Assembly (NCBI GenBank): GCA_025451845.1
Contig: JANWJS010000028.1
Coordinates: 154,189-218,188 of the forward strand
Direction of reading: 5' to 3'
DNA length: 64,000 bases
From: Steroidobacteraceae bacterium
GTDB lineage: Bacteria > Pseudomonadota > Gammaproteobacteria > Steroidobacterales > Steroidobacteraceae
Positions 1-64,000 of this stretch are shown here, in pieces. The notes under the pieces were generated by a model. The model was not told the origin of the DNA. It saw nothing but the letters and a program-made list of their open reading frames with translations, and did no database searches. Both the position numbers and the translations under genes were made by a program. Within the stretch, counting starts at the first letter, position 1, and each line of letters begins with the position of its first letter.

Positions 1-266
1 CCGCGGTCGTCGACGCGTTCGTCGAGCAGGGGCTCGAGGTTGCCGCGGGAGTCAAGCAGCAACTCGAAGCCGACGCAGCGCGTCACGGCGGCCTGAGACT
101 GATCGAGGAGCCCTTCATGGTCATCCGGCAGGCGATGGGCATCGCCAAGGCTCGGGGCGATTTGGCGGCGCAATACTTGCGGGCCTTCATCGCTGACTTG
201 AAGGCTTCAGGGTTCGTGCGCGAGGCACTGGCGCGGCATGGCATCAAGGGCGCCACGCCCGGCTGA
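1..266 (+). CDS. C-terminal part of a family 3 periplasmic solute-binding protein
   Basis: The frame is open from base 3 and stops at TGA 264-266, so only the last 87 residues are present. The end reads like bacterial extracellular solute-binding family 3: a strand ending EEPFMVIRQAMG, then a helix-rich segment around YLRAFIADLKASGFV and a final ALARHGI. Such proteins bind amino acids or similar small molecules in the periplasm and deliver them to an ABC permease. The N-terminal part lies outside the window, so ligand and partner genes cannot be judged. No permease follows downstream, so it may be an orphan binding protein. Family assignment is by recognition of the C-terminal pattern only. 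Confidence 0.6.
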   Translation, partial: AVVDAFVEQGLEVAAGVKQQLEADAARHGGLRLIEEPFMVIRQAMGIAKARGDLAAQYLRAFIADLKASGFVREALARHGIKGATPG

Positions 267-329
267 GCGCAAACCGAAAGCGTCCCGGACGGAACTCACG
301 GCCAGATTCAGTGAAAGCACGCGAGCTAT

Positions 330-779
330 ATGCGCGCCCCGACCCGACGCCATTCCCCATTCCTCCTATGCGTATGCATGGCCCTCGCAGTGGCCAGCGC
401 ATACACACAGACTCCGACCGTCCTGGGCTATTGGCGCGAGCCGGGGGGCTCCATCATCCGCGTCGCCCCGTGCCCCCAGCAGCTATGCGTGGAAATCGCC
501 AAGCTGCCGGCGGGAAAGCACGGGACGACTGACTCGCACAATCCCGACCCCAAGCTGCGCAACCGTCCGCTCTGCGGATTGTGGGTCGGCGCGGGTTTCA
601 TCGCGATCGACCCGCAGCACGCCCGCGAAGGGCATCTTTACGATCCGAGGAGCGGACGCACCTATAGCGGCGAGATGACCGCCGAAGGGAATCTCCTGCA
701 CCTGCGCGGCTATGTAGGTTTGCGGATATTCGGACGAACCGAGACCTGGGTGCGCGCCGCCCCGCCGCCGCCCTGTTGA
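330..779 (+). CDS. Exported DUF2147 family protein
   Basis: This 149-residue protein begins with a charged segment and a hydrophobic stretch (about residues 9-24) that looks like a Sec signal peptide, cleaved near AYTQ. The mature part carries the DUF2147 signature: GYWREPGG at the start, two cysteines in a PCPQQLC segment, NRPLCGL, a Y-D-P-x-S-G-R-x-Y segment, and a C-terminal region around LRGYVGLRIFGRTETW. DUF2147 proteins are small beta-rich exported proteins of unknown function. ATG at 330 is the first start giving an intact signal peptide. The proline-rich tail (PPPPC) is unusual. No operon partner is evident. Confidence 0.75.
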   Translation: MRAPTRRHSPFLLCVCMALAVASAYTQTPTVLGYWREPGGSIIRVAPCPQQLCVEIAKLPAGKHGTTDSHNPDPKLRNRPLCGLWVGAGFIAIDPQHAREGHLYDPRSGRTYSGEMTAEGNLLHLRGYVGLRIFGRTETWVRAAPPPPC

Positions 780-798
780 TGGAGCAGCGCGCCCCGGC

Positions 799-1047
799 TC
801 AGGGCTGCAGCGGCAACATCCTCCGCAGCCGGGGATTGCGCAGCCAGAGTCCGCCCCAGACAAACACGGCGAAGACTATCGCGAAGCCGATGTCGAACAT
901 CGGGGCGTGAATGCGCACCTTCGAGGCGATCGCGCCGCCGAGGTATCCGGTCAGCAGCACCGCACCCAGAAGCGACGTGCGCGGAAACAGATAGAACGCG
1001 GTGCAGATCAGCGGGACGGCGCGCTTTCGACAGTCAGTCTTCGCAGC
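799..1047 (-). pseudogene. C-terminal remnant of a DoxX-like membrane protein
   Basis: Directly after the TAG stop of the HDOD gene, and in the same frame, the minus strand stays open to a TGA at 799-801. The last ~70 residues read FPRTSLLGAVLLTGYLGG, a hydrophobic FAIVFAVFVWGGLWLR and NPRLRRMLPLQP, which is the C-terminal half of the DoxX-like family (normally ~120-130 residues, four membrane helices). The N-terminal helices are missing and no start codon precedes the conserved part, so this is a truncated relic. It could be made only by read-through of the HDOD stop. DoxX-like membership is recognised from sequence; truncation is directly visible. Confidence 0.65.
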
Positions 1048-2256
1048 CTACGCGGCGCCGCGTCGCAAGCTGCGTTGCGCAAGGCCGGGGGCCTCGAACA
1101 TGGGCCGACGCTTTGCGGCGCTCGCCGGGCCGGCCGCCGCCGCTCTGGGGTCCTCATGCGGCCGCAGGAGCCGCTTCAGCATCGACTCGAGGTGCGCGGG
1201 TGACAGTCCGGACGGCGGCAGCGAGATCCTGAGGCTCGCTTCGTCGATGAGGGTATTGCCGTGCAGCACGGCCAACGCACCGGCGCGGCGGCCGAAGCCA
1301 AGCGAACGCCCGAGCGCCGTTGCCGGCTCCGAGGCAACCATCTGCTCCTCGATCGCGGCGAGCATTTCCTCCGACAGCCGCCACTCGGCGCCGATGTGCC
1401 AGGCGAAGGCCGCTGCGCGCGAGTCGAGTATGGCAGCGACCACCAGAGGATCGACTCCCTGGCGCCCGGGTGCAGGTGCGCAATGCTCGAGCACCGCGCG
1501 AAAGAGGACGATCTCCGCGAGACCGTAGATGAGCGTCAGGAGCTCGGCCGCAAACGCATTCGCCCGCTCCACCAGAGCAGCGTGAGGAATGGCTGCGTGA
1601 GCAGACCGTACCGCGTGCTCCCAGACGATTTCCGGGAACCGTGAAGCCCCCCCGGCGCCGGGAACCTGGAAGATGGGCTGCATCAGAGCCGCCGCCATGA
1701 CCGAGCGCAGCCCGTCGCTCCCGAGAATCACCATGGCCCTCTCGATGGTCTCGATGGGCTGTTGGGTGACTCGGTAATACGAACTGTTCGCTACCCGCAG
1801 AAGATTACCGACCAGCGCCGGATCTTGCGCGACGATGGGCACCAGCCGCCGCACCGAGACGTGCTCGTCGTTGATGGCGCGGATCAGCTCCGGGAGAAGA
1901 TTCGGACGCCGCGGGAAATACTGTTTCTGGCTGGCGGGATCGCCGATGGCCGCCAGGGCGGCCGCCACGATGCGGTCGTGCGCGGGATCCTGCAAGCCAG
2001 CCTGGGAGGGGAGCTCCGCTCCCAGCTCCAGGCCGCGAAGCCTCCTCAAGGTCTCGGGCCAATCGAGCCACTGCACCGCGGCGGCCGGCTGCAATATCGG
2101 GGGCTCCGGCAGATGACGCAGGTCGACCGGGAGCTCGTTGGCGATGTCGGGCGATCCGACCACGCGCGCGATGACGGCGGCGCCAGGGCGGCGCGCGGCA
2201 GGCAATGCCGCGAATCCGCAGGCTGCGACGAAAAGCGATGACAGAAACCTGAACAC
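1048..2256 (-). CDS. HDOD domain signalling protein
   Basis: The predicted product is 402 residues from a GTG start at 2256, chosen because it follows a purine-rich GGGGA and gives a hydrophobic N terminus (FRFLSSLFVAACGFAALPA), an anchor or signal segment. The frame is open further upstream but without protein-like composition. The HDOD core lies at about residues 140-330: FPRRPNLLPELIRAIND, then VPIVAQDPALVGNLLRVANS, IETIERAMVILGSDGLRSV and a helical segment with WEHAVRSAHAA. HDOD domains are catalytically dead relatives of HD phosphohydrolases used in regulation. The LHDIG-like position reads LIYGLAE, as expected for a non-enzymatic domain. No effector domain is fused. The alanine-rich C-terminal tail is low complexity. 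Confidence 0.75.
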   Translation of the reverse strand: MFRFLSSLFVAACGFAALPAARRPGAAVIARVVGSPDIANELPVDLRHLPEPPILQPAAAVQWLDWPETLRRLRGLELGAELPSQAGLQDPAHDRIVAAALAAIGDPASQKQYFPRRPNLLPELIRAINDEHVSVRRLVPIVAQDPALVGNLLRVANSSYYRVTQQPIETIERAMVILGSDGLRSVMAAALMQPIFQVPGAGGASRFPEIVWEHAVRSAHAAIPHAALVERANAFAAELLTLIYGLAEIVLFRAVLEHCAPAPGRQGVDPLVVAAILDSRAAAFAWHIGAEWRLSEEMLAAIEEQMVASEPATALGRSLGFGRRAGALAVLHGNTLIDEASLRISLPPSGLSPAHLESMLKRLLRPHEDPRAAAAGPASAAKRRPMFEAPGLAQRSLRRGAA

Positions 2257-2411
2257 TCTACGGCCGTCCCCGACTCGGAAAGCGCATTGCTCCCGGCGCT
2301 CTAGGGATTTCGGCCGCGCGCGGGAAATGCCGAGACCGGCAGACTGGTTTTGTGATCCACCGCACGGACCGCAGCGGGCATGGTACAAAACGGCGACACC
2401 CTGAGACCGTG

Positions 2412-3671
2412 ATGCACACTGAACATTCCCGATTCCCGGCACGCGCACTCGGCTTCCGCGAGTTCCTGGTTCTCACCGCCGCCATCATGGCGTCCCAGGC
2501 GATCGCCGTGGATACGATGCTGCCGGCGCTCCCCGCCATCGCGCACGATCTCGGCGTGACCGACTCGAATCGCGCGCAATGGGTGATCACCAGCTATATC
2601 TCCGGCGTCGGCCTCGGGCAATTGTTCTGGGGAATGCTCTCGGACCGCTTTGGAAGACGGCGGGTGCTGCTGACCGGCATGACGCTGTATGTCATGGCCG
2701 CACTGGCGGTAGGCGTGGCCGGCAGCTTCGAGGCTCTGCTCGCCTGGCGATTCGCACACGGTATCGCCGCCGCCAGTATGGTCATAGCGCGCTCCATCAT
2801 CAGGGACCTCTACGGCGGGCGGCAAATGGCGCGCGTCATGTCCCTGACCTTCATCGTCTTCATCATGGTACCTATCGTCGCGCCCAGCCTCGGCCAGCTC
2901 GTTCTGCTGCTGGCTCCCTGGCGCGCGTTGTTCCATGTGTTCGCCGCGTTCGCGGCCGCTGTCCTGCTGTGGGTCTACTTTCGCCTGCCCGAGACCTTGC
3001 ATCCGGAGTACCGCATGACGCTGACGGCAGGCCACATCGCCCGTGCAATCGGCAAAGTCGTCGCCGACCGCGCGTCGCTGTGGTACACGCTGGGTGTAGC
3101 TCTGATGTTCGGTTCCATCATCGGCTACGTGGGCATGATGCCGCAGATCTTCAGCACGGTATTCCACCGGCCGACGCTGATGCCCTCCGCGTTTGCGCTG
3201 TGCGCAGCATCCATGGGTGTCGCGTCCTTCCTCAACTCGAGGGTCGTGGAACGCTTCGGCATGCGGATCATCTCCCAGGCGGGCCTGCTGATCTTCATTG
3301 TCATGGCCGGCTTGCACGCGCTCGTCGCCGCGCTCGGGGCAGAGACTCTCTGGACGTTCATCGTCCTGCAGGGCACCACCATGGCCTGCTTCGGCTTGAT
3401 CATGGCCAATTTCGGCGCCATGGCGATGGAATCGATGGGAGCGGTGGCGGGCATCGCCGCCTCGCTGCAAGGTTGTGCCGGCACCTTCGGCGGTGCCTTG
3501 ATCGCCGCGCTCATCGGCCAACAATTCAACGGCTCGACGCTGCCCCTCGCCCTCGGCACTCTCCTCTGCGGCCTGGTAGCGCTCGGCTTCGTACTGCTCG
3601 CGGAAGGCGGACGGCTCTTTCGCCCGCATCAACTCGCACCAGGCGAGCCCGCCGCCGCCGGCATGCACTGA
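2412..3671 (+). CDS. MFS multidrug transporter, Bcr/CflA-like (DHA1)
   Basis: The predicted protein has 419 residues with about twelve hydrophobic helices. The DHA1 motif A is clear between helices 2 and 3 (GMLSDRFGRRRVLLTG), and helix 1 ends with the VDTMLPALPAIAHDLG segment typical of the Bcr/CflA drug-resistance branch. It would act in the inner membrane as a proton-coupled exporter; the substrate cannot be inferred. ATG 2412 is preferred over an in-frame ATG 60 bases upstream because the extra residues are polar and unlike the family. It is divergent from the HDOD gene, with about 155 bases for promoters between them. Confidence 0.85.
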   Translation: MHTEHSRFPARALGFREFLVLTAAIMASQAIAVDTMLPALPAIAHDLGVTDSNRAQWVITSYISGVGLGQLFWGMLSDRFGRRRVLLTGMTLYVMAALAVGVAGSFEALLAWRFAHGIAAASMVIARSIIRDLYGGRQMARVMSLTFIVFIMVPIVAPSLGQLVLLLAPWRALFHVFAAFAAAVLLWVYFRLPETLHPEYRMTLTAGHIARAIGKVVADRASLWYTLGVALMFGSIIGYVGMMPQIFSTVFHRPTLMPSAFALCAASMGVASFLNSRVVERFGMRIISQAGLLIFIVMAGLHALVAALGAETLWTFIVLQGTTMACFGLIMANFGAMAMESMGAVAGIAASLQGCAGTFGGALIAALIGQQFNGSTLPLALGTLLCGLVALGFVLLAEGGRLFRPHQLAPGEPAAAGMH

Positions 3672-3755
3672 CTCTCGGTACGAGCTCCCGCGGCGGCATA
3701 GCGATTGCTCTCCTGTTTCAGTTCCGTTCACAAGCTGAGCCACGGGAGCAACGGC

Positions 3756-3998
3756 ATGACATCCAAGGTACAGGGTGAAGGCGATTACGAATCCGCTCGC
3801 CGCTATGACGAGAAGACGAAGCGCTTCGTGGAGGAGAAGACCCAAGGCGGGAAAGAGCTCAAAGGGTCAGCCTCCGAAGCATCCGACAAGTTGACGCCCG
3901 AGGAGAAGGAAGCGCTGTCACACGCGAAGTCGGGAGACGAAGACAAGCGCGATGCGGATGCTTTGCGCGCAGCCGAGGAGCGGCGCAAGGAGCATTGA
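3756..3998 (+). CDS. Small hydrophilic protein, conserved type of unknown function
   Basis: The ATG at 3756 follows CGGGAGC at good spacing and gives an 80-residue, very charged protein with no hydrophobic segment. It opens with VQGEGDYESARRYDEKTKRFVEEK, a pattern common among short stress-type proteins of Proteobacteria that have no assigned function; the second half is rich in Lys, Glu, Asp and Ala (for example DKLTPEEKEALSHAK). It is probably cytoplasmic and largely disordered or helical. A role in stress protection is only a guess. It stands alone between the MFS gene and the tRNA gene. Confidence 0.7.
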   Translation: MTSKVQGEGDYESARRYDEKTKRFVEEKTQGGKELKGSASEASDKLTPEEKEALSHAKSGDEDKRDADALRAAEERRKEH

Positions 3999-4060
3999 TC
4001 GGACGCAGCGCCCGATATCTATAAATTACATCCAGATTAAATCGTAACCTGCTGAAATAA

Positions 4061-4151
<91 letters not shown>

Positions 4152-4288
4152 GGCGGGCGGGAACTCGGCGCGGGAGATGCTATCAAAATTGGCCCTTGCC
4201 GGCCCGCACCCTCGCCCTCACCTCCACCGTATCAGCCGCGCGGCAGCCCCCCAGGCAATATCCACTCGTTCCGTCCGTCAAGACTTTC

Positions 4289-5509
4289 ATGTCGACCGAA
4301 AGCGCCACCGCGCGCCCGACCGCCCCGCTGCCCCTCCCCCGCCCGAGACACAGGCGTCGGCGGCCATCGCGCTTCGTCCGCAACGTCGTCACCCTCGTCG
4401 CCCTGCTGCACCTCTATGTCGGTGTGCGGTTACTGCCTGCGTTGCCGATCGACGCGCCGGGGCGCGTGCTCGGCGCGCTCGCGCTCTGCGCCTCCTTCGC
4501 GCTGATCATCGCGGGCGCACGCGCCCGCGGGATGCAGGACAGCGCCTTGGCGGCGAACCTGGCTTGGGTAGGCTCGCTCAACGGGGGGTTCTTTTCCTCG
4601 CTCGCCGTCCTCACGGTGGCGCGCGACATTTTTCTCGGGCCGGTCGTGTTCCTCGCATCCCGCGGTCACGCCGCCACACTCGAGACGGCCTCGGCCATCG
4701 CCGTACCTCTCCTCGCGGTGCTCGCGACGGTAGTGGGATTCTTCGATGCGCGGCGGCCGCCGCGCGTGGTAGACATCGCCGTACCGTTGCCCAATCTGCC
4801 GCCCGCGCTTCACGGCTTCACCATCGCGCAGATCAGCGACGTGCACGTGGGCCCCACGATCAAGCGGGACTTCCTGCGCGGCATCGTGGAGATCGTCAAC
4901 TCGCTGCACGTCGATGTCATCGCCGTGACCGGCGACCTCGTCGACGGCTCGGTCGAGCAGCTCGCCGCACAGGTCGAGCCGCTCTCCCACCTGCGCGCGC
5001 GCCACGGCACCTACTTCGTCACGGGCAACCACGAGTACTACTCCGGCGCCGCGGCCTGGATCGCGGAGCTGCGCCGGCTGGGGCTGCACGTTCTCCTCAA
5101 CGAACACGTGGTGCTGAGTCATGGCGGCGGTTCGCTGCTCCTGGCGGGAGTGACCGACTACAGCGCCGACCGATTCGACCCGGCGCAGCGCAGTGATCCG
5201 CAGGCCTCTCTTGCGGGCGCGCCGGCGCACCTGCACCCGAGAGTGCTGCTCGCACATCAGCCGCGGACAGCTGCCGCGGCGGCAGACGCCGGCTTCGACT
5301 TGCAGCTGTCGGGCCACACGCACGGCGGTCAGTTCTGGCCGTGGAATCTCTTCGTGCGTCTGCAGCAGCCTTTTACCGCCGGCCTGCATAGATTGGGGGC
5401 TCTGTGGGTCTACACCAGCCGCGGCACCGGTTACTGGGGTCCGCCCAAGAGGTTGGGCGTGCCGTCGGAGATCGCCCGGGTACGGCTGGTACCTGCTCCG
5501 TTGAGCTGA
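4289..5509 (+). CDS. Membrane-anchored calcineurin-like metallophosphoesterase
   Basis: The protein has 406 residues from ATG 4289; the longer open frame upstream runs through the tRNA and is not credible. An Arg-rich N terminus is followed by about four membrane helices (roughly residues 32-150) and a cytoplasmic calcineurin-like domain. Metal ligands are all present: D184 and H186 in ISDVHVG, GDLVD at 215-219, GNHE at 246-249, H323 in LAHQP and GHTHGGQ at 342-348. This is the architecture of YkuE/YaeI-type membrane phosphoesterases, some of which hydrolyse UDP-diacylglucosamine-like or other lipid phosphates. The substrate here is unknown. About 75 bases separate it from the PrpD-like gene. 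Confidence 0.85.
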   Translation: MSTESATARPTAPLPLPRPRHRRRRPSRFVRNVVTLVALLHLYVGVRLLPALPIDAPGRVLGALALCASFALIIAGARARGMQDSALAANLAWVGSLNGGFFSSLAVLTVARDIFLGPVVFLASRGHAATLETASAIAVPLLAVLATVVGFFDARRPPRVVDIAVPLPNLPPALHGFTIAQISDVHVGPTIKRDFLRGIVEIVNSLHVDVIAVTGDLVDGSVEQLAAQVEPLSHLRARHGTYFVTGNHEYYSGAAAWIAELRRLGLHVLLNEHVVLSHGGGSLLLAGVTDYSADRFDPAQRSDPQASLAGAPAHLHPRVLLAHQPRTAAAAADAGFDLQLSGHTHGGQFWPWNLFVRLQQPFTAGLHRLGALWVYTSRGTGYWGPPKRLGVPSEIARVRLVPAPLS

Positions 5510-5583
5510 GACATGAGACAATCGCGCCGCCGCTTGCGCGGCGGCCTGCGGCCCCGGCATCCCGCTGGCAAGGTCCATTCTCC

Positions 5584-6609
5584 ATGCTCAACCCTGCACT
5601 CGAGGTCGAAGACCAAACCAACGCGGTGTCCCTGATCGTAGCGCTGGCCGAGTACGCCGCAACTTTCGCGATCCAGAGCTCCACGGCCCTCGAGACGGCA
5701 CGGCATTGTCTGGTCGCGGCACTCGCGGGCGCTTTCGCGGCGCTGCGCGACCCGGAGCGCGCGGTACTGATCGGTCCGCTCGTGCCGGGCGCCCTGATGC
5801 CGGGTGGCGCGCGGGTTCCGGGCACTTCGCTGGAGCTCGACCCCGTCCAGGCTGCCTTCTGCACCGGCCTCATGCTCTGTCAGCCCGCCAGCGGCGATCA
5901 CTGGCTCGCGTTGCGCAGCGGACCGGCCGCCGACTCTTTCGGCGCCGTCCTCCCGGCCGCCGATTACCAGGCACGCAAGGCCATCATGGAGGGCAAGTCA
6001 CCACCGAGGGTGCGCGACATGCTGGCCGCGATGGTCAAGACGCTGGAGATCCAAGGCGTGCTCGCGGCCGATGGCATTGATGACCGGCCGACGGCGATCC
6101 GTCTGGCACGCGTTGCGTCTACCGCCATAGTCACTGCGCAGCTCGGCGGCAACCTGGGACAGATCGTGAGCGCGCTCAGCTTCGCTTGCGCCGAGGGCGA
6201 AATGTTGTTGGATGCGGATGAGCGCCATCACGCCGCGCGCAGCGACTGGGCCAGGGCCGATGCGATCAGCCGTGCGGTACGCCACGCCTGTCAGGCAATG
6301 GCCGCAGGCCGCCCGACCTACCTGACCGCGCTCGATCTCGAAACGGTGGATCTGGCCGGCAAGCTTCTCGGTGCCCGGCCGTCGAAGCCCCTGAAGGTCT
6401 TCGGCACGGCGATCAGCGATCGGCTGGCGACCGAGCGTCAGCCGCAGGAGGCCGCGCAGCTCACGGCGGGATTCCGCGCGGCTGTCGAGCAGTATTTCCC
6501 GCCGCGACAGGCGGAGCGCATCAAGGCACTTTTCGCGGCGCCGGAGCGGCTGGATGACTTGCCGGTCAATGAGCTGCTCGCCGCCATGGTGACCAACGGC
6601 GCCCGGTAG
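5584..6609 (+). CDS. Short MmgE/PrpD family-like protein
   Basis: The likely product is 341 residues from ATG 5584. The middle resembles MmgE/PrpD (2-methylcitrate dehydratase-like) proteins: VRDMLAAMVKTLEIQGVLA, then the characteristic ARVASTAIVTAQLGG and a helix ending LSFACAEGEML, followed by a DWARADAISRAVRHA segment matching the family's AAGDATSRA region. True PrpD enzymes are about 450-490 residues and include a second domain; most of that is missing here. It may be a divergent, perhaps non-catalytic, paralogue. No methylcitrate cycle gene is nearby. Assignment rests on pattern similarity. Confidence 0.6.
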   Translation: MLNPALEVEDQTNAVSLIVALAEYAATFAIQSSTALETARHCLVAALAGAFAALRDPERAVLIGPLVPGALMPGGARVPGTSLELDPVQAAFCTGLMLCQPASGDHWLALRSGPAADSFGAVLPAADYQARKAIMEGKSPPRVRDMLAAMVKTLEIQGVLAADGIDDRPTAIRLARVASTAIVTAQLGGNLGQIVSALSFACAEGEMLLDADERHHAARSDWARADAISRAVRHACQAMAAGRPTYLTALDLETVDLAGKLLGARPSKPLKVFGTAISDRLATERQPQEAAQLTAGFRAAVEQYFPPRQAERIKALFAAPERLDDLPVNELLAAMVTNGAR

Positions 6610-6621
6610 CGGCGGCGGTCG

Positions 6622-8706
6622 CTAGCGATGGCCCGCCAGCTTGCTGTGGGTGCGTTCGGCCTCGGCGCGCGACTCGGCATCCTCCGGCCGTTGCCAGCTG
6701 CGCAGCAGCTCCGCAAATTGACCCGCGGGCAACGGCGGGCTGAAATGAAATCCCTGGTACTGATCGCAACCGAGGCTGCGCAGGAACTGCAGCTGATCTG
6801 GCGTCTCGACTCCTTCGGCGACGACTTTGAGCTTCAGGCTGTGCGCCAGGGAGATGATGGCCTGAACGATCGAGGCGTCGACCTCGCAGTCGAGGTCGCG
6901 GACGAACGAGCGATCGATCTTCAGCTTGTCGATCGGAAAGCGGCGCAGGTAGTTGATGCTCGAATAGCCCGTGCCGAAATCATCGACCGACACCAGCACG
7001 CCCATGCGGCTCAATTGCTCGAGAATGGCCGCGGACTCCTCCGGGTTGGTCATCACCGCGCTCTCGGTGAGCTCGATCTCGAGATAGCGCGCCTCGAGCC
7101 CGGCGCTTTGCAGCGCGCCGGCCACGACCTCGAGCAGATCGCCCCGCCGGAACTGCGTCGCCGCGACGTTGACGGCCACACGCAACTGCGGCAGGCCGCT
7201 ACGCTGCCATTCGGCGCACTGGCGGCAGGCCTCCCGCAACACCCAGGAGCCGATCTCGTTGATGAGCCCGCACTCCTCCGCGAGGGGGATGAACTGGTCG
7301 GGCTGGATCAGACCGCGTTGCGGATGCCGCCAGCGGATGAGCGCCTCGGCACCGTAGACGTCGCCGGTCTGCGTATCGGGCTTCGGTTGATAGTGCAGCT
7401 CGAACTGCCCAGCATCGATGGCCGCGTGCAGATCGCTCTCCAGACTCACGCGTCCAACCGTTACGGAGTCCATCCCCTCGGCAAAGCATTGCACGTTATT
7501 GCGTCCGCGTTGCTTCGCGCAGTACATGGCAACGTCAGCACGCGCGATCAGACTGTCAGCCGAGCTGGCGTCGGTCGGAAAGTAAGCCACACCGACGCTG
7601 CTGGTGACGTGCAACTCGACACCAGAAACCTGCATGGGAGCTCGCAACGCTTCCTTTGCCCGCTGTGCGACGGCCACCGCATCCTCCGGAACAGGAGACG
7701 GACTGATCACGACGATGAACTCGTCGCCGCCGGTGCGGGCAACAGTGTCGATGTCACGCACCACGGAGCGCAGGCGCCGCGAGACCTCATCGAGCACCAC
7801 ATCCCCGGCGCGGTGTCCGAGCGAGTCGTTGATGAGCTTGAATCGGTCGAGATCCACCGCCAGCAGCGCAAAGGGCTGCCCGTCGCGGTTGGCGTGCGCC
7901 ATGGCCTGCGCCAGGCGGTCATCGAGCAGCACGCGGTTGGGCAGGCCTGTCAGCGCATCGTGCGTGGCCAAGTGGCGCAGCTGCCGGTTCGCCGCTTCCA
8001 GATTCTCCGTACGCGCGGCGACGACATTCTCCAGCGTCTCCACCTGCGCGCGCAGAGCCCTCTCGTGCTGCCACTTGCGTGTCAGCGCGCTCGCGCACTG
8101 CAGCACCTCGATCGGCTCGAACGGCTTCTTGAGGACGAGCAGCCGGTCCGTCTGCCCGAGACGCGCGACGACATCATTCCAATCGTAGTCGGAGTGCGCC
8201 GAGCAGATCACCACCTGCACATCCGGGTCGACCGCCCAGAGCCGCTCGATGGTCTCCAGGCCGTCCCAGCCGGGAGGCATGCGCATGTCGATGAAGGCGA
8301 TCGCGAAGTGCCGTCCCGCGGCCACGGCACGCTTAGCATGCTCGACGCCATCCTGGCCCTGCAGCGCGAATTCCAGCGCGTAGTGTGGACGCTCGCACCG
8401 CGCTTCCGGAGCATCCCCGAAGAGCAGTGATTCGACACTGGCGAGCTTTGTAGCCGGCTCGGCGCCGCCGCCGAGTATCTTGTCAAAATCCCGATGAATG
8501 GCCGGATTGTCATCAATGATGAGAATCCGCGTCTGATCGTGACAGGCTGTCTCCCCGGTGCGAGGCTCCGTCCCTGCGCCTCGCCCGTCGGGCCGGCTGC
8601 CGCCGTCCAAAATCGTTCCAGACGATTTTGTGCTCGGCCCATCCTGGGCCTCACCCCGTCGGGGCCGGCTATCGCCGTCCAAAATCGTTCCAGACGATTT
8701 TGTCAT
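6622..8706 (-). CDS. Response regulator with GGDEF and EAL domains
   Basis: The predicted product is 694 residues. After an odd N-terminal extension of about 55 residues (see the repeat entry) comes a receiver domain (ILIIDDNPAIHRDF, phospho-acceptor D in FIDMRMP, and KKPFE), a short coiled coil, a GGDEF domain (DALTGLPNR, RTGGDEFIVV) and an EAL domain (EALIRWRHP, DDFGTGYSS, KIDRSFV, VAEGVET). The GGDEF motif is intact, and the EAL motif and key acidic residues look intact, so it could make and break cyclic di-GMP. ATG 8706 overlaps the kinase stop as ATGA and has a strong AGGAGG ribosome site inside the kinase gene, so the pair is translationally coupled. Confidence 0.9.
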   Translation of the reverse strand: MTKSSGTILDGDSRPRRGEAQDGPSTKSSGTILDGGSRPDGRGAGTEPRTGETACHDQTRILIIDDNPAIHRDFDKILGGGAEPATKLASVESLLFGDAPEARCERPHYALEFALQGQDGVEHAKRAVAAGRHFAIAFIDMRMPPGWDGLETIERLWAVDPDVQVVICSAHSDYDWNDVVARLGQTDRLLVLKKPFEPIEVLQCASALTRKWQHERALRAQVETLENVVAARTENLEAANRQLRHLATHDALTGLPNRVLLDDRLAQAMAHANRDGQPFALLAVDLDRFKLINDSLGHRAGDVVLDEVSRRLRSVVRDIDTVARTGGDEFIVVISPSPVPEDAVAVAQRAKEALRAPMQVSGVELHVTSSVGVAYFPTDASSADSLIARADVAMYCAKQRGRNNVQCFAEGMDSVTVGRVSLESDLHAAIDAGQFELHYQPKPDTQTGDVYGAEALIRWRHPQRGLIQPDQFIPLAEECGLINEIGSWVLREACRQCAEWQRSGLPQLRVAVNVAATQFRRGDLLEVVAGALQSAGLEARYLEIELTESAVMTNPEESAAILEQLSRMGVLVSVDDFGTGYSSINYLRRFPIDKLKIDRSFVRDLDCEVDASIVQAIISLAHSLKLKVVAEGVETPDQLQFLRSLGCDQYQGFHFSPPLPAGQFAELLRSWQRPEDAESRAEAERTHSKLAGHR
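8560..8703 (-). repeat. Two in-frame copies of a 72-bp palindrome-bearing element
   Basis: Starting right after the ATG of the GGDEF-EAL gene, the minus strand holds a 72-base unit (8632-8703) followed by a second copy (8631 down to about 8560). The first ~45 bases match almost perfectly; the second copy then diverges through single-base gaps. Each copy contains the perfect inverted repeat AAAATCGT-CTGGA-ACGATTTT (8-bp arms, 5-base loop). In translation each gives TKSSGTILDG followed by a Ser-Arg-Pro-rich stretch. The reading frame is kept because 72 is a multiple of three. The receiver domain starts only after the second copy, so the unit looks inserted into the coding start. Confidence 0.85.
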
Positions 8707-10733
8707 GCGCTCCTCCTCTGCGGCTCTACCTCGGCCGCCGCGATCGGCAACCGCACCGCGAAACAAGCTCCACGACCCGGGCCTTCGCTGCGCGCGCTGA
8801 GCTCACCGCCCATCTCCTTCGCCAGAATCGCGCTCGCGTGCAGCCCGAACCCGTGGCCATCCTTCTTGGTGGTGAATCCAAACTCGAACAGCCGCTTCAT
8901 CGCCTCGGCAGCGATGCCGACTCCCGTATCCTCCACCTCAACGGCAAAAAAGCCAGGAGGCAACGCGCGCAGCCGCACGGTGAGCTCTCGCGGCCCGTGC
9001 GTCCGGTCACGCAGCGCATGGCGGGCATTGCTGAAAAGATTGCCCAGGATCTGCAGCAGCTTGTGCCGGTCCACCATCACGCGGTCGACGCCGCGATATT
9101 CGCGGTGCACGGTCACCTCCATGCTGGTCGAGAAGTGCAGCACCAGGGCGTGCTCGATGAGCTCCGCCGCATCGAGCTGCTCGAGGCTGCCGCCGCGACG
9201 CGCGTAGGTCTGCTGGGCGGCGACGATTTTGCCGATGTGCTCGACGTGGGTGACGACTGCCTGCGCCTCATCGCTGAGTTCACGGTTTTCCGTGATCAGA
9301 TGCTCGCCGAGCTGCTGCAGGTAAGCGGGCAGCTCCTTGCCGCGCGGATCGCTCGCGAAGAACTCGCCGAGCCGCGGACCCTGCTCGGTGATCAGCTTCG
9401 CCGCCCGCTCGACATTGGCGACCTTCGATGCCTTCAGGCGCGATTGCAGCAGCACGGCTGAGACACCGAGGCTGTTGAGGACATTACCAACGCTATGCAA
9501 TACGCCAGTTGCAACCTCCGCCATGCCGGCATGGCGTGACGCTTGCTGAAGCTGCAATTGCAGCTGAAGCCGTCGCTCTTCCTGGCGCACTTGCTCACTC
9601 ATGTCCCATGACACACCTAGAAGCCGTCGCAGGCGGCCTCCGTCATCTCGAGATAGCCGCGCGTGCGCCTGCAGATGAATGGTTCCCCCGCTGGGCGCCG
9701 ACACTCTCATGCGTACCGCACAAGTCTCACGATCCCCGCTGAGTGCCGCGCGGACCGCTGCCTTCAGTTCCGCCACGTCCTCCGGATAGAAGCTCGCGAG
9801 AAGCGCCCCCGGGTGCTCGCGCGGATCGAGCCCGGCCGCTTTGATGGACGGGATCTCATTCTCCGTCCATATGATGCGCCGCCCGGCCAGATCGTATTCC
9901 CAACAGGCGATTCCTGCCGCCTCGGTGGCGAGAGTGAGCAGGCTCTTGCCGTGCTGTAGGCTTTCGTTGAGCTCGGCGAGCCGCATCGCAGCGCGCCGGG
10001 TCGTCGACTCGAGATGGGCATCGTAGAGCGTGGCGACCAGCGTGATCGCGACCACGCCCAGGGCAATCATGCCGATCATCACGGCAAGCCAGTCGTTGTC
10101 GAGCGCGGCTCCGCCGCCGTAGCAGTATGACCCGGGCGCCAACATCGAGGCGGCCATGCCCGTGTAGTGCATGCCGGTGATCGCAAAGCCCATGACGATG
10201 GCGGCACCGATGCGCGCCAGGCTCATCAGCCGCGACTCGCCGGTGCGCAGCCGGAAGAAGAGCCACAGCGCGACGAACGAGGCCATGATCGCGATGGCGA
10301 CCGAGGCGGAAACCAACAGGGGGCTGTAGGTGATCGCCGGCACGATCTGGATCGCCGCCATGCCGGTGTAGTGCATGCCGCAGATGCCGGCGCCCATGAA
10401 GAGCGAGCTGACGGCCAGCCGCCGCAGTGACAGATCGGCGAGGCTGGAGATGGACAACGCAAACAGCGAGGTCAGCATCCCGATGAAGAGAGATGCCAGG
10501 TTGATGAGCAGGTTGTAGCGCAGTGTGATGCCGACGGAGAAGGCCAGCATGCCGATGAAGTGCATCGACCAGATGCCGACGCCCATCGAGACCGCACCGC
10601 CGAGCAGCCACAGCCGTCCCGCCCCGCGCTCGGCGCCGGCCACCCTCTCCGTCAGCCGCAGGGCGGTGTACGAAACGAGGATGGCCACGATGACCGAAAG
10701 GGTCACGAGCCATGGATTATAGGTGGCGTGCAT
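8703..10733 (-). CDS. MHYT-domain sensor histidine kinase
   Basis: From ATG 10733 the product is 676 residues. The N-terminal ~250 residues form a seven-helix MHYT domain with its three repeats (SMHFIGM, GMHYTGM, GMHYTGM), whose Met/His residues are proposed to bind copper and sense O2, CO or NO. A PAS-like segment follows (AAGIACWEYDLAGRRIIWTEN). The transmitter has a probable phosphorylated His in TGVLHSVGNVLNS, an N box NLFSNARHAL, G1 EDTGVGI and a TTKKDGHGFGLH lid/G2 region. It is the first gene of an operon with the GGDEF-EAL regulator, its presumed partner. The longer upstream open frame does not resemble protein and overlaps the permease gene. Confidence 0.9.
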   Translation of the reverse strand: MHATYNPWLVTLSVIVAILVSYTALRLTERVAGAERGAGRLWLLGGAVSMGVGIWSMHFIGMLAFSVGITLRYNLLINLASLFIGMLTSLFALSISSLADLSLRRLAVSSLFMGAGICGMHYTGMAAIQIVPAITYSPLLVSASVAIAIMASFVALWLFFRLRTGESRLMSLARIGAAIVMGFAITGMHYTGMAASMLAPGSYCYGGGAALDNDWLAVMIGMIALGVVAITLVATLYDAHLESTTRRAAMRLAELNESLQHGKSLLTLATEAAGIACWEYDLAGRRIIWTENEIPSIKAAGLDPREHPGALLASFYPEDVAELKAAVRAALSGDRETCAVRMRVSAPSGGTIHLQAHARLSRDDGGRLRRLLGVSWDMSEQVRQEERRLQLQLQLQQASRHAGMAEVATGVLHSVGNVLNSLGVSAVLLQSRLKASKVANVERAAKLITEQGPRLGEFFASDPRGKELPAYLQQLGEHLITENRELSDEAQAVVTHVEHIGKIVAAQQTYARRGGSLEQLDAAELIEHALVLHFSTSMEVTVHREYRGVDRVMVDRHKLLQILGNLFSNARHALRDRTHGPRELTVRLRALPPGFFAVEVEDTGVGIAAEAMKRLFEFGFTTKKDGHGFGLHASAILAKEMGGELSARSEGPGRGACFAVRLPIAAAEVEPQRRSA

Positions 10734-10830
10734 CCATGGGAAATTGCCCGAGATACCGCTGGCGTTGCAGTGTGCGTATCTCAGTTCCCGGTTGCCGGGC
10801 GGGCAACTGTGACGCAGTCGACAGTCAGTC

Positions 10831-12204
10831 TCAGTCGGGAGAGACGCTCGCGGTGCATGGCGAGCGGCGGCGGGCGCGCCGCCCGAGATAGGCAAGGACC
10901 GCCACGGCAAGCGCGAGGAGGCTGACGTGCAGCTCGTGGGCAAGCGATGGCGTGAGGGCCATCGCAATGAGTACCGCGGCCATACCGGCTATGGCGGCGT
11001 AGCTCAGCCATGGGAAGAGCCACATGGTCAGCACAGGTGCAGGAGCGCCTGCGCGCTCGCGCTGGTACCGCAATTTCACGTGCGCGACGGCGACGATCAT
11101 GTAGACGAACACCATGAGCGCGCCCGCGGCGTCCACCAGAAACGCGAACACGCGTTCCGGCGCAGCGACTGCCGCCAGAATACCGACGACGCCCGCGAGC
11201 GCGCAGAGCAGCACCGACTTGACCGGCACCTTCCGGCGGTTGAGTTGAATCAGTGCCTGCGGCGCATCGCCGTGCTCCGCCAGCACGAACAGTACACGCG
11301 AGCAGACGTAGAAGGCGGAGTTGAGGCAGGACAGCACCGCCGTCAGGATGATGACGTCCATCGCCGCGCCCGCCCAGGCGAAATGCATGGTTCTCAGGGC
11401 ATCGGTGAACGGTGACTTGCCGACCGTGATGCTGTTCCAGGGCACGATGGCGACGATGAAGAAGATGGAGCCGACATAGAAGGTGAGGATGCGAACGATG
11501 ACGGAGCTCGTGAGTTGCGCCACCGCGCGCGCCGGTTCCGCCGATTCGACGGCAGCCACCGTGATGATTTCCGCGCCTGTGAGCTGGAAGAACACGGTAA
11601 CGGCGCCCGCGAGCACCGCTACCGCCCCGTACGGCGCGAAGCCGCCATGGCTCGTCAGATTGGCGAAGGTCGCGCCGTGAGGTGAGGCCCAGCCGAAGGC
11701 GTATGAAGCCCCGATCGCGATGAAGGCGATGATGGCGGATACCTTGATCGAGGAGAACCAGAACTCGAACTCGCCGTAGGACCGCGCCGACATGAGGTTG
11801 ACGGCCGTCATCGCCGCCACGAGGATGCACCCGAGCAGGCCCGCAGGCAGCGGGATCCAGGCGTGCAGGATGTTCGCGCCGGCGATCGCCTCCACCGGCA
11901 CCACGATCATCCAGAAGTACCAGTAGAGCCACCCGGTCACGAACCCGGCCCACGGCCCGAGCCCGGCGCGCGGAAAATCGCTGAAGGAGTGCACGGTGGG
12001 CAGGCTCATCGCCATCTCGCCGAGCATCCGCATCACGAGGAGCACCAGCGTGCCGGTGATGACGTAGCTCACTACGATGGCCGGTCCGACGGCGGCGATG
12101 GAGGCGCTGCTGCCGACGAACAGCCCGGCACCGATGATCCCGCCGATGGAGATCATCGTCAGGTGTCGCGGCTTGAGCGATCGACTGAGCTCAGCGGGAG
12201 CCAT
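10831..12204 (-). CDS. APC-family amino acid permease (GABA permease type)
   Basis: The 457-residue protein starts at ATG 12204 behind GAAGGGG. The first helix carries the APC signature MISIGGIIGAGLFVGSS, and about twelve membrane helices follow. YGEFEFWFSSIKVSAI and the GAEIITVAAVESAEP segment are typical of the AAT subfamily (GabP, AnsP, CycA), which import amino acids with protons at the inner membrane. Substrate is not predictable from this alone. The ribosome site lies in the short gap after serS, so it may be read through from the serS operon. The open frame extends far upstream only as a shadow of serS. Confidence 0.87.
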   Translation of the reverse strand: MAPAELSRSLKPRHLTMISIGGIIGAGLFVGSSASIAAVGPAIVVSYVITGTLVLLVMRMLGEMAMSLPTVHSFSDFPRAGLGPWAGFVTGWLYWYFWMIVVPVEAIAGANILHAWIPLPAGLLGCILVAAMTAVNLMSARSYGEFEFWFSSIKVSAIIAFIAIGASYAFGWASPHGATFANLTSHGGFAPYGAVAVLAGAVTVFFQLTGAEIITVAAVESAEPARAVAQLTSSVIVRILTFYVGSIFFIVAIVPWNSITVGKSPFTDALRTMHFAWAGAAMDVIILTAVLSCLNSAFYVCSRVLFVLAEHGDAPQALIQLNRRKVPVKSVLLCALAGVVGILAAVAAPERVFAFLVDAAGALMVFVYMIVAVAHVKLRYQRERAGAPAPVLTMWLFPWLSYAAIAGMAAVLIAMALTPSLAHELHVSLLALAVAVLAYLGRRARRRSPCTASVSPD

Positions 12205-12221
12205 GGGGTGTACCCCTTCTT

Positions 12222-14829
<2,608 letters not shown>

Positions 14830-14833
<4 letters not shown>

Positions 14834-15594
14834 TTGGCCGGCGTTCCGATCACATCCGCTCCCGGAGGCGGCGTGAAAGTCAGTTCCGCGGCCGGCACCG
14901 CGACATTGAGCTCGACATCCTGGAAGATGATGGTGACGATCTGGCCGAGCTTATCCTCGAGAATCATCCGCTGCAGCGTGCCCTTGCCGTCGAAGCCGAA
15001 GAGCGCGCTCTTGAAGTCGGCCTCGGTGCTGCGCGGCTGCACATACACCCAGTCGAGGCCCTCACGCTTGCCGGCGCTCGTCTCCGTGAAGTGCTCGTGC
15101 ACGTCGACCGTTCCCGAAAGCAGCATCGCCGGAGTCGCGGAGAGCGCGGCCGTCATCGGCCGCACGGTGACCTGCTGCAGGTCGCGGTCCAAGTACCAGA
15201 GATTACGGCCATCGGACACCATCAGCTGGCCGCTGCCGGATGAGCCTGCCTGCGCCGTGGGCCCGCCCGCACCGCCCGCCGGCTGACCGGCAGCCGCACC
15301 CTGCGCGGTATTCTGCGGGTGGATATCCCAGCGGAACTTACCGGGCCGCTCCACCGTCAGCGTGCCGGAGGACCGGCCCACGTCCGCGCCCTGCGCGTCC
15401 GCGACCGTTTGCAGAAACCTGACACGCAGCGTCTTCAGATTCTTCAGGTACCGATCGAGTGGCGTCGGCGCCTGCGGTGTGGCAGCAGTGGCCGATGACG
15501 CCGGCGGTAGCGCACCATCGGCCGTGGGCGCCAGCGCCATCACCAAAACACTGATCCCCGCGGCTACGGCTGCGTTCGAAACTCGGTTGCGCAT
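14830..15594 (-). CDS. lolA: Outer-membrane lipoprotein carrier protein LolA
   Basis: The 254-residue precursor has a signal peptide of about 28 residues (AGISVLVMALAPTADG) and an Ala/Pro-rich linker before the LolA fold. Conserved parts are LKTLRVRFLQTV, GTLTVERPGKFRWDI, and LMVSDGRNLWYLDRDLQQV. LolA receives lipoproteins from LolCDE and carries them across the periplasm to LolB. The protein is longer than E. coli LolA (about 203), mainly because of the N-terminal linker and a Gly/Ala insertion near residues 95-115. The LolCDE partner genes sit at the far end of this window. Confidence 0.92.
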
Positions 15595-15605
15595 TCTTTG
15601 ATCTT

Positions 15606-17924
15606 TCAGTCTTCCGCCGGCGCGGGCGCCAGCACCTCGCGCGACCCATTCGCCTGCAGGGGCCCGACGAGTCCCGCCATCTCCATCGCCTCGAGCAGGC
15701 GCGCGGCGCGGTTGTAGCCGATCTTCAGCCGCCGCTGTACGTAGGAGATCGACGGCTTGCGCTCCGTGATGACGATTCTCACGGCCTCGTCGTAGAGCGC
15801 GTCCTGCTCCGGATCCTCCATCGCCGCCGCCCCTTCGCCCTCCTCGCCCGGCAATCCAGGTATCGGCGCGCGCGGCCCGGAGAGCACCTCCTCGATGTAG
15901 TCGGGAGGCACCGTGGTCTTCAGCCCCTCAACGACGCGATGCACTTCCTGATCCGAGACGAAGGCGCCGTGCACGCGCGTCGGCAGGGAGGTACCGGACT
16001 GCAGATAGAGCATGTCGCCGTGCCCGAGCAGCGTCTCCGCCCCCATCTGGTCGAGAATCGTGCGCGAGTCCACCTTGGCCGACACCTGGAAAGCGATGCG
16101 GCAGGGAATGTTGGCCTTGATGAGGCCGGTGATCACGTCCACCGACGGTCGCTGCGTTGCCAACACCAGGTGGATGCCGGAAGCGCGCGCCTTCTGCGCG
16201 AGGCGCGCGATCAGCTCCTCGACCTTCTTGCCGACGATCATCATGAGGTCGGCGAGCTCATCGATGACGACGACGATGTAGGGCAGCGGCACGAGAGGCT
16301 GGATCTCGCGCTGGTCGATGGTTGGATCGTTGGCGGCGCGCTGCAGCATCACCGGATCCAGAATGGGCTTGCCGGCGTCGTTCGCATCCTTCACACGCCG
16401 GTTGAAGCCCGCGATGTTGCGCACCCCGAGCGCCGCCATGAGCTGATAGCGGCGCTCCATTTCCGCCACGGACCAGCGCAGCGCGTTCGCCGCCTGCTTC
16501 ATGTCCGTCACGACTGGCGCCAGCAGGTGTGGAATGCCCTCGTACACGGAGAGCTCCAGCATCTTCGGATCGATCATGATGAGCCGCACGTGCTCGGCAG
16601 TGGACTTGTAGAGGAGCGACAGCACCATTGCGTTGATGGCCACGGACTTGCCGGAGCCCGTGGTGCCGGCGATGAGCAGGTGCGGCATGCGGGCCAGGTC
16701 GGCGACGTACGGCTGCCCGCCGATGTCCTTCCCGAGAGCGAGCGCGATGGGCGAGTGCATCTCGTCATAGGCCTTGGAGCGGATGATCTCCCCGAGAGTC
16801 ACGATCTCGCGCTTCTCATTGGCGATTTCGAGACCCATGACGCTCTTGCCCGGGATCACCTCCACCACCCGCACGCTCAGCACCGAGAGAGCCCGCGCGA
16901 GATCCTTGGCGAGGGTCGTGATCTGGCTTGCCTTCACGCCGGGCGCGGGCCGCAGCTCGAAGCGTGTCACCACCGGCCCCGGCTGCACGGCGACGACCTC
17001 CGCGTCGATACCGAAGTCCTTCAGCTTCATCTCCACGAGGCGCGACAGCGCCTCGAGGGCCTCGGCGGAATAGAGTGGCTCGCGCGCGGGCGGATCATCG
17101 AGGAGCGACAGGGGCGGCAGCTCACCCGCCTTCGGCGGATCGAAGAGCGGTACCTGGCGCTCTTTCTCGACACGCTCGCTCTTCTCGACGCTCGGCGTCG
17201 GCGGCTCGATCCTGGGCGGCGGCCGCGTGGCGACCCGCTTCTGCTCGCTCACCATTGAATCCCGGCGCGCCGCGCGGCGCTCCTTGCCCGCCGCGACATC
17301 CTTGGCGCTCGCGCGCCGCTCCCGCACCCAACCTATGGCGGCCCAAGTCCAGCTCCCCAGCCGATCCATGACGGTGAACCAGGAGACCTCGAATGAGAGC
17401 GACAGTCCCGCCATCCACGCCGCCAGGAGAAGCAGCGTTGCACCGAGGAATCCGAGGCCATCCTTGAGCCCGTAGCCGATCTCGCTGCCGATCACACCGC
17501 CGGCGCCCGCCGGCAGTAGGCCCTTCTGCCAGTTCAAGGCCGCGAGCCCGCAGCTGGTCGCGAGCAGCAGCAGGAACCCGGTGGCCCGCACCACCGAGTT
17601 GATTCGGGAAGCGGCCTCGGCCTTGACGCGCCGGTGCAGCACCCAAGCGCTCGCGCCCAGCATGAGGGGCAGCAGGAAGGCCGGGCGGCCCAGCAGAAAG
17701 AAGAGCACGCCGGCGAGCCAGGCTCCTACCGGACCGATACGGTTATGCACGTGCGTGAAGTCGCCGCCGTGCGCGTAAGAGGGGTCGGCGGGACTGTACG
17801 AGGCGAGCGCGATCAGCAACACGATCGCCGCGACGCCAATCGCGATGACGGCACTTTCCCGCAGCCCGCGCGCGACGCCGGCAGTGAAGCGAAGGGGGCG
17901 CGCCTGCGCCTGCGATTCGGCCAA
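15606..17924 (-). CDS. ftsK: DNA translocase FtsK
   Basis: The 772-residue protein has four membrane helices in its first ~190 residues, a short charged linker (~80 residues, much shorter than in E. coli), then the alpha/beta motor with Walker [13 protein letters not shown] and Walker [13 protein letters not shown], and a C-terminal gamma winged helix ([22 protein letters not shown]) that reads KOPS sequences. FtsK pumps chromosome dimers toward XerCD at the septum. It is the first gene of the ftsK-lolA-rarA-serS group and is divergent from trxB. Confidence 0.96.
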
Positions 17925-17984
17925 TTCCTACGGCTCCAATGAGTAATGAGGGCAGACTATGATATTAAGCCGTGGGCAGTGCCA

Positions 17985-18050
17985 CTGGCCATTGCGCTAC
18001 GCTTTTCCATGCTCCGCGCAAGCCCCGGCGGCCGGCCCCGCGCATCTGCG
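17985..18050. repeat. Copy A of a dispersed GC-rich repeat
   Basis: In the ftsK-trxB gap the plus strand reads ATTGCGCTACGC, seven bases, then TGCTCCGCGCAAGCCC and a GC-rich tail with GCATCTGCGCCGG. The same modules in the same order occur between gspE and gspF (29030 onward). The match over the first ~38 bases is about 80 percent, with one short perfect block of 16 bases. It is non-coding here. Confidence 0.5.
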
Positions 18051-18065
18051 CCGGGCGCTCGCCGG

Positions 18066-18092
18066 AGCGAGGACACTTTAACCGTCCTCGCT
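18066..18092 (+). other. Perfect 9-bp inverted repeat in the trxB leader
   Basis: AGCGAGGAC and GTCCTCGCT pair perfectly around a 9-base loop (ACTTTAACC), about 70 bases before the trxB start. No U-run follows, so it is not a typical terminator; it could be an operator or an mRNA leader hairpin. Confidence 0.4.
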
Positions 18093-18139
18093 TAAAGGCA
18101 CCGGCTCGCCCTTGCTACTATGACCGTCCGACCGCATAG

Positions 18140-19129
<990 letters not shown>

Positions 19130-19137
19130 AGGGAACG

Positions 19138-20301
19138 GTGCGCTCGAGAGTCCACTCCAGCATCGACGACATCGATCCCCGCGAGTGGAATGCGCTCGGC
19201 GGCACGCAGTGCCCGTTCCTGCGCCACGAATTCCTCGCTGCGCTCGAGCACACCGGCTGTGTGGGCGCGGGAACGGGATGGGAGCCCTGCCCGATCACTC
19301 TGAGCGATGACCGCGGGCTCGCGGCGGCAGCGCCGGCCTACATCAAGACACATTCCTACGGAGAGTTCGTGTTCGATTTCGCTTGGGCCCAGGCGTACTC
19401 ACGCCATGGGCGCAGGTACTATCCCAAGCTCCTCCTCGCCATTCCTTTCACGCCCGCCACCGGGCCGCGTCTGCTCGTGCGCGCGGGGCTGGACCGTGGC
19501 GCCGTGGCGAAACACCTGCTCGATGCGATCGAGACTGAAGCGGTGAGCCGCCGACTGTCCTCCGTTCATGCGCTCTTTCTCGATGAGTCCGCGCGCATGG
19601 CGTGCGCGCGGGCGGGCTGGCTGCTGCGGCGCGACTGCCAGTTCCACTGGAGCAACCGCGGCTATTCGAGCTTCGATGCCTACCTGGAGACCTTCACGGC
19701 GGACAAGCGCAAGAAGGCACGGCGCGAGCGCCGCCGGGTAGCGGAGGCAGGGATCCGCTTCGAGACGCGCTTCGGGGGCGATCTCGACGAGCGCCTCCTC
19801 GACACCGTCTACGGCTTTCATCGGGAAACCTTCCTGCGGCACGGCAACGAGCCCTACCTCACCCGGGAGTTCTTCAGCGAGATCGCGCAAACGCTCGCGG
19901 ACTCCCTCATGGTCAAAGTTGCCATGCACGGTTCCATGCAGCACCGCGCGTCAGCGGACACGCCAGTCGCGGCAGCCATCTTCTTCTGGTCGCAGGAGGC
20001 GCTCTACGGACGCTACTGGGGCTCGGCGGCGGATTATCACAGCCTGCATTTCGAGACCTGCTATCACCAGGGAATCGAATTCTGCATCGAGCGCAGCGTG
20101 CAGCGGTTCGAGCCCGGCACGCAGGGCGAGCACAAGGTGAGCCGCGGCTTCGAGCCCACGCTCACGTGGTCCTCCCACTACATCGCGGACGGCAGCTTCC
20201 GCGAGGCGATCGGCGATTATCTCGAGCGCGAGGGCGGCGCCATCGACGACTACGCCGCCGAGGTGCGGGAGCACGTGCCCTACCGCAAGGCGCCCGCATG
20301 A
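19138..20301 (+). CDS. FemAB-like GNAT-fold protein (peptidogalycan biosynthesis/DUF482 type)
   Basis: The GTG at 19138 follows GAGGGAAC and gives 387 residues. Typical segments of this family are [39 protein letters not shown], the [15 protein letters not shown] basic helix, [16 protein letters not shown], and the C-terminal [11 protein letters not shown] with [19 protein letters not shown]. These proteins are distant relatives of aminoacyl-tRNA-dependent FemAB transferases; the name peptidogalycan synthesis protein is an annotation habit and the true reaction is unknown. Being next to aat, whose product uses aminoacyl-tRNA on a GNAT fold, is suggestive but only inference. Confidence 0.8.
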
Positions 20302-20308
20302 AGACCCA

Positions 20309-20995
20309 GTGAAGACGATCACCTGGCTTTCGCCGAAGGACGCGCCGGAGTGGTTCCCGCCGCCGGAGCAGGCGCTGGACGATCCGGCCGGACTGCTGGC
20401 AGCGGGCGGCGATCTCTCGCCGGCGAGGCTCCTCGCCGCCTATCGGCGTGGCATCTTCCCGTGGTACTCGCCGGGCCAACCGGTCCTCTGGTGGTCACCG
20501 GATCCGCGCGCGGTTCTCTTCCCGGACGAGCTGCGGGTGAGCCGCAGCCTGGCGAAAACCCTGCGCAATGGCGGCTTCAGCGTCGCCACCAATCAGGATT
20601 TCGCCGGCGTCATCGATGCCTGCGCCGAGCCGCGGCCCCACAGCCTCGGCACCTGGATCACCGCGGAGATGCGCGCAGCCTACCTCGAGCTCCATCACCG
20701 TGGGCATGCGCACAGCATCGAGGCGCGGCGCGACGGGGCGCTCGCTGGCGGCCTCTACGGGGTGAGGCTCGGGGGCGTCTTCTTCGGGGAATCCATGTTC
20801 AGCCGTGCGCGTGATGCCTCCAAAGTGGCGCTCGCACATCTGGTGGCGGTGTGCCGCCGCAACAGCATCGCCGTGATCGACTGCCAGCTCGCCTCCCGGC
20901 ATCTGGCGAGCCTTGGCGCCCGCAGCATTCCGCGGGCTCAGTTCCAGGCGCTCCTGCGGGAATGGGTGTCGCTCGAGCCGATGCCGCTCGAATAG
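20309..20995 (+). CDS. aat: Leucyl/phenylalanyl-tRNA-protein transferase
   Basis: The product is 228 residues from GTG 20309 (the ATG eleven bases earlier is followed at once by a stop). Conserved parts are the [23 protein letters not shown] opening, [36 protein letters not shown] and the FFGESMFSR segment. Aat adds Leu or Phe to proteins with N-terminal Lys or Arg, creating primary N-degrons that ClpS passes to ClpAP. ClpA and ClpS are encoded just downstream on the other strand, so three parts of the pathway sit together. Confidence 0.95.
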
Positions 20996-21075
20996 CCCAT
21001 CGGGCCCCGCCGCTGCAAATTGCAGACCCGCGGCCTTTGTGCTCCAATGCGCGCCCCCGAGACGATAAGGGCAGT

Positions 21076-21294
21076 ATGTCCAAAGAAGACGCGATCCAGA
21101 TGGAGGGTGAGGTGGTGGAGACCCTGCCCAACACCACCTTCCGCGTGAAGCTGAAGAACGGCCACGTGGTTACCGCGCATATCTCCGGCAAGATGCGGAA
21201 AAACTACATCCGCATCCTCACCGGCGACCAGGTCACGGTGGAAATGACGCCCTATGACCTGACCAAGGGCCGGATCATCTACCGCGGCAGGTAG
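21076..21294 (+). CDS. infA: Translation initiation factor IF-1
   Basis: The 72-residue protein is full length for IF-1, an S1/OB-fold protein: [56 protein letters not shown]. The ATG lies after GATAAGGGCAGT. It binds the ribosomal A site during initiation. It stands between aat and the convergent clpA, as in E. coli and Pseudomonas; the ate/bpt gene found between aat and infA in Pseudomonas is absent here. Confidence 0.97.
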
Positions 21295-21341
21295 AAAGCA
21301 AGCCCGTGAGGCGGCAACGACCGCCCTTGGGCCGGCCTCCT

Positions 21342-23624
21342 CTAGCCAATCAACTCAGGCGTATTCGTCGGGGTACATTCGAGCTCGAGCTGGGAGGCGT
21401 CCGCCGCCACCGATACCCGCACATGCCCGCCGCCCACCAGGCGGCCGAATAGCAGCTCTTCGGCCAGGGGCCGCTTGATGTGCTCCTGGATCGTGCGCGC
21501 CATCGGCCGCGCGCCCATCTTCGGGTCGTAACCCTTCTCCGCGATCCAGCGGCGCGCCGTATCGTCGAGGGAGATGGTGACTCCCTTCTGCTCGAGCTGC
21601 ATTTCGACTTCCACGACCAGCTTGTCGACCACGCGCTCGATCGTGACCGGATCGAGGCTGGCGAACTGAATCACCGCATCCAACCGGTTGCGAAACTCCG
21701 GGGTGAAAGAGCGGCGGATCGCCTCCATGCCATCGGTTGCGTGATCGGAGTGAGTGAAGCCGATCGAGGGGCGCGCCATCTCCTGCGCGCCGGCGTTGGT
21801 CGTCATGATGATGATGACGTGGCGGAAGTCCGCCTTGCGGCCGTTGTTGTCAGTCAGCGTGCCGTGGTCCATCACCTGCAGCAGGAGATTGAAGACATCC
21901 GGGTGCGCCTTCTCGATCTCATCGAGCAGCAGCACGCAATGCGGGTGCTTGGCAATCGCCTCGGTGAGCAGGCCCCCCTGATCGAACCCGACATAGCCCG
22001 GCGGCGCGCCGATGAGGCGCGAGACCGTATGCCGCTCCATGTATTCCGACATGTCGAAACGCAGGAACTCCACGCCCATCGTCAGGGCGAGCTGGCGGGT
22101 GACCTCGGTCTTGCCGACGCCGGTGGGACCCGCGAAGAGGAAGCTGCCGACGGGCTTGCGCTGGTCGCCCAGACCGGAGCGGGCCATCTTGATCGCGGCC
22201 GCCAGCGCGTCGATGGCGCGGTCCTGGCCGAAGATGACGAGCTTGAGGTTGCGCTCCAGGTTCTTCAGGACCTCCCGGTCGGAGGTCGAGACGCTCTTCG
22301 GTGGGATGCGGGCCATGCGCGCCACGACATCTTCCATGTGGCGGACCTCGATCACCGGCTCGCGCTCGCCGATCGGCTTCAGGCGCTGCCGCGCGCCGGC
22401 CTCATCGACCACATCGATCGCCTTGTCCGGCAGGTGCCGCTCGTTGATGTGCCGTGCGGCGAGCTCCGCTGCGGCCTTCAACGCGTCGGCCGCGTAGGTG
22501 ATGCCGTGATGCTCCTCGAAGCGCGCCTTGAGGCCCATCAGGATCTCCACCGTCTCCGCCACCGAGGGCTCGGTGACGTCGATCTTCTGGAAGCGACGCG
22601 CGAGCGCGTGATCCTTCTCGAAGATGCCGCGGTATTCCTGATAGGTGGTCGAGCCGATGCAGCGGATCTCGCCATTGGTGAGCACGGGCTTGATGAGGTT
22701 GGAAGCGTCCATGACGCCCCCCGAAGCCGCGCCGGCGCCGATCACGGTATGGATCTCGTCGATGAAGAGAATGGCTCCGGGCTGCTTCTTGAGCTCCGTG
22801 ATGACACCCTTCAAGCGCTTCTCGAAATCGCCGCGGTACTTGGTGCCCGCGATGAGCGCACCCATGTCGAGCGCGTAGATCGTACAGTCCGCCAACACCT
22901 CCGGCACCTTGCCTTCGATGATCAGGCGCGCGAGTCCCTCGGCAATCGCGGTCTTGCCGACGCCCGCCTCGCCCACGTAAAGGGGATTGTTCTTGCGGCG
23001 GCGGCAGAGGATCTCGATGGTGCGCTCGACCTCCAGCTTGCGGCCGATCAGCGGATCGATGCGACCTTCCTGCGCGAGGCGATTCAGGTTGGTGGTGAAC
23101 TTCTCGAGCGCGCTGCCGCCTTCCGGGTCGCGCTCAGTGTCGGCCTGCGCCTCCTCCTTGTCCGTCTTCTCCTCCGCGATCTTGGAGAGCCCGTGGGAGA
23201 TGTAGTTGACGACATCGAGCCGCGTCACGTGCTGACGGTTCAGGAGGAAAACCGCGTGGCTCTGCTTCTCGCTGAAGATGGCGACCAGGACGTTGGCGAC
23301 ACCAACCTCCTTCTTGCCGCTCGATTGCACGTGGAACACCGCTCGTTGCAGGACACGCTGGAAGCCCAGCGTCGGCTGCACTTCGCGCTCCTCGCCCTCC
23401 TCGACCCGCGGCGTCGATTGCTCGATGTGATCCTTCAGCTCCTGCTTGAGCTTGGTGAGGTCGGACCCGCAGGCCCGAAGAATCTCGCGGACCCGGGGCG
23501 TGTCGAGGATCGCCAGCAGCAGATGCTCGACCGTCAGATACTCGTGACGCGCCTCCCGGGCCTGGTGGAAGGCATCATTGAGACAGTATTCAAGCTCGTT
23601 GGACAGCATACTTAATTGGCGCAA
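21342..23624 (-). CDS. clpA: ATP-dependent Clp protease ATP-binding subunit ClpA
   Basis: The 760-residue Hsp100 unfoldase has two N-terminal Clp repeats (LSNELEYCLNDAFHQAREARHEYLTVEHLLLAIL), a first AAA+ module with GEAGVGKTAIAEG, and a second with AGPTGVGKTEVTRQ and LLLDEIEKAHPDVFNLLLQ. An IGF/IGL-type ClpP-docking loop is expected in module 2. It unfolds substrates for ClpP, with ClpS as adaptor for N-degrons. clpS is upstream on the same strand, about 110 bases away. Family length is normal. Confidence 0.97.
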   Translation of the reverse strand: MRQLSMLSNELEYCLNDAFHQAREARHEYLTVEHLLLAILDTPRVREILRACGSDLTKLKQELKDHIEQSTPRVEEGEEREVQPTLGFQRVLQRAVFHVQSSGKKEVGVANVLVAIFSEKQSHAVFLLNRQHVTRLDVVNYISHGLSKIAEEKTDKEEAQADTERDPEGGSALEKFTTNLNRLAQEGRIDPLIGRKLEVERTIEILCRRRKNNPLYVGEAGVGKTAIAEGLARLIIEGKVPEVLADCTIYALDMGALIAGTKYRGDFEKRLKGVITELKKQPGAILFIDEIHTVIGAGAASGGVMDASNLIKPVLTNGEIRCIGSTTYQEYRGIFEKDHALARRFQKIDVTEPSVAETVEILMGLKARFEEHHGITYAADALKAAAELAARHINERHLPDKAIDVVDEAGARQRLKPIGEREPVIEVRHMEDVVARMARIPPKSVSTSDREVLKNLERNLKLVIFGQDRAIDALAAAIKMARSGLGDQRKPVGSFLFAGPTGVGKTEVTRQLALTMGVEFLRFDMSEYMERHTVSRLIGAPPGYVGFDQGGLLTEAIAKHPHCVLLLDEIEKAHPDVFNLLLQVMDHGTLTDNNGRKADFRHVIIIMTTNAGAQEMARPSIGFTHSDHATDGMEAIRRSFTPEFRNRLDAVIQFASLDPVTIERVVDKLVVEVEMQLEQKGVTISLDDTARRWIAEKGYDPKMGARPMARTIQEHIKRPLAEELLFGRLVGGGHVRVSVAADASQLELECTPTNTPELIG

Positions 23625-23735
23625 AGTCGGCTGCGCCGCGTTGCGCGGCCAGCCTGGTTACTGCATTCGATCTCGCCGCCCAGGAAACGGCCCTGGGCAG
23701 CGCACTTACTTGCAATTGGACTGACCTCAAAGATA

Positions 23736-24056
23736 TCAAGCCTCTTCCAGGGTGCACATGAGCGGATGCTGGTGGTCCCGCGCGTACGTGGTCACTTGTG
23801 CCACCTTAGTTTCCGCGATCTCGAACGTAAAGACCCCGCACACTCCCTTACCCTTCGTGTGGACTTCCAGCATGATGCGCGTGGCGTTCGGCCGATCGAG
23901 ACCGAAGAACTTCTCCAGCACGTCGACCACGAACTCCATCGGCGTATAGTCGTCATTGAGCAGCACGACCCGGTAGAGCGGCGGCTGCTTGACCTCGGGA
24001 CGCGCCTCCTCAACGAGAATGCCGGTATCGGGACGGGTCGGATGCGGGTCGGGCAT
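23736..24056 (-). CDS. clpS: ClpS adaptor protein
   Basis: From ATG 24056 the product is 106 residues. A flexible N-terminal tail ([18 protein letters not shown]) precedes the core [25 protein letters not shown] with the NDD-x-TPM N-degron pocket, followed by [23 protein letters not shown]. ClpS recruits proteins with destabilising N termini to ClpA. The open frame continues upstream, but those residues are shadow of the divergent gspC leader. Normal length for ClpS. Confidence 0.95.
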
Positions 24057-24250
24057 GACGTCTTTATAGGGGTCGCGAATCTGCAACACAAGCCTGCGAT
24101 GATGGCCGGCCCTTACTCTTTGAGAAACAATCGCTTGAGAGCGCAACCGGGGGCGCCGTATGATTGGCCGGGCGACGGCAGTGCGGCACGGATTGCCCCG
24201 GTCGCGGTCCAACCGGGGTATCCCAGCGAATCCATGACTTTCCCACCTCC

Positions 24251-25204
24251 ATGAGCGCCGCTTCCTGGCTCCAGGCCGTCCCCGGGTCCGAGAGATGGCG
24301 TGCCTTGTTCTTCACCCGCGGACCGCGGCTGGCGACGTGGCTGCTCGCCCTTGCCGTGGGCGTGCAGGCCGCGATGATCGTCACCGACCTGGCCGGTGCG
24401 GATCGCGCACCCTCGCCTGGCGCTCTCGCCGGCGCCTCGCCGATCCAGCGCCCGACGGTCGACATCGCCGCCATCACCAATTCGCATCTTTTCGGGACTG
24501 CCCCGGTCGCCGCGGGTAACGGCGCCAACGCGCCACAGACGAACATGCCGCTGGTCCTCACGGGTGTGATCGCCGCCAATGATCCCCGTAACGGGCTCGC
24601 AATACTTGGGCCGAGCTCTGCCGCGACGAAAGTGTATGCGGTTGGAGACAACATACCGGGCGGCGCAAGGCTGCACGCGGTCATGTCGGACCACGTCCTG
24701 CTGGAGCGTGACGGAAGTCTCGAAGCACTGGCGTTGCCACACCAGCTCGCCGGCAGCGCTCCGCCGCCGATGTTGTCCGCTGCACCGACGCAGCCCGTGA
24801 TGGACCGCATGCGTGAGCTCGTCAGCCGCGATCCCGGCATCATCGGCGACATCATGCGCCCGGAGCCGGTGTTCGCGGGTGGCAAGCAGCAGGGCTTCCG
24901 GGTATACCCCGGCCGGGATCGCGACGCATTCATGCGCCTCGGCCTGCGGCCGGGGGACCTGGTGACGGCCGTCGACGGCACGCCGCTCGATGATCCGGCG
25001 CGGGCGGAGCAGATTCTGAACACGCTGGGTTCCTCCAGTGAGGCGCACATCACGGTACTGCGCAACGGACAGCAACAGGATCTCACTCTGGATCTGGCGG
25101 CTGTCGAACAGGAGGCGGAATCGCTCGCCGGGTCGCAAAATGGGGCATCCGGGCCGCCGCCCCAACGCACCATGCCCTTCGCACGGCCGCGCGGCGTGCA
25201 GTAG
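24251..25204 (+). CDS. gspC: Type II secretion protein GspC
   Basis: The 317-residue protein starts at ATG 24251; an earlier in-frame TTG adds only shadow of the intergenic region. A short cytoplasmic part is followed by one membrane helix (about residues 27-46), a periplasmic homology region ([12 protein letters not shown] ... [14 protein letters not shown]), and a C-terminal PDZ-type domain ([29 protein letters not shown]). GspC links the inner-membrane platform to the GspD secretin. It begins the gspC-D-E-F operon and is divergent from clpS. Confidence 0.92.
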
Positions 25205-25236
25205 TCCACAGGTCCCAGTTACGGGGGTTGAGGTTG

Positions 25237-27501
25237 GTGAAAGGTTTTCGCAGATTCGCGTACTGCTGGGCTCTGCTCGTTCCGATGCTCGTCTGCCAGG
25301 CGCAGACGGCGGTGCAGCAGGCCGCGAGCATCACGCCGAACTTCAAGGATGCGGACATCACCCAGATCGTGCAGGCGGTCGCCGCCGCGACGGGGAAGAG
25401 TTTCATACTCGACCCGCGCGTGCGCGCGCAGGTGACGATGTACTCCTCCGCGCCGATGTCCCCGCCCGCTTTCTATCAGGCGTTCCTCTCGATCCTGGCG
25501 GTCTACGGCTTCATCGCGGAGCCCTCGGGCAACAACATCATCAAGATCGTGCCCGACGCGGACACGCGGTACGTGCCCTCGAATTACCTTTCCGCCCACG
25601 TGAGCCCGACGTCCGACGAGATCGTCACACAGGTGGTCGCCGTCAAGAACGTGAGCGCCGCGGAGCTGGTGCCGATCCTGCGGCCGATGATCCATCAGCA
25701 GGGGCATCTCGCCGCCTACCCGCCTTCCAACATCCTGATCATCTCCGACACGGCAAGCAACGTGTATCGGATGCTCGCCATCATCCAGCGCGTCGACCAG
25801 ATGGGCAGCCAGGACGTCGATGTGATGGCGCTGCAGAACGCTTCCGCCTCCGATGTGGTCCGCACGATCACATCGCTATCGCAGGGAGGCGCGAACATGC
25901 AGGAAGGCCCTGCCCCCAAGGTGGTGGCGGATGACCGCACCAACAGCATCCTGATCAGCGGCGAACCGGCGCAGCGGCTGCGCATCCGCGCGCTGGTGGC
26001 GGAGCTCGACACGCGCTCGGAGTCGGGCGGAAACAGCCGCGTGGTATTCCTCCACTACGCCGACGCCTCCAAGCTCGCACCCAAGCTCAAGGAGCAGATG
26101 GCGGAGCTCGCGCAGATGTCGGGCGGCGGCGATGCCGCCGGCAAGAACCCCACGGCGCAGGCGGAAAAGAACGCACTCGTCTGGGCGGATCCCCAGAACA
26201 ACGCGCTCGTCATCACCGCGCCGCCCAAAGTAATGCGCTCCATTCTCGATATCGTGCTCTCGCTCGACCGCCGCCGGCCCGAGGTGCTGGTGCAGGCGAT
26301 CGTCGCGGAGATCAATGTCAGCAAGACCGACGACCTCGGCATCAACTGGGCGGCCTTCTCGGAGCACGACAAGGTGCCTCTCGGCGGCTTCGTCTCGCCG
26401 GTCGGCGGCACGAACATCGTGAATCTCATCGCCGCCGGGGAGGGCGGCACCGCCGGTCTCAGCAGCGCCGCCTCGCTGCTGACGGGCACCACGATCGGCG
26501 TCGGCACGCTGAGCGCAGGCGGGGAGTCGTTCGCGGCCATGATTCGCGCATTGCGGAGCAATGGCGACACCAACATCGTGTCCACTCCCTCGGCCGTGAC
26601 GATGAACAATCAGGCGGCGACTTTGAAGGTAGTTGAAGAGGTGCCGTTCGTCACCGGGCAGTACTCCAGCCAGGCGGGAATCAGCAATGGCAGCGTCACC
26701 CCGTTTCAGACCGTGCAGCAACAGGAAGTCGGTACGGTTCTGAAGGTGACCCCGACGATCTCGGCCGAGGGTAACGCGGTGATGCTGAAGCTCTCCGTGG
26801 AGAACTCGAGCGTGCTGAATGGCGCCAGCACCAGCCTCACCGGCGATCCCACCACTGAAAAGCGCAGCATCAGCACCAACGTGCTGATCGAGAACGGTGG
26901 CGTCGTCGTGCTCGGCGGCCTCATCTCGAACGAGCAGGACCGCACCCATGAGAGCGTGCCCTTCCTCGGCAGCATTCCGATCATCGGGCTCCTCTTCAAG
27001 ACGCGCAACGACTCGGCGAGCCGCGACAACCTGATGATCTTCATCAAGCCGACGATCATGCGCGATCAGTCGGAAGCCGCGGCGCAAACCGGCCGGACCT
27101 ACGACTACATGTTGCACCAGGAAAGCTCCATGCCGCCCGAGCAGTTCCCGCAGCTGCTCCGGGGCGAGCCCGCGCCGCGCCTGCCGCCGCTGCCGCCGCC
27201 GCCGCCGCCGGGCACGCTGGCGGCTCCGAGCCCCCTCGAGCCGAGCGCCCCGGAGCAGAAGCCCCGGGCCAAGACGGCGCCGCCGACCGGGCAAGCATCG
27301 CCCGCTGCGACCTCGCCGGCTGCAGTGGCTGCGCCGGCCCAAACCCCGCCGGCTGGTGACGCAGCGTCTGCCCACACCTCGCCGGCGCCGTCGAGCGGCG
27401 CGGCAGTGCCGGCTCAAACGCCACCGGTGCAACAGCCTTCTGCCAAATCCGCGGCCGAGTCGGCCGGCAGCGCGCCCCCGCAGGGCGGAGGGAACCCGTG
27501 A
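25237..27501 (+). CDS. gspD: Type II secretion outer-membrane secretin GspD
   Basis: GTG 25237 (after GGGGGTTGAGG) gives 754 residues; TTG 25228 in frame is an alternative. A signal peptide of about 24 residues precedes the N0 domain (FKDADITQIVQAVAAATGKSFILDP), three N domains with SNILIISDTASNV and TNSILISG, and the secretin core with VLVQAIVAEI, TPTISAEGN and GLISNEQDRTHESVPFLGSIPIIG. The last ~110 residues are Pro/Ala-rich low complexity after the pilotin-like segment. It forms the outer-membrane channel. The stop overlaps the gspE start by four bases. Confidence 0.95.
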   Translation: MKGFRRFAYCWALLVPMLVCQAQTAVQQAASITPNFKDADITQIVQAVAAATGKSFILDPRVRAQVTMYSSAPMSPPAFYQAFLSILAVYGFIAEPSGNNIIKIVPDADTRYVPSNYLSAHVSPTSDEIVTQVVAVKNVSAAELVPILRPMIHQQGHLAAYPPSNILIISDTASNVYRMLAIIQRVDQMGSQDVDVMALQNASASDVVRTITSLSQGGANMQEGPAPKVVADDRTNSILISGEPAQRLRIRALVAELDTRSESGGNSRVVFLHYADASKLAPKLKEQMAELAQMSGGGDAAGKNPTAQAEKNALVWADPQNNALVITAPPKVMRSILDIVLSLDRRRPEVLVQAIVAEINVSKTDDLGINWAAFSEHDKVPLGGFVSPVGGTNIVNLIAAGEGGTAGLSSAASLLTGTTIGVGTLSAGGESFAAMIRALRSNGDTNIVSTPSAVTMNNQAATLKVVEEVPFVTGQYSSQAGISNGSVTPFQTVQQQEVGTVLKVTPTISAEGNAVMLKLSVENSSVLNGASTSLTGDPTTEKRSISTNVLIENGGVVVLGGLISNEQDRTHESVPFLGSIPIIGLLFKTRNDSASRDNLMIFIKPTIMRDQSEAAAQTGRTYDYMLHQESSMPPEQFPQLLRGEPAPRLPPLPPPPPPGTLAAPSPLEPSAPEQKPRAKTAPPTGQASPAATSPAAVAAPAQTPPAGDAASAHTSPAPSSGAAVPAQTPPVQQPSAKSAAESAGSAPPQGGGNP

Positions 27502-29009
27502 ACGCAGCAGAAGTCATGGAAGAGCCGCAGCAGCTCCAGGCCGCTGCACCGCAGCGGAAGCTTTCCTTCGCCTTCGCGAAGCGTCACGGCATCCTCATCA
27601 AACAGGTTACTGACAGCGAAGCCGAGTGCGTCTATCGCGAGCATGCCTCGCCGCTCGCCCTGGCCGAGGTCCGGCGGTTCGTCGGCCGGCCGGTAAAGCT
27701 CGAGCGGGTCCCGGAGGCGGAATTCGATCTCCTGCTACGGCAGGTCTATGAGGCGGGCTCCGATGCCATGCAGGCCGTCGAGGGGCTCGACGACACGACC
27801 GATCTCGCGCACCTGGCGCTGGAACTGCCCGAGCAGGCCGATCTGCTCGACAGCGACGACGACGCACCGATCATCCGATTGATCAACGCCGTGCTCACCC
27901 AGGCTGTCAAGGAGAACGCCTCCGATATCCATGTCGAGCCGTTCGAGAACCGCTTGGTCGTGCGCTTCCGCGTAGACGGGGTGCTTCGCGAGGTACTGCA
28001 GTCGAAGCGCGCCGTGGCGCCGCTCGTCGTCTCCCGCATCAAGGTCATGTCGAAGCTCGACATCGCCGAGAAGCGCCTGCCACAGGACGGCCGCATCGGC
28101 CTGAAGATCGCCGGCCGCGCGGTGGACGTGCGCGTGTCCACGATCCCTTCCGGCCACGGTGAGCGCGTGGTGCTGCGTATTCTCGACAAGCAGGCGGGAC
28201 GCCTGGACTTGACCGCCCTCGGCATGGACCCGAACACCGAGGCGCTGATCGATGAGCTGATCCACAAGCCGCATGGGATCCTGCTCGTCACCGGCCCGAC
28301 CGGCTCCGGCAAGACGACCACGCTCTACGCCGCGCTCGAGCGGCTGAATGACAACACTCAGAACATCATGACGGTCGAGGATCCGATCGAGTACTACATC
28401 GACGGCATCGGCCAGACGCAGGTCAATACCAAGGTGGAGATGACCTTCGCGCGCGGCCTGCGGGCCATTCTGCGCCAGGACCCCGACGTGGTCATGATCG
28501 GTGAGATCCGCGACCTCGAGACGGCGCAGATCGCCGTGCAGGCGAGCCTCACCGGCCACTTGGTCCTTTCCACCCTGCATACCAACACCGCTGCCGGCGC
28601 GGTCACGCGCCTGCGGGACATGGGCATCGAGCCGTTCCTGCTCTCCTCGAGCTTGATCGGGGTGCTCGCGCAGCGCCTCGTCCGGGTGCTCAACCCTGAG
28701 ACCAAGCAGCCCTTCGAGGCCGGCGAGTACGAGCGGCGATTGCTGAATCTCGGGCCAGACAACCCCTCGCCGGTGCTGTATCGCCCCGGGCGCGATGCCA
28801 TGGGAGGCTACCGCGGCCGCTCAGGCGTCTACGAGCTGATCGTGGTGGACGACAGCATGCGCACGATGATCCACGACGGCGTGAGCGAGCAGGAGCTCGA
28901 GCGCCACGCCCGCCTCACGACGCCTTCCATCCGCGACGACGGGCGCACCAGAATCCTGCGCGGCGAGACGACCATCGAGGAAGTGCTGCGGGTCACCCGG
29001 GAAGACTAG
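27498..29009 (+). CDS. gspE: Type II secretion ATPase GspE
   Basis: The 503-residue protein starts at GTG 27498, overlapping gspD as GTGA. The N-terminal GspL-binding part is short; the motor has SDIHVEPFENRLVVRFRVDGVL, Walker A GPTGSGKTTTLY, the Asp box TVEDPIEYY, Walker B-type VVMIGEIRDLETA and the His box HLVLSTLHTN. The C-terminal tetracysteine metal site usual in GspE is missing: the first pair position reads NPETKQ and the second RPGRDAMGGYRGR, with no cysteine. It would power pseudopilus assembly at the inner membrane. Confidence 0.95.
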   Translation: MNAAEVMEEPQQLQAAAPQRKLSFAFAKRHGILIKQVTDSEAECVYREHASPLALAEVRRFVGRPVKLERVPEAEFDLLLRQVYEAGSDAMQAVEGLDDTTDLAHLALELPEQADLLDSDDDAPIIRLINAVLTQAVKENASDIHVEPFENRLVVRFRVDGVLREVLQSKRAVAPLVVSRIKVMSKLDIAEKRLPQDGRIGLKIAGRAVDVRVSTIPSGHGERVVLRILDKQAGRLDLTALGMDPNTEALIDELIHKPHGILLVTGPTGSGKTTTLYAALERLNDNTQNIMTVEDPIEYYIDGIGQTQVNTKVEMTFARGLRAILRQDPDVVMIGEIRDLETAQIAVQASLTGHLVLSTLHTNTAAGAVTRLRDMGIEPFLLSSSLIGVLAQRLVRVLNPETKQPFEAGEYERRLLNLGPDNPSPVLYRPGRDAMGGYRGRSGVYELIVVDDSMRTMIHDGVSEQELERHARLTTPSIRDDGRTRILRGETTIEEVLRVTRED

Positions 29010-29029
29010 TATGAAGCGCTGGATCCGGA

Positions 29030-29210
29030 CATTGCGCTGCGCAGTCCCTGCTCCGCGCAAGCCCGGGACATCCGTCCATGGCCGCCGGCGCGACGCATGC
29101 GCCGCACCCTGCCCGGCCCAGCGCGGCGGCGTGCCAAGCGCGCGACCTGTGCCCGTCGCTCGCCGCCTGCGCCGGCGGGCATGTCCCTGTGCCTGTGGAG
29201 ACAATGTCTG
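29030..29210. repeat. Copy B of a dispersed GC-rich repeat, between gspE and gspF
   Basis: The two genes are 201 bases apart although the rest of the operon overlaps or nearly abuts. The gap holds ATTGCGCTGCGC, six bases, TGCTCCGCGCAAGCCC, then GCATGCGCCG, the same modules as at 17990-18050. A frame is open through the gap into gspF, but its Arg/Pro/Ala-rich translation is not GspF-like and the real start is MGAFEYIALD at 29211. Confidence 0.5.
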
Positions 29211-30425
29211 ATGGGTGCGTTCGAGTACATAGCGCTCGACAACGCCGGTAAGGAACGCAAGGGCATCCTGGAAGGCGATACGCCGCGCCATATCCGCCAG
29301 TTGCTGCGGGAGCGGCAGCTCCTCCCAGTCACCGTGAGCGAGGTTGCGCAGAAGGAAGCGAACCGCCAGCGCTCGTTCAGCTTCGTGCGGCGCGTCTCCC
29401 CCGCCGACCTCTCTCTCTTCACCCGCCAGCTCGCCACCCTGGTGCGGGCCGGCCTGCCGCTCGAGGAGTCGCTGCTCGCGGTGTCGCAGCAGACGGAGAA
29501 GCCGCGCGTGCAGAGCATCATCCTCGGCGTGCGGTCGAAGGTGATGGAAGGCCACACGCTGGCCGATGGTATGACGGAGTTCCCGCGAGTTTTCCCGGAG
29601 ATTTACCGCGCCACCGTCTCGGCCGGCGAGCAGGCCGGGCATCTCGACAGCGTGCTGGAGCGGCTCGCCACCTATACGGAGAGCCGCGAAGAGATGCGCC
29701 AGAAGATTCTGGCGGCGATGCTCTACCCCATGGTCCTCACGGTGATGTGCTTCGTCATCGTCTCGGCGCTGCTGGTCTTCGTGGTGCCCAAGGTCGTCTC
29801 GGTCTTCCAGTCCAGCAAGGCGCAGCTTCCTCTCATTACGCGGATCCTCATCGGTACCAGCGGCTTTCTGCGGGTCTACGGTATTTGGCTAGTCATACTC
29901 GCCATCATCGCGGCAGTACTCTTCCAGCGTTGGCTGCGCAACCCGCACGCCCGGCGCCGCTACCATCGCCTGCAGCTTCGCCTGGCGCTCGTCGGTAAGC
30001 TGGTGCGCGGCTTCAACACGGCGCGTTTCACGCGCACGTTCAGCATCCTCTCCTCGGCCTCCGTACCAGTGCTCGAGGCGATGCGCATCGCCGGGGAGGT
30101 GGTGACGAACCTGCCCATGCGCGATGCCGTGGCCGAGGCCGCCGCACGGGTGCGCGAAGGCGCCCCGATCGGCCGATCGCTGTCCACGAGCAAGCTCTTC
30201 CCGCCCATGACCGTCCACCTCATTTCGAGCGGCGAGTCGAGCGGCGAGCTCGATTCGATGCTGGAGCAGGCCGCGGTGAGCCAGGAGCGGGAGCTCGATG
30301 GCATCCTGGCGGCCATGGTGGGTCTCCTCGGCCCCCTCCTCATCGTGTTCATGGGCCTCTTCGTCATGGGGATCGTCTTTGCCATGCTGCTGCCGATCTT
30401 TCAGATGAATGACTTAATCCACTGA
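29211..30425 (+). CDS. gspF: Type II secretion inner-membrane platform protein GspF
   Basis: ATG 29211 gives 404 residues starting GAFEYIALDNAGKERKGILE, the usual GspF opening. Two cytoplasmic GspF domains (FTRQLATLVRAGLPLEESL and FTRTFSILSSASVPVLEAMRIAG) alternate with three membrane helices (about residues 170-195, 220-242, 373-398). It couples the GspE ATPase to pseudopilus assembly. No pseudopilin gene (gspG-K) follows; the operon ends here. Confidence 0.95.
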   Translation: MGAFEYIALDNAGKERKGILEGDTPRHIRQLLRERQLLPVTVSEVAQKEANRQRSFSFVRRVSPADLSLFTRQLATLVRAGLPLEESLLAVSQQTEKPRVQSIILGVRSKVMEGHTLADGMTEFPRVFPEIYRATVSAGEQAGHLDSVLERLATYTESREEMRQKILAAMLYPMVLTVMCFVIVSALLVFVVPKVVSVFQSSKAQLPLITRILIGTSGFLRVYGIWLVILAIIAAVLFQRWLRNPHARRRYHRLQLRLALVGKLVRGFNTARFTRTFSILSSASVPVLEAMRIAGEVVTNLPMRDAVAEAAARVREGAPIGRSLSTSKLFPPMTVHLISSGESSGELDSMLEQAAVSQERELDGILAAMVGLLGPLLIVFMGLFVMGIVFAMLLPIFQMNDLIH

Positions 30426-30523
30426 ACGCGAACAGCAGGTCCGGGAGCCGGCAAAGGCCGCCCTATTGCAGTTGTCACGGAACCTGATTTAAGTTTTGCG
30501 CCGTTCCCCCTGCAGGACTCTCG

Positions 30524-30814
30524 GTGTCCCGCATGAGCGAGAAATCCGAATCGGACGAATTCGAAAACGAAGAGGACGACGAGCCTGTCGTTGAAGAAGG
30601 CGACGTCGATCTCGACCAGGTCATCAAGGACCTGGACCTTGCCAAGAGGCGAGGCCAGCGCGCCGGTGATCCTGCGTGGCGTCGCCTCGAGCGATTGTTC
30701 GAGGAGAAGCGCACGCAGGAGCTCACCAGCGACTTCGAGGACTACGACGTCGGCGGTGAGGGCGAGGGGGACGGCGCCGGCAGGCCGCGGCGCAAGAAAC
30801 CAGGAAAGGGCTAA
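30524..30814 (+). CDS. Small acidic protein of unknown function
   Basis: GTG 30524 has an AGGA six bases upstream, giving 96 residues; ATG 30533 is possible. The first half is very acidic (ESDEFENEEDDEPVVEEGDVD), followed by a likely helix DPAWRRLERLFEEKRTQELTSDFEDYDV and a basic tail RRKKPGKG. Similar short acidic proteins with a DPAWRRLE-like helix occur in gammaproteobacteria without a known role. It lies 98 bases after gspF and its stop overlaps a convergent gene fragment. Confidence 0.65.
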   Translation: MSRMSEKSESDEFENEEDDEPVVEEGDVDLDQVIKDLDLAKRRGQRAGDPAWRRLERLFEEKRTQELTSDFEDYDVGGEGEGDGAGRPRRKKPGKG

Positions 30815-30930
30815 TCGGACGCCGGCAGTTCGAGCGACACCACCAGCCCGCCTCCCTCGCGATTCGCGAGGCGAATGTTGCCGCCATGCGCCTCCGCGAT
30901 CTCGCGGGCGAGGGCGAGTCCGGGACTGAG
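30811..30930 (-). pseudogene. C-terminal relic of a sensor histidine kinase
   Basis: Read on the minus strand, the last ~36 residues before TAG 30811-30813 are GLALAREIAEAHGGNIRLAN then REGGGLVVSLELPASD, which is the G2 box and final strand of a HATPase_c domain. Upstream the frame becomes unlike any kinase (LARQLPSPSNQSQRPRNGA), and N and G1 boxes are absent. This is a deletion remnant. The stop overlaps the TAA of the acidic protein gene. Confidence 0.7.
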
Positions 30931-31001
30931 CTGGCCGGCCGCGGACCGGGCGCCATTTCTGGGTCGTTGGCTCTGATTCGACGGCGACGGGAGCTGACGG
31001 G

Positions 31002-31463
31002 CTAAAGCAAGCTACGGATCTCTGCGCGCGCGGAACCGTCTGCAATCATCAGATAGCCGATCGTGACGGGCAGTCTGAAACGCTGCGGTCCGGCGCTGCC
31101 AGGGTTTACGAGCAGAACGCGGCCGCGCTCGACCACGCTGGGCTTGTGTGAATGACCTGCGACGACAACGTCAAACCGGTCCTCCTCCTCCTCCGGTCCA
31201 ACGGCGAGCTCCTTCAAATCGTGCAGGACGTGAACCCGGACGCCGCCGCGGGTCAGGTCGAGCCACAGCGGCAGCTTATCGGCCCAGCGGCCTCGGTCGT
31301 TGTTTCCGCGTACCGCGCACACCGGGGCTATCACTCGCAGGCGAGCGATCACCTCCTGACTCCCGATATCACCGGCGTGAATGATCCCCTCGACGCCTGC
31401 AAGCGCCGCGAGCGCCTCCGGTCGCAGCAACCCGTGCGTGTCCGAGATCAAGCCGATCCTCAT
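31002..31463 (-). CDS. YfcE/MJ0936-like phosphodiesterase
   Basis: ATG 31463 gives 153 residues opening MRIGLISDTHGLLRPEAL. The metal ligands are visible: D8 and H10 (SDTH), D36 in HAGDIG, N59 in RGNNDRG, H86 (VLHDLKE), and GHSHKP near residue 109, with LLVNPGSAG near the end. Proteins of this type hydrolyse model phosphodiesters with Mn2+; the natural substrate is usually unknown. It is divergent from the next gene, with 70 bases between them. Confidence 0.88.
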   Translation of the reverse strand: MRIGLISDTHGLLRPEALAALAGVEGIIHAGDIGSQEVIARLRVIAPVCAVRGNNDRGRWADKLPLWLDLTRGGVRVHVLHDLKELAVGPEEEEDRFDVVVAGHSHKPSVVERGRVLLVNPGSAGPQRFRLPVTIGYLMIADGSARAEIRSLL

Positions 31464-31533
31464 CCATTCACCCCCCGTCTGCGGGCCTTGTGTCCCACGG
31501 TGTAATCTTAGACGACTGTCTGAGCATGGTTTC

Positions 31534-32466
31534 ATGGGTGACATGCCGTCACGAGCATACCTCCTGTCGCTTCCGGAGCGCGTGATCCGCTCGGCGCTCG
31601 GGCTCAGCGCCGGCCTGCTGCGTGAGGTGGGCGAAGTGGCGCTCCCGCGCGGCGTGCGGCGTAGCCATCTGTACCGGAGCCTGGTAGACGTGACGCTTCG
31701 GTATGTGATTGAGCAGGTCGCGGGCGCCGAAGGGATCTACCCCAGGGCGCAGCCTCAGGCAGGCGATTTTCTCGCGAGGCGCGGAGCCGGTCATGCCATC
31801 GAGCTGCTCGGCATCGTCGCCTTTCGCGTCTCGCCGGTGTGGGTGCTTGCGGCCCTGGCCGACCTCAGCGGCATCGGGCGGCGCCTGATTCCGGAAATTG
31901 CCGCGGCCCTCCAGGCGGAAGGCCTCCTGGAAAAAAGCTCCCGCTTCGAGAGCGTGGATCAGCTGCTGGACGGGCTGGAGAAAACCTCGGCACGGCTGGC
32001 AGAGACGCTCAATACGCCTCCGCTCGATGTCGCAAGCTTGCGCGAGGAATGGAAGGCGATCCGCACTGAGGCAGCCCGCCGGCCGAAGGCGGCTGCGACC
32101 GCACTGCCGCCGCCGCACGCGATCTCCGGCCGCTGGGAGGATATCAAGGCGGAATCGGCGCGGCAGGGGCGATCGATTTTTGAGACCTCATCGCTGTTGA
32201 CAGTCGCCGCCGTACGCGCGTTTCCGGGAGCGGCCCGGCGGCTTTCGGTCTCCGCTCGCGTCGGCGCGAAGCATACGGGAAAGCTATTGTCGGAGGCGAT
32301 CCTCGACCACTACGAGCAGACACTGGCGGAGCTGCGTCAAGTGGGCTATCTCACCTACGCCAAGCGGCAGTTGAGTCCTTACATGCGCGCATGCGTCGAG
32401 CAGTTCTCGCCGCAACGGCGAACCCTGACGCAGCGCCTGTTGGATAAGGTGCGCCATCGAAGCTGA
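31534..32466 (+). CDS. Conserved-looking 310-residue protein of unknown function
   Basis: I do not recognise a named family. ATG 31534 (MGDMPSRAYLLSLPERVIRSALG) and ATG 31543 are both possible starts. The protein is mostly helical and amphipathic, with a hydrophobic stretch AIELLGIVAFRVSPVWVLAALADLSGIG (near residues 89-116) that could touch a membrane, then an ALQAEGLLEKSSRFESVDQLLDGLEKT helix and a basic C terminus. Codon use matches neighbouring core genes, so it is a real gene. It is flanked by convergent and divergent genes, with no operon partner. Confidence 0.75.
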   Translation: MGDMPSRAYLLSLPERVIRSALGLSAGLLREVGEVALPRGVRRSHLYRSLVDVTLRYVIEQVAGAEGIYPRAQPQAGDFLARRGAGHAIELLGIVAFRVSPVWVLAALADLSGIGRRLIPEIAAALQAEGLLEKSSRFESVDQLLDGLEKTSARLAETLNTPPLDVASLREEWKAIRTEAARRPKAAATALPPPHAISGRWEDIKAESARQGRSIFETSSLLTVAAVRAFPGAARRLSVSARVGAKHTGKLLSEAILDHYEQTLAELRQVGYLTYAKRQLSPYMRACVEQFSPQRRTLTQRLLDKVRHRS

Positions 32467-32520
32467 TGGCGTCCTGGCGTGGCGGCAAATGGGTATGCCG
32501 CTTCAGCCCCCCGGAAGCCG

Positions 32521-33138
32521 TCAGGAAGCCAAAACCGATAGTCGCAACGCCTCGCGTGAAGAATAGACATGATCGACCAGCCCCCACTCCTTGGCCTCGG
32601 CCGCTGTCATGAAGTGGTCGCGGTCCAGGGTGCGCTCCACCTCCTCATACGTGCGACCGCAGTGCTTCGCGTAGAGCTCGTTGAGCCGGCGCTTGGTCTT
32701 GACGATGTCTTCCGCGTGCCGCTGGATATCCGACGCCACACCCTGGAATCCGCCCGAAGGCTGATGCACCAGAATGCTGGCGTTGGGCAGTGCAATCCGC
32801 TGTCCCGGCTCACCGGCCATCAGCAGAAACGAACCCATGGAGTAAGCCGTCCCCATGCAGACCGTGGCGACGGGACACTTGATCCACTGCATGGTGTCGT
32901 AGATGGCGAGCCCGCTCGTCACCGCACCGCCCGGTGAGTTGATGTACATGGCGATCGGCTTCTCCGGATTCTCGGACTCCAGAAAGAGCAGCTGCGCATT
33001 CACCAGCACCGCCATCCCATCATCGACCGGCCCGTTCACGAACACGATCCGATCGCGCAGCAGGCGGGAGAAGATATCGAATGCCCGCTCGCCGCGCGAT
33101 GATTGCTCGACCACCATGGGCACGAGATTCGCGCTCAT
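32521..33138 (-). CDS. ClpP-family serine protease (paralogue outside the clpX locus)
   Basis: ATG 33138 gives 205 residues, normal ClpP length. It begins [24 protein letters not shown] as in ClpP1. The triad is intact: S100 in [10 protein letters not shown]125 in HQPSGG, D174 in DRDHFM. The nucleophile loop reads TAYSMGS where most ClpP have QAASMGA, and oligomer-contact residues differ too. The ATG overlaps the SRPBCC stop by one base (TGATG), so translation is coupled to that gene rather than to clpX/tig. It may be a second ClpP with a special role. Confidence 0.88.
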
Positions 33139-33692
33139 CAGGCGGCCCGCCGCCAGGAGGTCTGCGCGGCGCAAAACCAGACCGGAGTCCGCAGGCGACG
33201 AGCGCTCGTGATCGGCCTGACGCGGGAGGTGGTCATGGACGGCCTCGCGGCAACGATCCGGAACTCCCCGTGCGTGAGTCGAAGATGGGTGCCCCCCGCC
33301 GGACACGGAGTGAGCTCGACGGTCACAAGGGAATGGACTTCCCGCCCGCCCGAGTCGCCAACTGCACTCTCGCGGTCCCGCCAGCGATAGCGAACCCGGC
33401 GATTGGGCTCAGCAGTCACAATCTCGTAGTCACTGGAGCCGGCGCGGCCGGTCCCGCGGTTTAGGCCTGTCCCGCCGTCGACTCGATCCGGCCTCTGCGC
33501 CGACTCCGTCGCAGGCGGCGGCAACCGGGGCGCGGCCGCGTCGTGCGCCGAGTCAGCCCCCGGGTGATCAGTCGTAGTCAACCACGCCTCGAGCAGCCGA
33601 GGCTCCGTCAACGCGCGCCAGACCTTCTCCAGCGGCTCGTCGAAGTCACACTCGAACACCAGGACGTCCGAGGAATCCGGCACGGCCTTCAT
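33138..33692 (-). CDS. SRPBCC/AHSA1-like ligand-binding protein
   Basis: ATG 33692 overlaps the ArsR stop (TGATG) and gives 184 residues. The N terminus ([29 protein letters not shown]) and middle ([18 protein letters not shown] ... [22 protein letters not shown]) match the AHSA1 branch of the SRPBCC superfamily, often paired with ArsR regulators. A ~35-residue insertion rich in Pro/Ala/Gly sits between them. After LTHGEF the expected long C-terminal helix is not seen; the tail is Arg/Thr/Ser-rich, which may reflect a frameshift. Ligand unknown. Confidence 0.7.
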
Positions 33693-34003
33693 CAGTCGAT
33701 CTCCTTCAAGACTCGCTTCAGCTTCTGCAGGCGCTCCGGCCAGAACAGCCGATAACGCTCCATCCACAGCGCGAGCGGCTCCAGGCCGGTTGGGTCGGAG
33801 CGGTAGTAGGCCCTACGCCCTTCGCGGCGCTCGCTCACCAATCCCGCCCGCCGCAAGGCGGCCAGGTGCTGGGAAATCGCCGGCTGCGATACCGGAAACC
33901 CGGCCGTGATCTGCGCCACATTCATCTCGCGCCGGCAGAGGCGCTCGAAGACCGCGCGGCGCGTCGGGTCGGCCAACGCCTGAAATACCTGCGACTCGAC
34001 CAT
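33692..34003 (-). CDS. ArsR-family transcriptional regulator
   Basis: The 103-residue winged-helix protein reads VFQALADPTRRAVFERLCRREMNVAQI, then recognition-helix segment VSQPAISQHLAALRRAGLV and wing RREGRRAYYRSD. It lacks the ELCVCD metal site, so it belongs to the non-metal ArsR branch typically paired with an SRPBCC protein. It probably controls its own three-gene operon (arsR-SRPBCC-clpP). The start is 78 bases from the end of dnaE2. Confidence 0.88.
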   Translation of the reverse strand: MVESQVFQALADPTRRAVFERLCRREMNVAQITAGFPVSQPAISQHLAALRRAGLVSERREGRRAYYRSDPTGLEPLALWMERYRLFWPERLQKLKRVLKEID

Positions 34004-34080
34004 GCATAATCATAAGCGCGTACTTATATGAAATGCAAGACGGTCGTCGCTACGCCATATTCCGAGCATGTCTGAGAAGA

Positions 34081-37000
34081 TCAGTGAAAATCGCGTGAAC
34101 GGGTGATCAGCTGCCCAAGCAGGGGTGATCGGTCGAACAGCCGGTGGGCGACGACGTGCGTGACGCCTTCTTGTCGCTGCAGCTCGCCATGAACCTCCAG
34201 TAGTCGTGATTCCACGAGCGCACGGCGGTACTCGTCCCCTATCCGTTCCCATACGATGATGTTCACCTGCCCTGTCTCGTCCTCCAGAGTGAGGAAGGTC
34301 ACACCACTCGCGGTACCCGGACGTTGACGCATGAGAACGATGCCTGCCGTGCGTACCGGCGTCCCATGCGCAACGCCATCCAAATCGCGCGCGCTTAGTA
34401 GACGCTTGGATTGCAGCGATGCACGCAACAATGCCAACGGGTGGCGGCCCAAGGTGAGCCCCACAGAAGCATAGTCGGCGACGATACGCTCCCCTTCCGT
34501 GGGAGTCCGCAACAACGGAGTCGGCTCAAGAGCTGCTTCATGTGTATCGACCAGAGCGGCTTCCAGCGGCAACGGCCGCTCCGTCCCCGCGACCTCCCAG
34601 AAAGCCAGATGACGGTTGCCGCTCAACGCGGCGAATGCGCCAGCGGCAGCCAGTGCCTCCAGGTCCCCCCGGTCAAGCGCAGCGCGAGCTGCCAGATCCT
34701 GTACGCTTGCGAACGGTTGATGCAGGCGAGCCTCGATGAGACGGTCAGCACCGCTTTGCGAAAGCGACTTGACCAGCCTCAAGCCCAACCGCAGTGCCGG
34801 ATGACCATCCTCCCTCCGCTCCAGCGTGCAGTCCCACACGCTCATACAGACATCGACGGGCCGTACCTCCGCCCCGTGCGTCCGTGCATCTCGGACGAGC
34901 TGCGCCGGCGCATAAAAGCCCATGGGCTGGCTATTGAGCAGTGCTGCCGTGAAAGCTGCCGGTTCGTGACATTTGAGCCAGGCGGAATCGTACGCCAGCA
35001 GTGCGAAGCTTGCACTGTGAGACTCAGGGAAGCCGTACTCACCAAACCCCAACATCTGTTGATACAGCCGCTCCGCGAATTCGTCCGCGTAGCCGCGGCT
35101 CTTCATCCCCCCGATCAGCTTCTCGCGGAAGTGCTCGATCCCGCCGCTTCGCTTCCACGCGCCCATCGCGCGGCGCAGCGCGTCGGCCTCCCCGGGCGTG
35201 AAACCCGCGGCCGCGATGGCGAGCTGCATCACCTGCTCCTGGAAGATCGGCACGCCGAGGGTGCGCTTCAACACCGCTCCGACCTCGGTTGAGGGATAGC
35301 TCATCGGCTCGCCGGACTGCCGGCGTTTCAGGTACGGATGCACCATGTCGCCCTGGATGGGGCCAGGCCGGACGATCGCGATCTCGATGACGAGGTCGTA
35401 ATAGCAGCGCGGCTGCAGGCGTGGCAGCATCGCCATCTGCGCGCGCGACTCGATCTGGAAGACACCGATGGTGTCGGCGCGGGAGATCATCTCGTAGACC
35501 TCCGGCGCTTCCGCCGGTAGGCCGCCGAGGGCATGCTGGGTACCGCGGAAGGCGTTGACCAGGTCGAATGACTTGCGCAAGGCGGTCAGCATTCCCAACG
35601 CCAGCAGGTCAACCTTGAGGAGGCCGAGGTCGTTGAGATCGTCCTTGTCCCACTGCACCACGGTGCGGCCCTTCATGGTCGCGTTCTCGATGGGCACCAG
35701 CTCCTCGAGCGCCCCTTCCGAGATCACGAACCCGCCGACGTGTTGGGAAAGATGGCGCGGAAAGCCCGGGAAGGCGACCAGCTCGTGCGCCAGGGGCAGC
35801 AGCCTTGCAAGCATCGGGCCGTCGGGATCGAAGCCCGCCTCGCGCAGCCGCTCGCGCATGACCTCTCCCCCGTCCCACCACTGGATGACCTTGGTGAGCC
35901 GCGCGCACTCCTCGGGATCGAGGCCGAAGACCTTGCCGAGATCGCGCAGCGCGCTTCGCGGCCGGTACATGATCACCGTCGCCGCGATCGCCGCCCGCTC
36001 ACGGCCGTACTTCTCGTAGACGTACTGGATGACCTCCTCGCGCCGCTCGTGCTCGAAATCGATGTCGATGTCGGGCGGCTCGTTGCGCTCGCGGGAGATG
36101 AATCGCTCGAAAAGCAGCGATGCGCCGCGCAGCGGATCGACCGAGGTCACCCCCAGGCAGTAGCAGACGCGGGAGTTGGCGGCAGAGCCCCTGCCCTGAC
36201 ACAAAATTTTCTTGCTGCGAGCGAAGGCGACGATATCGTGCACGGTCAGGAAGTACGGCTCGTAGCGCAGGTCCGCGATGAGGGCGAGCTCGTGCTCGAT
36301 GGCGGCACGCTCACCGTCCGGCACGCCTTGCGGCCAGCGCCAGCGCGCTCCCGCCTCCGTCAGCTTGCGCAGGTGACTCGTCGGCGTCTCACCGGGAGGC
36401 ACGAGCTCATGCGGATACTCGTAGCGCAGTTCCTCCAGGGAGAAAGTGCATCGTCTGGCAATGGCTACCGTCTCTTCGAGCAGCTCGCGCGGATAGAGCT
36501 TGGCCAGGCGCGCGCGCTCACGCAGATAGCGCTCGCCATTGGGGTAGAGCTTGCTGCCGGCTTCCCAGATGGGCACGTTGTGCCGGATTGCGGTGACCGC
36601 GTCTTGCAGCCTGCGGCGTGCGCGCACGTGCATGTGGACATCGCCGCTGGCAACCAGCGGCAGCTGGCGCTCCCGGCCGATCCGCTGCAGCGCCTGCAGA
36701 TGCTCGCGATCCGTGCCACCTCGAAGCAACTCGACGGCGATCCACAACTTGTCGGAGAAGCGCTCATCGAGCCAGCGGGCCTCCTCGAGGCGCGCTTCTT
36801 CGGAGGACGGATCCTGAGGCAGCCAGAGAATGAGACAGTGCTCGAGCCCGTTCTCCTCCAGGTCCGCGCGCGTCAAGGAGTATCCGCCTTTCGCGGCGGC
36901 ACGCCGGCCGCGGGTGATGAGCCGGCAGAGCCGGCCATAGCCGCGCCGATCGGTGGCGAGCGCCACCAGCTTCAGCCCGCAGGTAAGGTGCAGCTCCGCC

Positions 37001-37203
37001 CCGATGATCAGCTTCAGCTGCTGGCCCTTCGCCGCCACGTGGGCGCGCACCACACCGGCGACGGAGCACTCGTCCGTGATGGCGAGCGCCTCGTAGCCCA
37101 ACTCGACCGCCTGGCCCACGAGCTCGTGCGGATGCGATGCCCCGCGCAGGAAGGTGAAGTGGGTCAGGCAGTGCAGCTCAGCGTAGGGAACCTCGGACCT
37201 CAA
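34081..37203 (-). CDS. dnaE2: Error-prone DNA polymerase DnaE2
   Basis: The TTG at 37203 overlaps the imuB stop (TTGA), follows GGAGTG, and yields 1040 residues starting RSEVPYAELHCLTHFTFLRGASHP; longer frames overlap imuB. The PHP domain (ALAITDECSVAGVV) is followed by the polymerase core with CQGRGSAANS and the catalytic PDIDIDFEHERREEVIQY, a helix-hairpin region and a C-terminal OB fold (GIVLMRQRPGTASGVTFLTLEDETG). It lacks the beta-binding tail that replicative DnaE has; ImuB provides this. It is the translesion polymerase of the SOS mutasome. Confidence 0.96.
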   Translation of the reverse strand: MRSEVPYAELHCLTHFTFLRGASHPHELVGQAVELGYEALAITDECSVAGVVRAHVAAKGQQLKLIIGAELHLTCGLKLVALATDRRGYGRLCRLITRGRRAAAKGGYSLTRADLEENGLEHCLILWLPQDPSSEEARLEEARWLDERFSDKLWIAVELLRGGTDREHLQALQRIGRERQLPLVASGDVHMHVRARRRLQDAVTAIRHNVPIWEAGSKLYPNGERYLRERARLAKLYPRELLEETVAIARRCTFSLEELRYEYPHELVPPGETPTSHLRKLTEAGARWRWPQGVPDGERAAIEHELALIADLRYEPYFLTVHDIVAFARSKKILCQGRGSAANSRVCYCLGVTSVDPLRGASLLFERFISRERNEPPDIDIDFEHERREEVIQYVYEKYGRERAAIAATVIMYRPRSALRDLGKVFGLDPEECARLTKVIQWWDGGEVMRERLREAGFDPDGPMLARLLPLAHELVAFPGFPRHLSQHVGGFVISEGALEELVPIENATMKGRTVVQWDKDDLNDLGLLKVDLLALGMLTALRKSFDLVNAFRGTQHALGGLPAEAPEVYEMISRADTIGVFQIESRAQMAMLPRLQPRCYYDLVIEIAIVRPGPIQGDMVHPYLKRRQSGEPMSYPSTEVGAVLKRTLGVPIFQEQVMQLAIAAAGFTPGEADALRRAMGAWKRSGGIEHFREKLIGGMKSRGYADEFAERLYQQMLGFGEYGFPESHSASFALLAYDSAWLKCHEPAAFTAALLNSQPMGFYAPAQLVRDARTHGAEVRPVDVCMSVWDCTLERREDGHPALRLGLRLVKSLSQSGADRLIEARLHQPFASVQDLAARAALDRGDLEALAAAGAFAALSGNRHLAFWEVAGTERPLPLEAALVDTHEAALEPTPLLRTPTEGERIVADYASVGLTLGRHPLALLRASLQSKRLLSARDLDGVAHGTPVRTAGIVLMRQRPGTASGVTFLTLEDETGQVNIIVWERIGDEYRRALVESRLLEVHGELQRQEGVTHVVAHRLFDRSPLLGQLITRSRDFH

Positions 37204-38672
37204 CCGAACACTCCATGAAGGAACCACCGGTGCGGCAGCTCGCGCTCGCGGAACACCCACAGGCGCGCGCCGCGGGCATCGACCGCCGTGTAGTAGTCAC
37301 GCGCGATCTCATGGCCATCCCACCAACCGGTCTCGATCCGCTCCGCCTCACCGAGCAACCGCAAAGCTCCGCGCCGCCGTGGCAGGCCGTCGCGCTCGTT
37401 GAGTTGCCGCGGCACGGGCAGCAGCCAGGGAGGGCGGTGGCCAAAGGGCCACGGATCATTTTGCGAGCCGCGCGCAGCCGCCGGCAGGGTCATGACAGGC
37501 TCCCTCACCTGCCACGCCGCCTCCGGCCGATGATCCTCAATGACTCGAAGACCGTACACCGCCTCGGGCCCGAGCCGCGCCCGCAGCCGCTCGATGAGCT
37601 CCGGCGCCTGCGCGGCAGCGCCGCCGCCATGCTCTCCGGGCTGCCAGAGCTCGCCGGAGGCGAGTATGCGCGACACCAGCGGCCCCGAGCGCAGCTCACA
37701 GGCGCGCACCGGCTGCGGCAGGACGAGGGCGTTCAGGCGCTCCCCGAGCAAGGTGGCCAGTTGCACCGCATCAGCGAGCGGTGCGGCGAGCCGCAGCACG
37801 CAGCGGGTCGGCGGGATGCCGCGATGCCGCAATCGGCATTCGAGGGTCAACACTCCGCACTGGCGCGCCTGCAGGAATTCACCGAGCTGCGCGAGCAGCG
37901 GCGTGAGCACCGCCAGGAGCGCCGCGTGACTTTCCAACTCATAGATCAGCTCGCGGCGGCGGCGGAAGCGGGGGCGCACCTCGAAGCGATCCTTGAGATC
38001 GCTCACGCGGCCGATCAGCCGATCCAGTGTTTGCAGTTGCACGGTGCCAAAGCGCCGCGCGAAGCCGGCACGCGGCAACCGAAGTGCCTCACCGATGGTC
38101 CGTACGCCGATGCGCGCGAGACGATTCAGCGTGTCCTGTGGCCATCGCAGTGCCGCAAGCGGCAGGGGCGAGAGTTTGCCGACGAGCTGCGCGAGATCCG
38201 TAATGGTCAGCACGGCAGCAGAGTCAGCGGTCCGCGATGGAGAGACGCCGAGCTTGCGGCCGGCCCGCGCCAGTGCCAATGCGGCAAGAGGAGTGGGTGC
38301 CACCGCAAGCATGCAAGGCATTTGCAGACGCGAGCACTCGCCCGCCATTTCCCGGCTCAACCCTGCCACGCCGCCGAAAAGATGCAGGCTTCCTTTGATC
38401 TCGAGCAGCAGACTGTCGGGCGGATCGAGACTGACCCTGGGAGTGAGCCGCTGCGCCCGGGCCCCCAGGCGCTCGAGGTTCTGTTGTGCCGGTGGAGAAG
38501 GCGATGCCAGGTGCACGGCCAACCACAGCTCCGCAGGAGCGATCGTCGCCGCATCGGCGCGGCCGACGATCGGGTGAAGCAGATCACCGGATCGAGATGC
38601 AGGCGCCTGCCGCGGTGCCGGTGCGGCCGCGCTGTCCTCTAAAGGAAGCTCGAGTGCTCTGCGGTGTCGCAT
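37200..38672 (-). CDS. imuB: ImuB, Y-family polymerase-like mutasome hub
   Basis: The 490-residue protein resembles Y-family polymerases: ELWLAVHLASPSPPA in the first palm strand, then LEIKGSLHLFGG, LALARAG, and helix-hairpin segments with LNRLARIGVRTIGEALRLPRAGFARRFG. The catalytic acidic residues of active Y polymerases are missing, as in ImuB generally: the first position reads HLASP. ImuB is catalytically dead and tethers DnaE2 to the beta clamp. Spacing to imuA is six bases; its stop overlaps dnaE2. Confidence 0.92.
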   Translation of the reverse strand: MRHRRALELPLEDSAAAPAPRQAPASRSGDLLHPIVGRADAATIAPAELWLAVHLASPSPPAQQNLERLGARAQRLTPRVSLDPPDSLLLEIKGSLHLFGGVAGLSREMAGECSRLQMPCMLAVAPTPLAALALARAGRKLGVSPSRTADSAAVLTITDLAQLVGKLSPLPLAALRWPQDTLNRLARIGVRTIGEALRLPRAGFARRFGTVQLQTLDRLIGRVSDLKDRFEVRPRFRRRRELIYELESHAALLAVLTPLLAQLGEFLQARQCGVLTLECRLRHRGIPPTRCVLRLAAPLADAVQLATLLGERLNALVLPQPVRACELRSGPLVSRILASGELWQPGEHGGGAAAQAPELIERLRARLGPEAVYGLRVIEDHRPEAAWQVREPVMTLPAAARGSQNDPWPFGHRPPWLLPVPRQLNERDGLPRRRGALRLLGEAERIETGWWDGHEIARDYYTAVDARGARLWVFRERELPHRWFLHGVFG

Positions 38673-38678
38673 GGCGCC

Positions 38679-39305
38679 TCACCGAGCGGGGAGCTCGATC
38701 GCGCTCCGTGCGCCACCCCGACTCTTCAGCAGCGTGACCCGCACGCCCGGAGCAGCAGGCTCCACGGCAATCCGCAAGGCCGCCGGCGAGGACTCCCGCG
38801 CCGTCTCCCGCGGCCGGAACAACACACCGAGGGTGGCCCCCTGCTCCGCCGCCAGGTGCAGGCGACGGATCTGCCGCGGCAGGGCGTTGCGCAGCCAGGC
38901 CAGCGCGATGTCGCAGGCACCGGAACGCAGCATCTGCTCGAAGGCCCAGAGCGCGGATTTTCCTTTGGCATCTTTCCTACGTGCATTCACTACGAGTATC
39001 CGCTCCGGCGCCACGCCGCATTCCGCGAGTGCGGGCGCAAAAGGCTGCAGGGGTGGCGCCACCCATGCGCACCAGCGCGCCTCCGGGCGCCGCGTCATGG
39101 CGGCCAGAGCGGGCAGCAGAAGAGACAGCTCCCCCACCCCGAAGCAGCTCGGGAGGATCTCGATCAGGCCGGTATGAGGCCAGCCTCCCCCGGGCAAACC
39201 CTCATCGAGAGCCGGGAACCCGGTAGACAATGTCCTCGTCCGCGCGGCACTGCGCCCTCGCCAGATGGCGGGATGCTCGAGAAGTCGGGAGAGATCCCGG
39301 GCCAT
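38679..39305 (-). CDS. imuA: ImuA (SulA/RecA-like mutasome subunit)
   Basis: The 208-residue product opens MARDLSRLLEHPAIWRGRSA and includes TLSTGFPALDEGLPGGGWPHTGLIEIL, the RecA/SulA-like signature of ImuA, where the nucleotide loop region reads PSCFGVGELSLLLPAL without a classic Walker A. Later ILVVNARRKDAKGKSALWAFEQMLRSG is also typical. ImuA works with ImuB and DnaE2 in damage-induced mutagenesis. It follows lexA by 40 bases in the same direction and is expected to be LexA-controlled. Confidence 0.9.
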   Translation of the reverse strand: MARDLSRLLEHPAIWRGRSAARTRTLSTGFPALDEGLPGGGWPHTGLIEILPSCFGVGELSLLLPALAAMTRRPEARWCAWVAPPLQPFAPALAECGVAPERILVVNARRKDAKGKSALWAFEQMLRSGACDIALAWLRNALPRQIRRLHLAAEQGATLGVLFRPRETARESSPAALRIAVEPAAPGVRVTLLKSRGGARSAIELPAR

Positions 39306-39311
39306 AGCAGG

Positions 39312-39353
39312 ACCTGGGCATTTACTACATCGACCTGCGCATTTACTACATCA
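39312..39353 (-). repeat. 21-bp tandem duplication at the lexA-imuA junction
   Basis: The minus strand has GATGTAGTAAATGCGCAGGTC directly followed by GATGTAGTAAATGCCCAGGTC in the gap, 20 of 21 bases identical. The first copy contains the last codon and stop of lexA (ATG TAG); the second recreates ATG TAG TAA about 21 bases later, just before imuA. Confidence 0.9.
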
Positions 39354-39969
39354 ATCCGTGGGTCTTCCCCCGGCGCAGCACCCCGACCACGATGCCTTCG
39401 ATAAGCAGCGGTTGCTCCTTGAGGTCCACCTTGATCGGCTCGAAGTCACTGTTCTCCGGCAGTAACCAAACCACGGAGCCTTCCTGACGGTAGCGCTTCA
39501 CGGTGACCTCGTTCTCCAGGCGTGCCACGACGATCTGGCGGCTGCGCACTTCCGCGGTACGGTGAACCGCCACCAGGTCGCCATCGAGAATACCGGCGTC
39601 CTTCATGCTCATGCCGGTGACCTGGAGAAGGTAATGCGGCCGCGGCTGAAAAAGGCCCGGATCGATCTGCAGGCGGGCTTCGAAGTTCTCTTCCGAGAAG
39701 ATCGGCTTACCGGCGGCGACGCGCCCGATGAGCGGCAGGCCTATCTGCTCACGGATGGTGTCTTTGAGCTGGATGCCGCGCGAGGCGCCCGGCACGAGCG
39801 CGATGACACCCTTGCGGGCCAGGGCACGCAGGTGGTCCTCGGCGGCGTTGGGAGACCTGAAACCGAGCTCGCGGGCGATCTCCGCCCGGGTGGGAGGCAT
39901 GCCGGTATCAGAAATGAAGCGCTGAACCAGGCGCAGAATTTGCATCTGGCGCGGAGTGAGGTCGGACAT
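39346..39969 (-). CDS. lexA: LexA repressor
   Basis: ATG 39969 gives 207 residues beginning [18 protein letters not shown]; an earlier ATG (39987) would overlap a likely operator. The winged-helix DNA-binding part has [30 protein letters not shown]. The cleavage site is AG in [10 protein letters not shown], the catalytic Ser in GMSMKDAGI and the Lys in VTVKRY. RecA-stimulated self-cleavage releases the SOS regulon. It heads the lexA-imuA-imuB-dnaE2 cassette, an arrangement known from Pseudomonas, Xanthomonas and others. Confidence 0.95.
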
Positions 39970-39979
39970 ATTGTGCTGC

Positions 39980-40013
39980 CTGTTCATTTATACACCACTG
40001 CAATTATATCCAG
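39980..40013 (-). promoter_or_regulatory. Candidate pair of SOS (LexA) boxes upstream of lexA
   Basis: Plus strand 39980-39995 reads CTGTTCATTTATACAC and 39998-40013 reads CTGCAATTATATCCAG. Each approximates CTGT-N8-ACAG, matching one or both half-sites with an AT-rich centre. Two imperfect boxes close to the lexA start would fit autoregulation. This is a motif match by eye. Confidence 0.5.
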
Positions 40014-40356
40014 ACTAAGAGCGATGGCAAGAGCGTCTTCCAGCCCCGTCCGTGGGGAACATGCGACAGCTACGTCAACGCCAATCTGACAGGCGCCCTA
40101 TTCGGCCGTCCGGCGGGACGCTCCCTCGTCCCGGACGCCAGTGCCGTCCGCCGGGTTGCACCCTTAGCGCGCACCGGTACCGCCTGCCGGACCCCGGCAC
40201 AATTGTCGCGACTCAAAGACAAAGTGGCGTTTTGAGTTGCATTCCCGCCTCAAATTTTGTGCAATTGCGTGCTGCGAAGGCGACGGAGCGCTTGCCTGCC
40301 GTCTTCGCATTGCGTTCTCAGGACCTTCCGAATCAACAACCCAGAAGGGGACTTGT
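40014..40356. other. Intergenic region between lexA and the lipoprotein gene
   Basis: No gene is supported here. It must hold the lexA promoter (left side) and the lipoprotein promoter and leader (right side). AT-rich patches occur near 40014-40020 and 40230-40262; no confident -35/-10 pair stands out. Confidence 0.5.
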
Positions 40357-40674
40357 ATGAAGTGCGCGAGTGTTGTCAAGGTGGCCGCTGCCGCGGCATT
40401 GGTCATCGGCCTCGTAGGTTGCCAAGACCTCAAGCCGATGCAGTCTGATATCGCGGATCTGAAGTCGCAGGTCGCTCAGCTGCAATCGCAGGTGGCGGCC
40501 TCGAAGAGCTCGGCGGATCAGGCGGCCAGCGCTGCCCAGTCGGCCAGCCAGGCAGCCAGCGGTGCGCAGAGCACTGCGAACCAGGCGTTGGCTGCTGCTC
40601 AGGCCGCCCAGTCGGCGGTCGATGCGACCAACGAGAAGATCAACCGCATGTTCAAGCGGTCGATCTCGAAGTAA
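40357..40674 (+). CDS. Alanine-zipper lipoprotein (Lpp/OprI-like)
   Basis: ATG 40357 follows AAGGGGAC and gives 105 residues. A signal peptide ends in the lipobox LVGC (cleavage before C22). The mature chain is a heptad coiled coil rich in Ala, Ser and Gln (SDIADLKSQVAQLQSQVAAS, then Ala-Gln-Ser repeats), ending NEKINRMFKRSISK. This resembles Lpp/OprI-type alanine-zipper trimers; a C-terminal Lys could be joined to peptidoglycan. It has its own strong terminator and is probably highly expressed. Confidence 0.85.
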   Translation: MKCASVVKVAAAAALVIGLVGCQDLKPMQSDIADLKSQVAQLQSQVAASKSSADQAASAAQSASQAASGAQSTANQALAAAQAAQSAVDATNEKINRMFKRSISK

Positions 40675-40698
40675 AGGGCGGTTTTCCGCTTCTTTAAG

Positions 40699-40725
40699 AA
40701 CGCCGCGCATCCGCGCGGCGTTTTT
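40699..40725 (+). terminator. Rho-independent terminator of the lipoprotein gene
   Basis: AACGCCGCGC and GCGCGGCGTT form a perfect 10-bp GC-rich stem with loop ATCC, followed by a run of Ts (TTTTTCTTTC). It lies 25 bases after the lipoprotein stop and could also serve the convergent fabH transcript. Confidence 0.85.
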
Positions 40726-40735
40726 CTTTCGGTTT

Positions 40736-41701
40736 TCAGAAGCGGATCAGGGCGGACCCCCAGGTCACCCCGCCGCCGAAGGCCTCGAGCAGGAGAAGCT
40801 CACCGCGCTTGATCCGCCCATCACGCACCCCGGCATCCAGAGCCAGGGGAACGGAGGCCGCGGAGGTATTGCCGTGGTCGTGCACGGTGGTGATTACGCG
40901 CTCCATGGGCATGTCGAGCTTGCGCGCGGTGGCCTGGATGATGCGCAGATTGGCCTGATGCGGCACCAGCCAGTCGATGGCCGAGCGGTCGAGCGCATTG
41001 GCCGCGAGTGCCTCGTCGATCGCCCGCGCGAGGGTGGTCACCGCGATCTTGAAGACCTCGCTCCCGGTCATGGTGATCGCGCGGCGCGACTTCGCCGGAT
41101 CGCCGTTGGCGGCGCACCCTCCCCCGCAGTAGAGAAGGTCCTTGTACGAGCCGTCGGCGTGCAGGTGCGTCGATAAGATTCCCGGCGCCTCCGCCGGCTC
41201 CAGCACGACGGCGCCCGCGCCGTCCGCGAATAACACCGCGGTCGAGCGGTCGCTCCAATCCGTGATGCGCGAAAGCGTCTCGGCGCCGATGACCAGAGCC
41301 CTGCGGGCATCGCCGAAGCGCACGAACTTGTCCGCGATCGAGAGCGCGTACATGAAGCCGCTGCAGGCGGTCTCCACGCTGAAAGCCGCGGCGCCACGGC
41401 AGCCGAGCCGCGCCTGCAGCAGCGCGCCGCAGTTGGGGAAGACCATATCAGGCGTCGTGGTGCCGAAGGCGATGAAATCGACATCGGCCGGCCGCACGCC
41501 CGCGGCATCGAGGGCGGCGCGCGCGGCGCGCTCAGCCAGGTCCACGGTGGTCTCGCCGCTGGCGGCGATGTGCCGCCGCTCGATCCCGGTCCGTTCCCGG
41601 ATCCATTGATCGCTGGTGTCCATCATCTTCTCGAGGTCGAAGTTCGTGAGAACCTTTTCCGGAAGATACGAGCCGGTCCCGGCGATACGCGAATACTTCA
41701 A
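40736..41701 (-). CDS. fabH: 3-oxoacyl-ACP synthase III (FabH)
   Basis: The 321-residue thiolase-fold enzyme has the active Cys in ETACSGFMYAL, His in VPHQANLRII, and Asn in HDHGNTSAASVP; the C-terminal FGGGVTWGSALIRF is typical. It condenses acetyl-CoA with malonyl-ACP to start fatty acid synthesis. Its start overlaps the plsX stop by four bases, and plsX and rpmF lie upstream in the order known from E. coli. Confidence 0.96.
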   Translation of the reverse strand: MKYSRIAGTGSYLPEKVLTNFDLEKMMDTSDQWIRERTGIERRHIAASGETTVDLAERAARAALDAAGVRPADVDFIAFGTTTPDMVFPNCGALLQARLGCRGAAAFSVETACSGFMYALSIADKFVRFGDARRALVIGAETLSRITDWSDRSTAVLFADGAGAVVLEPAEAPGILSTHLHADGSYKDLLYCGGGCAANGDPAKSRRAITMTGSEVFKIAVTTLARAIDEALAANALDRSAIDWLVPHQANLRIIQATARKLDMPMERVITTVHDHGNTSAASVPLALDAGVRDGRIKRGELLLLEAFGGGVTWGSALIRF

Positions 41702-42726
41702 GTTGTCGAACCCTGTGGTGGATCGCCTCCCTGTTCTGCGAGCGCTTGTGCGATGTGCGCGGTCAGTCCGCGACGCGCGGCGAGCGCGGCGGTGACGATC
41801 GCCCGGGCGAAAGCCACGCCGTCGGCTCTACCGTGACTTTTTACCACGATGCCGGTCAGGCCGACCATGCAGGCGCCGTTGTATTTGCGCGGATCGAGGC
41901 GCGCGGCCACCCGGCGCAACACGGGGCGGGCGGCGAGAGCCGCCAGCCGGCTCAGCCAGGTCGCGCGGAACTCCTGGCGCATGCGGTCGGCTATCAGGCC
42001 CGCGGCCCCTTCCATGGTCTTCAGGGCGACGTTCCCCGTGAAGCCGTCCGTGACCACCACGTCGACGTCGCCCGAAAAGATGTCGTCGCCCTCGACGAAC
42101 CCCACATAATTGAGATGGCTGGTAGCAAGAAGAGCGTGCGCGGCCTGCACGACCTCATGTCCCTTGATGTCTTCCTCGCCGATGTTGAGCAGGCCGATCC
42201 TCGGGGCGGCGAGACCGTAAACATCGCGCGAGATGATGGCGCCCATGGCGGCAAACTGGCGCAGCTGCTCCGGCGTCGCCTTGGTGTTGGCACCGAGGTC
42301 GAGCATGTGGGTATGGCCGTGGGCGGCCGGAATGGCCGAGATGATGGCCGCCCGCTCAACCCCGGGCAGGGTCTTCAACACGAAATGCGCGATGGCGTTG
42401 AGCGCGCCGGTGTTGCCGGCGCTTACACACGCCGCGGCGCGCCCGCTCTTGACAAGCTCCACCGCGACACGCATGGACGAGTCCTTCTTGCGGCGGATCG
42501 CCTCGCGCGCGCTCTCGCTCATCGTGACGACCTGGCTCGCGGGCGCGACCTCCACGCGCTCGCGCAGCGCCGCGGAGAGCGCTGCGACCTTCGGTCCGAG
42601 CAGATCGGGAGCGCCGACGAGAAGCACCCGCAGGTGCTCGTCCTCGCGCAGGGCGGCGAGCGCTCCGGCAATGTATTCGGGCGGCGGATGGTCGCCGCTC
42701 ATCACGTCAATGGCGATGGGCAGCAC
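41698..42726 (-). CDS. plsX: Phosphate acyltransferase PlsX
   Basis: The 342-residue protein begins LPIAIDVMSGDHPPPEYIAGAL and includes SMRVAVELVKSGRAAACVSAGNTGAL, LDLGANT, LLNIGEEDIKG and VVTDGFTGNVALK, all PlsX landmarks. It converts acyl-ACP to acyl-phosphate for phospholipid synthesis at the membrane. Length is usual. It sits between rpmF and fabH, with 39 bases to rpmF. Confidence 0.96.
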   Translation of the reverse strand: MLPIAIDVMSGDHPPPEYIAGALAALREDEHLRVLLVGAPDLLGPKVAALSAALRERVEVAPASQVVTMSESAREAIRRKKDSSMRVAVELVKSGRAAACVSAGNTGALNAIAHFVLKTLPGVERAAIISAIPAAHGHTHMLDLGANTKATPEQLRQFAAMGAIISRDVYGLAAPRIGLLNIGEEDIKGHEVVQAAHALLATSHLNYVGFVEGDDIFSGDVDVVVTDGFTGNVALKTMEGAAGLIADRMRQEFRATWLSRLAALAARPVLRRVAARLDPRKYNGACMVGLTGIVVKSHGRADGVAFARAIVTAALAARRGLTAHIAQALAEQGGDPPQGSTT

Positions 42727-42765
42727 GGTCGGCGTGCGGCAGCGGCGCTCTTCGGCGGGGTGGAG

Positions 42766-42960
42766 CTATTCCTGCTCGTCCGCCTCGGCGGGCTTCTCGA
42801 TCACGCGGCGGCCGCGATAGAAACCATCCGGGGTGATGCGATGGCGCAGGTGCGTCTCCCCCGACTGCGGGTCGGTGGACAGCGCGGGCGTCGAAAGCCC
42901 GTCGTGGGAGCGATGCATGCCGCGCCGGGAGGGCGTCTTGCGACTTTTCTGAACAGGCAT
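42766..42960 (-). CDS. rpmF: 50S ribosomal protein L32
   Basis: The 64-residue basic protein begins [22 protein letters not shown], the classical L32 opening, followed by [20 protein letters not shown]. The zinc cysteines of some L32 forms are absent, as in gammaproteobacteria. It is a component of the large ribosomal subunit. It lies between yceD and plsX as in E. coli. Confidence 0.96.
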
Positions 42961-43011
42961 AATGTCCTCGTGCGCCCGAAGCGCGCGCTAACTTCAAACC
43001 AAACTCACGAA

Positions 43012-43530
43012 CTACTTGTGTCTCAACAGCTCGGCCAGCCCTTCGAAGGGCCGCTGAGTCACGTGCTCCGGCGCCTCCTCGGCGACGAGCGGCGCGGACG
43101 GCGGCACGGCACAGTCGCGCAGCTCCTCATGCAGCGGCACGATCGGCAGCGCGAGCAGCAATTCCTCCTCGACCAGCTCCGCGGCGCTGATTCGGCCCTC
43201 GCGCACGAGCACCGGCTCGAGCTCCTCGGGCACCTCGGCGGCCTGCGCCTCCGAGAGGATCAGACCCACGCGGGTCGTGCTGTCGACCGGAAACTCCATC
43301 GTCTGCATGCACCGCTGGCATTGCAGCTTCGCCTTGCCGACGAGCGACAACTCCGCCACGGCGAAGCCCGATTGCCGCCCGAAGCGCGCAGCACCGCGCA
43401 CGCTCCCGCCGATTCCCGCGATCCGCGCTTGCAGCCGCGGCAGCTCGGCCAATGGAACGTCAAAATCGATCTCGGTCTCACCTAGGGCGAGCCGATCGAC
43501 ATCGAGCGGCTGGAACCAGGGCGGCGACAT
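43012..43530 (-). CDS. yceD: YceD family protein (DUF177)
   Basis: ATG 43530 gives 172 residues. The key feature is the metal-binding-like CQRCMQTMEFPV, with GKAKLQCQRC before it, and the acidic ISAAELVEEELLLALPIVP near residue 135, both typical of YceD. The role is thought to concern 23S rRNA or ribosome biogenesis, in line with its constant partnership with rpmF. It is divergent from maf. Confidence 0.92.
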   Translation of the reverse strand: MSPPWFQPLDVDRLALGETEIDFDVPLAELPRLQARIAGIGGSVRGAARFGRQSGFAVAELSLVGKAKLQCQRCMQTMEFPVDSTTRVGLILSEAQAAEVPEELEPVLVREGRISAAELVEEELLLALPIVPLHEELRDCAVPPSAPLVAEEAPEHVTQRPFEGLAELLRHK

Positions 43531-43623
43531 GGGGCGCGTATAATAGGTAGCGACTGCCGGCAAGTCAAAATCCGCTGCGTGCGTTAAGTCGTTGTTTCGC
43601 ACGGGCGATTTCAGGGAAACCTC

Positions 43624-44202
43624 ATGCCCCCGCTAATTCTCGCCTCGACCTCGCCCTACCGCCGCTCGCTGCTCGAGCGTTTGGGCATCCCCTTCACGGC
43701 CCAGCCCCCCCAGACACCCGAGGATACTCTCGCTGGTGAGCTGCCGCCGGACCGGGCCGTGCGCCTCGCCATCGCCAAGGCCCAGGCCATCGCATCGCAC
43801 CGGGCGGACGCCGTGGTCATCGGCAGCGACCAGGTCGCCGCCCTTGGCAGCAAAATCCTCGATAAGCCCGGTGATGCCGCTCGGTGCCGCGCCCAGCTCA
43901 CGGCCGCCAGCGGCTCGAGCGCGCGCTTCCACACTGCCTGCGCGGTCATTGCGCCCGAGGCAGGAATCCGCATGGTGCATATCGACACGACGACTGTGTT
44001 TTTCCGCAGCCTCAGCAGCCAGGAAATCGACCGCTACGTGAAGCGCGAGCGCCCGTTCGATTGTGCGGGAGGCTTTCGGGCGGAGGGGCTGGGGATCTCG
44101 CTCTTCGAGAGCATAGAAAGCCACGATCCGACCGCCCTGATCGGACTGCCCCTCATCTGGCTGGCTTGCGCTCTGCGCCGCGCCGGCTTTCTGCTTCCGT
44201 AG
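43624..44202 (+). CDS. maf: Maf-like nucleotide pyrophosphatase (YceF type)
   Basis: The 192-residue protein starts LILASTSPYRRSLLERLGIPF, the Maf signature S-x-S-x-x-R, with VIGSDQVAALGSKIL, KP, and FDCAGGFRAEGLGISLFESIE. The neighbourhood (yceD-rpmF) is that of E. coli YceF, a 7-methyl-GTP pyrophosphatase. It likely clears modified nucleotides from the pool. It is divergent from yceD and convergent with rluC. Confidence 0.9.
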   Translation: MPPLILASTSPYRRSLLERLGIPFTAQPPQTPEDTLAGELPPDRAVRLAIAKAQAIASHRADAVVIGSDQVAALGSKILDKPGDAARCRAQLTAASGSSARFHTACAVIAPEAGIRMVHIDTTTVFFRSLSSQEIDRYVKRERPFDCAGGFRAEGLGISLFESIESHDPTALIGLPLIWLACALRRAGFLLP

Positions 44203-44240
44203 GCGCAAAGCTTGCGGCCCAGGGAGCGGCTCTGGCCCGC

Positions 44241-45281
44241 TTACTTCCTCGATTTGCGCTGGCTCTGGAGCCGGTCCAGCACTGTGGACAGGTCGGGAGG
44301 TAGCGGCGCGCTGGCACTGAACGTGCCGCCCTGGGGCCACTCGAAGCTCATGCTGTGGGCGTGCAGGAACATCCTCGTGAGCCCGAGCTCGCGCATCCGC
44401 GCGTTGAACGCCGCATCGCCATATTTCTCGTCGCCCGCCACGGGGTGACCAGCGTAGCCGGCGTGCACCCGGATCTGATGAGTCCGCCCGGTATGCAGGC
44501 CGACCTCCATCTGTGTAGCCAATTTGCCGAAGAACTGCACGGGTCGGAAGTCGCTGACCGACGGCTTGCCTGAGGCATCCGCGCGGACAGTCCGCTCGCC
44601 ACCCACGCGGGTGTCGGTCCGCAACGGGACGTCGATTCGCTTCTGGCCCAGATTCCATTTGCCACCGACCACCACCAGGTAGCGCTTCTCGCATTCCCCT
44701 TCGCGCAACAGCGCATGGATCGTCCGGAGGGTTGCGGCGTTGCGCGCTACCAGCAGGCAGCCGCTGGTGTCCCGATCCAGGCGATGTACCAGCTCGAGCG
44801 GCTCACCGGGCTTGAGTGCCCGCAAAGCCTCGATGACCCCGAAGCTGATGCCGCTGCCGCCGTGGACGGCGATGCCGGCAGGCTTGTCGAGCACCAGCAG
44901 ACGATCCGTCTCCTGCACGATCGCGCGAGCGACGGCGTCCAGCATGGAGGGAGGGGGCCCTCGCTGCACGCGGGCTGCGCCCGGGTCGGCTTGCTCCCAA
45001 AGGGGCGGTACACGGACCCGGTCATTGGCGCTCAGACGCGCCTCCGGCCCGGCACGGCGGCCGTTCACCCGCACCTCCCCCCGGCGGATGATGCGGAATA
45101 TCCGCGTTCGCGGCACATCGCTAAGGCGGCGAGCCAGGTACTTATCGAGCCGCTGACCGGCCTCCGCCTCTTCGACGTCGAGATGCCGTACCCCATGGCC
45201 CCGGCCCCGGTTTTCGGCGGCCAGGCCGTGGTCCGGGCGGCTGGTTTCAGCGGGCGTTGTCCTCGAATTGTCCTCTGGCAC
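44241..45281 (-). CDS. rluC: 23S rRNA pseudouridine synthase RluC
   Basis: From GTG 45281 the protein has 346 residues, with a polar N-terminal tail, an S4 domain (AGQRLDKYLARRLSDVPRTRIFRIIRRGEVRVNGRR) and the RluA-type catalytic domain with HRLDRDTSGCLLVARN holding the catalytic Asp, plus HTGRTHQIRVHAGYAGHPVAGDEKYG. It makes pseudouridines in 23S rRNA. Starts 30 or so codons later would also keep the S4 domain. As in E. coli it is divergent from rne. Confidence 0.93.
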   Translation of the reverse strand: MPEDNSRTTPAETSRPDHGLAAENRGRGHGVRHLDVEEAEAGQRLDKYLARRLSDVPRTRIFRIIRRGEVRVNGRRAGPEARLSANDRVRVPPLWEQADPGAARVQRGPPPSMLDAVARAIVQETDRLLVLDKPAGIAVHGGSGISFGVIEALRALKPGEPLELVHRLDRDTSGCLLVARNAATLRTIHALLREGECEKRYLVVVGGKWNLGQKRIDVPLRTDTRVGGERTVRADASGKPSVSDFRPVQFFGKLATQMEVGLHTGRTHQIRVHAGYAGHPVAGDEKYGDAAFNARMRELGLTRMFLHAHSMSFEWPQGGTFSASAPLPPDLSTVLDRLQSQRKSRK

Positions 45282-45668
45282 GTCGACCCTCGATGTAAGG
45301 CGCTGTTTCTAAAGTGATCTTTGCAGTATACTCCGTGCGCCGTCCGACTGTTCGGACGCGCCAATGGTACGCGGCGCGCCGCGCCGTATGTTAGTTGGAC
45401 CTCCAAGGAGAGGCCATCGTATTGGGCCGACAAGATCGCGCAGCCGGCGTCGAACCCCCTTGCTCAGGGTTCCGCGGGCCGCGGCATCGGTTGAGAGCAC
45501 CGAAGCTTTTCCGGCACCCCGCCCTTCGTGAGGCGGGCATCGACGTGCACATCGAGACTGCAGCGCAGCGTGAGCGTGCGCTGAGTGTGAGGAATCTTCG
45601 CCGCCGTAGCGCGCTCGCGCCGCGGCCTCCCGCCTGCTTGCCGGCCCCACATCTGACAGTAGGGGCAC
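45282..45668 (+). promoter_or_regulatory. Long rne leader and rluC-rne divergent promoter region
   Basis: This 387-base gap holds no gene. TATACT at 45327-45332 (with TGCAG just upstream, extended -10-like) is a candidate rne promoter, which would leave a ~330-base leader. The leader contains GC-rich hairpins, for example GAACCC pairing with GGGTTC around 45453-45475. In E. coli a 361-base rne leader mediates feedback by RNase E on its own mRNA; similar control is inferred here from length and position only. Confidence 0.45.
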
Positions 45669-48353
45669 ATGAAAAGAATGCTCGTGAATGCAACTCAAGA
45701 AGAGGAGTTGCGGGTCGCACTGGTTGACGGGCAGAAGCTCTTCGACCTCAGTATCGAAATTCCGTCGCGCGAACAAAAGAAAGCGAACGTCTACAAGGGC
45801 CGCATCTCCCGCATCGAGCCATCGCTCGAGGCTTGCTTCGTCGATTACGGCGCCGCCCGGCACGGTTTCCTGCCGCTGAAGGAAGTCTCCCGCGACTTTT
45901 TCCGCCAGCAGCCGCAGGGCGGACGGATGAACATCCGCGAGCTGCTCTTCGAGGGGCAGGATCTCATCGTGCAGGTGGAGAAGGAGGAGCGCGGCAACAA
46001 GGGCGCCGCGCTCACGACCTTCGTGAGCCTTGCAGGCCGCTTCCTGGTCCTGATGCCCAACAACCCGCGCGCCGGCGGCGTCTCGCGCCGCATCGAGGGC
46101 GAGGACCGCGACCAGATGCGCGAAGTGATGAATCAGCTCCGGATCCCGGACGGCATGGGCGCGATCGTGCGCACGGCCGGCGTCGGCCGCGGCGTCGAAG
46201 AGCTGCAATGGGACCTCGATAACCTCAACGGGCAGTGGGAACAGATCGCCGCCGCGGCCAAGGACCGCCCCGCACCCTTCCTCGTCTACCGGGAGAGCGA
46301 TGCGGTCACGCGCGCCATGCGCGATTACCTCTCCGATGACATCGGCGAGGTGCAGGTCGACGATCCTGCAGCCTTCCAGAAGGCGCAGGAATACATGCAG
46401 CGCTTCATGCCCACGGACGCGCAGCGACGCCTGAAGCTCTACACCGACGATATTCCGCTCTTCACGCGCTATCAGATCGAGAGCCAAATCGAGTCCGCCT
46501 ACGCGCATAAGGTGCAGCTGCCCTCGGGCGGCAGCATCGTCATCGATTACACCGAGGCGCTGGTGTCCATCGACATCAACTCGGCGCGCGCCACCAGGGG
46601 CAGCGACATCGAGACCACCGCGCTCAATACCAATCTCGAGGCGGCGGATGAGGTCGCGCGCCAGCTGCGCATCCGCGATATCGGCGGCCTCATCGTCATC
46701 GACTTCATCGACATGGAGTCGACCAAGAACCAGCGCGAGGTCGAGGACCGGCTGCGCGATGCAGTGCGGATGGACCGCGCGCGGATTCAGATCGGCAAGC
46801 TGTCGCGCTTCGGGCTGCTGGAGATGTCGCGCCAGCGCCTGCGGCCCTCCCTCGGGGAGTCGAGCCACAATGTCTGCCCGCGCTGTGTCGGCATTGGCAG
46901 TATCCGCAGCGTGGAGTCGATGACCCTCGCGGTGCTGCGGCTGATCGGTGAAGAGCTGCGCAAGGACCGCACCACGCGAGTCATAGTCCAGCTTCCGGTG
47001 GAAGTGGCCACCTATCTTTTCAACGAGAAGCGCGAGTGGCTGCGCACGCTGGAAGACCGCAGCTCCGCTGAGCTCGTGATCGTCCCGAACCCCAACATGC
47101 AGACGCCTGGGTATTCCATCAGGCGCATCAGGGATGATGAGGCGGACCTGCCGGAGAACCGGCAGACGAGTTACCTGATGCCGACGGCGTCCGAGCCCGT
47201 AGAGCCCGGCGACGCCCGTGACAAGCGGCCTCCAGCGGAGGCCCCCGCCGTGGCGGCTCTGTTGCCGAGTACGCCGGCTCCAATCATGTCGCAACCGACC
47301 CCGGCGGCGCCGGCTCCTGAGGCAGCCAGTGCGGAGCATCGCGCCAACGGCGGTCTGCGCGGGTGGTTCAAGAAGCTTTTTGGAGAAGCCGAAGGCGCGC
47401 AGCCCGCTCCCCGCACCGAGGCGCCGCAATCGGCGGAAGCGCCGACGGGCACCACGACCCATCATCGCTCGGCGGGCGGCGGCGAGAGGCGCAGCGACGG
47501 CAGGCGGGAGCATTCCCGGCAGCCGCGCCGCTCGGAGGGCGGTCAACGCCGCGGGCACGGCGATGGCCGACGCGCCGACGGGCGCGGTCGTGACGGACGT
47601 GATCGCGATCGGCGCGAGCCCGACCGGGATCAGGATCGGCGCCCGCAGCGGGATCGAGACGTGAACCCGCGTCCGGCAGAGTCGGCGATGAGCGCTTCGG
47701 CGCCTTCAGCGGGTGGCGAGCCGCGCCCCAACATCGAGGCGGGCGGAGAGCAGCGTCAGCTTGCAGGCGATCGAGCGGAGCGCGGGGAGCGGCGCGGCCG
47801 CCGGCGAGGTCGCCGCGGCCGACATGGCGGCGGCGGCGCCGGCCGGGAAGGCGGCACGCGAGACACAGCTGGCACTGCAGGCGCGCCCGCGGCTGCTTAT
47901 GAGGGTGGCGCAGGCGAAAGCTCGGCCAGCGCACCCGTCAACGGTGCTCGCGAGCATCATCATGAGCCGGCCGCTGAGCGGGAATCGTTCGCTCCACCCG
48001 AGCAGCGGGAACCAACCCAGTCACGAGAGTCACATGAGTCACATGAGTCACGTGAGCCGCGTGAGTCACGTGAGCCGCGCGAGTCACGTGAGTCACATGA
48101 GTCACGTGAGTCACGTGAGCCGCGTGAGTCACGTGAGCCGCGCGAGTCACGTGAGCCGCGCGAGTCACGTGAGCCGCGCGAGTCACGTGATGCATCGCTG
48201 CGTCACGAGGAGCCCGCGGCGCCGCTCGCACATTTCGAGCCCTCACCTCCAACGGAAAGCAACACGCCGCACGAGGCGAAGCCCTATGTGGTGTGGTCGT
48301 CAGCGCCGCCCGATCGGCCGGCGTCCAGCGGTGGCCGCGGGCCCGAGGAATAG
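45669..48353 (+). CDS. rne: Ribonuclease E
   Basis: The 894-residue protein has a complete catalytic half: [22 protein letters not shown]1 domain with [20 protein letters not shown], DNase I-like region with the catalytic Asp in [13 protein letters not shown] and VIDFIDM, and the zinc link CPRCVGIG. After residue ~500 comes a disordered degradosome-scaffold tail with a short amphipathic segment ([15 protein letters not shown], likely membrane anchor), RNA-binding Arg-rich blocks ([11 protein letters not shown]), and an ESR/ESH/EPR repeat array. The C-terminal VVWSSAPP is a possible PNPase-type microdomain. It initiates mRNA decay and rRNA/tRNA processing. Confidence 0.96.
48025..48190 (+). 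repeat. rne: Tandem 9-bp repeat array inside rne
   Basis: Eighteen or so near-identical 9-base units, GAGTCACGT, GAGTCACAT or GAGCCGCGC/T, run in frame and encode Glu-Ser-Arg, Glu-Ser-His and Glu-Pro-Arg triplets. Adjacent units also create GTCACGTGAC-type palindromes. Such arrays change length easily by slippage without breaking the frame. Confidence 0.9.
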
Positions 48354-48370
48354 GCGCGTTCAGCGCCGTC

Positions 48371-48462
48371 TGCACCGGCGCGAACCGCGCGCCGGTGCAC
48401 GACCGCCGTGCATGCGGCCGGCGGCCGCACCAAGCGTACCTGTGCGCCCCTGCACGCAGGGG
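48371..48462. repeat. Cluster of three GC-rich hairpins downstream of rne
   Basis: A perfect 12-bp stem (TGCACCGGCGCG/CGCGCCGGTGCA, 48371-48399, 5-base loop), a 7-bp stem (TGCGGCC/GGCCGCA, 48413-48429) and a 6-bp stem (CCCCTG/CAGGGG, 48447-48462) follow each other within 92 bases. None has a T run. They may protect the rne mRNA end, act in Rho-dependent termination, or be a REP-like cluster. Confidence 0.6.
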
Positions 48463-48560
48463 TCGATCTGCTAACTTGAGCCGCTGCAGTCGCGTCTTAT
48501 GAGGGCATAAGTCGACAGACACTGCTCGTACTGGGGGCCGTAGCAACTCTAAGACATCCA

Positions 48561-48887
48561 ATGCTCTCTGCAATTTTTCTCGATCCGCTGCGTGGCAGGA
48601 CGCGCTTGTGGAGAGTGGTGCTCTATATGTTTGTGGCCAACTGCTGTTTCAGCACGATTGGAGCATTCTTTCTGCCCGCCCCCGCCTCCACCTCGATGTA
48701 CCGCTTTTTCCTATTTCTTGGGCTAGTCGTCGGCTTGTACCAATTGATAGCACTGTGGCAGTGCGCTTATAACAGCCGGTCTCCATTCTTGGCCCGTCTC
48801 GTCCGTACGGCGGTTGCTGGGTCCTTCCTTCTTGTGCCTTTCTTCATTTATGTGCTGATCACGGACCCCACCGCGCTTTCCAATTGA
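48561..48887 (+). CDS. Small membrane protein of unknown function (108 aa)
   Basis: ATG 48561 opens a 108-residue protein with about three hydrophobic helices (LWRVVLYMFVANCCFSTIGAFF, FFLFLGLVVGLYQLIALWQ, AVAGSFLLVPFFIYVLI). Base composition is lower in GC and codon choice less biased than in the core genes around, suggesting acquisition. No family is recognised and no clear ribosome site is seen, so it is a modest-confidence gene. Confidence 0.5.
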   Translation: MLSAIFLDPLRGRTRLWRVVLYMFVANCCFSTIGAFFLPAPASTSMYRFFLFLGLVVGLYQLIALWQCAYNSRSPFLARLVRTAVAGSFLLVPFFIYVLITDPTALSN

Positions 48888-48931
48888 CCGCGAGGAAGGT
48901 CAATGTACTTTGACCGTATACGATCGAGAAC

Positions 48932-49213
48932 ATGAAGCGGCGAATTGCAGCCTCCCTCACCGTCCTGTCCTGGGGCCTCCTCACGTATATCGGAGCCACT
49001 CTGATATCCGGTGTTGCGCACCGGCACGTGCCCGGCTACCCAAACGCTGGGCAGTGGCACTACTACGTGTACTTCCCAGTGATAATGGCGATCGCCAGCG
49101 TTTGCTTATTGCTCCTGGCCAGAAGACTGTCGGTTACGCTGTTCGTCACGATATGGATTCTGCAACTTCTTCTAGTTCTCCCATTCCTCTTTTGGTATGG
49201 GGGCGGCGTATAG
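48932..49213 (+). CDS. Small membrane protein of unknown function (93 aa)
   Basis: ATG 48932 gives 93 residues with about three hydrophobic segments (LTVLSWGLLTYIGATLISG, VYFPVIMAIASVCLLLLA, LFVTIWILQLLLVLPFLFW). Like the preceding gene it has relaxed codon use. It lies 44 bases after that gene in the same direction, so the two could form an operon. Function unknown. Confidence 0.5.
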   Translation: MKRRIAASLTVLSWGLLTYIGATLISGVAHRHVPGYPNAGQWHYYVYFPVIMAIASVCLLLLARRLSVTLFVTIWILQLLLVLPFLFWYGGGV

Positions 49214-49339
49214 CAGGCTGATTCAAGAAGCAATGTGTAGTGGCCGGACGGTTACGTAGCAACGAGGCTTTTCGCCATTGTTGTCGGAATCACGATGTTG
49301 TTGCGCGCCGAGCTTGCGGGCGGGTGTACGCCCGGGCAA

Positions 49340-49719
49340 GTAGCGCCATTTCGCCACCGTTTCCCGCCACGGGACACCTGGCCGAGGTGCGGGTGTTCGA
49401 CTCCGGGACGCTCCAGGAGATCCACCGCCAGCCCCTCTCGGCCTAGCGACCCCCATCGCACGCGCGTGCCGCACTCCACTCGCTGATCCTCGATCAGACG
49501 ATCCGCCTTCGCGACTACGAGGGACCGATCCTGCCCGGCGTGCGGCTCGGCAATGGCTGCCCTGCCGCCAAGTCCGACGTGATGATTGGCGAGCGCGGGA
49601 TCACGGTGCTCTTCCAGAAGAGCGCTCACAACGCCTTGCTGCTCGCGGCCGCCTATGCAAAAGCGAGGCGCCCGTCTCGGGGCTCGGCAAGAGAAAGCTG
49701 CCGCTGCTTTTTCAGGTAG
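49340..49719 (+). pseudogene. Decayed coding region with an in-frame stop
   Basis: One frame has strong G/C in third positions and reads HLAEVRVFDSGTLQEIHRQP, then TAG at 49444-49446, then LILDQTIRLRDYEGPILPG, VRLGNGCPAAKSDVMIGERG and ITVLFQKSAHNALLLAAAYA before becoming non-coding and ending at TAG 49717-49719. This codon pattern suggests a gene that lost its start and gained a stop. I do not recognise the family. Confidence 0.4.
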
Positions 49720-49871
49720 CCGTGGTGTGTACAGTTCGATTCACTCTGCCGGACACATCTTCTGGCAAGCTAACGTTGAATGTATCCTCGTCCAAAGGCG
49801 AGCCCGTTCAGCGCTTGACTACCAGGATCATGTGTAATATATTTCTTACACATATCCGCCGGAGCTGAACA

Positions 49872-50186
49872 CTGAGGACTACAGGGGAACGCCTACTGGT
49901 TGTACTGGGCGCGCTGGCCAATCCGCATCGGCTGCGCATCATCGGAATGCTCAATGCAAAGGGCCGCGAGTACGTGAGTCAGCTTGCACGAGAAATCGGG
50001 ATAAGTCGGCCATTACTGCACCTTCATCTGCAGAAGCTGGAAGCTGCGGGCTTGGTCAGCAGCAAGCTCGAGCTTTCCCCCGAGGGCAAGGCGCTCAACT
50101 ACTTCGAAGTGACTCGATTTTCGATAGAGGTCACGCCGGCAAGCATCTCTAAAGCCATAGCGACGCTCCCGGCAGAATCAGATTGA
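49872..50186 (+). CDS. Winged-helix (ArsR-like) regulator, probably from a CTG start
   Basis: The protein-like frame reads RTTGERLLVVLGALANPHRL, then RIIGMLNAKGREYVSQLARE, then IGISRPLLHLHLQKLEAAGL, a full winged helix-turn-helix (first helix, helix 2, recognition helix RPLLHLHLQKLEAAGL, wing). The ATG at 49947 would delete the first helix. The only start-like codon upstream is CTG 49872, seven bases after GGAG, giving 104 residues; otherwise the gene is 5'-truncated. It is followed after 15 bases by a small membrane protein gene, so it likely regulates that module. Confidence 0.65.
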   Translation: MRTTGERLLVVLGALANPHRLRIIGMLNAKGREYVSQLAREIGISRPLLHLHLQKLEAAGLVSSKLELSPEGKALNYFEVTRFSIEVTPASISKAIATLPAESD

Positions 50187-50200
50187 AATAGGGGTCCGGT

Positions 50201-50458
50201 ATGACGACTGTCGACGTTCCAGGCATCATTTACGCGGTGGTCCTCGGTACCATGGTGATCTTCGGAATTAAATACATCTCCGGCATTATTCAGGCCCGGG
50301 CCGTCGGGACAAGCGAGAAGCAATACCGCGCTCTTGCGGAGAAAACCGCAGCCTCCCAGTCGGAAAATCAGGAAGCCTTGTCCGCGATTCACGCGGAGCT
50401 TTCCAAAATGGCATCGCGTCTGGTGGAGATAGAGAAGATTCTGAAGCAGGTTGAATGA
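50201..50458 (+). CDS. Single-helix membrane protein with coiled coil (85 aa)
   Basis: ATG 50201 gives 85 residues: one N-terminal membrane helix (IIYAVVLGTMVIFGIKYIS) followed by a charged helix with heptads (YRALAEKTAASQ and HAELSKMASRLVEIEKILKQ). The layout resembles PspB-like small inner-membrane proteins but the sequence is not PspB. It stands between the winged-helix gene and a four-helix membrane protein gene, apparently in one operon. Function unknown. Confidence 0.65.
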   Translation: MTTVDVPGIIYAVVLGTMVIFGIKYISGIIQARAVGTSEKQYRALAEKTAASQSENQEALSAIHAELSKMASRLVEIEKILKQVE

Positions 50459-50494
50459 GATTACACGTCAACTTCCCGTGAAAGGCGGCGAAAT

Positions 50495-50932
50495 ATGAAT
50501 ACCATGTCCACCTTGCGGCTCAATCTACTGCGCGTGTTCTATCTCGTCCTGGTGCTCGGGATTGGATTGGACATGCACGTATGGTCGAAGATGATCCACG
50601 AGGTCTATTCAATGCCATTGGATTCCGGGACCGTGATCTGCATGCTGTTCGCTCTTTCCGTACTGTCAATTCTGGGCCTGCGATACCCGTTGAAAATGCT
50701 CCCGGTGCTGTTCTGGGAATTGACCTGGAAAGCCTCCTGGCTGCTCAGTGTCGCGCTACCGCATTGGCTGCGAGGGCAGTGGAATAAGGATCTCGGGACA
50801 ACTACCTTCGCCGTCGGGATGATCGTTATCTTTGTCCCGCTCGTCCCCTGGTCATATGTCTTTGAGCACTTCGTGAAGAAGTCAGGAGATCCATGGTGGC
50901 AACATTCGGCGGCCGATCCGGTGAGCGAGTGA
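50495..50932 (+). CDS. Four-helix membrane protein of unknown function (145 aa)
   Basis: ATG 50495 gives 145 residues with about four hydrophobic helices (LNLLRVFYLVLVLGIGLDM, VICMLFALSVLSILGL, MLPVLFWELTWKASWLLSVA, TFAVGMIVIFVPLVPWSYVF). Conserved-looking features are MHVWSKMIHE and ELTWKASWLL. It is 36 bases downstream of the coiled-coil membrane protein gene and probably cotranscribed with the winged-helix regulator. No assigned family. Confidence 0.7.
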   Translation: MNTMSTLRLNLLRVFYLVLVLGIGLDMHVWSKMIHEVYSMPLDSGTVICMLFALSVLSILGLRYPLKMLPVLFWELTWKASWLLSVALPHWLRGQWNKDLGTTTFAVGMIVIFVPLVPWSYVFEHFVKKSGDPWWQHSAADPVSE

Positions 50933-51098
50933 TCGCCTGTATAAGCGAAGATCCGCCACCAGGTACGTGGATTATCATCCACCATCCGCCCCTAACGAAT
51001 TTCACAGCCATACCCCGTGCTCCCGGGAGCAGTGAGGATGCCTGCGCATTATCTATGCGCATTTCGACGTAGTAAAATGCCGCATCCGGGGAGACACC

Positions 51099-51347
51099 AT
51101 GCCGCGCCGCCCTTCCCCTGCTTTGGTCGCCAAGCGTCCTACCAACGTCAGCATTCGCAGTGATCTGCTCGCCGCCGCCCGCGAAGCCGGAGTCAATCTC
51201 TCGGCGACGCTCGAGCGTGCACTAACCGAGGAGCTGGCTGCGGGCAGGCGCAAGCAGTGGCGTGAAGAAAGCAGCGAGGCGATCCAGGCCTACAACGAGC
51301 ATGTGGAGAAACACGGCACATTCTCCGACGACATGCGAAACTTCTGA
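51099..51347 (+). CDS. ccdA: CcdA-type antitoxin
   Basis: The 82-residue protein has an N-terminal ribbon-helix-helix (KRPTNVSIRSDLLAAAREAGVNLSATLERAL) and a C-terminal CcdB-binding tail (WREESSEAIQAYNEHVEKHGTFSDDMRNF), both typical of chromosomal CcdA. CcdA binds and neutralises CcdB, a gyrase poison, and represses the operon. The stop overlaps the ccdB start (TGATG) but ccdB is broken, so this is an orphan antitoxin. Confidence 0.88.
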   Translation: MPRRPSPALVAKRPTNVSIRSDLLAAAREAGVNLSATLERALTEELAAGRRKQWREESSEAIQAYNEHVEKHGTFSDDMRNF

Positions 51348-51460
51348 TGGCGCAGTTCACTGTCTACCGGAACAAGAACGCGGGTTCCAAGGCAACATTT
51401 CCCTTTCTCGTCGACGTGTAGTCGGATCTTTTGGAAGACCTGCACGCGAGAGTAGTCGAG
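51347..51460 (+). pseudogene. ccdB: Broken ccdB toxin gene (nonsense codon and 3' deletion)
   Basis: Starting at the coupled ATG, the frame reads MAQFTVYRNKNAGSKATFPF then LVDV and TAG at 51419-51421; beyond it SDLLEDLHARVV continues the CcdB pattern, where the usual sequence is LLDVQSDLLDDLxTRVV. The TAG is a one-base change from CAG. After RVV the rest of CcdB is missing and the phosphatase gene end begins. Both lesions independently inactivate the toxin. Confidence 0.88.
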
Positions 51461-51462
51461 AC

Positions 51463-51939
51463 TCAGGCTGCTCGTGTCTGGCGGCGCAGATGCTCGATGA
51501 GCCCCCTCGAGGCCTCCTCGATCAGATCCAACACGTCCTCGAAACCGTTCGGCCCCCCGTAGTACGGGTCCGGAACTTCAGTGATGCCGACCTCGGGCGC
51601 GAACTCGAGGAAGAGCCGCAGCCGGTCGCGAGCATGAGGCGGTGCGCGGCGCTCCAATGCGCTCAGGTTCTCGCGATCCATGGCGAGGATGAGGTCGAAG
51701 TTCTCGAAATCGCGCGGCTCGACCACGCGCGCGCGAAGCGCCGAGAGATCGTAACCGCGCCGGGCTGCGGCCTGCCGCGTACGCCGGTCAGGAGGCTCCC
51801 CCACGTGGTAGCCGGCCGTGCCGGCGGAGTCGATTTCCAACACGATGTCCGGCGCCTCGCCAGATGCGACGGCGCGAAATACTACCTCCGCGGTGGGCGA
51901 GCGACAGATATTGCCGAGGCAGACGAAAAGTATTTTCAC
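51463..51939 (-). CDS. Low-molecular-weight protein tyrosine phosphatase
   Basis: The 158-residue protein opens MKILFVCLGNICRSPTAEVVF, the CX5R P-loop with nucleophile C7 and R13. DSAGTAGYHVGEPPD and the DPYYGG acid loop near residue 128 are also present. It removes phosphate from tyrosines, often on polysaccharide-synthesis kinases. In Pseudomonas the homologous ptpA lies between kdsB and murB/rne in this same orientation, so it is probably a backbone gene inside an otherwise accessory stretch. Confidence 0.93.
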   Translation of the reverse strand: MKILFVCLGNICRSPTAEVVFRAVASGEAPDIVLEIDSAGTAGYHVGEPPDRRTRQAAARRGYDLSALRARVVEPRDFENFDLILAMDRENLSALERRAPPHARDRLRLFLEFAPEVGITEVPDPYYGGPNGFEDVLDLIEEASRGLIEHLRRQTRAA

Positions 51940-52264
51940 TCAAGCCCTTACATGCAGCGAACAATGGACATGAGCCTCGCCCAAGCAGGCATCAAAGCCG
52001 GTGGCTTCACGGGCAAGGTTCCTACGTGATCTTACGCTTAAGCAGCTTTCTCGAGGAGTGGATATGGTGCAGATAGAGATACGCAGGCCCGACGAAGTCG
52101 CCGCCTATCTCCGCCGCATGGAGCCCGCCCTGCTCTCGACAAAGCTATCGGACCTCGAGCGCCCGAATATTTGGTATTTTCCGCGTCGTTACGCAGAATG
52201 TCGTCGGCACTGCCGATAACGAGCCGAGATGCGAAAGTGTAGACTTTTCAGCTGACGGAGCATG
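51940..52264. other. Gap between phosphatase and kinase pseudogene
   Basis: This region has no recognisable gene. A short open frame at 52064-52219 (VQIEIRRPDEVAAYLRRMEP onward, 51 residues, GGAG upstream) could be expressed but has no family and ends in a Cys/Arg-rich stretch. The left end must hold the phosphatase promoter. Confidence 0.35.
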
Positions 52265-53256
52265 TCATGATCGTTCGCGCCCGACGGGAACGTGTATCTC
52301 GAAACGGCAACCACGGCCCGCCAGGCCGTACATGATCTGCACCATACCACCCATGCGTGCGACGGCTTGCTTGACGATCGTGAGACCCAAGCCGGCCCCA
52401 GGTATGTCCCGCTGCCGCCCGCGATAGAAACGCTCAAAGACTTTCGAGTGGTCGCTTGTCGGAATGCCGGGCCCATCATCGCTAACTGCGAGAACCACTA
52501 AATCACGCGTCGAACCCGTGACTGACAACTCGACGACGATCCGTCCGTTGTCGCACCCGTAGCGAATGGCGTTATCGATCAAGTTCTGTAGGGCGGATTG
52601 GAGAGCGTGCACATCCAGGCAAGCGATGAGGGTTTCCGGGCCTTCGAGCGAAATATCCATACCGCGTGACATCGCGGTCGGAACGAAGGACCCAATTTCC
52701 TCACGCACCAATTGGGACACATTAATCGGTTCCGACGGCGTCGCGGCATGCGCCCTTTCCACGCGCGCCAAGACGAGAAGCTGCTGAACCACGTGCGAGG
52801 CCCGACTGATCGCAGCATTCATCGATCGCTGCGCTTCAGACCGTTCCTCTTCAGTCCTCCCTTTGGCCAACACGTGCGCTTGCGCGCTGATCACGGCCAG
52901 CGGAGTGCGCACCTCGTGCGCGGCATTGGCGACGAAAATCTGTTCTGCTTTGACCTTCTGGAGCAGTTGCGCCAGCAGAACGTCGAGCGCCGTGACCCGA
53001 GGAGCCAATTCGGCATATTGCGGCACAACGCCGACCGGCCCCAGGTCATCCGGCGATCGGGATGCAATACGCTCGGATAGTTGTCGTAGGGTCGGATCCC
53101 GTGCCCAATGGCAAGCCAGATCGGCAGCAATATGACCGGGAACGCGATCAGCATGTATTTGGTCAGGTCGCTGGCCCAAGCCTTTAACAGCCAGCCGTTC
53201 GCGAGCCGCGGTTGCGCAACCAGGATGGACCAGCGAGGTGTGTCGAACGACTGCCG
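52265..53256 (-). pseudogene. Frameshifted sensor histidine kinase
   Basis: The 3' part is a good kinase: HAMP/dimerisation VKAEQIFVANAAHEVRTPLA with phospho-His, N box NLIDNAIRYG, G1 SDDGPGIP, FERFYRG and GAGLGLTIVKQAVARMGG. Its membrane helix (MLIAFPVILLPIWLAIGHGIRP) lies in another frame; LRQLSERIASRSPDD resumes one base off, consistent with loss of a C in the CCC at 53089-53091. Further upstream in the same frame come DTPRWSILVAQPRLANGWLL and a TAA at 53257-53259. So it has a -1 shift and lacks an intact sensor half. A cognate regulator gene is absent. Confidence 0.8.
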
Positions 53257-53261
53257 TTAGG

Positions 53262-53495
53262 GAGCAAGTCGGGGTTCATCTCGGAGATTGTTTCTGCGCA
53301 GCAGTGTGATGGTATACCAGGTGCCGAGCGGCCTGAAGGCATTGATCTAATAGCTCGGGGCAGTCCTCGGCTCGCTTGCCGCAGATACATCCTTTGCCGC
53401 TCGCAACCGGAACCGTCGGTGCCCGGAAGACCCGAGATGCCGCCGCCGCCGACCACTTGATCATCCAGGCTAGCGACGAAATACGCCGACCGCCG
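53262..53495 (-). pseudogene. Fragmented GNAT acetyltransferase
   Basis: Pieces of one GNAT protein are spread over two frames: RRSAYFVASLDDQVVGGGGI and CERQRMYLRQASRGL in one, ELLDQCLQAARHL in another, then CAETISEMN back in the first. These match the usual order of VAxxDGxVVGGGG, E-x-x-RMYL, ARG(L)G..LL..CL..AR and the YLETISEM strand. At least two frameshifts separate them. It abuts the kinase remnant. Confidence 0.65.
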
Positions 53496-53572
53496 ATGGC
53501 CATATGACAGTCTTGCCGCAGAATGGCGAGCAGTGGGAGTAACATATATGGCGGAAATCCGCAGGTAACACC

Positions 53573-53971
53573 ATGACCCTGAAGAAGCGCTCTGCTCGCA
53601 CCGGCCTCGAGTCGCAACCGCGCGGGGCGAGCCTCCCGCAATCGTTCGCACGAGTCGCCCAAGCATTCGCTCATGATGCACGGGTCACTCACGGTGGCAG
53701 GGGCTTCGGCGCGAGCGCCTTGAAGGTCGACGGCAAGATCTTCGCCATGCTTTCGTCCGCGGGACAATTCGTCGTCAAGTTGCCGGGTACGCGCGTGGAT
53801 GAGATGGTTCGCTCCGGAATGGGGCAACACTTCGACGCGCGGCGCGGCAGGAAGATGAAGGAATGGTTGGCGCTCGACGGCCGGGAGCAAGCGTGGCTCG
53901 CACTCGCATTGGAGGCGTGCCGCTTTGTGGCGGGGCACCCGAGCGACCGAGCGCTGGCGCCAAGCCGCTGA
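53573..53971 (+). CDS. TfoX/YjbR-like domain protein
   Basis: The 132-residue protein carries GRGFGASALKVDGKIFAMLS, SAGQFVVKLPGTRVDEMVRSGMGQHF and MKEWLAL, the pattern of TfoX N-terminal/MmcQ-YjbR-like domains (K-x-x-GKxFA, L-P, RGRKMKEW). Such proteins are small and mostly uncharacterised. It is oriented away from the pseudogene cluster and its frame is intact. N terminus is basic and probably flexible. Confidence 0.72.
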   Translation: MTLKKRSARTGLESQPRGASLPQSFARVAQAFAHDARVTHGGRGFGASALKVDGKIFAMLSSAGQFVVKLPGTRVDEMVRSGMGQHFDARRGRKMKEWLALDGREQAWLALALEACRFVAGHPSDRALAPSR

Positions 53972-54036
53972 GCTGAGCTACCCGCACCCTTTTTACCGCG
54001 ACCGCTCCGCTCAGGAAGCGCTATCGTTTTCGACCG

Positions 54037-54564
54037 CTATCCACCCGTCGTTGTGAGCGTGAGGACGTCAATCTTCCAGCCTCCACCGTCACGCTCGAGA
54101 GCCGCAATCCAGTGAATGCGGTCATTGAACGAGTCGCCGCGGGAATCCGTGGCGCGAACGTTGACGACGATTTCCAGATAGGCGTGGTTGCCCACCCGAT
54201 CCTCGGTCTGAGGCGCCCCAGGCTCGATCGTGTACTGGACCTGGCTGCCGAGCGGGTTCTTCCGAAAGAACTCCCCGAGTGCCATCTTGTGGTGGTAGGA
54301 ATACGGGGAAGCATCTACCAGAATCGCAGGATCTTGCGTGAAGGCGTGCAGGAATGCGGAAAGATCGTGCCGGTTCGATGCGGTCAACTCCGCCCTGGCC
54401 GCGTCCATCAACGGATCGTCCGTCGAGCTTTCTCTGGTAGACCCCCCACTCAGGGGTGGCGTTGCAGCGTACGCGATCATGGCGGAATCCATCGTGACTG
54501 TGCCCGCGAGTGCCGCCGCCAGAGCGGCCCACAACATGACGGATCGGAAGCGGGAATTTCTCAT
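54037..54564 (-). CDS. Exported SnoaL/NTF2-like protein
   Basis: ATG 54564 gives 175 residues with a signal peptide of about 33 residues (MLWAALAAALAGTVTMDSAMIAYA). The mature part has an NTF2-like pattern: MDAARAELTASNRHDLSAFLHAFTQDPAILVD, YHHKMALGEFFRKNP, then beta strands ending WIAALERDGGGWKIDVLTLT. Such domains bind small ligands or act as enzymes; the role is unknown. An upstream in-frame start adds 8 residues. Confidence 0.7.
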   Translation of the reverse strand: MRNSRFRSVMLWAALAAALAGTVTMDSAMIAYAATPPLSGGSTRESSTDDPLMDAARAELTASNRHDLSAFLHAFTQDPAILVDASPYSYHHKMALGEFFRKNPLGSQVQYTIEPGAPQTEDRVGNHAYLEIVVNVRATDSRGDSFNDRIHWIAALERDGGGWKIDVLTLTTTGG

Positions 54565-55015
54565 CGGTAAATCATCAGTCCTGAGCATCTGAGCTCGATC
54601 GCCAACCGTATTGCAGGTGTCTGCCTTCGCTAGGGCACTGACGGCAGCGGAGCAGGAGACGGGCTGCGAAGAATGGGGGATGCGAATTCACGGACATCGT
54701 CTGTTTGTGCCCAAATGCTACTGCAGCGGACCCACGGTTCATCGCCGAGAAATGCTCGGTCCGGCGCACCTCTCGGCGCGTTTCCCTGGAATAGGGCTTC
54801 GCCCCAGCAAACGGCGGGCGCGCGGGCGTTTGGGCCCGGATGCTGGCGATCGAACCCTCGATCGGCAGCTCGTGCATGGGGCTACTCGACGATGCGGCGG
54901 CGATGTTCGGTCAAGGCGGCCGGACCGTCTGTGTCGGGGCGGTGCCGGCAGTGCAGTATCTGATGCACAGGGGACCGCTGCGCATCGCGCGCGACTACGG
55001 CGCGCTCGGACGAAG
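54565..55015. other. Gap without a convincing gene
   Basis: Most of this region lacks coding character. From 54840 a plus-strand frame becomes codon-biased (IEPSIGSSCMGLLDDAAAMF, then GQGGRTVCVGAVPAVQYLMH) and runs to 55070, overlapping the 3' end of the next minus-strand gene. It may be a fragment of a displaced gene; I cannot name it. Confidence 0.35.
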
Positions 55016-55597
55016 TTATTTTACGCTGTACCCGCGGCCTTCCAGGCATGCACTGAGAGCGCGGCGGTAGTCCGACGCATTCTGCGACATCGCAGCCGCT
55101 TGCTGCTGCTCCTGCGCGCTCATCTCCATTTCATTCTGTTGTACACGCTGGGCATCGCTGGCGCTGCCGATCATGGCGCCGGTGAGACCGCCGAACACCG
55201 CTCCAGCCCCCCTGTCCCAGCCAGGCGAGATGGCGGCGCCGAGCACGGCGCCTGCGATCGCGCCGATGGCAGTGCCGGTGCCTGGCGGCGGGCCGCTTGC
55301 GACCACGCGATACTCCGGAGGCACATTGGACGCACTGGGATCAAAGCCCGTCTGGTGAACCGCCCAGAGGCTGCACTCATACCGGTCGCGGCTCTGCTGA
55401 TCGGCAGATTGGCCATTCTGCGGATAGGCGAAAACAGTCGTATTCGGCGGTGGGCCGGCATAGGCCGCGGGCGGGGGATCCGGCCGAGGCGCGGGGTGCG
55501 TAGCGCAGGCCGCGAGACTCAGGGCCAGGGCCGAAAGCGCGGCGATCCCCGCCATGCCCCTGAGAGTCGACGAACCTTGCAACAATTTGATACACAT
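55016..55597 (-). CDS. Glycine-zipper lipoprotein
   Basis: ATG 55597 gives 193 residues with a signal peptide ending LAAC (lipobox, Cys at about residue 31). A Pro-rich segment leads to ADQQSRDRYECSLWAVHQTGFDPS, a conserved element in several outer-membrane-type lipoproteins, followed by a glycine-zipper hydrophobic stretch (TAIGAIAGAVLGAAIS, GAGAVFGGLTGAMIG). The C-terminal part is Gln/Ala/Ser-rich and ends YRRALSACLEGRGYSVK. Probably an envelope protein of unknown role. Confidence 0.8.
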   Translation of the reverse strand: MCIKLLQGSSTLRGMAGIAALSALALSLAACATHPAPRPDPPPAAYAGPPPNTTVFAYPQNGQSADQQSRDRYECSLWAVHQTGFDPSASNVPPEYRVVASGPPPGTGTAIGAIAGAVLGAAISPGWDRGAGAVFGGLTGAMIGSASDAQRVQQNEMEMSAQEQQQAAAMSQNASDYRRALSACLEGRGYSVK

Positions 55598-55879
55598 GGC
55601 TTTTCCCTTACGCGAGCCCGCTCCCATCGCTCAACGTGGGGGCGATTCGCGGGTTGACAACCGGGGCCTTGGCACTCGCCATCCGTGGCGCAAATTATAC
55701 CTCCCAGCGGACCCGGCTCCCGAGCCGTGGTTCACTCTGGAGTCATCAGCACAACTCGAAGGAAAATGGATTATTTTGCCTTCAACTCGCGAATGCGGAG
55801 AGGCTCTGGACATTAGAAGCGCCATCCAAAACGCGGATCGGAGCTGAGATTATGCTCCCGCGCCATGGGAGCTCACGCG

Positions 55880-56005
55880 ATGCAATACGTCAACCTCGGC
55901 AATACCCGGCTCAAGGTCTCGCGCATCTGCCTCGGATGCATGAGCGATGCGGTGACAGAGGGCGCTTGGCGGCATCGGGCCATGCGGCCCCGATGGTATG
56001 GGTGA
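55880..56005 (+). pseudogene. N-terminal stub of an aldo/keto reductase
   Basis: ATG 55880 opens MQYVNLGNTRLKVSRICLGC, the standard N terminus of aldo/keto reductases (Y..LG.TGLKVSR.CLG.M). After MSD the family pattern is lost (AVTEGAWRHRAMRPRWYG) and TGA follows at 56003-56005. Only ~23 of ~320 residues remain, right beside the end of kdsB, so it marks a deletion point. Confidence 0.8.
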
Positions 56006-56019
56006 TCTCGCGTGCCGCT

Positions 56020-56784
56020 CTATGGCGCCATCAGTGTCGCAACACGCTCCAGGTCTTCCGCTGTATTGACGTCCGGGCCCGGCCTTTCCGTCGCGTCGGC
56101 GACCCGGATCAGGAGACCATTCTCCAACGCGCGCAGCTGCTCCAGCCTCTCGGCCTTCTCCAGCGCCGTGGGCGCGAGCGCTGCGAGGTGCCGCAACGCA
56201 CCCACGCGGTAGGCGTAGATCCCGATATGCCGCCGCGCGCCGGTAAACTCGCGCTGGCTCGACAAGCCCGCGACAGCTCCGTCGCGATTCCAGGGAATCG
56301 GCGCGCGACTGAAATAGAGCGCCCTGCCCTTCGAGTCGGCGACCACCTTCACTGCGTTGGGATCGAGAAACTCCTCCAGCGATTCCACCGGCGTCGCCAG
56401 GGTGGCGATCGCCACGTCACGATCCGAGTCCAACAATGCGGCCACCTGCCGAATGATGGCCGGCGGGATGAGTGGCTCGTCACCCTGGACATTGACCACG
56501 ATGTCGGCCTCCGGCCAGCCCTCGATGACCGCGAGCTCCGCGAGGCGGTCAGTTCCGGATGCGTGTGCGGGGGATGTCATGCGCGCCACGGCACCGAAGG
56601 CGTTCGCGGCAGACGCGATCGCAGCATCGTCCGTGGCTATGAAGACATCGCGGGCACCGGAGGTGCGGGCGCGCTCATAAACCCACTGCAGCATCGGCTT
56701 GCCCCGGATCGGCACAAGCATTTTCCCCGGCAGACGCGTCGAGCCGTGGCGCGCGGGGATGGCGACGTGGAAAGAGCAGGTCAC
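56020..56784 (-). CDS. kdsB: 3-deoxy-manno-octulosonate cytidylyltransferase
   Basis: GTG 56784 gives 254 residues starting TCSFHVAIPARHGSTRLPGK, the CTP-binding KdsB signature; longer frames run into ycaR. VFIATDDAAIA, DIVVNVQGDEPLIPP, YFSRAPIPWNRD and HIGIYAYR are also diagnostic. It activates KDO as CMP-KDO for lipopolysaccharide inner core. It lies 19 bases after ycaR, and downstream sits the aldo/keto reductase stub. Confidence 0.95.
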   Translation of the reverse strand: MTCSFHVAIPARHGSTRLPGKMLVPIRGKPMLQWVYERARTSGARDVFIATDDAAIASAANAFGAVARMTSPAHASGTDRLAELAVIEGWPEADIVVNVQGDEPLIPPAIIRQVAALLDSDRDVAIATLATPVESLEEFLDPNAVKVVADSKGRALYFSRAPIPWNRDGAVAGLSSQREFTGARRHIGIYAYRVGALRHLAALAPTALEKAERLEQLRALENGLLIRVADATERPGPDVNTAEDLERVATLMAP

Positions 56785-56803
56785 GCGGACGCGGCGGGCC
56801 GGC

Positions 56804-56992
56804 TCAGCGCTCGAGGAGCGGGTCGTCGGCCGCGAGCTGCCGCGCCTCTTCCTCCAGCATGATCGGGACATCGTCGCGGACTGGATAGGCGAGGCGGTCG
56901 AGCCGACAGACGAGCACCTGTGACTCGCGCCGGTAGACCAGCGTTCCCTTGCAGACGGGACAGGCCAGGATATCGAGTAGGCGGGCGTCCAT
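56804..56992 (-). CDS. ycaR: YcaR/Trm112-like protein (UPF0434)
   Basis: ATG 56992 gives 62 residues: [51 protein letters not shown]. The CPVC knuckle and the DVPIML segment are standard for this short family, related to Trm112 methyltransferase activators. Its bacterial role is unclear. The lpxK-ycaR-kdsB order is the common one. Confidence 0.94.
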
Positions 56993-56999
56993 CGGGAAT

Positions 57000-58034
57000 C
57001 TAACCTCCGGCGGGGATGAAGGAGTCGATCGCGCGTATCGCGAGCTCGAGCAGCCGGCGCGAATCGGCTTCGCTGAAGGCCGCTGCCACCGGTACGTACC
57101 AGAGCCGCGGGCCCGCAACCTCCCGGCATTTTACGGCATCCTTCTCCGTCATGAGCACCGCCAGGCCATCGCCGAAGTCGAGGTCGGCCGGCGACAGGGC
57201 CTGGTGGTCCGGAAAGGGGTGCTCGATGATCTCCAGCCCGCGGCCGCGCAGATCGGCAAAGAACCGCTGCGGGTTGCCGATCCCGGCGACCGCATGCACC
57301 GGCCGGCCGCGAAAGGCCTGGAGCGGCTGCGCCTGCGCGGAGCCGGCCACCGGTAGTGCCTCAGCCGCGAGCAACCACATCCGCAGGGCGGCCGCGGCAA
57401 GCTCCGGCGGAACGCCGCGAAGCGGCTCGCCCTCTGCCCCGCCATTCACCACCAGCGCGTCGGCGGCCCGCGCCCGGGAGCCGCTCTCGCGCAACGGGCC
57501 GGCCGGCAGCAGGCGGCCGTTGCCGAGGCCGCGGGTGCCATCGACGACGATGATCTCGCAATCACGCTTCATCCGCAGATGTTGCAGGCCATCGTCCGCC
57601 AGGATGACCTTGGCTCCCCGCTCCGCCAGCGCCCTCGCCGCGGCAACACGGTCGCGTGCAACGAGGGTCATGCAGCCCGTGCGCCGGTGGAGGATGAGCG
57701 GCTCATCTCCGACCTCCCGCCAGGGCGAATCCGCCGTGACCGTGTGCAAGCCGCCCCGCTCACGACCGTACCCGCGAGATACGAGACCGACCTCGAATCC
57801 GCGCTGTCGCAGATGGTTGGCCAGCCAGATGGTGAGTGGCGTCTTGCCCGTGCCGCCTACCGTCAGATTACCGACGACTATGACCGGCCGGCCGACACCA
57901 TACGATCGTGCCCAGCCTCGCTCGTACGCCTTGCGCCGCGCCGACACGACTGCGCCGTAGATCCAGGAGAAGGGCTGGAACACCGAGACCCCGGGCGGCT
58001 CCTCATACCAGAGCTTGAGCAGCCGGTGGTGCAT
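57000..58034 (-). CDS. lpxK: Tetraacyldisaccharide 4'-kinase
   Basis: The 344-residue protein has the N-terminal membrane-associated helix ([22 protein letters not shown]), P-loop [51 protein letters not shown] and the [10 protein letters not shown] region. LpxK phosphorylates the lipid A disaccharide at the inner membrane. The gene is six bases from msbA, whose product flips the resulting lipid A core. Confidence 0.95.
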
Positions 58035-58040
58035 CGGTCA

Positions 58041-59801
58041 TCAGTCGGCGAACTGCAGCCTGTAGAGCTGAGCGTAGCGCCCGTCGCGCGCCAGCAGCTG
58101 CGCATGAGTGCCGCTCTCGACCACCTGCCCCGCATCCAGTACCACGATCCGATCTGCCTGCTCGACGGTCGAGAGCCGGTGCGCGATTACGAATGTCGTC
58201 CGGTTACGCACGAGCTGCGCCAGCGCCGCCTGGATATGGCGCTCGGCTTCGGTGTCGAGCGCGGAGGTGGCCTCGTCGAGAATCAGGATGGGCGCGTTCT
58301 TGAGGAGCGCCCGCGCGATCGAGATGCGCTGCCGCTGGCCTCCCGAGAGCAACACGCCGCGATCACCCACGACGGTGTCGAGGCCGGCCGGCAGGGCCGA
58401 GACGAACTCCATTACGTGAGCCGCCTCAGCCGCCTGCAAGAGCTCGTTCTCGGACACCTTGCGGCCGAAGGCGATGTTGTTGCGGATGGTATCGTTGAAG
58501 AGCGTGACGTCCTGACTGACGACCGCGATCTGTGCGCGCAGGCTGCGCACGTCATATTCGCGAACGTCATGACCATCGATCAGGATCGAGCCCGAAACGA
58601 CTTCGTAGAACTTCGGCAGCAGACTCACCAACGTCGACTTGCCGCTTCCCGAGCGTCCGACTATTGCGAGGCTCGTGCCGCCCCGCACTTCGAGCGAAAC
58701 ATCATGCAGCGCGGGCCGCTCCCCCTTCGGATAGGTGAAAGTGACACCCCGAAACTCGACATCTCCGCGGACTCGTGTGACGACATAGCCTCCGCCGGCG
58801 GGCTCCGGCGGCTCGTCGATCAGATCGAACAAGCTCTCGGCTGCCGCGATGCCCTGCTGCAATGGATCGGCCACCTGCACCAGCTCACGCAACGGCTGCG
58901 CGATGCTGGTGAGCCCGACGAAAAAGCCAAGGAGGTCGCCGGGTGTCATGCGGCCGTCGATCGTGTCGCGAAGCGCCAGTCCGAGAACGAAGGCGCCCCC
59001 CAGCGCCGTGACGAGCTGCACGGTCGGGTTGGCGAGACCGCGCGTGAGAATGAGCTTCATGTAGGAGCGGCGGTTGTGCTCGTTGACCGCCTCGAACTGC
59101 GCCCGCAGATGCGGCTGCGCCTCGTATACCTTCACCAGGCGCGGCGCCTCGAAGCTCTCCTTCGCGATTCGGGTCACATCACCCATCGAGTCCTGGATGC
59201 GTCGCCCGTAGCGTCGAAAGTTTCTGTTGACAACCGACACCAACCAGGCGGCGATCGGCCCGATGGCAAGAGAGATCAGCGCGAGTTGCCAGTTGAACCA
59301 GAAAAGGCCGGCGATCATCCAGATCACGGTGAGCGCCGCACGCACCATGATGACGATCGAGTCGCTGGAGGCCTGCCCGACCTGCTCGCTGTTGTACGTC
59401 AGCTTCGAGAGGAGCGTGCCCGCTGAGCTGCGATCGAAATAGGCGGCCGGAAGGTCCAGCAGGCTGTCGAATACTTCGCAGCGCAGCCGCTTGACGATGC
59501 TGCGGCCGACGTAGCCCATGAAGTAGGTCTGAGTGAAATTTCCTGCGCCGCGGCCGATGAAGATGATGACGAGCGCGATCGGGATCAGGTAGATCATGCG
59601 CTGATCAGGATGAAGGAAAGTGCCGTCGCCGAAGCGCTTTGCCAGCCACAGGAGGCCCGCCGAGGATACGGCGTAGAGGGTGCCCCCGAGGATGCCCAAG
59701 GTGAATGCCCACTTGTGCGGCTTCAAATACCCGAGCAGCCGCCGATAGGTGACCGACACTTTCACCGGCTCGCGCGGCCGGCGGCTCGCCACGTCGTTCA
59801 A
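58041..59801 (-). CDS. msbA: Lipid A export ABC transporter MsbA
   Basis: The 586-residue half-transporter has six membrane helices in the first ~320 residues, then the nucleotide-binding domain: Walker A GRSGSGKSTL, Q loop VSQDVTLFND, signature LSGGQRQRISIARALL, Walker B ILILDEATSALD and switch His in VIAHRLST. It flips lipid A-core across the inner membrane. ATG overlaps the exbD stop (ATGA). With lpxK and kdsB it forms a lipid A/KDO operon. Confidence 0.95.
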   Translation of the reverse strand: MNDVASRRPREPVKVSVTYRRLLGYLKPHKWAFTLGILGGTLYAVSSAGLLWLAKRFGDGTFLHPDQRMIYLIPIALVIIFIGRGAGNFTQTYFMGYVGRSIVKRLRCEVFDSLLDLPAAYFDRSSAGTLLSKLTYNSEQVGQASSDSIVIMVRAALTVIWMIAGLFWFNWQLALISLAIGPIAAWLVSVVNRNFRRYGRRIQDSMGDVTRIAKESFEAPRLVKVYEAQPHLRAQFEAVNEHNRRSYMKLILTRGLANPTVQLVTALGGAFVLGLALRDTIDGRMTPGDLLGFFVGLTSIAQPLRELVQVADPLQQGIAAAESLFDLIDEPPEPAGGGYVVTRVRGDVEFRGVTFTYPKGERPALHDVSLEVRGGTSLAIVGRSGSGKSTLVSLLPKFYEVVSGSILIDGHDVREYDVRSLRAQIAVVSQDVTLFNDTIRNNIAFGRKVSENELLQAAEAAHVMEFVSALPAGLDTVVGDRGVLLSGGQRQRISIARALLKNAPILILDEATSALDTEAERHIQAALAQLVRNRTTFVIAHRLSTVEQADRIVVLDAGQVVESGTHAQLLARDGRYAQLYRLQFAD

Positions 59802-60229
59802 GGGGCGCCTGCGCGATCGGCATGGATCGTCGCGATATTGAGCCGCACGAAACCGAGCTGTCCGAGCACATCCATCGCCGTGACCACCGACTGTTGCCTG
59901 GCGCGGCCATCGGCGCGGATCGTCACGGTCATGTCGCGACCGGCGCCGGCCTGCTTGAGGAGCGCCGAGCGCAGCGTATCGGGACTGGAATTGATGAGCT
60001 CCCGCCCGTTGACGAGATAACTTCCGGCCTCCGTCACCGACACCACGAGCGGCTCGCTCTGCGGGGCGGCCGATGGCACCGCGCTCGCCTGCGGCAGCTG
60101 CACGTGCAGCCGCCCTTCATCCGTGAACTTGCTCGAGAGCATGAAGAACACGACGAGCAGCAGCACCACGTCGATCAGGGAGACGACGTTGATCTCCGGC
60201 TCCTCGTGGCGGCGCGGCTTGAGGTTCAT
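59798..60229 (-). CDS. exbD: ExbD/TolR-like energy transducer
   Basis: ATG 60229 gives 143 residues starting NLKPRRHEEPEINVVSLIDVVLLLVVFFM, the single membrane helix with the critical Asp (LIDVVLLLV). The periplasmic part ends with QSVVTAMDVLGQLGFVRLNIAT. It works with ExbB to harness the proton motive force. exbB-exbD upstream of msbA/lpxK is the arrangement seen in Pseudomonas; the energised partner is not known. Confidence 0.92.
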   Translation of the reverse strand: MNLKPRRHEEPEINVVSLIDVVLLLVVFFMLSSKFTDEGRLHVQLPQASAVPSAAPQSEPLVVSVTEAGSYLVNGRELINSSPDTLRSALLKQAGAGRDMTVTIRADGRARQQSVVTAMDVLGQLGFVRLNIATIHADRAGAP

Positions 60230-60245
60230 GACAGGAGCAACGGTG

Positions 60246-60878
60246 TCAGGCGGCGGCGGAGCGTCCGCCACGGACGCCGGCGGCCTCGACCGCATCGGCC
60301 ATGCGCATGGCCTGCTTCTCCATCTCCACGACGATGCGCTCGACCCTGCCGCGAAGGTAGCGGTAGGCGAAGAGCGAGGGGATGGCAACGCAGAGGCCCG
60401 CCGCGGTGGCAACGAGCGCCTCGGCGATGCCGCCGGAGAGAACCCGTGGATCGCCCATGCCGCCCGCCTGGATGGCGTTGAATGCGCGGATGATGCCCGT
60501 GACGGTGCCGAGCAGCCCGAGAAGCGGGGACACCCCGGCGATGGTGCCGAGGGTGTTGAGGAAACGCTCGAGCTCGTAGACCACGTGCCGGCCGGTATCC
60601 TCCAGGCGCTCCATCAGGATCTCCCGCGGCCGATGACGGTTCGCGAGACCCGCGGCGAGGAGTCTGCCCAAGGGCGAGTTCTGCTCGAGCGCGGCGATGA
60701 CTTTATCGTTGATCTGATTGGCCTCGATCAGCTGCCAGACTTTCTGCGGCAGCTCCCGCGGCATCACCCGCCGGTCCTGCAACGTCCACAACCGCTCGAG
60801 AACGATCGCCGCGGCGGTGATCGAGCAGAGAATGATCGGCCACATGAGCGGGCCGCCGGCCCGCACGATTTCCCACAT
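60246..60878 (-). CDS. exbB: ExbB/TolQ-like proton channel
   Basis: ATG 60878 yields 210 residues starting MWEIVRAGGPLMWPIILCSI; ATG 60914 would add an Arg-rich leader. Three membrane helices are present, with the conserved TIAGVSPLLGLLGTVTGIIRAF and SGGIAEALVATAAGLCVAIPSLFAYRY regions. It forms the proton channel with ExbD. It is the first gene of the exbB-exbD-msbA-lpxK-ycaR-kdsB run and is divergent from the DUF2062 gene. Confidence 0.92.
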   Translation of the reverse strand: MWEIVRAGGPLMWPIILCSITAAAIVLERLWTLQDRRVMPRELPQKVWQLIEANQINDKVIAALEQNSPLGRLLAAGLANRHRPREILMERLEDTGRHVVYELERFLNTLGTIAGVSPLLGLLGTVTGIIRAFNAIQAGGMGDPRVLSGGIAEALVATAAGLCVAIPSLFAYRYLRGRVERIVVEMEKQAMRMADAVEAAGVRGGRSAAA

Positions 60879-61025
60879 CCAGCGACCCCGGGCAAGAAAA
60901 CTGCGACGGCGCATGATACCCGAGAGCAGTACGCGCTCAAGGTGACTTAATCACAGGCCGATGAAGAAGACGGCGACCCCGTCTGGCCCCATACCGTCGC
61001 CAATCTGGTACAGTCCCGACTCCTG

Positions 61026-61544
61026 ATGTTCCGTCGCCTGCTGAAAAAGCTCCTTCCTTCCCCCCACCACCTGCAGGGCCACTGGCTGCTGCGGCATTTT
61101 GGGGAGCGGCTGCTCGATCCCAGGCTATGGGCGCTCCACCGCCGCGCCATTACCGGAGCCTTCGGCGTGGGCATTGCCATCTGTTTCATCCCCCTGCCGG
61201 TGCACCTCGTCGTCGCGGTCCTGATTGCGATCGCCTGGCGGCTGAACGTACCGGCGATCTACGGGACCACCCTGCTGGTCAACCCCCTCACCATGGTGCC
61301 GATTTACTACCTGGCTTACCGGGTGGGGGCGATGCTGCTGGGGATCTCACCGGAAAGGTTCTCGTTCCATCTGAGCTGGGACTGGCTGGCGAGCGGGTTG
61401 GGACCCATGTGGCAACCCTTCCTCATCGGCTGCGCGGTCTGCGCCGTGGTTCTAGGCGTGCTCGGCTGGGCGTGCCTGGAGCTCGTCTGGCGCTGGCGGG
61501 TTACGTCCCGGTATAGGGCTCGTCACGTCGCAGCGACGGCATGA
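61026..61544 (+). CDS. DUF2062 membrane protein
   Basis: The 172-residue protein has a basic N terminus ([20 protein letters not shown]), then hydrophobic helices with the DUF2062 core [50 protein letters not shown] and [10 protein letters not shown]. Function unknown; family members often sit beside envelope genes, as here and in Pseudomonas. Its last 44 bases overlap the 3' end of lolD on the other strand. Confidence 0.88.
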
Positions 61545-62310
61545 GGCGTTCCGACAGCCTCCCTTTCTCGATCTCGTAGACCCGTTCCATCCGATCCGCC
61601 AGGCGGGTGTCGTGGGTCACCACGACGAGGCTCGTACCCCGCTCGCGGTTGAGCTCGAGCATCAACCCGAAGACCGACTCCGCATTGGCACCGTCCAGGT
61701 TGCCGGTGGGCTCATCGGCGAGAACGATTTTCGGTTGCGTCACGAGTGCGCGCGCGACAGCGGCGCGCTGCCGCTCGCCGCCTGATAGCTGGTGCGGACG
61801 ATGATCGAGCCGCTGCCCGAGACCGACTCGCTCCAGGAGCTCGCGCGCCGCTTTGCGCGCCTCGGGTACCGGCGCGCGGCGCACCAGAAGCGGCATGGCG
61901 ACGTTCTCCAGCGCGGAAAACTCCGGTAGCAGATGATGGAACTGATAGACGAATCCGATGGCACGGTTGCGCAGCTCACCCCGCTCTTTCTCCGTCAGCC
62001 GGTGAATGTCGCGCCCGTCGACCAGCACCTGTCCGCGGGTCGGCTGATCGAGCCCGCCCAGGATTTGCAGCAGGGTCGTCTTGCCGGAGCCGGAGGCGCC
62101 GATGATCGCCACACGCTCTGCGGCGGCCACGGAAAGCGCGGCACCCCGCAAGACCTCGAGAATGACCGGCCCCTGGTGGAAGCTCTTGGAGACATCGCGC
62201 GCATCCAGCACCAACGATCCATTGCTCGGCCCATCCTGCGCCGCGCCCCCGCCGCTGCGCGGGCCGACACGCTCACGCGTGTCGTCAGAAGTGGCTCCCG
62301 GCTTACTCAT
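61501..62310 (-). CDS. lolD: Lipoprotein-releasing ABC transporter ATPase LolD
   Basis: ATG 62310 gives 269 residues, about 35 longer than E. coli LolD because of a polar N-terminal extension with [10 protein letters not shown] (see findings). The ATPase has Walker [14 protein letters not shown] loop [12 protein letters not shown], signature [17 protein letters not shown], Walker [13 protein letters not shown] and H-loop [10 protein letters not shown]. It powers transfer of lipoproteins from LolC/E to LolA. The start overlaps the preceding gene's stop by eight bases. Confidence 0.95.
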
Positions 62311-63556
62311 GCCGCAGCGCCTGCGCCGGCGCCGTGCGCCCGGCGCGCCAGGCCGGATAGACGGTTGCCAAGGCACACAGGAGGAACGCCACGCCACATA
62401 CGCGCAGCACATCGAGGCCCTCCACGTGGGCCGGAAGATCACTCATGTAGTACACCCGCGGATCGAGGAACTGAGTATGCAACAGCCGTTCGAGGCCGCC
62501 GACGAGCGCCTGCAGATTGTGGGAGATCAGGGTGCCGAGTGCCGCCCCGAGCAGCGTCCCGGCGAAGCCGATGATGATGCCTTGGATGGCAAAGATGGTG
62601 AGCACGTTGCGCGGGCCCGCGCCGATGGTGCGCAGGATGGCGATGTCAGTCTGCTTCTCCTTCACGATCATGACGAGGGTTGCGACAATGTTGAATGCAG
62701 CCACCGCGACGATCATCGAGAGCATGACGAACATGATGGACTTCGTCGACTGGATGGATTGGAACAAGGTGGCATGGTTATCCGTCCAATCGCTGACGTA
62801 GTAACCCGGCCCGCCGAGGTCGTAGGCGACTCGCCTCACCACCTTGGGCGCCTGCCAAGGGTCATCGAGCGCGAGGCGCATGCCAGTGACCTCACCGAAT
62901 GACAGGCCGAAGAGCCGGGCCGCATCGGTCATGCTGACCAGGGCGAGTCCCCGGTCGTACTCATACATCCCGGAATGAAAGAGGCCCGCCACCTGGAAGC
63001 GGCGCATGCGCGGCATCACCCCGGTCGGGGTCGCCACCCCTTCCGGCGCAATCAACACCACCGAGCCCCCAACCTGCACGTGCAGCGCCTGCGCCAGTGC
63101 ATCTCCCAGGATCACACGGTAGGCGCCGGGCTGCAGGTCCGCGAAGCTCCCGGCAGTCAGCCGCTGTCCCAGGCCCGTCGCACGTTCCTCCTCCCGGGGC
63201 AGAACGCCGCGCACCGAGGCGCCGGTAATCTGCTGACCGTGCGTCAGCATCGATTGCTCTTCCACATAGGGCACGGCCACGTGTACGCCGGGCTCACGCT
63301 CCACGCGCTTCTGCACCGCCTGCCAGTCCGAGATCGTACCGTGGAGGCCCATGAGGGTCGCGTCGGAAGTGACGCTCAGAATGCGGGTCCGCAGCTCCCG
63401 GCCGAAGCCGTTCATCACCGAAAGGACGACGATCAGCGTGGCGACGCCCAGCGCGAGTCCGCAGACCGACATGATCGCGACGAACGACACGAACCCCCGG
63501 CGATGAGTGGAGCGCAGATAGCGGGTGCCGACCAGCCATTCGTACAGCGAGCTCAT
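62303..63556 (-). CDS. LolC/LolE-type lipoprotein-releasing permease
   Basis: The 417-residue FtsX-fold protein has an N-terminal helix with [32 protein letters not shown], a periplasmic MacB-like domain (residues ~50-270) and three C-terminal helices with [29 protein letters not shown]. This is the LolC/LolE pattern; which of the two it represents is not decidable by eye. It is followed by lolD and preceded by a second, similar gene. Confidence 0.92.
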
Positions 63557-63562
63557 GGCGGC

Positions 63563-64000
63563 CTACTCGTAACGCAGGGCTTCGGCGGGGGCCGTGCGCG
63601 AGGCGCGCACCGCCGGGTAGACGGTCGCCGCCCCCGTGAGGACCAGTGCCGCAACACTGATCGCCACGACGTTGCTCCACCTCACAATGGAAGGAACGGT
63701 GGTGATGTAATAGATACTGGAGCTGAAGATCTGGAAGCCGAAGGTGTTCTGCAGGAAGGGAACGATGGTGTCGACATGGAAGGCAAGCGCGAGTCCCAGC
63801 GCCACCCCGAGCGCGACTCCCAGCCAGCCGATGACCAGCCCCTGGGTCAGGAAGACTCCCATCACTCGCCGCGGCGAGGCGCCGAAGGTGCGCAAAATGG
63901 CGATGTCGGTGCGCTTGTCGGTGACCACCATGACCAGCATCGCCACGATGTTGAATGCCGCCACCGCGACGATGAGCAGCAGGATGAGCGACATCATGGT
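63563..64000 (-). CDS. Second LolC/LolE-type permease (5' end outside window)
   Basis: Only the C-terminal ~145 residues are in the window. They mirror the downstream paralogue: [56 protein letters not shown], and TVYPAVRASRTAPAEALRYE. With the adjacent gene and lolD this makes a complete LolCDE set in the order C/E-C/E-D, as opposed to C-D-E in E. coli. The gap to the next gene is six bases. Confidence 0.9.
   Translation of the reverse strand, partial: TMMSLILLLIVAVAAFNIVAMLVMVVTDKRTDIAILRTFGASPRRVMGVFLTQGLVIGWLGVALGVALGLALAFHVDTIVPFLQNTFGFQIFSSSIYYITTVPSIVRWSNVVAISVAALVLTGAATVYPAVRASRTAPAEALRYE

Follow-up and report, generated by a model that had tools for sequence, protein, structure and literature searches.

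A four-hairpin repeat related to tRNA-linked repeats at the start codon of a GGDEF-EAL regulator and at other gene starts of its genome

Two repeat units at a stop/start overlap

The window analysed here, a 64,000-nucleotide stretch of a Steroidobacteraceae draft genome (97% complete, 58 contigs), holds a regulator gene whose start codon is followed by repeated DNA, raising the question of what this DNA is, how it came to lie there and what it does to the gene. The regulator (6622..8706, minus strand; 694 aa from the ATG) has a Response_reg-GGDEF-EAL architecture (Pfam PF00072, PF00990 and PF00563). Upstream lies a gene that Pfam describes as a MHYT-PAS-HATPase kinase (8703..10967, minus strand), and its TGA stop is part of the junction: in the ATGA overlap (8703..8706, minus strand) the regulator start (8706-8704) and the kinase stop (8705-8703) are combined. 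The insertion point is the 3' edge of this overlap. Unit 1 (8631..8702, minus strand; 72 bp) lies directly 3' of ATGA, reads CAAAATCG...GAGCA over its 72 nt, is of the variant ...DSRPRRGEAQDGPS and has its hairpin 1 at 8680-8702; unit 2 (8559..8630, minus strand; 72 bp) abuts it, is of the variant ...GGSRPDGRGAGTEPR and has its hairpin 1 at 8608-8630. Both begin with CAAAATCGTCTGGAACGATTTTGGACGGCG and end with GCA, and CAAAATCGTTCCAGACGATTTTG occurs at 8608-8630 and again at 8680-8702. The original prediction, of two abutting 72-bp units placed in frame directly after the ATG and adding 48 residues, is borne out by the sequence, the reading frame of the lengthened regulator being kept. Its claim of a duplication is right about the head-to-tail order but not about identity, as the two copies match over roughly their first 34 nt only and differ in their 3' halves (...SRPRRGEAQDGPS versus ...SRPDGRGAGTEPR). 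The window units are two variants of one element and no fresh duplication. The regulator orthologue in stretch L149 has a single unit, of the second type, and a further relative, P0001, has three, the third partial. At Rfam gathering scores the whole window yielded a tRNA only, other matches being sub-threshold.

A BLAST search with 8555-8710 found the sequence at 41 places in this genome, query site included, with the best other match (E 5.5e-50) far above chance, so the concern that there might be no other copy fell away. We then used a covariance model built from 20 copies, which gave at least 72 matches at E<=0.01, a lower bound because only 119 of 6450 first-look candidates were scored in that search, and 96 at E<=1 in a wider search that scored 150 of 6815. 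The model also marks a second, decayed copy in the window (62222..62288, minus strand; 30 bits, E 1.9e-4), converted from contig position G000:C28:216410-216476. Seventy-one of the 72 copies, second tandem units included, were examined with their flanks; C29:19-92, at a contig end, was dropped. Covariation in hairpin 1 was counted in the 20 model copies and, separately, in the start copies only; pair 13/19 is U-A in 7/20 and C-G in 7/20 of the model copies. YGA precedes 42 of the 71 copies, by a model that was itself trained on these columns. We rejected carriage by phages or plasmids: phage records contained 1 partial match in 50,697 and plasmid records 6 in 72,556, all from E. coli or Salmonella.

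Gene-start copies and empty sites in congeners

Of these 71 copies, 23 sit exactly at the ATG or GTG of different genes: 16 are direct fusions, 6 reach the gene through a short leader and a GTGA restart, and 1 lies just upstream of the own ATG of an MFS gene, with which it is out of frame. By our reading of sequence and Pfam, the direct fusions are the regulator, PEP mutase, saccharopine dehydrogenase, HAD/IGPD (hisB-like), PTS EIIC, cysD, homocysteine methyltransferase, a DegT aminotransferase, a cyclase, a class-II tRNA-synthetase-like protein, a B12/radical SAM protein, argC, murG, two proteins with no Pfam match, and a putative anti-sigma factor, likewise with no Pfam match and named from our reading of its sequence. 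A Pfam domain was found in 17 of 20 scanned start-copy proteins, the first domain beginning at residue 14 to 90. In the regulator, cysD, DegT and murG no in-frame start separates the insert from the conserved part, so their translation has to start within the element or right before it. Five more copies begin with ATG or GTG with no gene behind (C15:114932, C17:41319, C27:101080, C28:15538 and C39:61187). Three of these positions (C27:101080, C17:41319 and C15:114932, seen as L018, L019 and L020) are intergenic copies one base shorter, GTGACAAAATCGCAGGAGCGATTTTGG, which by eye appear within a larger inverted repeat, such as GCAAATGTCTTTGCCGCGGGG...CGCGGCAAAGACATTTGC in L018, and look like a composite MITE.

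The six leader-bearing copies represent a long form of the element, in which the unit is extended by about 40 bases, with a TGA in frame whose letters are shared with a new GTG or ATG. The leader peptide is MTKSSGTILDGDSRPEGVSR, ended by the stop, and the restart reads VNFDSR... This form was present in 11 copies (6 from this genome and 5 from metagenome-assembled genomes, MAGs, the latter including two orthologous pairs, murG and grxC) among 24 loose-pattern matches; the TGA/restart overlap is intact in all 11, and from the restart the frame stays open, either on into the gene or as far as the stretch extends. In this genome the long form precedes a sigma-54 response regulator, nadE, trpG, an FAD oxidoreductase and, with names taken from sequence alone, an RNase T-like gene and glyS.

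We further compared the sites with stop/start overlaps in general. Sixteen of the 23 start copies lie at such overlaps, judged by an open frame of at least 200 codons running into the TGA of the NTGA start, compared with 5 of 53 other ORFs in the window (Fisher p 2.5e-7; the background is a greedy ORF list and includes two TTGA cases), and 7 of the 23 lie away from them. The open frame before the murG insert runs for 415 codons; the overlaps were checked against orthologues for the regulator, murG and trpG only. A pattern search among MAGs gave 42 matches, of which we judged 23 to be gene starts and the other 19, whose frames are short, to be non-coding. In 21 of these 23 an upstream frame of at least 150 codons ends at the TGA, the remaining two being at contig ends; the set is not independent, as it includes the near-duplicates L122/L148 and orthologues of murC, murG, gatB and grxC. 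L121 and L168 run off their stretches, and their genes lie outside the sequence seen. The preference for overlaps could reflect selection rather than targeting.

Comparison with congeners revealed the sites without the element, for example GCGCATGA^GC (a caret marks the junction). A regulator match was found in 10 of 30 genomes, and in the five congeners to which the comparison was limited, those aligned over the full length, the insert is absent in all five, as the original prediction had proposed to check. Four of them (G003, G004, G007 and G012) have the ATGA overlap, the empty site reading ...GAGCGCATGA^GCG... in G003; the fifth, G017, has a different start. Similarly, trpG is empty in 17/17 congeners (G016 reads ...GGGCCTGTGA^GCGCGCGG), and murG is empty in 13/14, the murG of G016 and that of G025 (partial) having been dropped. 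Occupied and empty orthologous sites, which we take as the mark of a mobile element, were thus found together at the regulator, trpG and murG; this evidence is between species, with one genome per species. The fourteenth murG, that of G014 (L223), has a decayed insert of like layout, which suggests an independent or old insertion at that junction.

The repeat therefore behaves like a mobile one, being dispersed, in frame and absent from orthologues, and the original prediction of a mobile palindromic repeat was right in kind. Some twenty unrelated proteins are lengthened by it at their front end, by about 24 residues or more, and stay intact, a clean natural case in which one short repeat supplies the N-termini of many unrelated proteins. 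ATGA gene junctions can evidently take insertions with neither reading frame lost, and automatic annotation will count the inserted residues as part of each protein.

Insertion sites across the class and the origin and role of the copies

A pattern scan of GTDB species genomes returned 78 stretches, with copies at gene starts in MAGs and at non-coding sites elsewhere; the pattern demands TGAC and is therefore uninformative on flanks. The stretches come from genomes named as Gammaproteobacteria, from genera that we take to belong there, or from genomes placed only as Proteobacteria/Pseudomonadota, with the exception of one Cyanobacteria MAG (L151), likely a chance match. At least two of the MAGs are congeners of the window genome (L061 is identical to L122 over 600 nt, and L065 to L186 over 347 nt). 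With a flank-free pattern, 24 of 369 genomes of the class matched, this one included, giving 35 copies, or 31 distinct ones after removal of 2 from this genome and 2 seen twice. The triplet preceding these 31 is CGA in 17, TGA in 5, GGA in 3 and another in 6, so that the element follows (Y)GA in 22. As judged by eye, 11 of the 31 lie in a tRNA-type T-arm (GTTYGA^element), a further copy stands behind a tmRNA arm (L282) and another behind a tRNA D-arm (L300); L177 holds a tRNA-Arg-like copy with two units in the T-loop. The tRNA-type junctions read GGTTCGA^element^ATCC with no target duplication beyond one ambiguous A, and only at these sites is the 3' boundary exact. Within the genus, copies L064, L069 and L070 of congeners follow GGTTCGA beside tRNA genes, and model R1, built from the copies of the window genome, finds such GGTTCGA-flanked congener copies (L064, for example, at E 7.2e-18). 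The original prediction had known of no such element in this lineage, whereas elements of the same kind are spread through the class, often in tRNA-type T-arms.

Two further observations concern the surroundings of class-wide copies. In L276, L289 and L303 the element seems, by eye, to be nested in a CGTC-REP-like repeat (GTCATTCCGG/GTCATTTCGG ... GGA^element), once more 3' of GA. A GOLLD RNA match (L184:6125-6610), just over the Rfam threshold (154.8 against 150), lies in a MAG stretch that has 20 tRNA genes and one element copy.

We consider it probable that this short repeat, 72 bp with four small hairpins, is a non-autonomous mobile element akin to the RtT/TLR (tRNA-linked repeats) of Gammaproteobacteria; it would insert on the 3' side of (Y)GA, and ATGA junctions would tolerate it. 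The copies themselves display the dispersal, the 5' junctions, the empty sites, the in-frame fusion to real genes and the kinship to tRNA-arm copies. In the mechanism that we propose, the element would be actively transposed and would insert directly 3' of (Y)GA, presumably guided by a trans-acting enzyme that reads its hairpins, and in this genus it would also have entered ATGA/GTGA stop/start overlaps. Insertion there would be tolerated because neither the stop of the upstream gene nor the start of the downstream gene is lost, and a stop-free 72-bp unit, its length a multiple of three and so frame-keeping, only lengthens the N-terminus. Additional units may have been added serially at the same point, giving one, two or three, and ribosomes terminating on the upstream gene may open the hairpin. 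The added peptide would be nearly neutral: differences from the consensus at codon positions 1, 2 and 3 are 0.141, 0.125 and 0.130. With no third-position excess, we rejected protein-level selection on the peptide, which, under no codon-level constraint, looks like a passenger. Against our reading count that no linked enzyme was found, that seven start copies lie away from overlaps and that a clear T-arm surrounds only 11 of the 31 class-wide copies.

The same data bear on other accounts of the insert. The added residues might be an old N-terminal domain of the regulator rather than an insert, and a protein search with the regulator N-terminus did return 6 Response_reg-GGDEF-EAL orthologues among its 15 matches (10 of the 15 sequences were inspected). 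However, 8 other proteins were also matched, so that the same residues precede unrelated proteins, and the five congeneric orthologues lack them, which refutes this account and leaves it next to no probability. In one of the 15, the predicted protein P0008, the element peptide stands close to the C-terminus, which probably reflects a mis-called frame. The N-terminal residues encoded by cysD matched nothing in the protein collection except themselves (1 of 4 candidates). The original prediction had also raised the possibility that the hairpin masks the ribosome site, and in this account the hairpin alone would control translation of the regulator. Hairpin 1 is suitably placed (-7.4 kcal/mol, beginning at nucleotide +5 of the gene), but in a comparison pooled across genes the ATG is on average more open in the 23 start copies than at 15 congener empty sites (4 regulator, 11 murG), with an unpaired probability of 0.59 against 0.40, and the local MFE is weaker (-20.2 against -25.4). 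This part of the prediction gained no support, and we regard masking as very unlikely. Still less probable is mobilisation of the repeat as a REP by a RAYT, a Y1 tyrosine transposase. Small palindromes in high copy and dispersed are features shared with GTAG REPs, and G003 (16 copies) and G004 (5 copies) carry a Y1_Tnp gene; yet the window genome, with 72 copies, has no Y1_Tnp (PF01797) match in its 97% complete draft in a search whose control was positive in 5/14. Among 40 relatives, Y1_Tnp is absent in G014, G018 and G022 (16-17 copies) and present in G023 and G024 (no copies), so there is no consistent link to copy number, unlike in GTAG REPs mobilised by RAYTs, and we rejected this mover for the window genome.

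A more serious alternative, possible though in our view doubtful, is that the element is a cis-regulatory CsrA/RsmA module, in which hairpins 1 and 4 show a loop GGA by the start codon and let CsrA control the gene that follows; within operons of tRNA and rRNA genes such a module would act as a CsrA sponge. CsrB repeats have CAGGA(U/A/C)G in loops (PMC7652899), and by the motif descriptions in that source (loop GGA, CAGGA(U/A/C)G or ANGGAN) the element family is strongly enriched in such motifs. The motif CA(N)GGA(U/A/C)G in the 3' half is present in 23 of the 31 class-wide copies (shuffled mean 1.3, maximum 4), in 23/48 non-start copies of the window genome (1.4, maximum 6) and in 11/22 of its start copies (0.8, maximum 4), against shuffles that keep dinucleotides. 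In the last hairpin the GGA loop is kept though the stems differ (61/83 non-coding and 20/28 start-type copies); the comparison of 57/83 loop-GGA with 5.8% is with a plain shuffle, and its hairpin picker chose other hairpins in some rows. Hairpin 1 has GGA in or beside the loop in 44/70 copies of this genome, under a model that itself favours GGA. Two genes of this genome are csrA. In vitro, CsrA is bound by the E. coli TLR RNA RrB via GGA motifs, with the same assumed for RrA and RrF (PMC8144298); the CsrA sites of sdiA lie wholly within its coding region (PMC8144298, PMC7652899). However, 19 other E. coli TLRs have CsrA-binding scores below 0.01 and are predicted non-binders in PMC8144298, the host genes here are functionally mixed, only half of the start copies keep the motif, suggesting that it decays at start sites, and the loop motif may be read by the transposition enzyme instead. 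A sub-threshold rsmX match over one element copy (L163:5038-5148; 34.7 bits, gathering score 56) fits the GGA loops. A broader version, which we think unlikely, is that a CsrA-binding module of TLR kind serves as a mobile operator at operon stop/start junctions, with the start codon kept ahead of it and, in the long form, a leader and TGA/GTG restart, so that throughout the genus essential biosynthetic genes would become translationally coupled and come under post-transcriptional control. Both the mobility that we favour and the possible CsrA role are testable, as the genus shows exact protein-coding junctions with empty sites in congeners.

Relation to known repeats

Repeats linked to tRNA genes have been known in E. 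coli since 1978, and PMC8144298 describes their function as still not known in 2021; a TLR is found within a tRNA or rRNA operon, together with a duplicate, 18-19 bp long, of the 3' end of the tRNA or rRNA before it (PMC8144298). TLR/RtT (Rfam RF00391, Enterobacteriaceae) resembles the element in its insertion point, with a duplicated tRNA T-arm, GGTTCGA^...GAGTA^ATCC, and the E. coli MG1655 RtT after tRNA-Pro shares both the junctions (GGAGGTTCGA^...GAGTA^ATCC) and the hairpin order. The core by which we define the kinship, four hairpins between (Y)GA^ and ...GAG(T/C)A^, is present, and the consensus folds into four hairpins. The kinship runs through intermediates. A start copy and an intergenic copy of the window genome scored 32 and 34 against E. 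coli RtT (shuffle maxima 38 and 40), while L193 and L290 scored 94 and 67 (shuffle maxima 29 and 35). The copy in L193 has 73.7% identity over 109 nt to E. coli loci that bear the annotation RtT sRNA (E 9e-4, the best of 8 matches listed), in a search in which 4109 of 5426 genomes matched at an E limit of 10, weak matches included. With RF00391 itself the window gave no match up to E 5, and L193 reached 38.4 bits (gathering score 45). The best Rfam match of the window copy is AaHKsRNA22 (RF02902, Aggregatibacter sRNA 22), with the same hairpin order, although the match is weak (23.2 bits, E 0.021, under the gathering score of 39.8). In contrast to TLR/RtT, 23/71 copies of the window genome lie at gene starts, most of them translated, and the hairpin 1 sequence differs. 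The window units lie between two protein genes rather than in a tRNA/rRNA operon with a 3'-end copy. As the window copy has neither this setting nor an RF00391 match at the gathering score, two defining features of that family, we file the element as a variant of the RtT/tRNA-linked-repeat kind and not as a member.

Other short palindromic repeats are likewise read in frame, namely GTAG/CGTC REPs inside ORFs and the Rickettsia palindromic elements (RPE), and the original parallel with the latter holds for this behaviour, being read as protein. REPs have been described at the NH2-terminal end of ORFs from several species, and no transposase is linked to CGTC REPs; many NH2-terminal REPs were judged non-coding since translation may start further down (PMC3733652). 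A CGTC REP has a CGTC tag by an 8-9 bp stem that starts with A-T pairs, a 4-5 nt loop and a CCA tail (PMC3733652). Set against this description, the antisense strand of the element, CGTCCAAAATCGTTCCAGACGATTTTGTCA, fits in tag and loop size, whereas its first pair is C-G and its tail differs. Among the best matches in the open-licence PMC literature we found no account of start-codon inserts of this kind, a weak negative. The element differs from the N-terminal REPs in that several genes have no start codon between insert and conserved part, and in its site, a stop/start overlap. Since N-terminal REPs have been reported before (PMC3733652), what is new here is the link to tRNA arms, the stop/start target and the evidence of translation.
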